From Cadophora sp. MPI-SDFR-AT-0126 (lineage: Eukaryota; Ascomycota; Leotiomycetes; Helotiales; Ploettnerulaceae): DNA of 64,000 nucleotides. Shown piece by piece: positions 1 to 64,000 of this stretch. A model generated the notes under the pieces. The model was not told the origin of the DNA. It saw nothing but the letters and a program-made list of their open reading frames with translations, and did not search any database. The stretch is taken from the NCBI GenBank assembly GCA_020747065.1, contig JAGMVK010000016.1, forward strand, positions 124,001 to 188,000, read 5' to 3'. Made by a program: the position numbers and the translations under genes. How positions within the stretch are numbered: the stretch's first letter is position 1; the number at the start of each line of letters is the position of its first letter.

Positions 1-2
1 GA

Positions 3-437
3 CCTGTTACCTTCATGGACAACCTTACTCCAGACTTTACAGGCAAGGGCTTCACAGCCATGTGGAACCAGGTGGGCGAGAAGCCCGTTCAGCTCGTTGC
101 TGCAAGCGATATCGGCTACTTTGCTGCCACGGCACTTCTCAATCGGGACAAATACGCTGGCAAGAAGATTGGTATTGCGGGAGATGAGCTGAACTATGAG
201 CAGGCTTGTAAGATATTCAAGGAGAAGATAGGTGTTGAGATGCCAACTACTTTCTGTGCTGTTGGTACTTTGGTAAAGTTTGCTATGAAGGATCTCGGTG
301 CCATGTTTAAATGGTTCGAGAAGGATGGGTATGCCGTTGATATTGCGGCTGCTAGGAAGGAGTATCCAGGTCTGCAAGACTTTGGTACTTGGTTGGAGAA
401 GAGCAGTGCCTTCAAGAAGGCGGAGACTGAGGCGTAA
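3..437 (+). CDS. NmrA-like NAD(P)-binding protein, 3' part only
   Basis: The reading frame is open from the first bases of the window (PVTF then MDNL), so the gene starts upstream and this is its C-terminal ~145 residues. The 'RP-x-x-F-MDN' type motif followed by 'VAASDIGYFAATALLN' is the usual C-terminal half of the NmrA/HSCARG-like atypical short-chain dehydrogenase family, where the segment lies after the Rossmann fold and helps form the substrate side. The family binds NAD(P) and often acts as a redox sensor or reductase; the substrate cannot be told here because the glycine-rich nucleotide loop is outside the window. The stop at 435-437 ends a lysine-rich tail. No intron is visible in this part. 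Confidence 0.8.
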   Translation, partial: PVTFMDNLTPDFTGKGFTAMWNQVGEKPVQLVAASDIGYFAATALLNRDKYAGKKIGIAGDELNYEQACKIFKEKIGVEMPTTFCAVGTLVKFAMKDLGAMFKWFEKDGYAVDIAAARKEYPGLQDFGTWLEKSSAFKKAETEA

Positions 438-2217
438 ATGGGGACATGGGATGCATAATGACGGCGTTTAGACTTTGGGATTATCATACTGGCCAAGTTG
501 GCCGTCGGCACATGTAGCGTTGCGTTGCCTTTTGTTACATACGGCGGTATTCTAGCTCCACAATACTACCAAAAACCACACACTTTCGGAATTGTCTCTT
601 TCCTTGTGCACCTTGAGAGCAAGCTTGACGCTATCGTATAGACGAGCCCAAAGCCGTCTCATTTTCGGTATGTCTTTAATTGAAATAAATTAGCATATTG
701 CCAGCAGCATTGTACTTCACGTTAAGCGGAGTTTCCTTATTTCTGTTCTAAATGTTTTCCCATGAGGCCGGTATGCAGAATGACAGCAGATCGTCTATTG
801 ACAGCATGACCAGGGAAAACAGCATGATCTCCAGGCACTCCTTCTCTCTCCACTATGATCGAAGAACGATAGTCGCTCTACATGTTGCAAAGATTACAGC
901 CTTCCAGCCAAGTCTCTTCATTATCCCTAAAATTGAGAATTTTCAACACGAGTCAACACCCGCGTTGCGAGATCTATTGAGCTGTCACCAGTATGTAGCT
1001 CAAGAGATGCTAGGCACGGCTAAGTTGACAGTAGTGGTCAGGTCTACCGTTACTGAGACAGTCGCCGCTGTAGGTCAATGACGAGACGTGGATACGGCAA
1101 TGATAGTCGAGAAGAGACATAATAGTGAAGCTGGTCGGTATGACCATATTTCAGAGGCAAGGCTTCGCAATACCGTTATCTGCTTCGTTGTCATCGAGAT
1201 TGTCTTTAGACTGACAGTAGCGAACCGTTGTTGACTTTCAAGGGATTGGCCGGACGGTTCCCATGTCTTGCCAAGAATTGCCCCTCGTCAAAAAGACGGA
1301 GTAAGTTCAGATGGTGGCTGGCGAAAGAAAATGTTGGCTTGAAGAATTTTGGAATCAATGTACTACTCCAGTAAATGATAATACCTCATGGAACACTGGC
1401 GCACTCAGGCCTTAGGAAGGCTGCATGCGTCCAACACATCTCAAGAATCCGAGGCTGAATGCGTGAATGATGGGTTGCCTGAAGGTAAGGTCACCAAGGA
1501 CTCTCTCTGTACGTCTCACCTAGGCTTGGGAATTTGGAATCAAATAAATGGTTCCAAAGATTGCAACCAAACAGATATTCACGTCTCTGACAGGCTACCA
1601 AATCATGATGCTGTGAACAGGGTCGGATTCCCGGAAAGTCTACTGAAAGGGGCGGAGTCTCGCTTAGTCGGGTGGTGGGCTATGCTATGCTGGTGACGTT
1701 GGATCCTGGGCACGGCTTGATCACACTACAGCACACAGCAAGTGTGATTGGCTTACAAGTTGAGGATGCTTTGACTACCGTGTTGCCATAGGTTCATTCG
1801 TCGCACATGTAGCTTCGCTAAGGTCGGATGCCGAGAGAAATGTCTTCCGATTTTCTTGGGGCAATTGTAAAGGCACTCTCAGGCGCTTGGCCTGTCCAGT
1901 ATATGGAAGCGAATTTGAAGCAGAGGGCTGTCCAATTCTGTAACTTCAATGTGCCTAGGCATGGCAGACAATTTGTGGGCCCTTCGTCTTTCACGGATCG
2001 AATAAAGTCAGCACGGCGGTCGGCATTCACACTCAGCCACCCCTCGCAATTCAAATACAAATCACAGCCGATCCTGCTTATCATGAACCTAACACCACAA
2101 AAGTTGGGCAGACACATACTTAAAACAAGCTGACACCCGGTCGAGAATTAGACAGCTTGCAGGATATCAGTTCAGAATCACACTTCATTTCTCGCTGGTA
2201 ACATTCCAATCGCCATC
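438..2217. other. Intergenic region without a supported gene
   Basis: About 1.8 kb. Several 100-codon open frames exist on both strands (for example an overlapping antisense pair at 1818-2133) but none shows a domain, intron-exon logic or codon pattern that I can support. The last ~100 bases are the probable promoter and 5' leader of the RING gene. Confidence 0.5.
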
Positions 2218-3159
2218 ATGAGTACACCTACACCTACTTCGAGCTCTTCTCCTGCACAGTCTAGTGCATCCAGAAGTGATAGCTCGCCACCTACAAGTCT
2301 TGCAGTCACCGTATTTATCAGTGCTTTCGCAGTAATATTTGTCCTGTTCGGCGGATTCCTCGTGGTCGGTCTCGTCAGAAGAAGACGCAACCCAGAAAGA
2401 TATGGACCTCGTCCGGCTGTTGCCGGAAGACCGAAGCAGACGCGAAAGAAGGGACTTGCAATGGCCGTACTGGAGAGCATTCCTGTTGTGAGATTTGGTG
2501 CCAATAACAAGAGCACGGAAGATGGTCCTCAGAAGGATGTTGAGCTTGCTGGAGGACTAGGTGACGAGGAATCAAATGCTAGTACGAGCAGGCAGTCGAG
2601 GGAAATTACGACCAACTCAGAGACCGATATCAGTCAACCTGCCCCGGCACATCATCATCCGTCTACCAAAGATGCCGAGCTTGGAACAGGTACCGAGTGC
2701 TCCATATGCATTGCGGATTTCGTGGAAAGTGAGGAAGTCCGTGTTTTGCCATGCAGTCATCGATTCCACCCTGCTTGTATCGACCCTTGGCTTTTGAATG
2801 TTTCGGGGACTTGTCCTATTTGGTTAGTTACCTTAGTTAAGCCCAGATGTGTCTTACTAACAGTTTGCAGCCGTTACGATCTCGAGCCGAGCCAGCCGGA
2901 TGCTCCCACAGCACAGACAAATGAGACAACCACAGCAACTCCTGCTGTGAATCCTGCTGCAACATTAGCAGTTCCATCCCCAACAGCACCTCGAGATCGT
3001 ACTTCATTCCGGTCGAGGCTACGTGAGATCCGTCAAGCACATACTGGAACTGAATACACATCTGCATTACGCCGTCTGTACCACGATCACGAGCACCGAC
3101 GACGAAGTTCATCGGTGCATACCGCGGATGTAGCGCCGCAAGAACCGAGACCAACTTGA
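2218..3159 (+). CDS. Membrane-anchored RING-H2 E3 ubiquitin ligase
   Basis: Join 2218-2822 and 2871-3159; 297 residues. Residues 1-27 are Ser/Thr/Pro-rich, 28-52 form one transmembrane helix followed by RRRR (N-terminus likely outside or lumenal), then a disordered linker and a RING-H2 domain at about 161-204: C-x2-C, CSHRFH with the two His ligands, then the last C-x2-C pair. The last pair only appears after removing a 48-nt intron (2823-2870; donor GTTAGT, branch CTAAC, acceptor GCAG): the joined codons read CPICRYD. Unspliced, the frame stays open and reads CPIW, losing the zinc ligand. The family (PA-TM-RING/ATL-like) ubiquitinates membrane or vacuolar/Golgi cargo. The tail is Pro/Ala-rich and not conserved-looking. 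ATG at 2218 sits in a good context (ATCATG). Confidence 0.88.
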   Translation: MSTPTPTSSSSPAQSSASRSDSSPPTSLAVTVFISAFAVIFVLFGGFLVVGLVRRRRNPERYGPRPAVAGRPKQTRKKGLAMAVLESIPVVRFGANNKSTEDGPQKDVELAGGLGDEESNASTSRQSREITTNSETDISQPAPAHHHPSTKDAELGTGTECSICIADFVESEEVRVLPCSHRFHPACIDPWLLNVSGTCPIWLVTLVKPRCVLLTVCSRYDLEPSQPDAPTAQTNETTTATPAVNPAATLAVPSPTAPRDRTSFRSRLREIRQAHTGTEYTSALRRLYHDHEHRRRSSSVHTADVAPQEPRPT

Positions 3160-3670
3160 AGCAGGGCATTGCTTGACAGTGATATTTAAAGAAGAAATTG
3201 ACGGAGACCTTGAAGGTAGAGGAGATGGACGTCAAGCCGAAGATCAACCTGCTAAAGTCTTATGCGTGAAATGTATTCATTATGCCTCATGAACAGCAAC
3301 CACGGCGCGCCATTACGGAGAAGAGGGTGTCTCGCCACGAAGGGACGAAGAAAGAGAAGGCTGTGAAGGACAGACAACTTTGCAATCACCAAGGAAGCTC
3401 GAGAAGGACTGGCCTCTGCTCTGGAGGGGCAAATAAAGAGTGTAAGATAGTGTTTAGATATAATCCAGAATTAACTCCCGCTAGAACCAAAATGAAGGAC
3501 TGAAGTAAAGGCTATACCGATACATGTATACCCAAAACATGGTTTGCAGACTACCCAGAGTGCATTCCCATGGAGAAATGCAATTTTTCAACTAAATATT
3601 CCACGTGATCGTGCCCGTTGATCCATTATCCTCTACTCTTCAGAACGCCCGAAACCATTTGACCTACCGC
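3160..3670. other. Intergenic, between convergent 3' ends
   Basis: About 510 bases between two genes that converge. I see no supported gene; it should hold both 3' UTRs. Confidence 0.5.
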
Positions 3671-4471
3671 TCACAGTGCCATAAAAGCACCCAGAGCCGC
3701 AACTACTAAAGCTCCAGCGCCATTAGTTGCTTGGGCAGCACCGTTCGTAGAAGTGGGAGTTGAAGTTGGAGCGTTAGCAGCTTGTGCAAGCACAAAGGTG
3801 CCGGTCTGCGTTTCGGTGCTCTGAATCTGACTTCCACTTGCTGTGGTAGTTACAGTGACGGTTCTTGTGGTAAGGCCCTATCAAATATTCAGTAACCGGG
3901 TCTGAATTTCAGATTCCCTGTCTCTCATAGCTGCAAGAATAGCCTCTTAATGAACATTTCGAAGTGAAATATATCTTACAGTAGCCTGTCCACTCGTAAC
4001 GGTGACGGTAAAGACTCCACCTGGGCCTTTGCCTCCCCAGTAACCTCCCCATCCATCGCCATTAACTCCGCCCCACCATGGCCAGTTGGTTGTGCAGGAG
4101 TCTGAAGCAGTAGAGCAGCTGGAATACGAAGAGCACCACTCGGACCTAACACTGGAAGCGCTTGCATATTGAGCTGTTGCTGTAGGACAAGCTGAGGTAA
4201 CACAATTGTCGATGACAGTCTGAGATGCACAGGCGCTAGACCAAGCAGTGGACTGAGCTGGAAAGATTGAGGAGAAGCATGTTTTCTGTAAATACTGTCA
4301 GTTGAAGAATGGTAAATATTGTAGAACACTGACAGCACAGTCAGGTGCTCCTCCCCAACCCCAATTATCTCCCCAGTTATTTCCATACCCACCGAAGCCA
4401 TGGCCTGGTCCCCAATCTGCTCTAGCGAGGCTGGCAGAGATGCCAAGCAATATGGCTGAGGTGAACTTCAT
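3671..4471 (-). CDS. Secreted GPI-anchored cell-wall protein with eight-cysteine CFEM-like domain
   Basis: Complement join 3671-3877, 3980-4285, 4334-4471; 216 residues. Residues 1-18 (MKFTSAILLGISASLARA) are a signal peptide. A Gly/Trp-rich stretch leads to PDCAKTC, and eight cysteines follow in about 65 residues, the number typical of CFEM domains, though the usual central C-x-C is absent, so I call it CFEM-like. The second half is Thr/Ser-rich (VTVTT repeats; likely O-mannosylated) and ends in a hydrophobic tail after small residues (NGAGALVVAALGAFMAL), a GPI-attachment signal. Introns are 48 nt (4286-4333, branch CTGAC) and 102 nt (3878-3979), both phase 0. CFEM proteins act at the wall, some in haem/iron uptake or adhesion; here the role is unknown. 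Confidence 0.8.
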
Positions 4472-5883
4472 TTTGACTTGTGCTATTTCTGAAAATGGAA
4501 TGTGATGATGAAAGACCTGGAAACCGAAAGAGCAGTGGGGTTTATATATCACCATACGACGATCGACGCATCTTATGGGGGTAATACTATACACTCAGTC
4601 TCGGACGTCCAAATACGGGATCCTCTTGTCAGAAGCTTGCGTATCCACACCGATAGTATGCATGCAGTTGCACAGATCCGGCGGATTTATGTGCGCCTCA
4701 CGGCGTATTTTGAGGCTATCCCAACAGTACGGTGTAATCCGGTGCGTTTCAGCTTCATGCAGAGATACACGCGGCATTGTGCGTGTAAAGTGATGGCTGA
4801 GCACTGTGGGAGAGCTGCCAAGCTGTAGGATTGATAATTTTTGGTTGTTAGGAAAGCCCAATGAGAATTTGTCGCTCAACTGGGGGTGATGTGATGTTTG
4901 TTGAAGCTTGAAAGATTTTGATTTGTTTGGTTCGGTAAATTAGAGACCGAAGGCCCGTTCTCCCTTGTTTGGCTCGCTTAGTGACAGCTGGCCATTAGAT
5001 CTTACTAAAGCTTGCGCAAGGTGAACAACAGAACCCCATTCGGACCTCCGTGAACCTTCACCAATAGTCCGCCGTCAAGTCCGGCAGTTGCAGTTGAAGC
5101 CGCGCGTCAGGCCATGTGCTCCATTGTCTTCAGAGGTGAGTACAGTGCTCGATTAAACGCGTATCAGCCTTGTCAGTTGAGGTTCCGGAGTCACTCACTG
5201 ACGTCAATCCCAGGCCTTGAGGTTATTTTCTGACAGCTTATTCGACAAGGACCGAGGATGCAAGAAATTGTCTTGATTCGGCCTCAAAGCCATACTTCTC
5301 ACGCGGAGCACGCATCATTTGTGGATTCAATGTGTAGACTTCCAATACATAATCTACAATGTATCGCAGAAGAAAGTAAGCTGCGGATTGCTGTCACATG
5401 GAATGTGGTGTGTTAATTGGATGGAGTTGTTGCATCACATCGAAGAACTTGCCAATTAATTTGGCTTGCTGTTTCTGTTACTATCACACAAACATACCAC
5501 AGAGAATCTCTGATCACTTTCTAGATTTCTACAATCTCAAAATTAACGATTTCTTCCAGACAAATCGAGGAACCCAGCTTGGTTCAGCTTTTCTATCTTT
5601 GGCCTTCATTCTGACAGCCTATTGCAGTAGATTTCTTGGAAAGAAATCTTCAAATCACACTGTAATGGCTTGCAAAAGTCTGATTATCTCTCGTTAAAGG
5701 AAGGACAATGAGAGGCAAAATAAGAATTACTTATTTGATTTTGGTAATGTCAACAAAACCCCTTGTTCTTCCAGCGCTTCGGCTAATCTACTCCACTTAT
5801 ATACATTTTATCATTCCTCGCTATGATTCATGCACTGTACAAACAATGCAAAAATGTTTAGATCACCATGATGACATCTGATC
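4472..5883. other. Intergenic region
   Basis: About 1.4 kb. It holds the promoter of the GPI-protein gene at its left end and the 3' side of the S33 hydrolase at its right. A 100-codon open frame at 5398-5697 has no recognisable domain and I do not call it. Confidence 0.45.
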
Positions 5884-7475
5884 TTAAGAATCGAAGACGG
5901 TACCTTGGGCGGGCAACACACCTGTCAACAAGAACGTGTCCATCGCGGTCGAAATCTTGCCATGGCTGAAGTAGCTCGTATGTCCACTACCATTTCGAAG
6001 AAGTAGAACAGAACTCGGAATTTGTTGCCTCAAAGTATTCGCCCAAACAATTGAGGTCGATGGATCCCAGAAAGAATTAGCAAGAAGGATTTTTGGTAAT
6101 TTGGCGACCTGTTTTGGACGTAAACCTTCAACCGGCGTTGGAGGAGATACCCAGCCAATGCAGGATGATTGAGCTTGATAGGTTTGACTGTTTCCTCTGG
6201 AATGTGGTGAAAGGGCAGTTGTCATTTGACGTTTGAATACCAAATCGATATAGCTTTTCGACGTGGGAGCCCAATCTTTACAGGCAACGCCGAGGAATGA
6301 GAAGTCCGAATCGCTCGGAGCACTCTTGATGCGGGCGGACAGCAAAGTTGCATTACCTCGTGATGCCTGAGCAATAGCAACTGACAGAAGAGGCCAGCCC
6401 GGACCCAGTACGGATTGCTCAACGAACAGTATTCCTGATTGTACACGGCTGAGAATCTCCTCGCCTGTAGCATCGCTTCTGCAAACACTGACGTTCCCGA
6501 TAGTGCAGCCTGGTGCTGGAATGGGCTTTTCATTGGCGGTGGCGATAATATCATCGAATATTCCAGGAGCGTCCTGACCATTCAGAGCGCAGTCGCTCGT
6601 TGTATTGCACCACTTGAAGAATTGGTTTAAAGTCGCTTCGTATGCTCCGGATTCCGTCGCCAGAAGAGACGTGTCGGAGTCTGAAACTGCCAAAATCCCA
6701 TCGAGGACCATTCGCCCGACCTTTGTAGGAAAAAGACCAGCGTAGGTCGACCCAAGATTAGAGCCGTACGATATACCAAGAAAGTTCAGTTTATCTTCTT
6801 GGAGCGCTCGTCGAACCATATCCATATCTTTGGCAGCGCTGGCAGTACCCATGAAGTCGAAGACTCGTCCAGTACCGGCCTTGCAGCTTTCGCTGAATGC
6901 CTTGTTGTATTCAACAAGTTTGTTGAATTCCTCCTCATTCTTCGGCGTGCTGGAAACACGTTGATTCCAGATTGTCGGGTCACAGACCATCGGATTGCTT
7001 AGCCCAGTGCCACGGGGATCGAGGCCGATAACTATGCAAGAAAGTGACGTTAGTGTCATCATGGCAAGAAATCACGAGTATCTGACAAGTGGAAAGGTAG
7101 GCCTTGTTAAAACTCACTGTCATATTGTGCCAGAAGTTCGGGGCTGAACAATGGAGCACCTTGAATTTGCCCGAAAACAAGATCGGAACCGGCTCCTCCT
7201 GGGCCACCGGGATTGATGATCAAGCTGCCAATACGACTTGTGGCATTGGTGGCTTGGAGTCGGGCAAATGTGATATTGAATTGGTCGGCGTGGGCATTGT
7301 CATAGTCGACAGGCACTTCAATCTGCCCGCATTGGAGGCCGGGAGGATCAGAAGTTGTGCAATTTGCCCAACTGATCTTCGGATTCGTTCTCGGTGAAAT
7401 ATATGGTAAGGCCAATGCTTGAGAAAAGAATATGAGAGTGGCTGAGATGTGTGAGAGATAGAACAATTGCTGCAT
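5884..7475 (-). CDS. Secreted alpha/beta-hydrolase, S33 TAP-like peptidase
   Basis: Complement join 5884-7031 and 7118-7475; 501 residues. Residues 1-22 are a signal peptide ending in ALA. The fold is that of the tripeptidyl aminopeptidase-like (TAP) branch of peptidase family S33: oxyanion loop LIINPGGPGGAG in exon 1, IIGLDPRGTG across the splice junction, nucleophile elbow GISYGS, then the TAP-like C-terminal domain with an Asp in ANSFWDPST and the catalytic His in NGSGHTSY. The 86-nt intron (7032-7117, GTGAGT...ATAG) is phase 1, and splicing makes the DPRGTG motif continuous with YD. Such enzymes are exported and cut peptides or small esters from the N-terminal side; the substrate is unknown. 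Residue count matches the family (about 500-600). Confidence 0.88.
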
Positions 7476-8693
7476 TTTCCGTGCTTGCTTCGACTTTTAG
7501 CTGTAAAATCAAATGTTTGATGCTTGATGCTTGAAAATGTATATGACTGGGAAGGAGTCGATAATGGGGGAACAGAGGTAGTCTACGATTCTTTATACTT
7601 TCCTTCTAATTTCAGACGCCCTCCGTCATGACGGCAGAAACTTAAATCTCCCTGGCTATGGCAAAAAGACCCTGACTGCTGACAGACATCTTACGTACTT
7701 TTGGGTATTGTGCCGTTCACGCAATTCCATAGCCATCCTTGAATTCTGAGTTTTACCCTCAAAATAAGGAAGCCATAATTTACGTGACCAAGGGCCATAT
7801 CAAGCCCAGATCTTTAATGGCATTTGCTGGGTCGGATCAAATCACCTGATAAGAGCGAAGGCGCAGCCGGCTGCGGTCAAATTGCGTCCTGTCAATCTCT
7901 CCGATCTGCCCCAAATTTGTGTAAAGTTTTAAGAACTGTGCCTCAAGCGTTGCAGTTCGTTCCACTTTCCGCGCTGGCGGCCGGTCAGCATCGTATAAAA
8001 TCACGTGGACAGGAAAACCTCCCAGGATTTGCTTGGGAGGCTGGAGCATCGCCGCTCAATCAACCGGAAATATTATACTTCTAGTCTGTAGTATATAAGC
8101 AGTCATTTATTTAAACTTGCCTTCATGTGGTGTCCAGATTCGCATGCTCATTGGAGAGTCAAACACTCAAAAAAGGAAACGCTGAACTCAAATTCGCGAG
8201 AGAAGAACCAAGAGATCGGCAAATGCCCAAAAAATGTGTTAAAATCGAGTCAAAAGGATTGGTTCCAAGCAAGCGATACAACAGTTGAATGGATTAGCGG
8301 GAGGAGTTCTAAAAATGGCGGGGAACGACTTTGCAAAAACTGCCCTGCAAAGAAGCCAGAGAAGAAGTAAACGATTGGTTTGGAGGAGAGATCCAGGAGC
8401 GTCAGTCGATTTCTGAAGTGCTCCTCGATCCTACGGCCCTCTTCGTTCTCTGCACGCATTGAAAGTTGTTGTTGTGTGCATGGCTTTTGCCCGATTCTGA
8501 TCAGCTGTAATCAACACGACCAATCCGTCTTGAGATTAGAGCAATGGTGTGTAATCCAATTTTTTGGTGAAGATGTCCGGTCGTCCCGGAAACATTCAAG
8601 CTCCGATTTAATATTTACTTTCAGAATTCCCCCACCTCTCGAGTCAAGCTTTCCACCCCGCACTGTCTCACATGGATCCTGCTCCACAAAAGC
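7476..8693. other. Intergenic region, divergent promoters
   Basis: About 1.2 kb between two divergently transcribed genes. TATA-like stretches occur near 8080-8110. No gene is supported. Confidence 0.45.
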
Positions 8694-9360
8694 ATGGCAA
8701 GCCTCCCCTCCATCAGCGTAGCATCCATTGTCATCGGATTCATTTCTTTCGCATTTACCCTTGCGATCTGGATTCACGCTTTTTGGGGAGCTTTTCTCAC
8801 AGTTGTCTCGGCCCCTTCACAACTTCGAGACGCCTTCTCCACACTCCGTCAATCTCTCTACGAAGAACGCGAATACCTCAAACGTAAACGGCGGCGTGAA
8901 AAGGGAATACCGGATCGAGATTCGAAGCATAGATTACTCTATGATGAGGGTGGACCGACGAAAGTGATCAATGATGCCGTGAAGGATTTGATACACGATT
9001 TCAAGAGATATGAACGTCCATTCCTAGAGACAACTCACACAGGCAGGGAAAAGGAGTTGGAATGGAGTTTTGATGCAACGCAACAACATTACAGATGCGA
9101 TTTCTCTCATCGATTGCTGTGGTTGAGAAGCAAAGGAGGAATTGAGAGTATAGCCGAGAAGCTCCAGAAGGTCGAAGCAAATTACTCTGTGAAGCTCGAT
9201 TGTCACTAATGAACGGCTGTAGATTCAAACACGAAGGATTGCAGTTGAGACTACCGAATCAAGATTCATGCTGGCAGATGTCATGGGAATGGTCAGAGAC
9301 AATGAGCGACGGCTGAGTGCCATCGAAGAGAGGTTACAGATGTCAAGAATTGGTTATTGA
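8694..9360 (+). CDS. Small single-pass membrane protein of unknown function
   Basis: I do not recognise the family. Exon 1 encodes an N-terminal hydrophobic segment (residues about 8-40), then a highly charged, predicted helical part (EEREYLKRKRRREKG). Splicing to a frame starting at 9223 gives a further helical tail that ends ERLQMSRIGY at a stop at 9358-9360. The intron is probably 9171-9222 (52 nt, weak donor GTCGAA, branch CTAAT, acceptor TGTAG; phase 0), giving 204 residues; a better-looking donor GTGAAG at 9189 would leave a 34-nt intron, which is too short for this genome. Without splicing the frame stops at 9209. The shape (TM helix plus coiled coil) resembles fungal-specific hypothetical proteins. 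Confidence 0.6.
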
Positions 9361-9468
9361 ATGACGCATTTGGAAGGTCGTGGTGGTACATTGAGTACAA
9401 ATCTGCAGGACCAGATCTCGGAAATCGAATCTGCAAGGCAATTATCAGGTATCTCTCCCAACTCCAGC

Positions 9469-11279
9469 TCAGTCGTCCTCCTGGACCAACTCCTTGATCT
9501 CCTCCGAACCCAAAACTCCTTCCGGTACTCCATTATGCGCCGACACCCCAGCTGAAGACCGAACTCCTGTTGTCGCTCCCTTTCCGCTAACGCCACCATC
9601 TTGCATCCAGAAATCAACCTCATCCACAATATCGTACACAATGTCCTCCACAATCTGCTCGTCAAATCGTTCGCCTGTGGCTCGAAGCTTCGGCACCTTT
9701 GTCGCTACTGGCTGATCGCTCCCGATCATATCGACCTCATCATCAGGCTCGCCTTCTTCTTGAGGTGGATACCAGAAGTCAGGGCCAAAATTGACTTCCG
9801 CAGCTCCACCTCTAAAGACAGAGACCGCAGGATAATATCCTAGCATACCATTATCCAATCCTTCTCTTGCTCCAACTTGTGTGGAAGGCTTAGAGGCCGG
9901 AGGCAAGAAGGCGAGAAGATTGGTGAAGGGCGTGCCAATGTAGTGGCCGTTTTTATAGACCTTGATACTGGAATGTGGAAGTGTTCGAAGTGCAGGTACT
10001 GGATGTGTTGGCCCTGGTTCCTGGGTTAACCCCCCGACCCCACCTGTGGATTGAATTACGGGAGACGGGTTCATCAACTCCTCAAGTTCCTTGGTTGCTT
10101 GGTATTCAATCTGCTCAAAGTACAGGTGTGTCTTGAACCGGATAGGGACCCTGTCGCGGATAATGTCTGGTCTCTCGATCCCAATGTTTCCTTCATCCTC
10201 AAGATCGACGGCGGGGTTATAATGTCCCTCCACAACTTTTCTATGGAGCGACTCCGAAGGGAGATTGATTTCGAGTCCAATCACATCGCCTTCTCTGATA
10301 TCCTCGTTGTTGGGAAAGAAGTCCTTCGGTCGAGACATGAACACTTTCTGGCCAGATGCATCCCGAAGGCCGTAGCTGTAGGCATCGTATCCGACTGGCG
10401 CATCCAATGTAGCTTCGCGCCTCGCCCATCCCATCCGAACATGACCATTCGATTCCACTGGAGCACTTGATTTCCTCTTTGGTATTCCACTTGTGATCCT
10501 ACACTCATAATACCATCTGCCCTCTCGTACTCCCACATTGGCCTTTGCCATTCTGAAGCCCTTGTCTGTTGTGACATGCTTGCCAGATTCATCTAGAAAC
10601 ATGTGTGTAGAGGTATCTTCGAAATTCAGGCGAGGTGTGAACGGTTCTGCTTCAGATTGTCGGTAGTAGAGGGAGGATGGAAAGGCCGGATCTGCGATGC
10701 AATGGGTATAATGGAAGCCCTTCTTGTTGTAGACACTAAGAGATGTTAGCTAGGAAGCGAATATGAATCAAAAGCTTACTGGTCCGTTGTCTCATTGAAT
10801 TGAATTTCAGAGCCATCTGGAGCTGTCCTTGTATCCGCAGGTATGAATATTGGTCCCCTAGGGGCTTCGAAGTCTGTAGATTTGGGTGGAGGAAGCTTGT
10901 ATCTAATGGGCGCCAGATCGGGTTCGCTCTTCTTGCTTTTCGTGGATTTGGGGTCTGGAGTAGCTCTCGCGCTCGAATCTGGAGCTATAGATCCTGCTTT
11001 TGATTCGCGCTTCTTCAGCGATTCCTTCTTGGCTCTTGATGCCCGCTCGCGCGCGAGAGGAGCGTCATCTTGAGGTTTGGACTTGAAGTCGGGGTTCAAG
11101 GGGGAGGAGACCGCTGGCTGATGATCATCTTCGAGGGCGCGCTTTTGTGGAATTGAGGAGATCGGTGTCGAAGTCGTAGGCGTCGCCTCTCTATGGGGAG
11201 AAGCTTCTCCTGCCGACATGTTGGTTGCGACTTTCTTTCCTCCCCGTCGCGAAATGACTTTGATATTTCTCTTTCCCAT
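9469..11279 (-). CDS. ash2: Ash2/Bre2-like SPRY subunit of the Set1/COMPASS H3K4 methyltransferase
   Basis: Complement join 9469-10735 and 10780-11279; 588 residues from ATG 11279 (another ATG lies at 11219). The N-terminal ~165 residues are basic and Ser/Pro-rich, probably disordered. The SPRY domain begins around YNKKGFHYTHCIADP and has the hallmark pieces GWARREATLDAPVGYDAYS, YGLRDASGQKVF and the late 'YYPAVSVFRGG-A-EVNFG' strand. Ash2 supports H3K4 methylation at active genes in the nucleus. The C-terminus is acidic and rich in Glu/Asp (VQEDD end), where the Dpy30-binding helix usually lies (ERFDEQIVEDIVYDIVDEV). The 44-nt intron (10736-10779, GTAAGC...CTAAC...TTAG) is phase 2. A long inserted loop (PSPVIQSTGGVGG) interrupts SPRY, as in other fungal homologues. 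Confidence 0.9.
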
Positions 11280-11321
11280 CTCGAGGGTCGAGACTGAGTT
11301 GAAGTGCACGGACCATCTCAC

Positions 11322-12251
11322 TCTTTACCCCTGTTCCTCTGTTTGGGGAATATTAATTTTGACTTGTGAGGAATGAGGATCTATCGTATTTGTTTTAATT
11401 TTAAAAAGAATGGCCTCTTTCAATATTGGAGATATGAAATGACAATATTAAGAGTAACAATAGTGAAAGTTCATAGTAGTAAAAGTGAATACATGCTGTC
11501 AACCTGTAACACGGACAATGGGAGAGCCTTCAACCATCACAACAAAGCAAGGAGCCAAGAAAATGCAGCTGCATTGATTTTATGGAATGAAAGTAAAGCC
11601 AGAGGATTTTATAAGTCCCATGAGAGAAGTAGTTTTATCTAACTCCATCGAATGTCTAACCTCGCTACCTCTCCCGATCTGCAAGCGAGTAAACAGGACT
11701 TTCGGCTTCAGACTTATGAATGGAAGGACGGTGACCACATGCTTCCTAAATGCCTATAAAAGCGGCTTTTAGTATTGCAATGTGCTTTGAATGTCACTTT
11801 GTGCCTCTGTGACTTTGGAATGTTGTAAACCTACGGACTCCTACGCACTCAAATTTCCAGCCTAGTGATCTGAATTGCTGCTGTACAGAGAGTATTTATT
11901 CTTTGCTATTTATTAGTCGCAGTCTTATAAGACAACTGACAAAGAACGCCCTTACCAAGTTTCGCTTCACTAGACTCGCATCACAATGCTATCTTGCAGA
12001 AGGCTTTTCTCGTGTAAAGAACCGCTCATCGAACTCTTTCTTATGACCCGCTTGGGCGACATGGATCCACCTCGGCAGGACTCAATCGAAAAGAAAATTT
12101 ACGACAACTGCCTTAGGACACAATAATCATAACCATCTTCTAATGAAAATGTGGGTAATTCAAGAGCATGAAACAAAAGAGCGCCAAAGTTCGAGAGGAT
12201 AAAGTCGAAGCTCAAAAACAAAAATTTTGCACCAGAACCTGGTCATTCATC
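11322..12251. other. Intergenic region
   Basis: About 930 bases between the Ash2 promoter and the tRNA gene. I see no coding gene; the right end carries the Pol III terminator listed separately. Confidence 0.45.
12214..12224 (-). terminator. Pol III T-run terminator of the tRNA-Asn gene
   Basis: On the minus strand two runs of five T separated by one G lie 28 nt past the discriminator base of the tRNA gene. A run of four or more T on the coding strand is the RNA polymerase III stop signal. Confidence 0.7.
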
Positions 12252-12388
12252 CTCCCTCGGGTGGGCTCGAACCACCAACCTCTCGATAGAGCTGTCATGT
12301 AACAGTCGAACCTGGAATGTCGTTAGGATTGATCGGAAACATGGTTGTGAAGAGTCACTTACGCGCTAGCCAATTGCGCCACGAGGGA
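12252..12388 (-). tRNA. tRNA-Asn(GUU) with a canonical 12-nt intron and an extra 51-nt spliceosomal-type insertion
   Basis: Read on the minus strand. Acceptor arm TCCCTCG (12388-12382) pairs fully with CGAGGGA (12259-12253); discriminator G at 12252, no encoded CCA. D arm GCGC/GCGC (12379-12363). Anticodon stem TTCGA (12310-12306) pairs with TCGAG (12286-12282); the loop reads C-T-GTT-A, then a 12-nt intron (12299-12288) at the universal 37/38 site. Variable loop AGGTT, T arm GGTGG/CCACC with loop TTCGAGC. So the exons form a clean cloverleaf with anticodon GTT. Between D-stem and base 26 sits a 51-nt insertion (12362-12312) starting GTAAGT, with TCCTAAC and ending CAG. A box and B box (GGTTCGAGCCC) are both intact. 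Whether it is a working gene or an interrupted one cannot be decided from sequence. Confidence 0.85.
12312..12362 (-). other. Spliceosomal-intron-like insertion inside tRNA-Asn
   Basis: 51 nt: donor GTAAGT at 12362, branch-like CTAAC around 12326-12322, acceptor CCAG at 12315-12312, followed by G (tRNA base 26). Length and signals match the mRNA introns of this window (43-55 nt). Exact removal restores the tRNA body without any leftover or missing base (one G is ambiguous at the ends). Confidence 0.7.
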
Positions 12389-13020
12389 TTTACGGCTGTG
12401 AATAAGCTGTTGTGGGATGAGGTTGTGTCGCAGATTTCCTTATTTCAATACATAGGGCAATTAAAAATTTTGGCTCGGGCGGTCCAAGTTTTCCCAGCTA
12501 CTCCTGAGCACAACGTTGATAGGCCAATATCGTTGGTGGAGGTGGCTTTTGGTGCTGAGTCAGGAATAATGGGCCTTGAAATAGAAGCCCAACTTAGCCC
12601 CGAGGCCACTAAATGTCATCACCTGACACAGCACTTTCAAGATGCGAATCGGAATCTTGCTCAAACTCAAGTTTGGCAAGGTCACATATTTCACTTTATT
12701 AAAGACGGTTAATTCTATTAATATCCGCTTGCAAGGCCTGAGGAAACTGTGCAATAATCGATGTGTTCTCAGAACCCGCGACTAGCATTTCAGATAACAA
12801 GGGGTTGCCAAAAATGCCTTCTTTGCGCTTGACTTCAGGATCCGTGGTAAAGAAATATAGGAACTTGACTTTGGTTAAATAGCATTGTCTCATCATGCGT
12901 ATTCAGAGCATTTGCAAGGCTTCCATATCCTTGAACAGTATTCCATTTGCAGCCCATGATTACTTCCAACGCGATGGCCGAGCTGCTTTTCTTTAGCCAG
13001 AATAGTGTAGCTACAAGCTC
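12389..13020. other. Intergenic region
   Basis: About 630 bases between the tRNA gene and the 3' end of the sugar transporter. Short open frames only; no domain recognised. Confidence 0.45.
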
Positions 13021-14735
13021 TTAAACCTTCTCCACTGCCTTTACCTCAATAGCCATATCAATCTTCTCCAGTGAGGTCTCCTCTATATCGGTGATTTGGT
13101 GGTCTCCAAAATGTCTCAATGGGACACCCTCAATGAACATCCGATCGACCTGTTCCAGTGTCCTCCCCTTACACTCGGGAACACAGAAGAACGTAAAGAT
13201 CAATGCACATACTGCGATCGCGCCAAATATGAATCCGACCCTAGAACCCAGTGCGGCGTATGGTGCATAGAGCAGGTATGGGAGTGAGAAGTTGACGGCG
13301 AAGTTCATGAGAACGTTGACCATTGAGGCAGTACGCTGAGAGGCGTCACGCAGACGGAGTGCGGAGACTTCGGTAGTAATCACATAGGTAAGTGGCGCCC
13401 ACGCAAAGACGAAGCCGGCGGAGAAGACGATAAGCATAGATACGATGGCGATCTTGTGCCCGTCTGTGGGGTTTGAGACCGTCCCAAGGCCACCCATGGT
13501 GAGAATCGCAGCGATCTGAATGCTGCCGCCGATGAAGAGAAGAGGTCTAGACAAAAGTTAGGAATTGCTTTCCTAGCTTTGAGAGATGGACTTACCTGCG
13601 TCCTATCCGGTCGTTGAGGAACAGTCCCGTGCTGACTAAAGTCAGGTTGATGACAGACATGACAATACTCATGTTGAAAGGATTAATCGTGCCGAGGCCC
13701 TTGATGAAGATTGTTCCATAAGTTGAAGCAAATGCCTGACCGGTGGCTTGTTGGAAGAAGTTCATGGCAACAACTATAGCAGTTCGTTTCTTGTTGACCC
13801 CTTGGAAAAGTTCCATGTATTTCCCCTGTTCGGGCTCGAGTCTCAGCGCAAGTCGGAGAGCTTCGAACTCGGCAGCAATTTCTTCATCGCTAACACAGCC
13901 TTCTCGGAATTTGTAGAATGAAGCCTTTGCCTCCTCCACTCGGTCTTTTGTCAACAGCCAACGTGGTGACTAAAGGAGTGTCAAAAAGGCAAAGTCAGAA
14001 TTGAAGCGGAGAACATACCTCTGGAATGAACCAGACCAAGCAAAGTACGATGGTGGGCACGACATAGAAAAGACCAATTGGTATTCTCCATGCTGTGTTT
14101 CCTTCCAAAGTGCTCGTGCCACGGCAAACACAATTGACAATGAGTGACCCAAACTGCCAAAAGTCAGTGCGTGAGTCAATGACATTCGATATTACTGACC
14201 ATGAGACTGAATTGATACGATCCGACCGCCAACCCGCGAACTGGCGCAGGAACGATCTCGGACTGGAAGACTGGAACAACAGCAAGCTCCATGCCAACAT
14301 ATACATCTTTTCCAAATTAGCATTGAAGCTTCACAAGGCCATGATCGACGTACAGTTCAAAACTCTGGCAGCCAAGATTTGCTCGCGAGCCGTAGACGTA
14401 ATGGCAATGGTTGCAGTTATCAATGCGTAGCAACTCATTGAGAACATGCACATACGTCTGCCGTATCTAGCACTGACCAAACTGCCTATCATAACACCCG
14501 CTCCAAATCCAATGTAATTCAGACTATTGAACAGCGACAGCCACGAGGGTGGGAGGAAATATTTGCCTGTTGTTGAATTGTATCTTCCGAACTGTTGTTG
14601 GAATCCGTCCATGGCTTGCGTGGTGTTGAATCCAGCGTTATCGAATCCATAGTTGAATGTCGAGACAGCAATCACCATGCAAGCTAGCGTCAAGGACTTG
14701 TTGAAGTGCTGGAGTACTGAGTTCTTGGATACCAT
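13021..14735 (-). CDS. MFS sugar transporter (possible cellodextrin/hexose permease)
   Basis: Complement join 13021-13546, 13596-13969, 14019-14153, 14200-14306, 14354-14735; 507 residues, 12 predicted membrane helices, MFS sugar-porter family. Visible hallmarks: YGRRMCMF after helix 2 (the R-x-G-R-R type loop), PESPRWLL before the central loop, and NDRIGRRRPLLF after helix 8; helix 7 carries NFFQQATGQAF. The PESPRWLL motif forms only after splicing (intron 3). Introns are 46-49 nt. It shares an 0.9-kb divergent promoter with a Zn2Cys6 regulator and lies 3.6 kb from an intracellular beta-glucosidase, which suggests import of a beta-glucoside or cellodextrin for cleavage inside the cell. That substrate is inference from context. 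Confidence 0.88.
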
Positions 14736-15664
14736 CTTGAATGATAGTCTGTTGACTGGTGTTCGTATGCTCAAAGAAGAGTTTCCTTGAAGATCGAAAG
14801 ACTGCCCTCGGTGGGTGGTGGAAGGGTCTTATAGGGATCTGATCCATCGAAAAACCTAGTCAAATTCGGATGCAGACCTGGAGTTACGGAGCATTGTCGT
14901 GGAGGAGACTTCGGCAAGGCTAAAGGAATGAAGCAGTCGGGAGAAAACTGCAAATTCTAGCCATACTTCTGGCCCTTGGCAACCTAGACCTGATGCTCGC
15001 ATAAGGGTGTCCCGACAATCAACACTGCTGGGGTGTGGAGAAAGGGGACGTTGTTGGGGTCTGGAGATGCTTGCCATTGGACGCCACGACTTGGAGTGCA
15101 GGGACATACTGAATAAACGGGGTGCAGAAGAGACAAGAGCGGGGAATTAATGGTATCCACGGCTCTGGAGAAATGTCTCGTGGTGTACTTCGTGGCGTTG
15201 TGTTCACCGTCGTAATTCCGGAGCTACGGCTGTCGGGGAAAACTATCCCGGTGATTCTCTCCCCATCTCTGTGACTTCTCCCCGACTGATCGGCTTCTCC
15301 ACGTACAACCCAGGATCGACGCAAGACGACACGGGAATTTGGGCACCACACTCAAGATTTTGGTACGCCACGTGCTGGCAAAAGAATCACTTGGGCTCGG
15401 CTACTGCATAGGTCCTCAAATTCGGGATGACAGCAGAATCGAGTACATCTCGCAAGTCTTCCCGAGCATCAAAACCGGGGAAGAGACCCACAAGAATTTG
15501 CTTCCAATGCCGAAATCGTAAAGTACTGTGGATGAATCTCGACATAAACCAGACATGCATTTCGAGACTGACCCAAGCAGGTCCGATGTGATGGGACTGC
15601 AGGTGGCTGTGAAAATTGCCTGAGACTGGGCTTTACTTGCTCTTTCAAGGTCCAAGATGTACAA
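14736..15664. promoter_or_regulatory. Shared divergent promoter of the sugar transporter and the Zn2Cys6 regulator
   Basis: About 0.93 kb between two divergent start codons. It contains CGGCTGTCGGGG at 15227-15238, an exact 12-mer also present upstream of the GH3 gene at 18159-18170, and further CCCCGAC(T/A) cores near 15010 and 15290. CGG/CCG triplets are the half-sites bound by Zn2Cys6 proteins. Confidence 0.5.
15227..15238 (+). promoter_or_regulatory. Shared 12-bp motif, candidate Zn2Cys6 operator (copy 1)
   Basis: CGGCTGTCGGGG, identical to 18159-18170. It lies between the transporter and the regulator. Function is inferred from identity and position only. Confidence 0.45.
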
Positions 15665-17899
15665 ATGCGAAGTACATCTTCACAATCATCTCAAGTTCAA
15701 TCGCCGAGCTCTACCATGACCCTTGAACGCCGACGAGGGAGAAAGGCTTGTTTGAGTTGCCACAGCCAAAAAGCAAAGTGTTCTGGACACCTTCCTCGAT
15801 GTGAGAGATGTTCACAGCGGGGCATCGATTGTCAATACTCATCAAACGCATCAACTGTACAATCGTGAGCCTCTAATCCTCGCGAATCTTCAGCCTAGCT
15901 GACTTCTCAGTGACTTGACTTCAGATAAAGGGATTATCAGGCAACATATCGATGCCTTCTTTGAGTACATCTATCCAATTCCTGGTCAGAGTTTCCTCCA
16001 TCGTGCGATATTTCTCCAGAATTGGTACAAAAATGCGCACAGTCCATATCTCTTACAGGCTCTTTGTGGTATGTGGATCGGTCAGATGTTCCGAACTTTC
16101 TTGAGAGCTTTATCTTTTCCTCAGCCGTCCATGCCTGGCCATTGCTGACCTACGAATTATTTAGGTGCCACAGCAAGATTTCTCGCTTCAAATGATGTCC
16201 AACGTCAACAAGCAGCAATTTGGATAAATGAGGCTGAAGACCAAGTTCTGAAAATGATTACGGAGCCTTCCCTTTCGATCATCGAGACCTTGTTGATCAC
16301 CATTTTCGATCGCTTAACTTCTCGCAAGTTCGGCAAAGTCATGGCACTCTCTGCTCTTGTTGTTCGGTTTGCTTTTGCCATGAGATTAAACTACACCGAC
16401 AAGAAACTTACCTTTGTTGGGCAGGAACGGCGACGCCGACTCATGTGGTCGATTTTCATGTGTGATACATTACTGGCCAATGGTAGAGCAGATTTCACTT
16501 TGGTTTCTGCGGAGAAGATTCACCTGCAATTGCCTTGTCATGAGCGGGATTTCTCGTTTGACATTCCGGTGGAGACAGAGTTGCTGAAGCGTGCACCGGG
16601 TCTGGACAACCATTCAAATATTGGGATGATGGGGTTTTTGATTCGCATATTGGAGATACGCGTTCGGATACAGAAGTGCGTATGCAAGAAACTCTTATGT
16701 ACGAAGCTGACATTACAGATTTACTCATGAGATGGTGGACCGAAGAAACATTACTCCGGACGCCCGCCTGGAATTGGAGTCCCTCGCGAATGAGGTCCAA
16801 CAGTTCTCGACAACACTTCCCCCAACGTATGTTCTGAATGAGCGCAACGTCTTCTTGCGTGCCTATACTCCAGAGCGAACAACATATATCATGCTACACG
16901 TGTGGTGGAATTTATGTTATTGTGATCTATACAGATTCACCATCCCAGGATTCCATGAAGCATTACCTGACGAAGTACTGTCAAATCTTCCAACTGACTT
17001 TCTAGAACGTTGCCGCGAGCGCTGTTTAAAGCATGCAGTGGATGTGGCAAACATTTTTGAGAGCATTCTGAAGCTTGGAAGGGATATCTTCATCACTGAT
17101 ACGGCACTTTCGATATGTGCACTTCAGTGTGCTAGGATAATTACATCTCTTGGCCCTCTTGTCGAAGAGCCTTTGGAAAAACCCGTTATTGTTAAGAAAA
17201 GTATGGCATGCTCAGATATATTGCAAAGACATTCGGAGCTTTACCCCACATCGAGGTTGCTGGTAAGCCTTACGATTCTACCAACGGTCTCATCTAATCT
17301 TAGAACAGAGGGGTAAAATCCAGGAAATCGTCCGAGCCGCGGAAAGAGATATCCGGCGAGAGTCTGACGAAATCGTGTATGTCTATTTCGATATGCGTAC
17401 TCATGGGCAAGCTGACAATCAAATAAGTGGTACAGAAGAGGTTCAACCGTCTCCTGGCTCAGCAATAGATGTGAATCTGCAATTGCCGCCCCGTCAGGTC
17501 TTCACGAAACACAGTTTCTTGTCCGAAATCCGTCAAATGGCCGATTCTCATGACGCCGACGAACTCATTCCATCTAACGAGGTGGTCCAAGACTCGCGAC
17601 TTTCTACATCTTTCGCAAGACCGGAAGAAATATCCAAGTCGCAACAAGTTATGCAGCCTGAAAATAACAATTCCGTAGCTACAAACTTCACATCTGGATC
17701 GGAAGACCGGCATGATTTCCCAGGAGACTCCGCTGATTATGATATGACCTGGATGCTCGGTCCAGACTTTGCTATGGGCAATGCTGAATATGATATGCTC
17801 ATGGATCCTTTTTTGCGAATGCACAACGGAGTGGAAAATGGACCATGGAGTTCGGAAAGGTTTCCTGGATCAGATCAGAATGATACGTTCTATTTCTGA
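15665..17899 (+). CDS. Zn2Cys6 fungal_trans transcription factor of the sugar block
   Basis: Join 15665-15864, 15911-16068, 16165-16675, 16719-17262, 17309-17899; 667 residues. The zinc cluster is near the N-terminus: C-x2-C-x6-C-x6-C-x2-C-x6-C, within RGRKACLSCHSQKAKCSG. The middle is a fungal_trans domain (exon 3, with the typical GQERRRRLMWSIFMCDTL). The acidic C-terminus is a likely activation region. Intron 3 needs the donor GTGCGT at 16676, because the stronger GTATGC four bases on would bring a stop. A downstream ATG at 15716 is an alternative start. It is transcribed away from the transporter and towards the GH3 gene, so it is the likely local regulator of both, responding to beta-glucosides or cellobiose (inference). 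Confidence 0.87.
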
Positions 17900-18325
17900 T
17901 AATATCGGCTTCAAACCATTTCTTTTGAAATTTGCTCATGTACCTCGATGCTCTGCCTTAACGACACATCCTTGAACAGCGGCATGGCACTAAGCGACTT
18001 GAACTTGACTAGAACCAACTTCCTCCGCATCACTGCCTGACTCGAACCGCATCCCATATCCGACAGTCGGATGCTGCACCCCCGGAACCCATCTCCATGA
18101 GGGAGAAATATGATTCTGGGGAGTTATCGTTTCCCCACGACATGAGGGGCTATTTCGGCGGCTGTCGGGGGGAACAACGAGGAGGCTGAAGATCCACTGG
18201 GTTCTCGAGCCAAGCAAACTAGTCTCAAGGCTTAGAGACAAGGCTGACTCCTTCTGGCATTTCCTGCAGCCTTTCTCATCTTCACTCCTATCACCTCATT
18301 TCAGTTTCGGCCTTTTCGAGTCACA
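17900..18325. promoter_or_regulatory. Promoter region of the GH3 gene
   Basis: 425 bases. It holds the perfect palindrome TCCGACAGTCGGA (18059-18071; CCG-N5-CGG) and the 12-mer CGGCTGTCGGGG (18159-18170) shared with the transporter/regulator promoter. Both are of the type recognised by Zn2Cys6 dimers. Confidence 0.5.
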
Positions 18326-21040
18326 ATGGTTCTTGTGCGGCAGAATCCTAATAATTTGATGGACATCGACCAGTTCATTAGCGAGGCCTCGCTCAAGGAG
18401 AAATTGTCCCTGACAGCCGGTAACGACTATCTTCTGGCTCTTAAAACATCGCCGGCGTGCTGTGGCTAATACGGAATGTGTCTTATTCAGGTCATGACTT
18501 TTGGCACACTGCTCCCGTGCCTCGTTTCTCGGTCCCGTCAATAAAATGCTCTGACGGCCCCAACGGCGTACGAGGATCCAAATTCTTCGACAGCGTTCCT
18601 GGCCTCTGCATCCCGTGTGGCTCTGGTCTAGGTGCAACATGGAATAAGCCACTCTTACAAGCTGCTGGTCTTCTTCTATCACAAGAGTGCAAAGTCAAAG
18701 GCGCGCACTCCTGGCTCGGACCGACAGTCAACATGCACCGGTCGCCTTTAAACGGTCGTGGCTTTGAGAGTTTCTCTGAGGACCCATTCCTGAGCGGAAT
18801 GTTGGCAGCGAAGATAATTGAGGGCGTGCAAAGTGGTGGAAGCGCAGCAGTTTTGAAGCATTTCGTTGCAAACGATCAAGAGACAGAAAAGAGAAGTGTT
18901 GATGTGGTAATTTCCGATCGTGCGTTGAGAGAGATATATCTTCTGCCATTTCAGCTGGCTATCAAATATGGCAGACCAGATGCAGTCATGTCATCATACA
19001 ATAAAGTCCAGGGAGTGCATTGCTCTGAAAGTAAAAACTTGCTACGGGATATCTTGAGGACAGAATGGGGTTTCGATGGCTTGATTATGAGTGATTGGTG
19101 GGTCGTCTGTCAACGACGGAGGCTCGGCTAATGTGTTTACTTAGGTTTGGGACGTACTCGACCGATGCCGCATTCGCAGCAGGACTGGATCTCGAAATGC
19201 CGGGGCCAAGTTTGCATCGATCGACGACAGCCCAACTGGCTCTTTCAACAGGCAAAGTTCAGATGAAAGATGTCGATGCAGCTGCTTGCAATATTCTCCG
19301 ATTTGTTCAGAAACTATCAAAACAAGAAGTCGCCAGTCAAGAAGGCACGAGGGATTTCCCTGAAGATAGAGAACTCAACCGCCAACTTGCGACTGAAAGT
19401 ATTGTCCTGCTCAAAAATGACAGAGGGGTACTGCCTCTTGACCCCGACTGTGGCAGTCTTGCTTTGATTGGACCAAACGTCAAAAATGCGGCTGCATGCG
19501 GAGGAGGAAGTGCAAGTTTGCATCCGTACTACACAACATCTGCGTACGAAGGAATCGTTTCGCAGATTAAACCTGGAACAGAAATAAGGTATGAAGCAGG
19601 TGTTTACAGCCAATCACTTCTACCTCCGTTGAACAAGAACAATGCAATAAACGAGGATGGCCTCCCAGGCGCCACAATCGACTTCTACCATGAGCCATAC
19701 TCCGTCCCAGGCCGAATACCTTTTGACGGGACCACGGTCAAGGAAACCGTGTACCAGCTAATGGACTACAAACATGCCCAAAACGGCGAGACTTTCTATA
19801 TATCCATGCGGGGAACTTTCATCCCAGAGTGTTCGGGAACTTACGAATTTGGCCTGGCATCTTTTGGCGTTTCGGATTTGTATATTGACGATGAGCTAGT
19901 GATTGACAATTCAACCGCTCAAGAACCAGGTGGAATGTTCTTTGGGAATGGCTCGAAAGAAGTGAGGGCTACGTTTGAAATGGAACAAGGGAAGACATAT
20001 AAATTCCGAATGGAAGCTGGGAGCGCATTGACATCGAAGCTGTTGGGTGGTATGATTGATTTGCCAGGCGGTGCATGTCGACTGGGGGCCTGTTTGAAGC
20101 TGGACCCTGAAGAGGGGATCCGAAGAGCTGTTGAAGTGGCCAAGAGCTGCAAAAATGTTATCGTTGTTGCAGGCCTGAACGTAAGCATTTCCCACATATC
20201 TGCTACGACTAAATTAACCAGACAGGGCGATTACGAGAAAGAAGGTCGGGATCGTAAGACCATGGACATGCCAGAAGGCTACGATGCTCTGATCAGTGCA
20301 GTGCTCGCAGTCCAGCCTTCCGCAATCATCGTCACGCAAGCCGGGACTCCCGTCTCAATGCCTTGGCGCTCCGAAGCACATTCAATGATCCACAGTTGGT
20401 ACGGTGGCAACGAAAGTGGTAACGCCCTCGCGGATGTGATATTTGGAAAAACGAATCCCAGCGGGAAGCTGCCAATGACATTTCCAGATCGACTGGAAAA
20501 TACCGCTAGTTTCCTGACATTTGGGAGTGACAATGGCAAGGCGAGGTACGATGAAGGCATCTTTGTTGGATACAGATACCACGATACGGTTGGTCGAGGG
20601 GTTGCGTTTCCCTTTGGGTAAGTCGGCCTCCGAAGAAGTTGAGTGCAAATGCTGACTGTGCCAGACATGGATTGTCCTACACGACGTTCGCCCTGCGAGA
20701 CCTCATAGTATCCTCGGAAGAGGTTCAGGTGGTGATTGAGAATATTGGATGCAGAGCAGGCTCAGAAGTACTGCAACTCTACATCTCAGCCGACCGTGAA
20801 GTTTCAAGATTTAAACGGCCGGTGAAGGAATTGAAGGGGTTTGAGAAGGTGACATTGGAACCGCAGCAAGTCATGACCGTCACATTTCCGATCGACAAGT
20901 ACAGTACTGCAGTTTGGGACGAGTATAGAAATGCATGGGCTTGTGAGAGTGGACAGCATACCGCGTTGGTATTTGGAGGGCAACAGTGCTTGACAGGCAC
21001 ATTTGAGATTGGCAAGACGACATACTGGAATGGGTTGTAA
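18326..21040 (+). CDS. GH3 beta-glucosidase with PA14 domain, intracellular type
   Basis: Join 18326-18419, 18491-19097, 19145-20180, 20226-20617, 20665-21040; 834 residues, the usual size for fungal PA14-containing GH3 enzymes. Order: GH3 N-terminal barrel (KCSDGPNGVRG; nucleophile Asp233 in IMSDWFG, completed by splicing), GH3 C-terminal domain (ATESIVLLKND), inserted PA14 domain at about 390-540, then the rest of the C-domain (HSWYGGNESGNALADV) and a fibronectin-III-like end (VIENIGCRAGSEVLQLY). There is no signal peptide, so it should act in the cytosol on imported cellobiose or aryl-beta-glucosides. Intron 3 (20181-20225, 45 nt) is in frame without a stop, so retention would add 15 residues. 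Confidence 0.92.
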
Positions 21041-21432
21041 ATGATAGATTTGTATGTTTTGCAAGAGCCTAGAATTGAAAGGTCGGTATGCAAATACTGC
21101 AGATAAAAAAACCGCCATAAGCTCTTGAGATACAGGATTATTTTGCAGGACACTTTGTTCTGAGGCTGTTGCTCATCCAATCCTCTGAACGCCGACTCGG
21201 CTTTCGCGTGCCTTTTCGTAAGCTCACAACTGGCTTCAAGACACGAGCCAAGACAGCCGCATTGAGAATCTTCGGCGTTCAAAGGCAGTCTTATGTTCCA
21301 CTCGCTTATGGCAGGCTTCCATCAAGCGGATCGATTTGCTTTCAAGTACTTGAGACATCGAATTAGATTCTTGAACCCTTTTCTGACGAGTGCTATTCAC
21401 CCCTTAATTCTTCTCACAAGCCTTCATCCACA
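21041..21432. other. Intergenic region
   Basis: About 390 bases between two genes in the same orientation. No gene supported. Confidence 0.45.
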
Positions 21433-22276
21433 ATGAAAGTAATACTCACGGGTAGCACGGGGATGATCGGAAAGGAAGTTTTGACTCAAAGTATCAACAA
21501 CGCGTCGCTAGCAGAAATTATCGTCCTCTCGCGGCGACCTCTCCCTCCGTCGTATCCCACCTCACCAAAAATCAAGACGATAATCATCGAAGATTTCCTC
21601 TCATATCCCGCTTCAGTCCTCCAAGAACTTTCTGGTGCAGAGGCATGCATCTGGTATCCCATCCGATTCTCCATTAGGAACAAAGCCATTTCAATGACAT
21701 CTGTTGACAATAGCCAGGGCATTAGGCGGCATACCCAGTCGCTTCCCGGACCTGGCAACCGCCCGAAAAGTAAACGTAGACTATGCCCTCGCCGCAGCGA
21801 AGGTGTTTGTTGAAACGCTCTCTCCTCAGCTAAGCACAGGCAAGAAGTTCCGCTTCTTGTACGTAAGCGGCCATGCCGTAGATAGAGATCTATCGAAGCA
21901 GCATCGCTTTTTCAACGACGCGATACACATAAAGGCCTGTTTCCATTCGTCGTCGATGTTGCGACTGCACTTGCAAGTGGATCGATTGCTGACAGTGCGA
22001 AAATAGGGAGAGATAGAAAACAAGCTCGTCGGACTCGAAGCTGAAAGTCCGGACAAACTCTCCATTTACCTTCCCCGCCCCGGAAGTGTGATCCCACCGA
22101 ACAATAAACTCGTGACGGTGCTCGTCAAATTGACAACCTCATTCTATCCTGCGATGAAAGCCGAGGAGTTTGCTGCAGCAATGATCGATATCGCGATCAA
22201 CGGCGCAGATGAACAGGCGCTGTCACATGATGTGGTACAGGAACGGGGGAGAAAGGTGCTGCGTGGTGGGGTATGA
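21433..22276 (+). CDS. Small NAD(P)-binding Rossmann-fold protein (atypical SDR)
   Basis: Join 21433-21653, 21718-21934, 22007-22276; 235 residues. The start MKVILTGSTGMIGKEVL is a G-x2-G-x2-G nucleotide loop typical of atypical short-chain dehydrogenases; VLSRRPLP follows as the second strand. Exon 2 begins mid-codon (W-ALGG). The join between exons 2 and 3 works only with a GC-AG intron (21935-22006; donor AAG|GCCTGT, branch CTGAC, acceptor ATAG), giving IKGEIENKL, the pattern expected in fungal relatives. With any nearby GT donor the frame breaks. So this is either a GC-AG intron or a lightly damaged gene. Substrate unknown. Confidence 0.7.
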
Positions 22277-22707
22277 TCGTTGGGAATTGTCCGAATGGTG
22301 TTTATTCGATGATGGAAAAGGGGAAAGGCGGAGGAGAATATGGTGCGGTTCTGGATCTTGTGGCTGGGCTTGGTGTCTGAGTGGTGTCGCATGTAAGATC
22401 TTGGAGGCTTGGGAAGTCTTGATGAGAGAATTGACTTTGTGGTAAGATCTGGAAGACCTCAAAGGGGAAATTAAGGCGAATGCTGAAGCGTCGGATGGGA
22501 TTTCCACTGTACGTGTGGTGAGACCGATTTCGAATGTATCTTTGTCCAAATATTTTAGCATTTTAGCTTTTCTCTGTCTCTCGAGTCATCTAATTTTTAT
22601 ACATTGTCGCGAATATGATTCCATCTTACACCTGTGAGGAGCCCCTCACCCGATTTCCCAAGCCCAAGAATGTGCCTAAACTCCTTTGCATACATGCAAC
22701 CTGTCCA
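22277..22707. other. Intergenic, between convergent 3' ends
   Basis: About 430 bases; no gene supported. Confidence 0.45.
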
Positions 22708-24183
22708 TCACGCCTTTTTCTCTACCACACACTTAGATTCGAACCATCGCGCAAACCGTACTGTCGGTATATCGACTACGCGCCAGAATAAATCTGCCAC
22801 ACAAATAACAATTGGAACATAGATGACAACCCCTGCCAACCATGACAGCTGCCTCCCCCAGAATGTTGCTTTGCTGAAAAAGCTGTCGAAGATCGGGACA
22901 AATCGTGGCTCCAAAATTGTAAGACAGAGATTATGCATCAAGTACAGAGCATAAGAGATATTCCCCAAGTACTGAGCAACCTGGGTTGTGAAGATCCTCT
23001 GTAAACATTTCAATTGAGTGCAGGCTGCAATAATCTGAAATGCTCCAATACAGAACCAGACTTGCTGTCCGTGGTATGGTGCGGGGGTATGGGCATCCAA
23101 GAATCTCAACCCCCACACTGCCTCAATGTGATTGTTCGTCCAGGACGCGATAAAAAGCCCAGATAGGACGTTGGCCAGCCAGAATGCTTGAATCAAATTT
23201 TGTCTGACCTTGGATCCGCATTCCCCTTCTCGGGGTTTATCCTCAAATTTCGGAAGCATCGGACTTGAGGATGGTGTGCTGAGAGAGCGGTCTCGAAGAA
23301 GCGTTACTTCTGCAATGAACATTCCACCTAGAAACTCTACAGTATAGAGCTGGCCGCTGTAAAAACAAAATGTGGTTATGCCAGCTAGTAGGAAGAGCCG
23401 GATATTTGCTCGACACCTCGAAAGTCCGAGCAGCGCGGCGAAAAGGAGTAGAGATTGAGAAAACTCCACAGGTATCGTCCACAACGCTGGGTTGTATAAA
23501 GGATGAGGGTATGCCAAATCGTCCACTGCCCACGCTGCCTTCAAAAGCCTTACACACGTATCCCATACGTGATGTAGTTGCGAGAAGAGGTTCATCTGCC
23601 TTTCGGCATACCTCTCGGTCGAGAGTCCAAAGAATACAGCCAACGCCATGATAAATAAAGTGACAAATGAAGGCAGGAAGAGTCGGAGAGCTCGCCGGAA
23701 GACTGAAGAGGAGAGCGTATTTGCGAGTGCTGAATATTGCTGGGAATGTATCTGCTTGAGAGGTTTATAGGAAAGGACGTAACCGGATATGATGAGGAAA
23801 ATATGAACCATTGGCCGAGCAGAGTATATCACTCGGACAAACGGTAGTTGAAGAGGCGATGAAGCAGCTCCATCTTCGTAAAGTCCATAAAACTCTGTGT
23901 ACCAGCCCAGATTTTCCTCTGTGTAGTGTCCCAGAAACACAATAAACGACGATACACCTCGCAAGCCATCTAGGTATGAAGTCGGATGTAATCGTTGGGG
24001 TTTCGTGAGGCCTGGACGTATCCTGCGTTGAACGAAGCTGGGAAGGATACCGAATGCCATTCGTTGTAATAGTCGTTTGCCGGAGAAGAAGAAGACTGCG
24101 TAATCGGAATGCTGTGCTGTGTCTGCCTCAATTATGTCCCAGATCTCCCGCGACTGATCTTTGGTCATCTTCCCCCCGTCCAT
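22708..24183 (-). CDS. Acyltransferase-3 family membrane enzyme
   Basis: Single exon, 491 residues from ATG 24183 (the frame extends upstream without an ATG). After a short cytosolic N-terminus the family signature SYLDGLRGVSSFIVFLGH appears, with the first membrane helix and the His seen in acyltransferase-3 (OafA/YrhL-like) proteins. About ten membrane helices follow, including a CQHISYALYLMHN-like late segment (here GNISYALYLMHNL). The family moves acyl groups across or at membranes onto sugars, sterols or secondary metabolites; fungal members are often linked to small-molecule O-acylation. No partner gene next door points to a substrate. Confidence 0.85.
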   Translation of the reverse strand: MDGGKMTKDQSREIWDIIEADTAQHSDYAVFFFSGKRLLQRMAFGILPSFVQRRIRPGLTKPQRLHPTSYLDGLRGVSSFIVFLGHYTEENLGWYTEFYGLYEDGAASSPLQLPFVRVIYSARPMVHIFLIISGYVLSYKPLKQIHSQQYSALANTLSSSVFRRALRLFLPSFVTLFIMALAVFFGLSTERYAERQMNLFSQLHHVWDTCVRLLKAAWAVDDLAYPHPLYNPALWTIPVEFSQSLLLFAALLGLSRCRANIRLFLLAGITTFCFYSGQLYTVEFLGGMFIAEVTLLRDRSLSTPSSSPMLPKFEDKPREGECGSKVRQNLIQAFWLANVLSGLFIASWTNNHIEAVWGLRFLDAHTPAPYHGQQVWFCIGAFQIIAACTQLKCLQRIFTTQVAQYLGNISYALYLMHNLCLTILEPRFVPIFDSFFSKATFWGRQLSWLAGVVIYVPIVICVADLFWRVVDIPTVRFARWFESKCVVEKKA

Positions 24184-25799
24184 CGACGATTTCGAGGTGC
24201 TGCCAAAGGGCAAGAATAGGTTGAAGGGAGTGTGAAGAAAACGTCGATGGTCAACCCCGAAAATCAACTCTCAATGAAAGGTTAATGAAGGAAAGTATAG
24301 CCGTCCATGAGATAAGCGGTGCTTCAAATAAAAATGAAAAGATGAAAAAAGGAACTGGCATCAGAAGCAAGAAGAGGCAAACCCCATAAATTGCAGACAG
24401 GACTGCCCGGCTTTCACATGGATTCCACCCAGATGAGCAGCGATCAAGCTTTTCAATGCCTGCTCGATGGCACACCGCGCCGATCATCTGCTTAATCGGC
24501 TGTGTCAGGGCGACTCTGCAACAGAAATTGTGCTAGGGAAATGGCTAAGAAGTCAGGTCGAGACTGCTTCATGCCGCTGGTATCAGATTGGCCAATGCCG
24601 TTGAGGCGTTATTAAAACATCGAAACATTCGAATTTTGGGCCCGACAAAAAGCCATCGGCTCACTTACTATGGGTATCAAGAGCCATTTTTCTGAGAAGG
24701 ATGCTTCTTTTCACACTTGTGAAAGCCACAGCTGAAGCCGAGAGGCTAGATTCGGATTGTGGTTGCCGCCTCGGTCGTTAGTAAGGGGGAGGCTTGAAAA
24801 CAGCTGCTGATTGTAACCCGAGGTGGTGAGGATGTGGATGAGGATGAGCGAAAAGAAAGGGGACGCCCAGCGGAACCCCTAAATTTGACTTTAGCACTAA
24901 TGTAAGAGCTATCCATAGCACGGAGAGCTCGGAGAACTCGCTGGCTCTCGTGTTCTGGATGATTTGTGGGGAACGCTACAGTGGAAACGGCGTGAGAACC
25001 GGTTTTGCTACGGGATTGCGGGGTCTTTGCGTGGAATTTGCGTGGAATTCGTTACAATAATTGAAAAACTCGATAGCCATGTCCATAAGATTTCAAGAAG
25101 AGAACAAACTCCTCTTTCTCCGGGCGGCCATTAAATGTGGTCGGGTCTCAGGAGATGTTGTTGCGGCTAAAGAGAGACAGTGGAGATTTGAGACAAATAA
25201 AGCATTGGAGGATGAGTAAGCACTTATAGGATCTTTGGGTGTTTTCCGGGACCTCTCAACAACCTTATTTCGCCCTCACCCGTCGCTAGAACATGGTCAA
25301 TCGGTCGCAATCCTTTGCCGGAAAATCAATATTTCTCTTCGAAAAAGTAAAACGGCCAACTGAGACTGATCTGGTCAATATTTCAACTGCTGGCAGACGG
25401 GCGGGCTTGCCCTGGCAGTACTTCCTCCAATGCCTGCTGTCTCAGACGCGCAATTTCCACTTCGAGCCAAAGTTGGGGACTGTCCGACCGAATCCAAATC
25501 GACAATGCAGGCGGACTCGGCGGTGTAAGGACTTTTGGGGCTCTGGAGAGGAGAAGCAAGAAATCTATCCCAACTTGACGACGCGTGTACTTGGAAGTTG
25601 AATACAATGAGGATTTACAATGGCTGTGCGACCATCTTTCCTTTTACCCTACCCCGTCGGACTGCGAGCCTCCAAAAGGACTGCACAAAGCTGCGGAATG
25701 CATACCTGCAGTGGCTCTGTCGAATTATCGACTTGACTTCAGCCTCAGCCTTATGGTAATACGACTGTACCGGACGTAGCAGTCCATGATCCACCCTCA
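24184..25799. other. Intergenic region
   Basis: About 1.6 kb. CT/GA-rich promoter-like stretches upstream of the acyltransferase; no gene supported. Confidence 0.4.
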
Positions 25800-26150
25800 G
25801 CCAGCGGTACTTGTCGCAGATTCCGGTCTGGAATCACCTTCGACTCGGCCAGGCAACTTATCGTGGTGGAAAAGACTACGTTGGCATTTGCCGAGGCTTT
25901 GGCAGAGAGTAGAGGATCTGCGAAAGAATATCAGCATCTGTTGAGAGAGTTGGAGAGCTTCGACCAAGCATATCTGCAGATGAGTCGAGAGCGAAGACGT
26001 ATGCAGATGCTGACCAAGCCGGGTAATCGCGTTATGGCAGTATCACAAAGACAAGCCCGAGTTGGTCGAATGTGGAATCCTCGGGAAGCGTCAATACAAT
26101 GCTGGGGGGATGTGCTGCTGGATTTTCGTCTCAGACGACCATCAGAATAA
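25800..26150 (+). pseudogene. Possible remnant of a fungal-specific N-terminal helical domain
   Basis: The frame reads FRSGITFDSARQL, then helical segments (EALAESRGSAKEYQHL, ELESFDQAYLQ). This spacing resembles the N-terminal domain of large fungal multi-domain proteins that precede ubiquitin-like or STAND-type parts. Nothing downstream continues such a protein, and no credible start lies upstream in frame. I read it as a fragment; similarity is judged from memory of the pattern only. Confidence 0.3.
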
Positions 26151-26676
26151 TTGAGGACGTATCCTGTAGACCATCTATGGACTCGAATACCAAAAATCCC
26201 AGAGACTGATGACGCCAAGAAACTCTAGCTACTGTCTCAACTGTATATCTTCCGTAGCAGCGAGTGAAATGTCAAAGGCTTCATGCACTTGAAGATGTTC
26301 TCATCGTTAGGCAGCTTCCGTTCGATGGCCTGTCTGACGGCAGCTTCGACCTACTCCCGAGAGATTCTTCCAGGGACTCATCCGTTTCTTACTCTTTTCT
26401 GTCACGACTTCATCCTGCTTCTTCAAGCACTAGTAGTGGTTTCGAAGATGGCTGGTGGTTGAATTGCAAAGCTCAAACTAGAGCAGTATCGTCAATTGGA
26501 ACTGTCACACTGTATTCATTATCCTAATCTGTCGAGCCAGTGCTTTGGCAAACATGATACCGCTCCGAGCAAAACTTCAACAAAGAGCCTTCGCGGTGTT
26601 TAGACATATTCGGTGAAGAATTCTATATGGATATAATTCCCATTCAGAGTCGTAAGCTTCATATCTATCTTTCCAT
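26151..26676. other. Intergenic region
   Basis: About 530 bases, no supported gene; includes the 3' side of the FAD monooxygenase. Confidence 0.4.
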
Positions 26677-28778
26677 CTAGACTCCGAGATGACCCAGCAG
26701 CCCCTCCAAAACCTCATCAACCCTCGTCTCCATGCCGTAACAGTTCAAAATGTGCTGATCAGGCCGAACCAGTACCGCAGCCCCATGTTCCAATTGCATC
26801 CCCATAACCCACTCATTGGCCCGAGCTCCAGCTACGAGATTGAAATCCTTTCCCAGAGCGGCGGTGTTGATTTTGAGTGTCCTGGCCTTGGACTTGGCTA
26901 AGCGGCGTCTAAGTTCACATATGAGGGCGGTCCACTCGGCAGCGAAGATGGACGAGAATATCAAAGTAAAGGCATCGAAAGAAAGGAGGTCAAGTGTAGA
27001 GTACTGCTTTTCCGAAAGTGCAGCATGGGACAGTTCGCTCACATAGGCATTCGAGATGGCTGGGAGAGAAGTGAGACGTGATGAGGGAGGACTTGACAAC
27101 CAGGCGTGAGGTAGACGAGCACCTGCCCGGTAAGAAGCCGTGTAGAGAGATGCAGATGCTGGGATTTCCGTATCGCCGTACACGTAGCCGATGTGCAGGC
27201 CCAGGTTATCGAAATGCTCGCGTTGATATTCCACTCCTTTCAGGACCTCGGAACGTGTGGCTGGGTCTGTTATGCGCCGGTAAAGGTTCTTCTTTGCTGT
27301 TGCCAGGTTACTGTCTGTCGTACCGAGCGTTTTGAGCAGTCCGAAGATTTGCTGTCCGTTTTTAACGCTCTGTTGGGAGTTGACGAGTGCGACGTGGCGG
27401 CGTTCATTCTCGTATGCCTGATGGAGAGATGTTCCGCCGTGGCCTTGGTGAATGGCAGCTAGTTTGTAGGCTAGGCTGTGGACATCTGCAAGACCTGAGT
27501 TCAGACCAAGACCGCCGGTAGGTGGAAATGAATGGGCTGCATCTCCGGCTCTATGTATGTTAGTACATATCTGTTATTGTGTAGAGTGCACTGACAAGAA
27601 TACGTTGCCATTGTAGTAACTCTCAGCAACCTTCCTACTGAGGATCCACGGCCGCCAGCTGAGCACATCGAAAGGAATTGCCTGTCCGATAGCTGCTGTG
27701 AGCACATTGCGGCAGTGAGCCTCATCCCAGCTTTCGACTGGATGCTTTTTGGACTGTTTCAAGTCAGCGACAGTCCCTCGGCATTCGATCCAGGAGATAA
27801 CTTGCATCGAAATTGCAGATAAGGACTTGATTCCCGTCCAGATCATAACCAATGATGAATCCAGACACTTCAGGGTCCATGATCCAATGCAACATTCCAA
27901 CTTGGGTACCTACCACTTCTCGAAGTTTCGCGTTGAAATGTATTGTCATCATTGTCTCGTCTTTCAAGAGTCAGTATTTACTTATTTCTTTGAGGATTCG
28001 AACCCCACAGGAAGATTCTCCCTCGCATCCTATTCCCAGTGTCTCTCTTACTTTGCTCTTGGCACCATCACAAGCAACAACATGTCGAGAGCAGATCTCG
28101 TACAGCGATTTATTGGATCTGTCCTCAACAATTGTGATCACTCGGTCGCCGTGCTTCTGATGTCAGTCCGGCGATCATGAAAGTCTTGAAAGCACATACC
28201 TGCTTACAACTGACGAAAGAGTGGTTCTTTCGTACCTCTACCACACCATCTTGAACTAGCCGAGCTGCGACAAACTCTTCAAATCTTGGCTGCGGGATGT
28301 TGTGGATCATCTGAAGTCACGTTAGATATTCGTAATGAAAAGGTGCGTAATTCATACTGTTGGAGTCTGCTCAAGAACTTCTGCATCCATCCGTTCGTAA
28401 GGAAGGCTGCCAACATATTGGCCTGTCAGGCTCGTCACAAAGTTGACCCAATAAGCATCGTCTCGATTGGTACCGATATTGCGGATTTCATTTACATCAA
28501 GGTCAAATTGTCGGCATATCTCCAGAGTTCTGGGGGACAGAGCATGAGCCTTTGGTGCGGCGAGTCGAGTAGGATAGCGTTCAATGATACGGGATCTAAC
28601 TGGGAATTGTCAGCACACGTCTTCCAATTCACAGTATGAACATACCTCCGAGTTGTGTGAGCATATGAGCAAGTAAGAGTCCTGTTGGACCACCCCCAAC
28701 AATCAGGACAGGAATGTCCAGCTCTCTTTCATCTAACATGGTTGACATGTCTGGTTCGTGATCCGAGTGAGGAGCCAT
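26677..28778 (-). CDS. FAD-dependent aromatic monooxygenase (phenol-hydroxylase-type)
   Basis: Complement join 26677-27550, 27596-27753, 27806-27960, 28009-28156, 28200-28310, 28358-28599, 28646-28778; 606 residues. Class A flavin monooxygenase motifs in order: VLIVGGGPTGLLLA (FAD loop), VACDGAKSKVRETLG (DG motif), AGDAAHSFPPTGGLGLNSG (GD motif; formed by splicing exons 6 and 7), then a thioredoxin-like C-terminal part ending LLGHLGV. Such enzymes add one oxygen to phenols at the cost of NAD(P)H. Six short introns; intron 5 (27754-27805) is of GC-AG type with the strong donor GCAAGT and gives NFD-SKKHPVESW, while the first GT one base pair of codons away does not keep frame. Intron 4 uses a weak donor GTGGGG. 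It lies next to a regulator, a transporter and a PhlG-like hydrolase. Confidence 0.88.
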
Positions 28779-29709
28779 TGTTTCGAGGACAGGATGAGAA
28801 TTGTGGCCCAACTTCAAATGGGTATTCTTGATTTCAGATTGAGTAGAAGTGGAAACACTTCAGGAAGCGCGGAGTTCCGACATCCTAATAAGTCACTTTC
28901 GAGAGGTCGCTCCTCGGAAGGGTCTGGATTTCGGGCAATCGCGTTCCGCATTGTAACATGAGGCGTACACTATGCCGTGGGGAAATTTGGCGATCGACTT
29001 AATACAACGGCAGATTTATTTATTTGACAGGGCTCGATGTGGTGGAGGAAGACCATGTGAAGTGGGAAAGGGGTGGACTTGCGAAGCATGGTGGGGAAAG
29101 TGGGAATGTGTGGGGAATTGAAGGGATCACGACCTCGAGAATTGGAAGCAAAAGTAAGTGGTGAACCTCGAAGTGAGGGGCCCATTGAGAGACAAGCGAG
29201 ACGCCACATAAGTTATGGAAATTGATTCCCTTATATGTTCTCGCCGTTCTAGTTCATTGAATCTCACCAGTAATGGATTCTGAACAAGGCATGAGTCCTG
29301 TTAGGCGAGAGAAGATAAACTCTGCTTGTCACAGAAGAACGACAAGCCGTTATCCTAGAACACCCATATCTTAGTGAAGCAGGTAGAGGAAAGAGAGTCA
29401 TTGGTGGTTGAGAACTGGCATTTTGATATTCAGCACGTGAAGAGAACGTGACATCCTTCTATACCCCGCCATCATTTCCCCGGAAGTCGCTACCAAGCGC
29501 GCCGGCACACATCTTCAATCAACTACCATCATTCGGATTATTCGGAAGAATGGGATGCATAGGCCGTGTCAATTCGACCGTTCTTCGTTGCTGCGTAAGT
29601 GAGCAAACAACACTTTTAAACCATCGAGGCTAGCAGGCTCCAAATCCCCAGCTGATGACGACAAGTCGAATACCTGATGTCCTGAGCCGATTTCCATTCA
29701 ATCGCCAGA
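28779..29709. promoter_or_regulatory. Divergent promoter between the FAD monooxygenase and the C2H2 regulator
   Basis: About 930 bases between two divergent starts. CACGTGAAG lies near 29434 (a CACGTG-type core). GTGGGGAA-like repeats occur at about 29087-29116. No gene supported. Confidence 0.4.
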
Positions 29710-32195
29710 ATGAGTGCAAATACCTCGGGCTCGCAGATCCAGAACCCGATGGCTGGGATTATGAAGAGATTTCAATGTAAAACTTGTGAGCGTGGCTTCA
29801 CGAAGGCGGAACATCTTTCGGTAGGCCTTCATAAACCCCAAGTCAGAAACTTGTTAATCACAATCAATATAGAGACATGAAAGGAGCCGTATGAATATCC
29901 ATCAGAGATTACAGAGACGTCAGCTGACGATGCCAGATGCAAAACACAAACCATTTTCCTGTCCTGAGTGCTCGAAAGAGTTTGGTAGACAAGATGTGCT
30001 CGTGAGACACAGAAAGCTTCATGGCCGGAATGGCTCGATAGCTGCAGAGAATTCTTCCTCGATAAGATCACCATCGATTGATCAAGCTGGAAGTGAGATT
30101 ACCATGACCGATTTTAGTCCTGCTGCATCGGCGGAAGGTCAATTGCTCCCGGACCAATCTTATATCGGCAGCCAGCAGCAATTCCAACCATCAAATGGAA
30201 TTCAATTTCCAACCTGGTCTGATACTGATGACATGCTCGCATTCTTGACTTCAGATCTCGGTGGTAATTGGCCCCTGACTCTACCTGTTGCTCAGTTTCA
30301 GCCAAATTTTGAGAGTCCGGGAACAATACTGCCTCCTCTAGAAAATGAGAGTCAGAGTGGCCAGGGCCATCAAGCTATGCAGCAGATGAGTAAGCTCATA
30401 TCGGTTCTGTCCTCGAATTTAACGTCAGAAATCATGAATACGGGCATCACATCTTCATTTCTGGATACATGCTTGCATGTTTTCTTTGACAAATTCATAC
30501 CTTCATTTCCTGTGTTGCATAAAGCAACATTTGTAGTCAAGGAGTCCAGCCATCCGCTTTTGCTGAATATCATGGCACTTGGATCTCTTTTCGTTGGAGC
30601 AAAAGACGCTGTACCAAAAGGCGAAGCCTTGTGGAGATTGGCACACATCGCGGTCGCCACAAATTGGAAGCACCTCATGGCTACGAGGGGGTCAAGAGAT
30701 TCGTGCGAAGGAGTTCAATTGGTGCTTACAGCAGTCCTTGGTCAAACCTAGTGAGTGTTTCTGGGATTTTGTTTCACGTCAAACAGCCCGAGATCTGAAG
30801 TCGCGATTCATATGAAAAAGTCAGTGAAACGAGCATCGCTGACCGCAACAGCGCACTCATGTCTAAGAATGAAAGCCTTCGTATGACAAGTCAGACATTC
30901 CACGGCCTTGGATTCTACTGGGCAAGACAGTGTGGCATGTTTAATGTTCCTCGATCTGCATTTCCTGTGCCATCTCTATTGGCAACCGAGGAAGACAAAA
31001 TTGAAGCCTGGAAAGTGTGGGCAGCACAAGAAGTCCAAAATCGAGGGGTTCTGGGCCATTACGTCTTAGATGGGCACATATCCAAGTAAGTTGGATTGCC
31101 AACGCCGGGTCCCTTTTTAACATAGTGGAATGCGATCCTAACTTTTGCTTTCAGGTTCTCGGGATATGCTGCTTGTGCTCGGCATGTTACAAATCCCTTG
31201 CTCATGCCGGCATCTGATGCTGCATTTGACGCGACTACTGCTGATGAGTGGATCAAAGAGATGCAAAACTCAGCAGATGATAGCATGTCTTTTCGAGAGC
31301 TGTTCAATAAAATGTTTTCTGGGGCGTCTCGAACCGATCTTCATCTTTCTAACTTCACATTGCGAGTACTACTTGAAGGATTACAATCGCTGTCCGCAGA
31401 TCTTCAGGAAGCTTGTGGCGCAGTTGCTGTCGGAACTCCGCGAAAGAGCGAAATCTCAACAGCGCTCATTCGTGTATACAAAGAGCACTTGGAAACCCAG
31501 ATACCTTCGGTTGATCAGCTGGAGCTACTAATCAGGTGGCATGCAATCTTTCTCGACTTGGCATCACCAACAACGGCGCTGTGCAGGAAGATGTGCGCTG
31601 CTTTTGATATTCCACAACATCTGCACGGCACAAGCAAGCAAGATGCTGGCGATCTCGATCTTGGTGTGTGGTCTCAGAGCGTGAATGGTATGCGGGCTGT
31701 TCTGCATGCTTTAGCCATTCAGAATATCGTGGAGAAGCTGCCGTTTAGTCGAGCTCATGCCATCCGTACGTATTGGAAAAGCCGTGCTGGCGTTCTCCTC
31801 CCCCCTCTTCCCCCTCAACATAGCACATGCTAATTTATGTAGACATCCCCGCAGCTATCTTTGCTGTCTCCACTATTTATAGTGCTCGGTCCATTGCAGG
31901 GTTTGCCTCGATCACAACCCCAAAATCGTTCAAGTGGGAAAGTGTCTGGGGAAGTGAGCTAGATGCTCAGACCAATGATTCTGATGCCGCTACCGTCGAC
32001 ATGAATCGCTTCTTGAGCTGTAGGTATTCGAGGACAACACCGAATTCCATAACCAAGAGTCTGATGTATGAACTCAATTCGCTACAAATAAACCTCAATT
32101 CGATATCTTCCAGGTGGGGAGTGTCACATGAGATGGATATGGTCCTCAATCGATGGATCTCGATTGCAAATGAGCGCCACCCGATATCGATTTGA
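29710..32195 (+). CDS. C2H2 zinc-finger plus fungal_trans transcription factor
   Basis: Join 29710-29820, 29873-29888, 29937-30750, 30852-31085, 31155-31765, 31843-32195; 712 residues. Two C2H2 fingers: FQCKTCERGFTKAEHLS|RHERS|H and FSCPECSKEFGRQDVLVRH. Exon 2 is only 16 nt and codes RHERS, holding the last His region of finger 1; it is placed between introns of 52 and 48 nt with good signals, and the joined text RHERSHAKHKPF is the expected inter-finger linker. The rest is a fungal_trans regulatory domain (TSQTFHGLGFYWARQCGMF). This domain pair is common in fungal regulators of metabolism. It lies divergent to the monooxygenase and upstream of the transporter, so local control is likely. Confidence 0.85.
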
Positions 32196-32487
32196 CTTTT
32201 ATGGCCAGTACCTCGGATCCAGATCTTTCGCCGTAGGGCTTACAGCGGGATAACTAGTGAGACGTTTGAGAAACAAGTCCCTCGGGCTATGGTCAGTAGC
32301 GACTCTGGGGTTGTGGGGAAGACGTGTGGGGAAAGCTGCCACCAAATCCCCCGCAATACAACAGTCTGAACCCTGGGACGTCGATCATAAAGCGATGACA
32401 TCCTACGACTTTCGATCCAAGTCGACTCTGTACAAAGAACTTCATTCAATCAACTTACCTATCCCTATCTTCTGGACTTACATCAAT

Positions 32488-34350
32488 ATGACAGACCGAA
32501 CCAACAGGGCAGAGTCCAGGGACTTGATCGAGCCCATCTTTGTCAACGCGCCTGGCACTGAAATCTTGATGGACGATGATGGACCAGGAACATCTGGACG
32601 ATATCTACACACACTTCAGCATGCCAAAAGTGGCGACGGCCACATACTCCTGGTCCCACAACCATCACTCACAGATCCCAACGATCCTCTCCGATGGTCC
32701 ACTCCTTGGAAATGGACAGTGCTGATGAATGGCGTCGCTTACGCATTCAATGGGGCGGTGACTGGGCCGATGATGGCAGGTGGTGAGTTTGGATACCCTC
32801 TGATAAATATGCAAAGTTAATTGGCACAGGAATGATACAGTTGTCAGAATTCTTTGGCAAATCGCTTACATATATAACCTATGCAAATGGAGCCACCTTG
32901 ATCTGTCAGGGATTCGGGAATTTACTTTGGATGTCAGTAACCATTCTCCTGTTTCATTATCTGACTAATTTCTGTGCAGGCCTCTTGCTGTCAAATATGG
33001 CAGACGTCCAGTATATCTTCTCTCAAACTTCCTGATGGGGATTGCTTGTATCTGGCTGGCAATTGCTGCTGAAACCACCTACGTGCCATTCATCATCGGT
33101 CGAGCTTTCCTGGGACTGTTTGAAGCTCCAATCGAGGCAATTGTCCCCAGCACTGTCACAGACATATTCTATCTGCACGAGAGAGGAGAGAAGGTCTCTA
33201 TTTACGGACTTGGAGTGTTGGGAGGCAATGAAATTGGCCCGCTCGTCTCAGCATTCATCATCCAAACATTGAGTATGCGCTGGGCATTCTTTATTGTCGC
33301 CATTTCCATATTCATCAATCAGATCACCCTGATCTTTGCAATGCCGGAGACAAAATTCATCGGCGTCAGACCACAAATCAAAGCACCTCAAGTTAACTTG
33401 GACGAGAAGATTGATCATGTCAACGACGGCAAGGCTGATTGCACCCACTTCGAGAGAGCTTCCAACGATGGTGCTTCGGTGCAATCACAGGTTCCCAAGA
33501 AAACCTATTTCCAGAGCCTGGCATTCTGCCCTGTTGTTGACCATAGTGTCAGTCTGGGGAAGACCTTTCTTCGACCTTTCGTCCTGATGACTTATCCAAC
33601 AGTGTTGTGGTCTTCCATTGTTTATGGGATGTCGCTTGGATGGAACGTGGTTCTTGGCGCATCAGTTGCCCAGCTTTTTGCTCCTCCGTAAGCTACAATC
33701 TCGATTACTCTTCCGAACTCGGCTGACCTTTTAATTAGTCCCTATCTTTTCAACTCTGGAGCTCAGGGTCTGATCTTTATCTCGCCTTTCATCGGTTCTC
33801 TTATCGGCACATATCTTTGCGGGCCGCTGGCAGATAAAATCGCCAATTGGGCAACAAAGAAGAATCGCGGCATTCGTGAACCAGAGATGCGCCTACCAGC
33901 ATGTGCCATTGCAGTCATTCTGACATTCCTGGGTGCTTTGATAGCGTCATTAACATATCAGGCTCACACTCATTGGGCCGGCCCAATTGTCGGATTTGGG
34001 GTCCTCTCAGCCGGGGCACAAATGGGAGCAACACTTGCTATGGCATACTCGCTAGATTGTCACAAAGAGGTATGTAGTTTCGCCGAATTGTTTTGCTCAC
34101 TTGCTGACAGAAGCAGCTCTCTGGTGAACTCATGGTGACCATTTCCTGCTTGAAATCGCTTATCGCCTGGATTTGGACCTGGGTTATCAACGACTGGATT
34201 GCGTCTGATGGCATCGTTGTAGTCTTCATGACTATTGCTTCTGTCAATGTTGCCGTATACTTGACAACTATCATTTTCTACTTTAAGGGCAAGTCTTTCA
34301 GAATGTGGATTCACAGTGCGAACCTGATGAAGAAGGCGGGACTGGAGTAA
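32488..34350 (+). CDS. MFS transporter (drug:H+ antiporter-like)
   Basis: Join 32488-32782, 32830-32932, 32980-33687, 33739-34069, 34117-34350; 556 residues, 12 predicted helices, with a long cytosolic N-terminus carrying DPNDPLRWSTPWKW, a feature of the fungal HOL1/DHA1-like group. KYGRRPVYLLS is the loop after helix 2. Introns are 47-51 nt. The last acceptor is a tandem choice (GACAG or, six bases on, AAGCAG); both keep frame and differ by Lys-Gln. Position between the regulator and the PhlG-like gene suggests export of a toxic phenolic or import of the substrate of the cluster. The actual cargo is unknown. Confidence 0.87.
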
Positions 34351-34762
34351 GGAGGTGGCTTGAAGAGTAGTTAGAAAACGATCCTCCACTGGCGTCCCTC
34401 TGGCGATGCAAAGCTTGTTGGGTTTATGTATTATGCAGATTCTTTTGAACAATAAGCTCCCGGAACCTCGAACAAGCCCGCTTGTGACCATTTCGATCTG
34501 GACATTTCCCCACCTCCACTTCCCCACTTGACCCCTCATCCGCCCCTAGCAGCCCCGCATTTCTAAACATCATGTTCATATCGACCTCCTTCACTAACTA
34601 TCACGCCAGCTTTATCATATGAATGCAGTCGGAGGATGGGCAGACATGATTCGGTCTCGGCCTTCGATATTGCCGATATTGCAAAATGATCTACATATAA
34701 GACTACTCAAGCCCTTTCTCCTCTCCCAAGATATCTCCAAAGTCCACAAATCTAAGTCAAAG
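34351..34762. other. Intergenic region, promoter of the PhlG-like gene
   Basis: About 410 bases. An in-frame ATG at 34619 lies upstream of the chosen start of the next gene, but the sequence between looks like leader, not protein. Confidence 0.4.
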
Positions 34763-35461
34763 ATGTCGTCAACTTCACCTCAAACAGTACCATTTCCCCT
34801 TCTACTCAAGGACGCAAAACTCCTCCTCAAAGCATCATACCCATCCGTAGAAACAGGCTACGCCCAGACATCAGATGGAATGTACCACATCGCCGCATCA
34901 ACATACATGCCCAACTGCACTGGCGAGATGATCAAATGGTGGTTCGGCTGGATCCACACCACAGACCAGTACAAACTCTGGCATCCTCTGGATCACGTCT
35001 ACTCCTCCTGGGAAGGACCCCGTGACAACAGCTCCACCTATATCGGTGGACACCATCTTGTGCATGAATACATCGGTGGACATCTCGCCAAGCTAAAGAT
35101 CTCTTTCTTGGACCCTGCATTGTACTTTGGTGATGACTGGGAAAAAGATTTTGAAAAGGAGGGATATGAGTTGGCTGTCTGTGGGAGGACGGCGAATTGG
35201 AATGATGAGACTGGGGAATCATTGCGTACCGGCCACTTGATCCATTTGATCAAGAAGGAGAAAATCGGGGTGAGGATGAGAAGTCGGTTCTGGCTTGGGG
35301 ATATCGAGGGAGTGACGGATCCTGAGGTGAGAAAGAGTGCCGTACCTGAGTTCTTACCTGAAGGCTTGTGTCGACATGCTACTGAGGAGATGGCGATCCT
35401 CGCAAGCATTTTGCCTGGACTGTATGAGAAATATGCAGTTAAACGACAGGAGAAGCTGTAG
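34763..35461 (+). CDS. PhlG-like (DAPG hydrolase family) C-C bond hydrolase
   Basis: Single exon, 232 residues. It has the layout of the 2,4-diacetylphloroglucinol hydrolase family: MIKWWFGW, then YKLWHPLDH, then HHLVHEYIGG and near the C-terminus CRHATEEMAIL. Bacterial PhlG is a zinc enzyme whose metal is held by His and Glu; from memory of the structure the last two ligands are spaced His-x3-Glu, which fits HATEE here. PhlG removes an acetyl group from a polyketide phenol by C-C cleavage. The fungal protein is shorter than bacterial PhlG (about 290), so the substrate may differ. Next to it are a flavin monooxygenase and a transporter, which fits phenolic breakdown or self-protection. Confidence 0.8.
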   Translation: MSSTSPQTVPFPLLLKDAKLLLKASYPSVETGYAQTSDGMYHIAASTYMPNCTGEMIKWWFGWIHTTDQYKLWHPLDHVYSSWEGPRDNSSTYIGGHHLVHEYIGGHLAKLKISFLDPALYFGDDWEKDFEKEGYELAVCGRTANWNDETGESLRTGHLIHLIKKEKIGVRMRSRFWLGDIEGVTDPEVRKSAVPEFLPEGLCRHATEEMAILASILPGLYEKYAVKRQEKL

Positions 35462-35584
35462 AAACGCACTCGAATGAAATGAAAATGGAAGGGACGGGGC
35501 AAGTTCAAGTTATTGTATTTTTGAATAATCAATTTTAATTCTCTAAATGAGAATTAGGGACATCCAGCCAACGCATCCTCACCA

Positions 35585-36073
35585 TCAAGCAAATTCCTCA
35601 AATTGCTTCATTTCCTTGGCAGGACTCAACCAGCATGCCCTGAATTTCGTCCAGTACTCCTCATCTGGAACCACAACATCGATTCCCATAGTCTTGCTCC
35701 CTTGTCCTTCATCTGCATCAATCGTTCCCGCTTGCACGACATAATAATCCTCGTACTTTTCGCTTCCTCCATGTTTGTAAATCGCGGTGGAGCAGTTGCC
35801 GCAGAATGTGAGCGTGATAGCGAGACCAGTTTCGTGAGACTGAACGTAATTCTTCACTTGCGCCGAGCCAGAGGTGATCTTGAGAGAGGCTTTAGGTACG
35901 AAGATGTTGACCGTGAATGCTGATCCGGAGATTTTCTGACAAGAGAGGCAATGGCACACGACCTGTGAGGATTTAATTGGCGAGCTAGAATAGCTCAGAG
36001 ATCTTACCTTCATGGCTGGCTCAGCTGAGAATTCATACTTGACAGTTTTGCACCAGCAGCTTCCTTTTGGCAT
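35585..36073 (-). CDS. GFA-domain (glutathione-dependent formaldehyde-activating-like) protein
   Basis: Complement join 35585-35962 and 36008-36073; 147 residues. Zinc-binding cysteines of the GFA/CENP-V fold are clear: GSCWCKTVKYE, VVCHCLSCQKISGSAFTVN, and TFCGNCSTAIY. The 45-nt intron (35963-36007) is in frame without a stop; removing it gives PAMK-VVCHC, the expected spacing. Family members bind zinc; most fungal ones have no proven substrate, and S-hydroxymethylglutathione formation is only one proposed role. It ends 123 bases from the stop of the PhlG-like gene, convergent with it. Confidence 0.87.
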   Translation of the reverse strand: MPKGSCWCKTVKYEFSAEPAMKVRSLSYSSSPIKSSQVVCHCLSCQKISGSAFTVNIFVPKASLKITSGSAQVKNYVQSHETGLAITLTFCGNCSTAIYKHGGSEKYEDYYVVQAGTIDADEGQGSKTMGIDVVVPDEEYWTKFRACWLSPAKEMKQFEEFA

Positions 36074-37879
36074 TTTTCTTTTTTCGGTGGGAGATTGAGC
36101 CGGATATCTTGCTTTGTGTCTACTCGATTTGAAGATTCTGTCATTTATGGGTGTGCTTGCAAACATATACTAGAGAATCTCAGACCTGTCCCAGAAGCGA
36201 GGCTTATGCAAGAGCTCGGACTAGAAGCTCTAGAATCAGCCCTGTCAGCCAGTGTTGGAAGCTGAAAATTATGAGACAGAGTGGCTGAATCGGCTGACTT
36301 ATCTGGACGGCATGAACCGAGGGTTGTTTCTTCGCAAAATCCACTGGTTAATGTGCATTGCACAGAAGCATACCATGAAAGGCTTCGAACAATTTACGAG
36401 AAGATTCAATGAGCATCGAAATATAAAGATTCCAGGTTCATCACATGATTGACATAAGCACCGAGGATTGGGTTTGTTGCACATCGAGACGCCACTTAGA
36501 ATTTCCTGCAGAGACTTTACGCCCCCATGAGCTAAGCGAACAAATAGAACCCAACGACATCCCTGGAATACCGGTGAGTTGGTTGAGGGTCGCCCTTTGC
36601 GATGTGCAACAAAAGTTCTGAGCATTCCAATTAAGGCATCGGTCCAGCTGACATCAAATTCTCAAACTCGTGATGGCTTGACTGAACGCAGGAGATCGAT
36701 GAAAGGTATATATGTGTCAACTAAGGACGATTAGTAAGCGTGCGAAATCTCTTGGCATATTATTAGATTTTGCAAATGCCGCATTGATGGTCGCTACTCC
36801 CGTGGGAATAGCTTCACTCGCTTAACTTGCAGAACAACAATTCGCTTGCGAAATGAGAGAAAAAAAGAGGTAGCGCTGGCTAAGGGAGAAAAAGGTCAAA
36901 AAAAATATTGTAACTGCTTAAGGATACCCCTTACACCAGACCTGGGATTGGACCAAATGTGATGCTGCTTCCCCAATTGGGTGGTACAGGCCTCCGCCCT
37001 GCCTCTCCCGCCGTGCTGTGGAATTTTCTTTCACCGTTTGACCAGATCTCAGGCTCTCAACACGAGCGCCATCGTTGCCGAGGATCTCCACGCAGCTGGT
37101 ATCAAGCCAAGTGAGTGCCTCATGTTGCGATACCAACGAGTTGGCATTGCAGGCTAGACTAACCAACCGATAAACTCCGGCCAGCCACATTCACTCGTTA
37201 CGGTATGACGGTTCGAACGTCAACTCACAACACATTTCGGCGTTGTATGGTGGCAGAAAACTGCATATTTCGTTATATAAACCACAAAGCGAACTATAAA
37301 AGTAGGACGTAAGCGAGGCGCTCACCTTACCACCCCTCGTCGCACTGTTCTCGACTCTACGTTGCGAAATTTGTAAGCCATACATTCAATTTGTACTGTT
37401 CTTATCATTTCTGGTTAATCTCGCTGGCCAATTCAGCGGTATGTTGGTAATTCCTAGGCCACCTTAGTCTTTCCTTCATGATCAGCCGGTTGTTTACATA
37501 TCAGACTTGGGCAAACACAACGTTCTCAAGAGAAGAAAACCGAGTCACAGCTCAAGATACAGAAGCAAAACTTGACTAATACATTTCTTGAGTGGATATA
37601 TAGCTCTTCACATTGTTTGAGGTGTCCACCGTGGTCTATTTACTGATATTTATATCGTCGTCGCTGAATTGTGAGGCGTCCACCCGGCAACGACGAGTCC
37701 GTCATCCATACCAGCTTCCCTGCGCCTTTCTCAAGCTCCTCTCACACACAGATCATGCTGCATAATTCTAATCTGAAGCCGTTCTCTCTTCCAAGTCTCT
37801 TGCATATTCGCAGCCTCCTCACCACGTCCTCACCGTCTCGCAAAACACACCAGTACTGCCATGACCTCGTCGATCCGAT
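36074..37879. other. Intergenic region
   Basis: About 1.8 kb without a gene I can support. Short open frames occur on both strands, none with motifs. Confidence 0.4.
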
Positions 37880-39359
37880 CTATAATCTACTGCGAACAAT
37901 CTTTCGCGCCCACGGATGTTCATCACTTCGGTACACATATGCATCGATGTCTGCGGTGTTCAGTAGGCCTGGATGCGCCTGTTCTAGGGTCGTTATTCCC
38001 ACGAGCTGCATCGCAATCTCGAGCTCCTCACGGAGAACAAAAATTCTGGTCAGTACCGATAGTCACCCTTTGGTGGCCAACTTACTGCTAAATGCTTTCT
38101 TCGCGCCTTCTTCGCCATACTGCAGAGAATATAAGAACGGACGACCAATCAATACCCCACTTGCACCCAAGCAAATTGCCTTCAAGATATCGCTTCCCCT
38201 TCGAACGCCTCCGTCGATAAATACTTCCATTTTCTCCAATATCTCTGGGCTCGTGGCTTGGATTTCCATGAGCACAAGAATGGATGGAACAGCAGTATCC
38301 AATGCCCGGCCACCATGATTCGAGAGATAGATCCCAGCACAGCCATACTCGTAGGCCTTGCGAGCGTCCGCCGCACATTGAATACCCTTGAGGAAAACCG
38401 GCGCTCCACTATGCTTTTTGATCCAAGCGATATATTCCCAGTCGATATTGGAATCGATTGGATTAGTTCCAGGCGGGTGGGGCCAGTTCAGCTTGAGGAG
38501 GGCTTCCATTGGAGGTGTGGGATTGTCGTGCGGGCGCCTCTCGTTTGCTGATGACTGGAAGATCGACGGTAAACAAGATGGCTTGAGGTTTGTGCTTGCC
38601 AACTTCTTTCAGCAGTTTTGCTGTCTCGACGCGATCTGTGTAGAAGTACAGCTGGAAGTAGAATGGATATCCAGCAGGCATAGCATCCATGATCTCTGGA
38701 AACGAGTACGAGCCTAATGTCTGGACAATGGGAGCCACGCCGTTAGCAACTGCTGCCCTCGTTGTTGCGAGTTCGCCGTCTGGATGTGAAAGCTTGAGTG
38801 AGGATGTTGGCGCAATGAAAAAAGGGAGATCGTATTTCTGTCCCATGATTCGAACGCTGGTATCGACTGTAGCAACGGCTCTCAGAATTCTGGGACGAAA
38901 CATGATCCGCTTGTACCAATCGACATTCGCTTTGTGAGTTACTCCATCTTCAGTCGCTCCAGAGATGTAGCCCCACGCTCTCGTTGGAAGGTTTGCCTCA
39001 GCAACAGCTTCGAATTGAGTAATATTGACAATCGAATTCAGATCTGGTCTCTGTGTTCTTGGCTTATGCAGTCCGTCAGCAGAAAGTGGTTTGGGGATTG
39101 GTTTTGGCACTGTCCCCTCGTCGACCTCTCCTATTCGCTTAGCTGGTCCGAGAAAATTGGAAACCACACCTGGGCCATGGATATCATTGTAGGCTTCGCT
39201 CCCATCTAGCCCATAGTGTTCTTGGATTACTTCTGCTCCACCAGGGTGCTTTGCAGCAAATCCAGAAACGTCCCATACCACACCGTTGAGGACAATCCAG
39301 GCGTTGTCGTCTGACTTGTGTTGGTCGACCTCCACAGCTGAGATTTTCGTCGCTGTCAT
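37880..39359 (-). pseudogene. Cytochrome b5 / FMN-dependent L-lactate dehydrogenase (cyt b2-like), broken by two frameshifts
   Basis: N-terminal cytochrome b5 domain with haem motif KHPGGAEVI, then an FMN hydroxy-acid dehydrogenase barrel: GYISGATEDG, FFIAPTSSLKLSHPDGE, and later GIYLSNHGGRALDTA (catalytic His-Gly-Gly) and EVFIDGGVRRGSDIL with GASGVLIGRPFLY. The frame of 39359 runs to a stop near 38463, but the homologous text moves to another frame at about 38545, just after DLPVISKRE: about 8-11 bases appear missing. A second shift lies at the start of the last exon (about 38025, in a T-run after an intron at about 38027-38072). The last exon then reads ELEIAMQLVGITTLEQAHPGL and stops at 37880. 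Active-site residues survive, so decay is recent or due to assembly error. Confidence 0.8.
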
Positions 39360-39791
39360 CTTGACTGTGAACAAGCAAATTTTGGAAATGGAAAAAGGCT
39401 GTCTAATGCTAAGCGCAAAGTCTGGTAATTGCAAAATGTCTAATTGGAGGGGGAGAAAGATTGAAGGATTGGTTCCGAGTTAAAAGAGTTTCTAGCAGCC
39501 CCAGAGTCTTGCCAAGAGTGGGGTTAGAATCACACCTTAATTAGACCATCTTTAGTGATCTAATCTCCACCCAGAGCCTTTGGATTGTAAACATGGCTAT
39601 CTAAGACTCTTCGCCTCTTTTGAAACATAAACAAATCTTGTCGAAGCGAATTGATCCCTCACGAGCGAACAGCTTGCAAACACGTGACTGCAATGCGTCG
39701 CAATTTTCGCATCCCCTTTATCCGGCCTTGACTATTGCTCCTATGACCCTTCATTATGGCTGCCTGGAACAGTTTTCAGTGAAACATCAAG

Positions 39792-40707
39792 ATGGCCATA
39801 CTAATAGCCCTAGTCCTCTTGCTGGCGACGCCATGTATTTCTTGGGCCTCCTCCGCATACATGAATCTCATCTCCCTCCCTCGGTGGAGCACAGAACGCG
39901 GTGACATATACATCACCAAAGCTGGAGAAATACAAGAACGCTACCCCCAACGCCCCGTCATCTTGCCTCAACCAGCCAACTCCCTGGAATGTTACCCGTA
40001 CCCGCTTCCCGATACCCGGGGGTTCCTTAGTCTTCGGTTTCGTGAATGACACAGCTTCCTCTGATCCTGATCCGACGGATGAGAAGTTCTGGTTAGATCT
40101 GTACCTCGCGACAGATGATCAAAATGACGGAATATATTCCGATGATTTTTTCTTCAAACTTGGTAACCTGTTTAGGAGAATGCAGTTTTGGCAGGGATTT
40201 CAGACTGGCTGGACTTGTTCTGTTGGGTCAAAATGACAAGCCAGTTGAGGTAAGCTGTGGATGAAACTGCGGTTGATTTGTTGGAGGGCATGGATATCAC
40301 GATTGCACTCCTGATCAAGTTGGGGAGAGGTCCGTATAAGGGAGATCGATCCAAACTGGGCGGGGAATACTTGGGATGAGGTTCATCGGGTATGTTTTGA
40401 TCCCTTATCCGACCTTTCAATCATGGGGAGTGCAAGTTGATTGAACAGTGCCTATGTCACGTTGACTTCCGGAATCGATGGCACAAGACGACAGCTGGAG
40501 AAACGAGACGAGAACGAAGAAATGTGTAATGGAGTCACTTTGGACTGGTTTCGAAATCGGAATCCCACCGTTATCGGGCCCCCGACCAATATCTCATCGG
40601 CAAATCCCTCGCAAACCAGTTCCGTGGCAAGCAAAATGAGAAGTTTTGGCCTGCTCGCAAGTACTGCATTTATCATAGCACTTTTTGGTCGCTTCTTAGA
40701 AGTGTAA
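39792..40707 (+). pseudogene. Secreted/GPI-type small protein gene with several frame breaks
   Basis: MAILIALVLLLATPCISWA at 39792 is a clear signal peptide. The mature-like part is in another frame from about 39930 (PWNVTRTRFPIPGGSL, then FWLDLYLATDDQND, FFFKLGNL), then changes frame near 40170-40250 (AVDETAVDLLEGMDITIALL) and again before 40441, where AYVTLTSGIDGTRRQ and a final hydrophobic tail (LLASTAFIIALFGRFLEV) occur. No set of GT-AG introns joins these parts without loss. It looks like a fungal secreted GPI-anchored protein that has lost its frame by small indels. It lies 430 bases from the broken dehydrogenase. Confidence 0.6.
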
Positions 40708-40844
40708 CAGTAGGAAGACGAATTGTCTGCTCCTCACTTTCTGAACCCCGTCCAAAATCAAACTCCTGCAGATTGACAAGACTCCCCACCGTCACCGTAA
40801 GAAAAACGTCTCCCGCATCAAATCCTTCTTTACACTGGCTTATT

Positions 40845-42508
40845 CTACTTCAATGACCGCTTTCTGCATCCCTTGCCCTGCCAGATCATGAGAATGCCTG
40901 ACAAGAACACCGCCAAGCATAGAAAACCCATGGTGAGAAAGGCATCTCGAAGACCGCTATGAACGATCCACGGCTCACTGGCAAATACCATAGCACAACC
41001 GATGATGTTACGGATGGTAATAACCGCGGCCGATGCTGGACCTGTTCGAGTTGGGTAGGCTTCTGTCACGTAGCCAAGCGCAACTTCTCCGGCGATCGGA
41101 ATTCCAGCTCCAATCAACCCCATACCAAAAACAGGTGCAATCCAGTGAAGACCCGCTGCAGCTCCTGGGCCATACAAAAACAGACCAGCAGCCATGATGG
41201 GCCCTCCGATGAAAACGGAGTAGATGCGGGACTCAGGTTCCATGATGCCGTTATTTCTTTTGGCTCGCCAGACCATGAAACGATCGGTACCGGCACCGCC
41301 AGTATAGAGGATTAGAACTCCGCCGATAAGGGGAGAGATGTTGGTCAACCCTACAGCGGTGAAGGAGAAGTTGTAGCCAAAGGCAGGATTTTGAAACACA
41401 GTGTTGGCAGAAGTGGACATGACCACGAGCCATGCAATCGCAAAGCCATAGACGCATCCAGACCATATGACAATGGGGTGGAGCAACAATCTAGCTGGCT
41501 CAAGTATGGCCATCAACAATGACTTTTCCGTCGGAAGTATGGTAATGAGTCGGACTTTAGCCCAGTAGCTTTTCTTGGATGTGGGAGGTGGTAGCTCAGA
41601 TGTCATATTGCCAGTGCTGTGTACTTGTCTGTTGAATGCTGTCTCTTCAAGTCCGAAAAAGATGATGATCGCAATCATGCCCATGAAGATGGCATAGAAC
41701 CCCAGCACCCATCGCCAACCCATCGATTGTATAACGAAGCCAGCGGCAATTGGGCCAAGGTATGATCTGGTCCAAGTCAGCAATGAAACATATTCAAAAA
41801 CAATGCTCAGAAGCATTTACCCAGTTGTAACACCAAGAATATACCACGATAAACCAAAGCCTCTGTGGTGGACGAAGAATTGGTCATCAACAGTAATGGC
41901 AGGGAGTTGTTCGAAAGGACCAGCTGCAATGCCCATGAGATAACGTGATCCGTTGTATACAGATTTTGATGTAGCATAAGCTCCCGTGATTTGGGAAGCG
42001 ACGGTCAAAATTGCGGAGAGGAGATAAACAGGACGACGTCCAAACTTCATCGCCTGTCGAGGGAATAAAATCAGCATTCGGTGCCCAATCTTGCTCGGCT
42101 CATGAGCCGTAGACTTACCAATGGACTCCAGATCAAGTTGCTGATGCCAATAAGGAGAAGACCAACAGCCGTACCAACGTTGAGATATGCAACACTTGCA
42201 CCAAACTCAGGTATCAATGCTCCGTATAAGAGCCCACCAGTCAAAGTAAGGGCAGCACACATGAAAGAATACAAGCAAACTATGCCCAGGGATAAATACT
42301 TGCGCAGAGATGACCATCGCAAGGGATCATCTGGGCTGTCAGAAGGCTGTGGGATGAGGACCAAATCATTGCCCTCGTGCTCGGAGTTAAGAAGATGTTG
42401 TTTGTCGACAAGAAGACGAGTTCCAGGGTACTCTTCAAACCGAGCATCTGGAAGTGATACCTGCGTTACTGTAGTAGAGCGCTGGAGGGGCGATGACTTC
42501 TTATCCAT
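40845..42508 (-). CDS. MFS transporter (drug:H+ antiporter-like), amidase block
   Basis: Complement join 40845-41766, 41821-42053, 42119-42508; 514 residues. The N-terminus carries DSPDDPLRWSSLRKY as in the transporter at 32.5 kb, so the two belong to the same fungal group. MKFGRRPVYLLSAI follows helix 2; 12 helices are expected. Introns are 54 and 65 nt. It is divergent from the amidase across 0.8 kb of promoter, which suggests uptake of the amide substrate or export of a product. The C-terminal cytosolic tail is short and basic. Confidence 0.87.
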
Positions 42509-43317
42509 GATACGGAAGTGGTGCTTTGAAATTTTGGTATAAGGGAGAAACTTGAAGCAAGATCAGGGATAGCTTGCTTCTGTGTAGCAGTCTCTGACCG
42601 GGACACAGGATTACTCTTATATCTTCGAATCTTTTTCTGCGACAGATTCTGGCAGCAACGACATCAACCTGACAGGCAGAACTAGCTCGGAACTGGTAAG
42701 CAAACGGGCTCACCATCGGCTGTTGCATTCGGCTGTTGATGAAACAATGAACATGGTCGTGTCTATCTACTTTGGTGATGGAACTCATTGCTGCTGTAAG
42801 AGCAGTGGTGGGAATCAAGCAAGCTGGGAAGGGGTTCTCGTCAACAATAAGGTTCGGAAGTTACCCGGTAAAGATAACCATCGATTAGCCGGCTTATTAT
42901 GGCCCAAGTGAGGTAAGGTGCGCATAGTCATCTGGGATTTACAACGATATCGATACGTGGTGTACCGAAAAGTGGCGGGGAGGTATTAATAAACTTTGTT
43001 CTGGGCTTCTGTGCCGTGTATCAGGCTGCTGGTGCCAGTGCGGGGAAGAAGCCATGCAATTAGAAACACCCTGTAGGAACGGCGAATTGAGGCCCATCAT
43101 AGTTTAGATCCGTTTTGACATGTCAACGTCTAATTTGACGAAGACGGAACTTCGCCGTGTGTAGAGATAGGTAGATTATCATTCATAGACTTGTTGCAAA
43201 GAGTACATAAAGTCCTCTCAAAAAACTTTCGTCTCATTCTCAACCAACTTCGTACGGCTGCCAAATCATTACAGCTTTCACAACACGCCCAGTGATTCAG
43301 TAACACTTTGTTTAACG
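42509..43317. promoter_or_regulatory. Shared divergent promoter, MFS transporter and amidase
   Basis: About 810 bases between divergent starts. No gene supported; CGG/CCG triplets occur (for example near 42880-42890) but no strong repeat was found by eye. Confidence 0.4.
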
Positions 43318-45006
43318 ATGTCAGTCTCGGAGAGCGTCGTTACGAATACCTGGGTACAGATCGCCCAGAAGAAACGCGAGGAACAACAATCTAGGATCCC
43401 CAAAGAGTGGAAGATCACAACACCAATTGGCCCCTTCAGACCCCTCGATGTCATCAAAGACAGCGGCCTCCTGAGTGCCCAGGAACTAGAGTGGACTGAT
43501 CCGAAGCAAGATGCCATAAGTACCTTGGAGCTCATATCTTTGGGCAAGGTCACCACCGAACAGCTCATAAAGGCATTTTGCAAGCGTGCTGCCATTGCAC
43601 AAGCCGCAACAAACTGCCTGACTGAAATTCTTTTCATGCAGGCAATTGGGCGGGCCAGGGAACTAGATGCGCATTTCAAGCAGACTGGACAGCTCTTCGG
43701 GCCATTTCACGGCCTTCCACTGAGTGTCAAGGACCATATGGATGTCAAAGGCGTTGATTCATCAGCTGGAATATCGTCATTATGTTTCGACCCTGCCAAG
43801 GAAAATGGCAAGCTTGTCCAGATACTGATTGACAACGGTGCGATAGTGATTGCCAAAACTAACGTCCCTCAGACATGTCTCACGGCAGACAGCATCAATC
43901 AGGTATTCGGTAGGACGCTCAATCCATACAACAGCTCATTTGGAGCCAGCGGCTCGTCTGGCGGAGAGGGTGCCTTGCTATCCATGGGCGGCTCCCTTCT
44001 GGGATTAGGATCGGATGGTGCTGGGTCGATCCGAATGCCAGCTGCAGCAAATGGCATTGTGGGATACAAACCAAGCGGATACAGGCTTCCCCTCGACGGC
44101 AGAGCCATGTTTGGTGATGGCATCATCGGAACCACCATTCTCGGACCCGTTCCTGTCTTTGGTTTCATGGGTCGTTCTGTGAGGGATATGCGAGCCGCCA
44201 GTAAGCTAGTCTGCGAGCAAAAGCTATGGGAAGTCGATCCATTCATCTACCCCAGTCCCTGGTCAGGCATCGCCGTAGCCCGACCTCGCATTGGAGTCTG
44301 GAACATGGACAGCCCTAATGCCTATCTCCATTTGCACGCACCAGTAAAGCGAGGCTTTCTAGCCGCTCAACACAGGCTTCGAAGAGCAGGACTTGAATTG
44401 GTCGAATTCAATGCGCCGGATGTCAGTCATGTTTGGGAGACCGGCAGGCAATGGATCGAGATTCAGGGTTTGTACAACCTAAGGCGGTATCTTGAGAATG
44501 AGCCATTTACACAATCTGTTCTGAATACCGGCATCATGATGCCAGCAAAGCCAACACCGCCACTAACTGTCGCACATCTCCACGACCTAAACATGCGGAT
44601 TGGTCGTCTGGCATACGAGATGACAAATGCTTGGATGTCTAGTGGCAGGGCCATCGATGCACTTCTCTGGGTTGCCGCACCACATACAGCTTTGCCTCAC
44701 GATGAGTGGACGGATACGACCTACACCTCTGTGTTCAACGCGATTGACTGGCCCGCAATCACTCTGCCACTCGACATGTTCTCCGACAAGAACATCGACA
44801 TGAAGGAGGACTTGACTCCGTACAATGAGCTTGATGCGAAGATCCAGAGCCTTTATGACCCAGAAGCATTTGATGGCTTGCCACTGGCAGTTCAATTGAT
44901 TGGGAGACGTTTTGAGGACGAGAAATTGCTGGCGGTCGCAGAGAAGATACATCCTATCTTGGTAGCGTCGGAAGGAGTCGTTTTGGAGTCTCACCCTCAT
45001 TTGTGA
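43318..45006 (+). CDS. Amidase-signature family amidohydrolase
   Basis: Single exon, 562 residues, typical for fungal amidases (acetamidase/FAAH-like). The Ser-cisSer-Lys triad is visible: Lys138 in LPLSVKDHMD, Ser214 in ASGSSGGEGA, and nucleophile Ser237 in GSDGAGSIRMPA, with spacing almost the same as in mammalian FAAH. It hydrolyses amides to acid and ammonia in the cytosol (no signal peptide). Neighbours are a divergent MFS transporter and a Zn2Cys6 regulator that ends 13 bases away tail to tail. The trio looks like a self-contained nitrogen or amide-use module. Exact substrate unknown. Confidence 0.92.
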   Translation: MSVSESVVTNTWVQIAQKKREEQQSRIPKEWKITTPIGPFRPLDVIKDSGLLSAQELEWTDPKQDAISTLELISLGKVTTEQLIKAFCKRAAIAQAATNCLTEILFMQAIGRARELDAHFKQTGQLFGPFHGLPLSVKDHMDVKGVDSSAGISSLCFDPAKENGKLVQILIDNGAIVIAKTNVPQTCLTADSINQVFGRTLNPYNSSFGASGSSGGEGALLSMGGSLLGLGSDGAGSIRMPAAANGIVGYKPSGYRLPLDGRAMFGDGIIGTTILGPVPVFGFMGRSVRDMRAASKLVCEQKLWEVDPFIYPSPWSGIAVARPRIGVWNMDSPNAYLHLHAPVKRGFLAAQHRLRRAGLELVEFNAPDVSHVWETGRQWIEIQGLYNLRRYLENEPFTQSVLNTGIMMPAKPTPPLTVAHLHDLNMRIGRLAYEMTNAWMSSGRAIDALLWVAAPHTALPHDEWTDTTYTSVFNAIDWPAITLPLDMFSDKNIDMKEDLTPYNELDAKIQSLYDPEAFDGLPLAVQLIGRRFEDEKLLAVAEKIHPILVASEGVVLESHPHL

Positions 45007-45019
45007 GCTTGTATATAGC

Positions 45020-46447
45020 TCAAGGCAAAAAGAATATCTTTGGCACCGCGTGAATTATCTGATCCCAGGACAAGACGTACCCCGAGTCCCTTCCTTCCCA
45101 CACGTACTTGAGAAAGTGCTTCATCTTTATCAAGAATTGATGAAAGACTGGCTGAAAACGGGTCTTGGTTGCCTCCATAATCTCATTTCTGGTATGATAA
45201 TCACAGACCTCGAGCGAAGCTACCAATAATGGGAAGAAGGTTGGGAGGGGATAGCTTCCTGTGACTCGGAAACATGTTTCCAGGCTTGATAGAATGCCCC
45301 TAGACCACGACATCGCCACGTCGTCAATTCCATCGTATGGGTGTTGTAAACGGTGGATGAGAAGAAAGACTGCGTTTTGATATGTACTGGCTTGTGTACG
45401 CAGCGCCACAACCTCGTTGTCACGGTAATTTTCGAGGAATCCGGGTGGCTCAACTGGATGCCATTTCTGAACCCTTAACACCATTTCAGCCCAACTGGAG
45501 GCAATTTGGACTCGATCGGACCTCGACCCATGCCGTTGTTTGTGTGAGATTAGACATATATCATACATGATTGGGAGCAGTCCGCAGCATAGACCAACAG
45601 AGCGATCGACACGAGACATGTCGGCCTCGTACCGGATGATTGGGACCCCACGGTACATGGCACAATTGATGGTGTCCATGAGTATCAAGGAATCAAGGTT
45701 GAAGTCTAGATCGGGATTCGAAGTCGTAAGTGGAAACCAGGGCTTCAGCGAGAGCAGAGTGTGAGCAACAATAGCTTGTGAAAAAGTGCTGGCTGTGAGT
45801 ATCTCGAATGTGACGATGCTCAAACCGAGCCCGATGAGAAGGGCAAACTGAGATGAGTCTTTGGCCTGGAAGTGGCGAAGACGTTCTATTGACATGCTTG
45901 TTCTGTTCAGATTGAGGGATTCGTTTCCTGGCTCCCCACGCCGGACCTGAACAAAAGCAGCGGCGGTGGCGAGATAGGTATCTCGCAAGACACCCGGACT
46001 GTTGGCAAAGCTTCTCTGAAGCATATCTTGGAAGAAACAAGTAAAGCTAGGCCCAATCACGAAATCAGAGACAAAATGATCCGACCAGAGGATTGCGACC
46101 AGTTGATCTTCTGGAGGAGGCAGCTGGATTAAGCAAGAACCCGGCGGAGTTTGATGATGGCCCTGGGGATTTTGTGCATTCTGTACCGTCTTTTTGGATC
46201 GCTCGCCATGATTTGTGTAGACTGGGTCGAATTTATTTCCATCGACGACCCAAACAAGGGTATCGGTCTTGTCTTTAGAAACCAACAACTTCTCATCCTT
46301 GCGCCGTCGGCCGCGCTGTGCCGAAACTCGCGCTGTTGTGCAGTGATGTTCCAGTCGGCTGCAACGACCACAGTATGCGCTGCCAGGAGTGAATGCACAT
46401 TTGGCTTTGATTCGGTGGCAGCGGTCACAAGACACATGTGTCTTCAT
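45020..46447 (-). CDS. Zn2Cys6 transcription factor of the amidase block
   Basis: Single exon, 475 residues. The N-terminal cluster is C-x2-C-x6-C-x8-C-x2-C-x6-C (VSCDRCHRIKAKCAF ... YCGRCSRLEHHC), followed by a basic linker RGRRRKDEK. The rest is helical without a classical full fungal_trans signature (ATAAAFVQVRRGEP, LIHRLQHPYDG). It is convergent with the amidase with only 13 bases between stop codons, so the two 3' UTRs must overlap. Control of the amidase and transporter is a reasonable inference; acetamidase regulators are often neighbours of their target. Confidence 0.85.
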   Translation of the reverse strand: MKTHVSCDRCHRIKAKCAFTPGSAYCGRCSRLEHHCTTARVSAQRGRRRKDEKLLVSKDKTDTLVWVVDGNKFDPVYTNHGERSKKTVQNAQNPQGHHQTPPGSCLIQLPPPEDQLVAILWSDHFVSDFVIGPSFTCFFQDMLQRSFANSPGVLRDTYLATAAAFVQVRRGEPGNESLNLNRTSMSIERLRHFQAKDSSQFALLIGLGLSIVTFEILTASTFSQAIVAHTLLSLKPWFPLTTSNPDLDFNLDSLILMDTINCAMYRGVPIIRYEADMSRVDRSVGLCCGLLPIMYDICLISHKQRHGSRSDRVQIASSWAEMVLRVQKWHPVEPPGFLENYRDNEVVALRTQASTYQNAVFLLIHRLQHPYDGIDDVAMSWSRGILSSLETCFRVTGSYPLPTFFPLLVASLEVCDYHTRNEIMEATKTRFQPVFHQFLIKMKHFLKYVWEGRDSGYVLSWDQIIHAVPKIFFLP

Positions 46448-47523
46448 CTTTCAATGAAAGATACAGATAGCAGTAATCGCGGACCGGTAGAAAGATATTG
46501 GATGTCCTCAGAAGTGGATAAGGAAATGCGTGGTCATATCGGCCTCAAGGACCTGTGAGAGTCCGGCAATGGGTTGTGGATAGCCCCGGGTAAGTACCTG
46601 GTATCACGCATCACAGTCCGTGGGCGGTCTAAAGGCCGTGACTTATAAGTAGATTTTGCGTCAGAACTTAGTTGAGATGCTAGTTGAGATGTTCAAACGG
46701 AAACTGGGGAAGAGATGTCGTTGGATGGTAGTGGTAGCCAAAGTATAATCACAGCGCTAGACCGTAGATGGCCATAATTGACCGTCTTATCGAATACGAT
46801 AAGAACAGCCGAGCCCCTTTTTCAATCATCTGAGTGGGAACACTCAGTAAACACAGAATTTACCCTGACCTTTGTTATATTTGCTGAGCCCTGTGTAGTG
46901 GCAGCATTGCTCTTAATCGAATCATCAAGATTTCGAGGCATCGCGCTCTCGATTTCAAGATAGCCACTATAAAAAAAAATCGTCGTTGCTCTGCGCTGAC
47001 GAGGGCTTTGCTGGAGCCAGCCTTATTCTTCTTCAACCCCACGGTCCACATCCATATCATTTCAATATCATCTTAATCCTGGCCCAAGCTCCATATTCAA
47101 GCAAGCAACATATCGCTCGGCACGTCTACTAAGCGACTCCTCCCGAAGTCAAGGATTCAAAGGTCCCCAATATATCTTGACTACCACACACGGACACTAG
47201 TTTACCACGGAACGATGTCATTATACAATTCGCGAGGAAGGCCAACTTCAGTCAATGAGGATTGTCTCTGGGCCTGAAAAAGACTTCCACTGTCAATTTC
47301 AGCGGCGTCTTAGACCTCGCCACTTTGCTCTACGCCTGAAGTAGCGGGCTTTCTAATAATTTCACTGGAGAAAATTCAATTCCATCATGAGATTGTGGTC
47401 TCAGTCGTGATGTTGCTCCTTGCGCGGACAATCTGAGGATTTGGTAATGAGCGAAGCTGGTGTTGCAAGACCTGTTAGCAGAACGCTATTATCGACGGCA
47501 GAATCTGTCTAGATGGGACGATC
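46448..47523. other. Intergenic region
   Basis: About 1.1 kb; promoter of the regulator at the left. No gene supported. Confidence 0.4.
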
Positions 47524-47850
47524 TTATTGAGGTGGTGCTGGCAGGCTGAACTGGCTGAAAGTCGAAGTGGCAGATGTGCCTAGCATTTGGCTGATGTGAC
47601 TGGGAAGCCAAATTGGCCGAGGTGTAAGGGCACGTTGAGCCGGTGGCAGAGAGTTCTCATTTCCTGGTCTTGCAGCTCGCTGACCTTCTGGTCTACGATC
47701 TAGGCATGGTAACCAGTTAGAAATTATATGAAGTGTTAGTGAAATGTATAAGCATAGTCAGCAGTAAAACATACGATGTTTCTCACAGAAATGTATGTCA
47801 ACGTCGTTCTTAATCCAGTCCCGAAGTGGATTTGATTGTATAGCCGTCAT
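47524..47850 (-). CDS. Tiny two-exon gene, unknown function
   Basis: Complement join 47524-47699 and 47775-47850; 83 residues. Exon 1 starts with an ATG and reads MTAIQSNPLRDWIKNDVD; it ends in a clean donor GTATGT. The 75-nt intron has branch TTTCTAAC and acceptor CCTAG. Exon 2 then stays open for 58 codons (QRAARPGNENSLPPAQR, FSQFSLPAPPQ) to TAA. The splice signals and phase agreement are the support; no family is recognised. It could also be the remnant of a longer gene. Confidence 0.42.
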
Positions 47851-48304
47851 TTTTAGCTCTCCTATCTTTACGTTTCACGGCCACATTTAGCGTTATTTTG
47901 CCGTCTTGCGTGATCGCAGTACCAAGCTCTGCTGATAGCAGTTTGAACGCTAACATGGTGCTTTCGGAGGATAGATTATGGTGGTTTTGATGTATTTGAG
48001 GTCATGTATGGTACGGCGTTGTCTTACATTGACGCGATTAGCCCGCATTTAAGTTCATTCGATACCCAAACTCCAGCGGTAACGCCATCAAGTTCAAGGG
48101 AGTATCTGCCGCTGAAAAAAGTGCTCGAGAATCTCAATCGGCGGTTGACAGTGGACCCAAGAAGTAGCCGAGGTCTCTCCGGCCGATGTAAACAAAGTTG
48201 AATTCAGGCGCCACCAAAAGATGTGACTCATTATTTAAGCCTTACAGGATACGAAAAGAACTTGTTTTAGCCTAGTCTCCAGCTTTAGCGTCCATAAACA
48301 ATAC
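47851..48304. other. Intergenic region
   Basis: About 450 bases between two divergent genes; no gene supported. Confidence 0.4.
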
Positions 48305-49705
48305 ATGATGAACATCCACCTCTCCAACTCTTCAATTCTTCAACCTCAAACCAAACTTCCTCTCCAGATCCACAACACCATCAAGTTCCCCCTCGAAACA
48401 CAACCACAAGCCAAGGATATTTTGATATTCAAAACATTCAAGGTAGGTTGTATTTCACTCCTCATACATAGTGCTGGAGTTGCTGACCGTACGCAGAGCA
48501 AGAATCCATCCCTCGAGGACGACTCAACCCAAATCAAAGACATCATGGCGAAGGTGGACTCGATCTACCTCGTGTCAGCAACTAGAACTGCTAACACATT
48601 ACAGGATACCCCTCCTACTCATGTGGGCGGTCTGTTCCTGGGCCAAGGTATGAAGGCTTCTGATCGAAGTGCCAGTAAGCCACACACAACAACTGGCCGC
48701 GTAGCATCGCAATCTCATCTTCGCGATGATGAATTCACCAAAATAAAGTCCGAAGATGAGATTGAAGCAAATCAGTATCATGCATTTGCAGGAAAGTCCT
48801 CAATCCCTCTCGCTGCCTGTATGATAACCTCCCATTTCATATCTGCACACCATGCTAACAATGCTCATAGCAACTCCCTCTGCTCGCAAGAGAGCACCGT
48901 CCGTCAACAATGAGTCGCCACAACCCAAGCGTCAACATCAGGGAAATGCTCAGGATTTTAACGAAGCGTTGGAAAAAATGGCTCATGGCATGTCAGTCAA
49001 ATATGGTAAAATAAAAGAGGAAAACCGGGGATTGAAAGCTGAGGTCGAGGGACTGAAAGCTGAGTTCGAGAGACTGAAGTCAACACCAAGTCGCGACGCT
49101 GGGACCTGAAGCAGCTGGAGAACCTCAAACGTACAGTCAAGGAGCAGACAGCTAAGATCAGTTCTCTAGACGGCAACATCAAGAATCTGGATGCCCTCAA
49201 CACCGAGCAAAGTGGCACCATTACCAGACAGGCCGCCGATCTCCAAGCCTTTGAGGCAAAAATCGCAAAACCCGGTCATCGGACGGAACAAAATCAGGAG
49301 AAGGCTCTCCACACTCTATCCGATATGGCTGAGCGTCTGCATCACCACGGCAGCGTATTGAAATCAGTCAACTCAAGGGTTTTGGCTGTCGTTGAAGCAT
49401 CCGCAGTTGTGTACGATGAGGGCTCGTCCCAGGACCAACAACTCGAGTTGCTCCTGGTAACTGTTCAACAGCTCTCCGATATCCTGTTCCATCCTGCCGA
49501 TGGTGAGCTTAATCCCGTGGCATTGACCGTCCTGATTGATCAAATCGAGGACTTGGAGAACATCATGAAGGTTGCTGCTGATAAGGCAATCAATGATGAC
49601 GAAGAGTACAACACTGGGGTGGCATCTCCTGCTCCGGTTCAACATCATGACAAGAACATCGAAGGTAATGGCCAAGTCGATGGGACTTCAAACACAACAT
49701 CATGA
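48305..49705 (+). pseudogene. Coiled-coil protein of a local family, copy A, with a frameshift
   Basis: Probable introns 48443-48496, 48554-48604 (branch CTAAC) and 48819-48870. The first exons give a polar, acidic protein (HLRDDEFTKIKSEDEIEANQ), then a basic patch ending SPQPKRQ and a coiled coil (EENRGLKAEVEGLKAEFERL). At about 49075 the heptad pattern moves to another frame (KSRRWDLKQLENLKRTVKEQ), with no room for an intron, and goes on as helical sequence to a stop at 49703-49705. So the gene carries one frameshift or is read from a faulty assembly. The 3' flank holds an intron-like unit (GTAAGT...CTGCAG) also seen after copy B at 58.5 kb. Confidence 0.5.
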
Positions 49706-51460
49706 GTAAGTTCATCGACTTGAATTCCATTGCCTGATCACTAATCACTCTGCAGGGACAAGTGATCTTCTTGAAAGACACGTGTGCGAAATGGAATGGT
49801 ATCAATAGTTGGTAAGTCCTTAGCCATCAGACGAAGTGTGTCCCTCATCTAAGTTCTTCTCCAGAATCAGAATGACCGCAGTTGATCCACCATTTCTAAG
49901 GGCAGCTCCCACTTTCGTCACTTTCATATGTTCATTCTGAATACCACCACTGAATCAAGGGATTGAAGGATCTCTAGTGGTAGCATGAACATCATTTACA
50001 TAAGAAGACCGGGCTTCTAGCAACTCCTTTTGAATCATAAAAGCAAGGGAGGTTTCACACATTTTTCTACCGCCAAAGAACCATAAGATTGAAGAATCTT
50101 TCATGGCGGTATGAACATCATGTACATGAGCAAACTCGGTTTTTGCCTCTGGCACCCATTGCGAATCAAAATACCCATGGGTTGTCACCATTCGCATGCT
50201 CTCAAGTTCTCCCATCTGACTGCTGACTGTGACATCTTAATGAAAGCTACAGGTAACTAAGAGTTCTATATTTTGGGATTTCATTCGGGTCGACCGCGGC
50301 ACGGAAAGGCCAAGGCGGTGTTAAGAGAAGGTAAGAAGGCCCTCGATTTGAACTTTCTTTGAAAGGGGCCATGCAACTGCTATGAGTCCACAGATCTGTC
50401 CCAGCACACTGTAGAGCACCATCACCGGGAACACGACCTATCCGCGCGAGCAGCTCACGGGACCAAACTTGCTGGCTTGGTTCCATGCCACAATCTGGAG
50501 AGGAACAAATGCCAAAATGGGACTCATTGGGACATTTTCCCCTCATGGAACGTTAGATGGTACGATGAAGAAGTTGACCGGTCTTGATGTTGTGGAGCAG
50601 ATGGTACGAAATTGAGAAGCTGTTCTTAGAACTGGAGGAAAGGAGAGATATCTTAACTACAGGGAAAAGATACAACACTTCTCTAGTACTTGAGCTTTTC
50701 CTCAAGCCTTCGGATAGCTGTAACTACATCGTGGTGACATTAATCCTCTTCGAGAAGACAGGATGTAATCTGCTGTGGAATCGATTCGGCTTTCTCAAGT
50801 TGCTCTCATTACACTTCAATTTTGTTTCCACTTCAAGGCAAATTCGATATAGCTAAAGGGCCAAAATCTCAAATGGCTGCGGTTGGAATTTGAGGGGTAA
50901 ATACGGCTGTAAAGCTCTACCCCACACTGCTCAGGAGCTTTAGACCAAGTTTACTATTCGTACTTCACTGCGCATCCAACTTGATATGCAACTGCTAGAA
51001 CCTCTATCCGAAATAAGAGATGTTCTATACACTAAAGAATGTTGTCCTGTCACATATCGAGTTTAAGAACTCTTCTAGCAGCTGATATATGCAGAGAGAT
51101 CCTGCAGGAACATACTGCTAAGAAATAGAGTTGAGAGTCAGTCATATTGGCGCAAGGACCAGGAATATTCATCTTTCCAGTATAAGTCAGGGACCGAAGG
51201 TTGTTGATCATTCTGTCATTTCACAAGCTGGTACCACCTATCAGTAATCATTCCATTATTTCGTATGCCGGGGACTCGACTCACAATAGTAATCAACAAT
51301 GTCAGTGCCAAGAAAAGCAAATGAGCCGCGGTAACCTCTCACTTGTGAACAGAAGCAAAATAATATTTGATTAAATGGATTTAATTCCCAATTCACCATC
51401 GGCTCACCTTCACCTCCACCTCTACACGAGCCTGTTCATTTACCCAGCTATCTTGCCAAC
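49706..51460. other. Intergenic region with a degenerate minus-strand repeat
   Basis: About 1.75 kb. At 49955-50215 the minus strand codes a short degenerate frame with two similar units (FAHVHDVHTAMKDSSI and SYVNDVHATTRDPSIP) followed by a stop. The rest shows no gene. Confidence 0.4.
49969..50148 (-). repeat. Two-unit diverged tandem repeat
   Basis: Units near 49969-50029 and 50088-50148 share the pattern 'GATTGAAG-ATCT...GCATGAACATCAT-TACAT' type spacing on the plus strand. On the minus strand they code related peptides (VHDVHTAMKDSSI, VNDVHATTRDPSI). Confidence 0.5.
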
Positions 51461-53106
51461 ATGACGCAAATGGGAAGCTTCACACGGGAGCAAGTGGCTC
51501 ACAAGAATAACGTCGACAATCTGTGGTGCATCATCGACACAAGCGTCTATGACCTGACCGAATTTGCCGATGCGCACCCAGGCGGAGAGGCTGTACTGCT
51601 GCAAATAGCCGGCACGGACTGCACAAGCGACTTCTACAACCTGCACCGGCACGAGGTTGTTCAGAAATATGCGCACTTGAAGATCGGGTCTATCGCGAGT
51701 GAGACGCCCTCGATCCTCCCGCAGAATGCTGGCGATTTGAGCTTAGTGCCGTACGGCGAGCCGACCTGGCTAATGCCGCAGTTCAAGAGCCCGTACTATA
51801 AAGAAAGTCATAGGGCGCTGCAGAAGGCGATGCGGGTGTTTGTTGATACATATATTACGCCCGAGGCAGCGGAGAAGGAGAAGAGTGGCGAGTTTATCAG
51901 CGATGAGTTATTGCAGAGGATGTACCAGGCAGGGATAACGCAGACGAGATTTGGGCCGGGGAAACATCTGCATGGTGTAAAAATTCTGGGAGGTGTCGTC
52001 GACGGCGAGGAGTTTGACTACTTCCATGACCTTATTATCGTGCAGGAGATGGCGAGAAGCGGGTATAGAGGTTTCCAAGATGGTTTGCCTTTCCCACGAC
52101 ATGGCAGAATTTCGATGCAGTTTCTAATTCACGGCAGGAAATCTTGGGGGCATGGTCATCGGCCTTTCGGCAGTCATGAACTGGGGCCAAGATGAGGTGT
52201 GGAAGAATCGGGTAGCACAGGATTGCTTCTCTGGAAAGAAGAAGCTCTCCCTGGCCATCAGCGAAGCCTTCGCTGGTTCCGACGTTGCTGGTATCCGCAC
52301 CACTGCCAGGAAGACCGCAGATGGGAAGCATTACATCGTTAACGGAACGAAGAAGTGGATCACGAATGGGCACTTCAGCAACTACTTTGTCACCGCAGTA
52401 AAGACCGGCAAGGGCATGTCAGTACTACTGATTGAGCGTGGACCAGGTGTTGAGACGACACCCATTAAGACTTCCTACTCAGCTACTGCGGGAACGGCAA
52501 GTATCTTCTTCGACAATGTCAAGGTACCCGTCAGGAACCTTCTTGGGCAGGAGAATAAGGGCTTTGCAGTCATCATGGCAAATTTTAACCATGAGCGATG
52601 GACGATTATCGCAGCTTCGATACGCATGTCGAGACTTGTGACAGAAGAGTGTTTGAAATGGGCGCATCAGAGGAAAGTATTTGGCAAAAGGCTTATTGAC
52701 CAACCGGTCATCCGTCAGAAGTGAGTCTTCACCTTGTCTCTAGCCCCAATCTCGAATAACCTCTGGCAGACTAGGAAAAATGATCGCCCACTGTGAAGCC
52801 ATTCAAGCACATATCGAGAATATAACATACCAGATGAACAACCTAACCTATGCAGAGCAGAACAAGCACCTTGCTGGCCCTATAGCGCTCATGAAGATGT
52901 TTGCGTCGAGGTCAGCACATGAAATTGCAGATGAAGCGGTGCAGATTTTCGGAGGGAGGGCAATCACTCAAACAGGAATGGGAAGGCTAGTTGAAATGTT
53001 CAACCGGACGAACAAGTTCGACTCTATTCTAGGAGGAACAGAAGAGATTCTGGCGGACCTTGGGATAAGGCAAGCCATGAAGTTTATGCCGAAGAGCATG
53101 CTGTAA
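51461..53106 (+). CDS. Cytochrome b5 - acyl-CoA dehydrogenase fusion
   Basis: Join 51461-52082, 52138-52720, 52770-53106; 513 residues. Residues 1-80 are a cytochrome b5 domain (DLTEFADAHPGGEAVL with the haem His, second His near LHRHEV). Residues ~120-513 are a full acyl-CoA dehydrogenase: AISEAFAGSDVAGIRTTA, GTKKWITNGHFSNYF, then the C-terminal helical domain RKVFGKRLIDQPVIRQKLGKM and EAVQIFGGRAITQ; the Glu in ILGGTEEIL is where the catalytic base sits in short-chain type enzymes. Oxidation of an acyl-CoA with electrons passed to an attached haem is the likely logic, instead of ETF. Introns 55 and 49 nt. No peroxisomal SKL end (ends KSML). Confidence 0.9.
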
Positions 53107-54925
53107 TAGATGGTTCTCACGTCAAAGAATAAATTTGAACTTTACATCTGCTTTTGCAGTTTCATTGCAGGTGCAGTTCTAACTTGAAGGAAGGCTGTCA
53201 GCATCAGCAAGACCTGGGTCCAGTGCACTAGATAGTATTGCCGTACCAACCCGTATACGACCAGAACACCGAATCAGTAGGTATACGGCCATACGGACTC
53301 AGTGCGTATTGCCGATACATCGTTCGGAGTAAACGCGGGATTCTCTATACATAGATATGTCTCACGAGGTTGATAGAAGGGTTGTCAATTTAGCACTCGA
53401 AGTTCTTAAAAACAACTCAAAACTAAGCGCTCTGGCTGGTCAAGATAAGTTGTTCTCATTCACTAAGTCGCCGAAGAGGTGGTATACTATCACGACCGCG
53501 ATATTTCTGGCAATTCACGGAATGTGACCGACAAAGAAGAATCGATTCTTCTTTAGTATATACTTAATCTAACTGCCAAAGGGTTTCCTCCGAGGATATT
53601 CGTCTGTTGAATACATGGCGAGTCGTCTTCGTGCACGACGCGGTTTACTGCACGGATCAGAGGTGCATGTCTCCTCCCTGCTCATATGAGTATGACCACT
53701 CTACAATCCCTTGCACCTCTGGTGTTTGGGAGGTTCAAGATCTTCTATGGCGTTTGATAGCCTAGGCGAGTTTGAGAACAAAATAGAAAGAGGTTTAACA
53801 TTATTCGGGATGAACATCTAGGCACATTACTTCCTTTTTCTACAAGGTTATTAAATTATTCCCAAAAATTTTAACATAGAGAAATTCTTATTATTAGTGA
53901 TATAGATTCCTATAGCCTTTACAACACAGTTTCAAAATACTTGGCTTTGGTTCGAATAAGGTTATAATTATTTCGTTTTCTTAAGGCCTGTGCTAAATGA
54001 ATATTAGTATGTAAAGAAGCTTCCGGGAGTGCTGTTAACCCTGAGAATATCCTCTAAAAGAAAGTTACGCATAGCCCCTGGTGGACGTTGTGATAGTATG
54101 ATATTTCGAGATTTGGCACGAACAGGCTATAAGGCATTGCTGTCATTTACAATACGCGCACGATAGTGCGTGCTCCATGCAACGGCTATTATGATTTACA
54201 AAAACTAATAGTTGCCATAGATAAGGCTATACTAAGATTATAACTCGTCTCGTGTATAAAAGGTCTTCTAACTACTAGAGGTAAACGCATACTTACTCTA
54301 GTACGAAAGGGGGTTTCCAATGGGTCTCGTACACCCTAAGAATTCTGCCTTGACATTTGAGGAAATTTATGGAAAAATTCCAGAATTTTAGATTATTGAT
54401 TGGAAGAATAACCTCAATGCCTTACAAGGACGTAAGAAACCAACTGGAAACTCCCTTACGTACGTAATATAATCAAACGGACTGATGTACTGCCTTTACG
54501 TGCGTAAATCAGTGCGTCCAGGATACCTGCACAGATGCTGTAATCGCCGGAGTGTATACAAATCAATCTGTCTTCATGACTCCACTAGCAGCACAGTCCC
54601 TCACGGGCTTTGGGAGTGCCCATTTACCGTCGGCATCAAGATAAAAACTATCTCGCGAGAGGGAGGGAAAGTGGAGGGCCGAGGCAACCTGTTTAATAAT
54701 CAGAGGCTGCTGGGCGAACATAGACCTATTTGATCATCAGAGAGTTACGTATTACCTAAGCATGCCATGGTTGGTACCTTCACAGTCTCAGACGTGATAT
54801 CTATATAACCTATTCTGAGGGGGAAGAAAGCAGGGAGAGTGTAGCATGCAAATATTCCTGTTCTTCTATTTCTGTACCCCAGGCCTACCTCTCGACGACT
54901 GACGACAACACTATCAGAAATTGCT
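53107..54925. other. Gene-poor, partly AT-rich intergenic tract
   Basis: About 1.8 kb. From about 53800 to 54480 the sequence becomes AT-rich with many TA steps, which suggests an old RIP-mutated repeat without visible ends. A perfect palindrome TTACGTACGTAA lies near 54454-54465. No gene supported. Confidence 0.4.
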
Positions 54926-55858
54926 ATGTCAACAAATAAAGCTCCAGTGTTGGTCACTGGTGCCGCGGGTCGAGTTGCGGGTGTTGGGAAGCGTGTTGTG
55001 GAACTCTTGCGAGCCTCTGGCCTGCCAGTTCGCGCCCTGGTTCGTCTGGACGATGAGCGGGCGGCGCACCTTCGTGGTCTTGGAGCTGAAGTGGTGGTCG
55101 CTGACCTTACGAAATCGGAAGAGGTCCTACCAGCTATCCAGGGCTGTCGACTTGTGTTCTTCAGCACCAGTGTTTCTTCCAACTATCTCGAGGCGACGGT
55201 AGTCATGGCGGCAGCTGCAAGAGCCTGCCTGGGCATCGAGCTCCTTGTCAACCTTTCCCAAATGACAGTCGGAACCATGGAACTTACCCATGTCACCGAA
55301 TCACCGCAGCATAGGCTCCAGTGGCTCAGCGAACAGGTGCTCGATTGGTCTGGCGTCCCCGTGACACATCTACGTCCTACTGTGTTTCAGGAGAACCCTC
55401 TCTTCTGGGGACTGGCCGCCAAATCCATTGTAGACTCCGGAGCGATCGCTTTGCCGTTTGGGCGAAGTCGGACCAACCCAGTTGCCGTTAACGATGTTGC
55501 AGAAGTCGCGGCCGCAATTCTCCTCGAGCCATCGAAATACGTCGGAAAGGCGTTAGAGCTGACTGGGCCGCGTTCCGTCAACATGTACGATCTTGTCGAG
55601 GAGTATTCCGCTGTGCTGGGCCGTCACATCAGCTACGTCGAGGTTCCCTTGGAAACGTGGAAGGGCGAAGTGCTCAAGCAAGTTGGGCTTCCCGACTATG
55701 TCTACCAACACATTGCAACGATGGCGAAGCTTCATGAAGCGGGCGATTACGACCGTGTCACCAACTTGGTTCAGGAGGTGCTTGGTCGACCAGCCGCAAG
55801 CATATCGGCGACGATAGAAGCTCGCCGCAGCAATTTTCCAATCCCCCTAACAACTTAG
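54926..55858 (+). CDS. NmrA-type NAD(P)-binding protein, bacterial-like
   Basis: Single exon, 310 residues. VLVTGAAGRVAGVGKRVVEL is the Rossmann nucleotide loop; VRALVRLDDERAAHLRGLGA and VVVADLT are the second and third strands in the NmrA/HSCARG style. LVNLSQMT, HWLSEQVL-type (here LQWLSEQVLDWSGVPVTHLR) and TNPVAVNDVAEV follow. The protein looks closest to those of actinobacteria and proteobacteria, the gene lacks introns, and its GC content is clearly above the flanks, so transfer from bacteria is plausible. Likely an NAD(P)H-binding sensor or reductase of unknown substrate. It sits between a RIP-like tract and a transposon relic. Confidence 0.87.
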   Translation: MSTNKAPVLVTGAAGRVAGVGKRVVELLRASGLPVRALVRLDDERAAHLRGLGAEVVVADLTKSEEVLPAIQGCRLVFFSTSVSSNYLEATVVMAAAARACLGIELLVNLSQMTVGTMELTHVTESPQHRLQWLSEQVLDWSGVPVTHLRPTVFQENPLFWGLAAKSIVDSGAIALPFGRSRTNPVAVNDVAEVAAAILLEPSKYVGKALELTGPRSVNMYDLVEEYSAVLGRHISYVEVPLETWKGEVLKQVGLPDYVYQHIATMAKLHEAGDYDRVTNLVQEVLGRPAASISATIEARRSNFPIPLTT

Positions 55859-56319
55859 CGAGGTCGGGCTCATTATTCGGTGTCGTTCTTTGCCTTCAAA
55901 GGTCCTCAAAAGGGTTTGGGTGGTATTGCAACGTTTTGGCAACTATCAATTCTGTTGCGACTTGGATTAGAAAGCTCCGAGTACGTGTTGTATTATATAT
56001 GAAGCTCTTGTGACACAAGAGTCAATGCTGCAGAGTGGCTCCCAACCCTCTCTTCCATTTTCTCTTTTCTTCTACCTTAAAGCGCGATGCGTTTGCCAAA
56101 CTCGAAAAATTTGTTGCCACACAAATGGAGGTCCAGGCACACGGAGAGCACCTTGCTAGACCGAGTTATGCGAATTCGACATACGATGACTTTATCGTCA
56201 AGCAGCGCGAAATTCGAGAAAGATATTTCGACTGGTGCCCGTCCTCGTTTCAAAGGACACTCGCTCCCACTTTCTTAGGGTTCTGCGTGTTGCCCAGTAT
56301 TGAACAACAGTCTTAGACT
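55859..56319. other. Intergenic region with an unrecognised short open frame
   Basis: A frame from about 56035 to 56316 reads helical text (KRDAFAKLEKFVATQMEV) without an ATG start and without a known domain. It may be an exon fragment. Confidence 0.35.
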
Positions 56320-56416
56320 TGCAAATGCATGATACTGATTTGCTTCTATCTCATCTTCGGACTTCAATTTAGGGAATTCATCATCGCGAGGATGAGATTG
56401 CGATGCTACGCGGCCA
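56320..56416 (-). pseudogene. 97-bp inverted fragment of the coiled-coil gene family
   Basis: Reverse complement matches 48694-48790 of copy A with about six differences in 97 bases. Differences are mild at protein level (DDEFPKLKSEDEIEANQYH against DDEFTKIKSEDEIEANQYH), so it comes from a family member that was coding. It lies 4 bases from the TA target of the TIR element. Confidence 0.75.
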
Positions 56417-56422
56417 GCTGTA

Positions 56423-56469
56423 ACGTCTAACCCCCCCCTTCCGGCCACCCTTTTACACCAAAAAACGCA
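56423..56469 (+). repeat. Left terminal inverted repeat
   Basis: About 47 bp; pairs with 57141-57205 in inverse orientation. Core blocks TTCCGGCCACCC and TTACACCAAAAAA. Confidence 0.8.
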
Positions 56470-57140
56470 AAAACTCGTCGCTTTTAATAATTAATATCTT
56501 TATTTTTTATTAATAAAAAAAGCCTAAAATTAAAGATTTATATTATTTATTACTCGGGCTTTAATATTCCGAAGTGTTATTAATTTCATATTACGTAATA
56601 TTACGAATTAAGAATTTAAAGTAAAGAAATTTCTCGCTAACAAATTTAGTGTAAAATCGAATTTTTAAATTTCTTTAATAACTTTTGTAATTATTATTAG
56701 TTTTTTTTAAAACTTTTAATAAAGTTATATTTTATATATAACCTTACGATTTCTAAGTTTAAAGAAAATTCTATTAATAGTAATTTTATAATTAAGTAAA
56801 TTATCAAGTCCTATACAAAATATTTATATGAGAAAAATTAATTACTTAATTAAAAAATAATTACTAATACATTTCTATTAAAACTTTCTAAAACTTTAGA
56901 TTTATATATAAACCTTCTATTATATAAATTTCAAGTACTTTTATTTATTTATTAAAAAGCTATTTATAAGTGATTTTTGACGTTTTTTGTATATAAAAAC
57001 TAGGATTTAAGATTACATAATAATTTACAAAGGAAATTACAAATCGCTTCGTAAATCTAATCACTTAAGTATAAGAATTGTAAATATAAAAAAAGTATTT
57101 AATATTATTAATTAGTTGTGTTTTTATTAATACCTCAAAA

Positions 57141-57205
57141 TCGCGTTTTTTTGGTGTAAAGGGTGGCCGGAAGGTGGGGGTGGCCGGAAGGGGGGGGTGG
57201 GACGT
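57141..57205 (-). repeat. Right terminal inverted repeat with internal duplication
   Basis: About 65 bp; same blocks as the left end, but CCTTCCGGCCA occurs twice in tandem, which explains the extra ~17 bp. Confidence 0.8.
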
Positions 57206-57207
57206 TA

Positions 57208-57705
57208 GTATCGGCTTCAAGGTGGCAGACTGGAGGTCAAAATTACAGTCTGGCGGGAGAGATTCCCGTGGTGATGAGTGAAAATTCAATTCACTACCGA
57301 AACTTGTTGCTAGCGTTGGCGCATTTAAAAGATGAATAAATGAAGGTGATGGGCGGCTCCGTAAGTGCTGCTTAACCCGGCAAGTTAGCCAAGAAACGTC
57401 ATGCTGTTAGCGAGGTCAGGCAAAAGTAAATAAAGAGTGAATTCGTACGCCACAAACACAAAAACTCGTCGTTGCAGGGCCGCAGGGCCCTGCAACGCCT
57501 AGATTGGCTCTTTTGTCAGGCTCTAGCGTCAAGCACTTCTACAAAAGAGACCTGCTGTGATTTTCTTTCCTGAACTCCAAACCACAAACTGCCTCATCAA
57601 CAAACTTTTTGCGCCCCCCCAGCCTCATCCACACAAGATCATACCTTCAAACTCACAAATCCATCATCAGAATAGATACTCTACTATCCAATCAACCAAG
57701 AAGTC
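57208..57705. other. Intergenic region, promoter of coiled-coil copy B
   Basis: About 500 bases. It contains the hairpin at 57471-57496, a C-run near 57616-57622 and the pyrimidine-rich leader of the next gene. Confidence 0.4.
57471..57496. repeat. Perfect GC-rich inverted repeat (hairpin)
   Basis: 11-bp arms GTTGCAGGGCC and GGCCCTGCAAC separated by GCAG. No T-run follows. The preceding AAAAACTCGTCG also occurs inside the left end of the TIR element (near 56469-56480). Confidence 0.6.
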
Positions 57706-58491
57706 ATGGTGAGCACCATCTATTTCTTAGTATTGATTAAGGATAACTGACAACACACAGAAAAAGCAAACTATCGCGAGCTTTGACTTTAGTGGCAGCA
57801 GCACGGAACAGCACGACGTCATGATCAGAGATGAGGAGAAGCCTAGTACCACCAACACCATGGGCCGTAGGTATAAGCTGTTTTCGAGATTTGCAGAGGA
57901 AGTCCGACAGGCCGCGACACCAAGAGGCGAACAGGTCCATGCTGCAGGTAGCGCAAACTCTCCTTAATCGGCATCATTGTCGTTGCTAACATATCCATAG
58001 GTTCTTCAGATATCCTCGCTCAACATCATGATGAAAAGTTAGACAAGGCTAGATCGATGGTGGCAGAAAAGCGAAGACGAGTTATCGATGACTTGATTCA
58101 TCCTCCAGCAAAGCGTGCTGCCCTGCCTCCTATTTCGTTTCCACCAACTGCAACACCAAGAAAACGTCATATCATCTCTCAACTCGCTGAGGATAACAGC
58201 ACTCTTGAAGATGACAACGAAGAGTTGAAGAAGGAAGTCCGCACTCTTAGAGGTGATAAGGAAGAATTGAAGAAGGAAGTCCAGCGTCTGAAGACACTTC
58301 AAAATATCCCAAAGCATCATCCGCATGATGTAGATTTGGTCAAGACACTACGATCAACTATTCAATATCAGGCGTCGACGATTGACAGAATCCATCGAGA
58401 GATTAGTGACATGGCTGAGACGTCCAAGGACATCACGACTTGGCTCAACGAGATCGCAACAGACGACACCACCAAGCCTACTGATACATAG
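57706..58491 (+). CDS. Coiled-coil protein of a local family, copy B
   Basis: Join 57706-57708, 57761-57947, 58001-58491; 226 residues. The first exon is just the ATG, followed at once by the donor GTGAGC. After a polar N-terminus there is a basic patch (MVAEKRRRVIDDLIHPPAKR, possible nuclear signal) and a strong coiled coil (EDDNEELKKEVRTLRGDKEE; two similar heptad blocks LKKEV-TLRG / LKKEVQRLK). It ends TTKPTDT. Spliced UTR units follow at 58519-58568 and 58625-58689, as after copy A. Function unknown; a small nuclear or scaffold protein is possible. Confidence 0.65.
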
Positions 58492-59011
58492 TGGTGATTT
58501 CTACACGCAACATCATGAGTAAGTATTTCGTGCTAGCATTCCTGGTGTCACCGCTAACAATTGTGCAGAATGATATTGAAGATTAGCGGAAAACGTACCC
58601 GAACCATAGAGAGAACGACACCTGGTAAGTTCCCTTCACTTCAGAGAGAAGCAGTACATGATGGTGTTCCTCATCTAACTTCTCCTAGTACCAGCATCTC
58701 GGTGATCGTTCTACTTCTCTCGTGGAATCATTTAACCATTGATGCTTTCGCTTGCACATCCCTTCGCATCAGAACCTCGGGGATCATATTTCTCTCCCCT
58801 TTTCATGCCTCCAATGAACCAGAAATCATCAGGATTTTCCGTGGTTGGATGAAAAGCGGGACCATCATGTACAATAGCATATCTGGTGCTTGCCTTTGGC
58901 AGGTCCCTCTGAATCAGCAAACAAGGGATATTCACCACCTTTATGCGCTTGAATCGTGCTGTGACTTGTGTGGATTAAAAAGAGGCGACTTGACAGATCT
59001 CTATAAGCGGC
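58492..59011. other. 3' flank of copy B with a minus-strand short frame
   Basis: Two intron-like units (GTAAGT...GTGCAG; GTAAGT...CTCCTAG) follow the stop of copy B. On the minus strand at 58732-58938 a short frame reads STRYAIVHDGPAFHPTTE and FWFIGGMKRGEKYDPRG, weakly like the repeat seen after copy A. I cannot decide whether it is a gene end. Confidence 0.35.
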
Positions 59012-60048
59012 TCATAATTCTACAACCTCAGGGCTGTTTCCCAAGTCAACTGTACTCTGATACACGAGAGCAGCATTGATTAACAAGCCGCCATTTCCAC
59101 CTCTGGGTCCAACCATCAATCTCTGCCAAAGAATCCCCTTGAATCCATAATACACAACCATTAGAGAATCCCACCAGGCAAGACTTGGTAATACGTCGGC
59201 AATGATTCCTCCCTTCTTCCTATCCATCAACCTCTCGTATGCAACCTGTCCCTCGTCCCAGAAAACTGCTTCTCGACCATGTCCTGAGTGTACGTGCCCA
59301 AAGACATGAAGTCGTGGTTTCACACGCCAGATTTCCTTGAGCAAGCCAGCACATCCGAGGTTGAGGTCGAGATGATAGCGTGGAGGGGTATGGGTAATGA
59401 GTACATCTGTCTCCATTGGGATCCGATTTTCCCAGGGGTCGGAAGACCGGTCATATTGAAATCTAACCTGTCAGCCTGATCGGTCACAGACAAAGAGTCC
59501 ACTTACGCCATCTCACTACCACCACATTTAGGAATATCTGGAGCTCCATAAAAATTGAGCTTCCGTCCGCCTTTGAACTTCAAAGTGATAGCTTTATTCT
59601 CGAGGTAATGAAGAGACCTAAAGTTCAACTTCTTGCCCTTGTCCTCGTCCCTCCTTGACTTTGGATCAAAATAACTGTCATGGTTCCCCGCGATCAATAT
59701 CTTCTCCCTATGAGGCAAGCCAGCCAGCCAGTCCAATTGCGCTTGGATTTCCTTCACCGTGCCTGCATTCGTCAAGTCTCCAGCATGTATCAAGACATCC
59801 CCATTCGGAATATCTTGCGTATTGGTATGTGTATCCGAAATGCAGACAACCTTCACCCTAGGCTTGTCCTTGCGGGGCTTGAATGAGGCGCCGCGAAGGC
59901 TCAGAAGGATGGTGTAAATCGTAGATACAAGGAATCGTAGAGGCGAATCGAGAAAGTGGTCGAGAGCTGTAGGAGGGTCGAAAATGCTTCTGCGACGGGA
60001 CCACGGCCATTGAGCAGGCCTGGGAGGTCGGGTTGTTGATTGCGACAT
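59012..60048 (-). CDS. Calcineurin-like metallophosphoesterase (MPPED/ser-thr phosphatase type)
   Basis: Complement join 59012-59462 and 59507-60048; 330 residues from ATG 60048. All metallophosphoesterase blocks are present: VVCISDTHTN (D-x-H), IHAGDLTNAG (GD), AGNHDSYFD (GNHD), VLITHTPP (H) and HVFGHVHSGHG (GHxH). So a two-metal active site is expected. The short form with this block spacing is like the MPPED/rhamnogalacturonate-lyase-adjacent fungal group. Intron 59463-59506 (44 nt, GTAAGT...GGTTAG) restores MAFQYDRSSDPW. A hydrophobic stretch at about residues 30-50 may be a membrane-near helix. Substrate unknown. Confidence 0.9.
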
Positions 60049-60495
60049 TGTTGGAGGGGTAGGAGGTCGTGGCACTTGGATAGTTCCAAGGTGGAATAAC
60101 TACCGGTATTGGCTATGCAAGCATTCAGCGGCAAGATGCCTTGATCGTGAAGACTTCATTGAAGCTTGGATACCGGAGGGTTAATTGGTATGAAGTGTCC
60201 TCTGGGAGATGCTGGTCCAAGGTTGCATCGACGTCCCAAACGGCGCGAGTTGGGCGGGGAAGATCAGCAACAGGGATGAGCTTCCCTGAACTGCAGCTCG
60301 ATTCGACGCCCGATGCCAATGCCATCGCAGGCGACGTCATGCCACTGAAGCCAGGAAGCCAGCCTTGCCTTGCTGTCCCACGGCGGTAGAATGCCAACTT
60401 CTTTGAACCCTTCTTCTTCTTATTCTTCCTCTTCTCCGTCTGCATTTCCAACATCCTTTACTCTCGAAACAGCGTCTGTGATCTGGGAAGGAGTC
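60049..60495. other. Divergent promoter, metallophosphoesterase and anoctamin
   Basis: About 450 bases. An in-frame upstream ATG at 60391 could lengthen the anoctamin by 35 Ser-rich residues; I prefer the later start. Confidence 0.45.
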
Positions 60496-63048
60496 ATGGC
60501 TACAGTCAAGAGTCTCTACGAACCCAATTCCAAGACAGGCAGTGCTTTGCACACCAATCTGGAGTATGCCCCTCATGTCCACATGTAAGAAGAAGGCTAA
60601 TTAGATCAGCGTTGACTATGTGATTAATTACCGCTTTACAACAACAGGTATGCCCTTGAATCTCTCGTGAATACATCTCTGACCATTGGCAGGGAAAGCG
60701 CAAGCCGAAGAGCAATTCATCAAGCTGATTCAAGCCCTCAACGATGTCGGATTAGCTACCGAAGTTCGAAATAACGAAAATTGTTCCCTCCTGATATTTG
60801 TCAAAGTGGCTTCCGATAAGCACCTAAAGGCAGAGGTCTACCGATCAAGAATCCAAGACTGGCTATATGGAGTACGAACTGCTGCCCCAGAGAAAGAGAT
60901 GCAAAAGGCAATCGACGATGAACCTATTACCGAAGCCGAACGCCTGCGCCTTACATACCTGTTGATCACCAAGTCGACGAGCGACGGTGGAGCTGGAATC
61001 ACACCTAAGGAGGGAGAATGGAAAGGAGTAGAGTCGATATTCGCTCTGCATGATCATACATTCAACAAGGCATGGATCAAGGACATCACCTCGAAATACT
61101 TCCTCAATGCGCAAGACTTGGTCGCGATCAAGGACAAGTTTGGAGAGAGGATTGCATTCTACTTCTCGTTCCTGCAATCCTATTTTCTCTTCCTCACATT
61201 TCCTGCCGGATTTGGAGCATTCTCATGGCTGATACTTGGTCAATTCTCGCCCGTATACGCAATTATCAACGGACTATGGTGCATTGTCTTTGTCGAATAC
61301 TGGAAGAAGCAGGAAACTGATCTTGCAGTCCAATGGGGTGTCCGGGGAGTCTCCAAGATTCAACGGAAACGTCCTGCTTTCCAACATGAGAATATCATAA
61401 GAGATCCGATCACTGGCGAAGATGTCAAGATATACTCACCAGCAAAGAGGCTTGCAAGACAATTACTTCAAGTCCCATTTGCTATTGGTGCAGCTCTTGC
61501 GCTTGGAAGTTTGATTGCAACATGCTTTGGAATCGAAATTTTCATCTCCGAGGTCTATGATGGTCCATTTAAAGCTTATCTGGTAAATCCACTCCCTGGG
61601 AATTCTGAAGTCATTCTGACTGTGTAGGTGTTCTTGCCAACAGTGATCCTCACAACCGTGATGCCCACTCTCTCTGCCCTCCTGACAGGATTTGCATCTA
61701 AATTGACTGATATTGAGAATTACGAAACTCAGGATGGTAGGTGCTTCCAAATGTTCATCCTACAAGTCTAATACTCTGCAGCATACGAGGCCGCTATGGT
61801 CTCGAAGATCTTTATTCTCAACTTTATCACTTCCTATCTACCCATATTTCTTACAGCCTTCGTCTATGTGCCATTTGCACAAATCATCGTACCCTACCTG
61901 GATGTCTTCCAACTAGCTGTCAAGCCGTTCGCCGAAAACGAAAAGCAAATGTCTACGCCAAAGGTCGGATTTCAGATCAATCCCGACCGACTCAAGAAGC
62001 AAGTTATCTACTTTACGGTCACAGCTCAAATTGTTAGCTTTGCGCTCGAAGTTATCGTTCCATTCGCCAAGAGGAAGGTCTTTCACAAAGTCAAGGAAGT
62101 GCAAGCAGACCGAGCTGCTAAGCGTGGAGGTGATGCTGGAAATGTTTCGATGGATGATCACCCAGAGGAGGCAGAGTTCTTGACTCGCGTGAGGAATGAG
62201 GCAGAGTTGGATGTTTACGATGTGACGACTGATTTCAGAGAGATGGTCGTTCAATTTGGTAAGTCATGTTCAAATGGGTTTATTGAGATTGCTGACAAAA
62301 ACAAGGTTATCTATCCCTATTCTCTGTTGTTTGGCCATTGACAGGCGTTTCATTTTTCATCAACAACTGGATTGAGCTGCGTGGAGATGCCTTAAAGATT
62401 GCTTTGGAGACTCAACGCCCTGTTCCGTGGAGAGCTGATTCCATCGGTCCATGGTTGGATGCGCTAGGATTTTTAGCCTGGTTGGGAAGTCTGACCTCCG
62501 CCGCTCTTGTCTATCTTTTCAGCGGAGACGGTCTCGGTCCATCTGGTACTCCCTGGGATATCAAAGTTTGGGGTCTTCTTTTGACAATGTTCTTCTCCGA
62601 ACACATCTTCCTTACAGTACAGCTTGGTGTGCGCAAAGCTTTGAGTAAGCTTGATAGCCCAGGCTTGCAGAAAGAGCGATCGGAGAGATATCTTGTTCGA
62701 AAGTAAGTCAGTCCATCTAGTGCACCGAACTGTGACTGATTAGGACAGGAAATACTTGGAGGAAAGTATCGGCAGAGAAAAGGCCGATACTGCAGCTGCT
62801 GGTGGAATCTGCGCTGGCGAGAAGATTAGCAGGAGTACACTGGAAGAGGAAGCCAGACAGTCAACACTCAAGGGACATGGCACCCCAGAGGAGAGATTCT
62901 GGGGCAGACAAAGGGGTCAAGTGGAAACTATTGCTATCGGCAAGAGTTTCATAGCAAAGGTATGTTGGTGTTGTCAACCTGAGGATTTTCACTAAGGTCT
63001 CCCAAGGCAGCACCGAACGAGAGTAAGGCGTCGAAGAAGGAGTTGTAA
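60496..63048 (+). CDS. ist2: Anoctamin/Ist2-like ER-plasma membrane tether or ion channel
   Basis: Join 60496-60563, 60610-60647, 60693-61582, 61628-61736, 61782-62258, 62306-62702, 62749-62959, 63007-63048; 743 residues. The start MATVKSLYEPNSKTG joins through a 46-nt intron to TNLDVDYVINYRF and a 38-nt exon 2, then KAQAEEQFIKLIQALND: the N-terminal domain of fungal TMEM16/Ist2 proteins. Eight or more membrane helices follow (FSFLQSYFLFLTFPAGFGAF, FLPTVILTTVMPTLSALLTG, ILNFITSYLPIFLTAFVYVP, SFFINNWIELRGDA). Ist2 ties cortical ER to the plasma membrane and helps ion homeostasis; related fungal proteins are lipid scramblases. The C-terminus is short and Lys-rich (ESKASKKEL). All introns are 45-47 nt. 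Confidence 0.9.
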
Positions 63049-63274
63049 TAGAGCAAGGAGGTGCATGGTATATGAGATTCAGCATTGGATCTTGGATGTC
63101 GGAAGGTTAAGGAGGCTCAGGATAAAAATGGGTCCGCGTATTCAATTGAGCGTTTATGAAATGAAATGAAATGATTTTCCTTAGCCTTTAGTCAAGCGAT
63201 ACTGTAATTTCGTCGAATTGATAAGCAATGGAATGGCAAAAGCATGACAATGTGCTCGTTTAAATGGAGACCTG

Positions 63275-64000
63275 TCACCATCCATCTCCAAGGGGGATAT
63301 TTTGACCATTCAACCACCACCCACCCATGTCTTCGTCGAGGTGATAGCCAGCTGTCGTCTGAAACCCCACAGACTCTGCTCCTGCTCCGAAAGATTGCAT
63401 ATCAAAGATGTCCATATTCAACTCATCACTAATGTGCTCCTGTCTTACACTTGAAGCGATATTCGAATCGATATAGAGTCGGGCAATGTGGCAAAGGAGC
63501 TGATAAAGTCGAAGCGGGCCGCCTGGCGACTCAGATTTTGCGGGAGCTGGCATTAGGGAGTTCGCAAAGTCTTCTAGTCTGGAGAGCTCGATCTCATCTG
63601 AGAATTTTATGCATTTATTGAACAGAGTAATAAATGGGATAAAGGGCGTGTGTATGATTGCCCTAGACGTGGTTAGCCTCAATCTGGAAGGTTCCTAAAG
63701 CCATGGGTCTTTACCAGTTGGTGTACACCATCATCATCATGAAATGACGATTGTTACGCAGTAGCGTGGCGCATTCCTCATGGACAACCAGCGCAGCATG
63801 TGCAGCTTCTATGATACCATCAGGACCTTCTGGTGGCGCAGGAATTATTTGTAGAATCAGTGTCAGCAAGGAGTAATGCATGCTCAGCTTTATCCGCAAG
63901 TAAAAACGCCGCATACGGTCCCCAGCAAGATTAGGGTCGACAAGAGAGCTCTTCGTGAAGTGATCAGTAAAGAATTCAAACTGTAAATCATCTAAGTGGG
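63275..64000 (-). CDS. Fungal transcription factor, C-terminal part (gene runs off the window)
   Basis: Complement join 63275-63662 and 63715-beyond 64000; the frame is open to the window edge (HLDDLQFEFFTDHF). The visible part is the C-terminal half of a fungal_trans-type regulator: RIKLSMHYSLLTLILQIIP, HFMMMMVYTNW|AIIHTPFIPFITLF, LLCHIARLYIDS. The 52-nt intron (63663-63714, GTAAAG...CTAAC...CTAG) joins YTNW to AIIHTPF. The end carries a short acidic stretch (SDELNMDIFDM). The DNA-binding cluster would be outside the window, so type (Zn2Cys6 most likely) is inferred. Confidence 0.78.

Follow-up and report, generated by a model that had tools for sequence, protein, structure and literature searches.

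Candidate spliceosomal introns in nuclear tRNA genes of a Cadophora species, among them every tRNA-Asn gene found

The 64-kb window, that is, the whole stretch of DNA analysed, belongs to the root-dwelling fungus Cadophora sp. MPI-SDFR-AT-0126 (Leotiomycetes, Helotiales, Ploettnerulaceae), whose genome assembly comprises 53,960,497 bases in 38 contigs. On the minus strand of the window lies a nuclear tRNA-Asn(GUU) gene whose three exons are separated by two introns (Table 1). An earlier note on this DNA had described such a gene with a 12-nt intron at 37/38, and this was confirmed: the exons could be paired by hand (acceptor stem 7/7, D stem 4/4, anticodon stem 5/5 with one G-U, and T stem 5/5) and a 74-nt tRNA-Asn(GUU) was obtained when both introns were taken out. 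Reading and parsing of the gene also bore out the 51-nt block described between bases 25 and 26, with GTAAGT, CTAAC and CAG in this order, whose removal restores the tRNA. Since the ViennaRNA minimum-energy fold of the unmodified mature tRNA-Asn was different from the cloverleaf, the stems rest on complementarity. The ordinary 12-nt intron could pair with the end of exon 2 over 6 bp.

Both internal promoter boxes, the A and B boxes, were intact in the sequence, in agreement with the earlier note. The T-run terminator mentioned there corresponds to a candidate, the T5 run nearest to the gene, whose first T lies 28 nt beyond the last base of the gene, a greater distance than in the two other copies of tRNA-Asn described below. 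No tRNA was called in the window by ARAGORN with bacterial settings or by Rfam at the gathering threshold, and the only result of a permissive Rfam search of 401 bases was a sub-threshold snoRNA match on the opposite strand, regarded as chance. Elsewhere in the window, the G+C content showed a dip at 56001-58000 (0.375, versus 0.456-0.507 in the remaining 2-kb steps).

Table 1. Parts of the tRNA-Asn(GUU) gene, mRNA introns used for comparison, and other interrupted tRNA and U6 loci. Positions given without a contig are those of the window.
Feature	Position	Strand	Basis
Nuclear tRNA-Asn(GUU) gene, 3 exons and 2 introns	12252..12388	minus	read directly and parsed
Exon 1, 26 nt, tRNA bases 1-25: acceptor 5' strand, bases 8-9, D arm	12363..12388	minus	parsed
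A box, TGGCGCAATTGG	12370..12381	minus	read from sequence
Extra 51-nt intron of spliceosomal type, tRNA bases 25/26	12312..12362	minus	parsed; splice signals
5' splice site GTAAGT	12357..12362	minus	read from insert
Branch-site motif CTAAC, 11 nt from branch A to intron end	12322..12326	minus	
3' splice site CAG	12312..12314	minus	
Exon 2, 12 nt, bases 26-37: base 26, anticodon stem 5' strand, anticodon GTT	12300..12311	minus	
Ordinary 12-nt tRNA intron at 37/38	12288..12299	minus	parsed
Exon 3, 36 nt: base 38, anticodon stem 3' strand, variable loop, T arm, acceptor 3' strand, G73	12252..12287	minus	
B box, GGTTCGAGCCC	12263..12273	minus	read from sequence
T5 run, candidate Pol III terminator	12220..12224	minus	
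Second T5 run	12214-12218	minus	
mRNA introns, first protein	18420-18490, 19098-19144, 20181-20225, 20618-20664	plus	mapped protein
mRNA introns, second protein	42054-42118, 41767-41820	minus	mapped protein
tRNA-Met (elongator), 53-nt insert at 46/47	C18		
tRNA-Thr(AGU), L095, 56-nt insert at 15/16	C4, about 1625438-1625565		pattern scan
tRNA-Ile(AAU), 60-nt insert at 6/7, acceptor stem	C18		
tRNA-Ile(AAU), 51-nt insert at 6/7, acceptor stem	C1		
tRNA-Ile(AAU), 60-nt insert at 5/6, acceptor stem	C13		
tRNA-Arg(UCU), 56-nt insert at 6/7	C13		
tRNA-Pro(CGG), L096, inserts of 50, 47 and 49 nt at 5/6, 27/28 and 46/47	C8:404753-404996	minus	
U6, L087, one 51-nt intron of spliceosomal type after GGTCAAT	C38:2221085-2221190 and upstream		
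U6, L090, two introns of spliceosomal type, 55 and 51 nt	C11:486589-486742 and upstream		match under family cut-off

Three tRNA-Asn loci were found in the 54 Mb of the genome, the counts of the genome searches being lower bounds, and all three carried an insert at the same base. The 35-nt 3' half of the tRNA, with up to three mismatches, had three matches genome-wide, every one of them interrupted (reversed control, 0), and the 18-nt 5' piece had three exact matches, at the same three loci. With two or three mismatches this piece gave 26 further matches (9 in the control), none of them beside an Asn 3' half. Exon pieces at the three loci only were obtained when the mature 74-nt sequence was used as the query with E up to 10, the 5' half being listed for just one of the three. 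Neither the 3' half, the 5' piece nor the mature query found an uninterrupted tRNA-Asn gene in the assembly. The extra inserts measured 51, 52 and 50 nt and the ordinary 37/38 introns 12, 11 and 18 nt; the exons and the mature 74-nt product were identical in all three loci, and the 1.5-kb flanks were unrelated, save for a weak 22-nt match between two of them.

Asn codons could not be read without their tRNA, and since every Asn locus found carries the insert, these results show, within the limits of the search, that some process must take the insert out. The earlier note had left open a dead gene with intact copies elsewhere, or else a fresh insertion event. Because no uninterrupted tRNA-Asn was found, we rejected both the dead gene and the fresh single insertion; the three loci were interrupted at the same base and had identical exons, and the splice signals were present in all of them. 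A tRNA pseudogene was rejected on the grounds that the exons were not decayed and no intact Asn copy was found, and an assembly artefact because the same insert was present at three loci with different flanks. The near-identical copy of the 51-nt block that would indicate an introner-like element, another suggestion of that note, was not seen in the genome search: a 171-nt query with the Asn insert matched the three Asn loci only (the other two being 81% and 77% alike), and a 186-nt Met query matched only the two Met loci. For the Asn and Met inserts, an introner-like element was rejected on this basis.

In order to evaluate the splice signals against chance, fixed slots of 50-53 nt along either strand of the window were examined for GTRNG at the start, CTRAY 5-25 nt before the end, and a final YAG. 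All three signals were present in 14 of 511,588 slots (2.7e-5), with the real mRNA introns left in, and in four of the four inserts tested (three Asn and one Met). The boundaries of the Asn insert are fixed by the tRNA to within one base, and this ambiguity allowed GT-AG ends in one register only. When the three Asn inserts were compared without gaps, the first five, the last five and three branch-motif columns were identical; the other columns agreed in 2/20 cases at the 5' side and 1/17 at the 3' side, where about 8% agreement is expected by chance. Gapped pairs had 35/58, 35/57 and 39/53 columns in common. The alignment score of the inner parts was reached by 103 of 500 shuffles for the window copy and the C11 copy, which is shuffle-like, by 44 of 500 for the window copy and the C37 copy, slightly better than shuffles, and by 3 of 500 for C11 and C37, clearly better than shuffles. 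On the basis of this column agreement and these scores, the Asn introns look homologous and not recent.

Besides Asn, seven interrupted tRNA genes were found (Met, Thr, three Ile, Arg and Pro), giving a tally of 12 introns in 10 of the 57 tRNA loci met with, which are not a census: they consist of 48 matches of a tRNA list, from 62 candidates scored among 1988, plus three Asn, Thr, Pro, three Asp and one Glu, with one unassigned locus (C23:2006314) left out. The tRNA base numbers of the insert sites in Table 1 are our reading of the parses. Two elongator tRNA-Met genes were found, and the C12 gene has identical exons but no insert. After removal of the inserts, the products of the C18 and C1 Ile genes were exactly that of the uninterrupted Ile gene L041, and the C13 product differed from it by a compensatory second acceptor pair; a reading of two Ile loci (L072 and L081) as tRNA-derived pseudogenes was rejected, as they parse as tRNA once the insert is removed. 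The 72-nt product of the C4 Thr gene had four base differences from the uninterrupted copy on C2, and these amounted to two compensatory acceptor pairs (6-66 and 7-65, in the numbering of the 72-nt product). Such compensatory changes in the interrupted copies of Thr and Ile suggest that these genes work. The Pro gene, localised on the window's own contig and outside the window, contains an ordinary 26-nt intron in addition to its three inserts, so that a gene of 244 nt would yield a tRNA of 72 nt; ARAGORN recognised it as tRNA-Pro(CGG) after the three removals.

The insert sites vary between tRNAs, being found in the acceptor stem, in the D-loop, at 25/26, at 27/28 and in the variable loop, and for Met, Thr, Ile and Arg, uninterrupted genes with the same anticodon were also found. 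Judging from these sequences, intron gain or loss has happened repeatedly, because the sites differ and genes of the same anticodon exist without an insert. As a separate observation, the A box of the Thr gene is split by the intron, whose first bases restore the match to TRGYNNANNNG, the A-box consensus.

Removal of putative introns was then applied to all loci fetched and to the window, where 50 distinct B-box sites had a 5/5 T stem. With parser rules that were written after the first cases were known, 31 of these sites parsed as tRNA unaided, nine further sites did so after GT/CTRAY/AG pieces were removed (34 pieces offered), and ten parsed neither with nor without removal. No tRNA was restored with 20 scrambled signal sets, for which a mean of 9.5 pieces were offered versus 34 for the real signals. 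The Thr gene is outside the nine restored sites, as its T stem has fewer than five pairs. A removal run based on ARAGORN had no Asn loci in its list, from which a shared-end filter may have dropped them; the Ser locus L073 of that list was not counted, since it parses as tRNA without removal.

Scanning the genome for CTAAC, AG and a B box in succession gave 19 matches, versus 32 in the reversed control. These comprised one Thr, one Pro, three tRNA-Asp whose only intron is the ordinary one, one tRNA-like sequence and 13 matches not recognised as tRNA. The tRNA-like sequence (L103, C23:2006314) has A-box and B-box-like parts and was read by ARAGORN as Val with an intron, its anticodon arm not being assignable. 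Six of the 19 matches (L092, L093, L097, L099, L100 and L105), at different places, had TGTCGGTTCAATACCGAATATAAGCC...AAGCTTGAT in common, and this stretch resembles the end of a dispersed repeat. The CTGAC version of the scan gave 27 matches, versus 38 in the control, and among them were the C11 tRNA-Asn, one tRNA-Lys and one tRNA-Gln already on the tRNA list, and one tRNA-Glu with an ordinary intron; for the remaining 23 the assessment was based on nothing but the matched letters. The exon-intron join had no exact match in viral contigs and none in prokaryote genome contigs.

The 12 tRNA inserts, of 47-60 nt, all had GT...AG ends, which in the case of Ile, Arg and Pro is not independent evidence because it was a condition of the removal test. 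Nine began with GTAAG and the others with GTATG, GTACG and GTGCG, and the 3' ends were CAG in eight, TAG in two and AAG in two (Arg and the third Pro insert). A CTRAY branch motif was present in every insert (CTAAC in 10, CTGAC in one and CTAAT in one), 9-17 nt separating the branch A from the end of the insert; here CTAAC had been required by the scan that yielded Thr and Pro, and CTRAY by the removal test. As a yardstick, a small one of six introns from two genes, we used the mRNA introns obtained on the same contig by mapping two annotated proteins. They were 45-71 nt long, three of the six started with GTAAG, five had CTRAY and one CTAAA, and 9-21 nt followed the branch A, so that the length class shared with nearby mRNA introns, as claimed in the earlier note, held for the whole set of tRNA inserts, whose 5' splice sites were likewise comparable to those of the mRNA introns. 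TTTT was absent from all 15 tRNA and U6 introns, which lends weak support, since 84% of 51-nt slots also lack it. With respect to position 37/38, the extra Asn insert lies elsewhere, at 25/26, and the separate 12-nt intron lies on it. Group I and group II introns have a catalytic core of some hundreds of bases; a self-splicing intron of these groups was rejected given the size of the inserts, and there was no Rfam match to one at the gathering threshold in the window.

Introns of this type were also present in U6 genes. Four U6 matches were found in the genome, one of them under the family cut-off, and two contained one and two such introns, respectively (Table 1), at positions set by comparison with the yeast U6 sequence. 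The two other matches, both on C38, were one without an intron and one diverged.

Taken together, these results strongly support the idea of a spliceosomal-type intron lying beside the normal tRNA intron, as the earlier note had proposed, for the same base is interrupted and the signals are kept in all three Asn loci, and seven more tRNA genes are affected. The block is very probably a U2-type spliceosomal intron in an active nuclear tRNA-Asn gene, and one of at least 12 in the tRNA genes of this fungus. From the signals and from the precedent of fission yeast U6, we infer that the insert is removed by the spliceosome. Transcription by Pol III would be directed by the intact A and B boxes of the gene and would end at a T run; in the nucleus, U1 would then recognise GTAAGT, the adenosine of CTAAC would attack, and the spliceosome would join base 25 to base 26, while the 37/38 intron would be cut out through the known pathway of tRNA splicing endonuclease and ligase. 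Making tRNA-Asn and several other tRNAs thus probably needs two different splicing machines. It also seems likely, on the same sequence evidence, that the whole essential tRNA-Asn family is spliceosome-dependent, that single precursors are cut by two unrelated machines (with three spliceosomal excisions and one by endonuclease in the case of Pro), and that the Pol III genes of this lineage (tRNA-Asn, Met, Thr, Ile, Arg and Pro, and U6) generally took up spliceosomal introns, which would constitute a new class of nuclear tRNA introns missed by standard tRNA finders.

Spliceosomes are described in passages of PMC8527467 as acting, as a rule, on Pol II transcripts, and the introns might be spliceosomal while the spliced molecules came from Pol II read-through transcripts and not from Pol III. 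This we consider unlikely, because each of the 10 genes keeps a T arm resembling a B box and is followed, no more than 30 nt downstream, by the start of a run of four or more T, the three Asn loci share no flank, and the A box lies by eye whole within exon sequence in all but the Thr gene. Production by Pol III followed by spliceosomal removal is the reading we prefer, and it has also to be weighed against removal of both kinds of intron by the tRNA splicing endonuclease, the splice-like signals being incidental. Introns away from 37/38 with a bulge-helix-bulge motif occur in algal and archaeal tRNAs, as in the red alga Cyanidioschyzon and in archaea, according to passages of PMC3978253 and PMC3400036, and three of the four central-helix positions could be paired, with G-U allowed, in all five inserts tested. 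However, the full 4-bp central helix with both flanking helices was found in none of the five, the strict motif (two 3-nt bulges and a 4-bp helix) being absent from them and equally from three ordinary control introns, and the predicted folds of the three Asn precursors had no obvious common junction structure. Because the ordinary introns also lacked the motif, the case against the endonuclease rests on the splice signals: GT, CTRAY at 9-17 nt and AG are present in 12 of 12 inserts and would be needless for an endonuclease, and scrambled signals restored no tRNA. These make the endonuclease a less likely remover of the extra inserts, and that it handles both kinds with the signals incidental is very improbable. 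Lastly, that the interrupted loci are dead, and that an intact tRNA-Asn is absent from the assembly or has escaped the searches through divergence, is scarcely credible: it could draw on search counts that are lower bounds and on a mature query that listed the 5' half at one locus of three, but it faces identical exons in loci with unrelated flanks, the lack of any other match with the 3' half, the 5' piece or the mature query, an assembly of 54 Mb in only 38 contigs, and the stem pairs that changed in a compensatory way in the interrupted Thr and Ile genes.

To our knowledge, the introns of eukaryotic nuclear tRNAs are described as lying at 37/38 and being cut by a protein endonuclease. If our reading is true, two rules would be broken, namely this one and the rule that ties spliceosomes to Pol II, and the decoding of Asn codons would be tied to the activity of the spliceosome. 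The fungus would then offer a natural system for testing to what extent splicing requires Pol II, and its pairs of genes with and without the intron (Met, Thr and Ile) could allow intron gain to be studied where the structure of the RNA dictates the exact spliced product. In genomes of this kind, tRNA finders may report broken tRNAs or the lack of tRNA-Asn.

In titles, abstracts and passages of the open-access literature, no report was found of a spliceosomal intron in a nuclear tRNA gene, in line with the earlier statement that none is established in a Pol III tRNA; passages of PMC8216456, PMC13130702, PMC6461891, PMC11782384 and PMC3488318 hold no report of spliceosomal introns in tRNA. What appears to be new, then, is a known kind of intron in a class of genes for which no such report was found, and a second splicing system acting on the same precursor. 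The ordinary eukaryotic 37/38 intron is present in the same gene and differs from the 51-nt insert in position, length and signals. Extra introns in the D arm, the variable region and elsewhere, sometimes several per gene, are shared with Cyanidioschyzon, nucleomorphs and archaea; those introns differ in having a bulge-helix-bulge motif and being removed by the tRNA endonuclease, as passages of PMC3978253 describe.

Parallels are also offered by other structured RNAs. Passages of PMC5832005 describe canonical introns in fungal U3 snoRNA genes, with paralogues in one Leotiomycete genome that differ in their presence, and spliceosomal introns are known in fungal U2 genes from passages of PMC2586383. 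The tRNA introns resemble those of U3 in being of the canonical fungal type, in a structured RNA and variably present among copies; unlike tRNA-Asn, U3 is a capped snoRNA with upstream promoter elements and one splicing system. A spliceosomal intron of a lichen-fungus rRNA was removed in yeast from Pol I transcripts, according to passages of PMC8527467, and here, too, introns of spliceosomal type would be removed from an RNA that is not a Pol II product, although the host RNA is a tRNA and not an rRNA. A further likeness is with the U6 gene of fission yeast (Schizosaccharomyces pombe), which carries an mRNA-type intron, for which reverse splicing near the catalytic bases of U6 has been offered as the source (passages of PMC10484740). 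As in Schizosaccharomyces U6, a short spliceosomal intron would interrupt a Pol III gene for an untranslated RNA; unlike U6, which is part of the spliceosome, a tRNA is not a component of it, has internal promoter boxes, and may hold a second intron for another enzyme.
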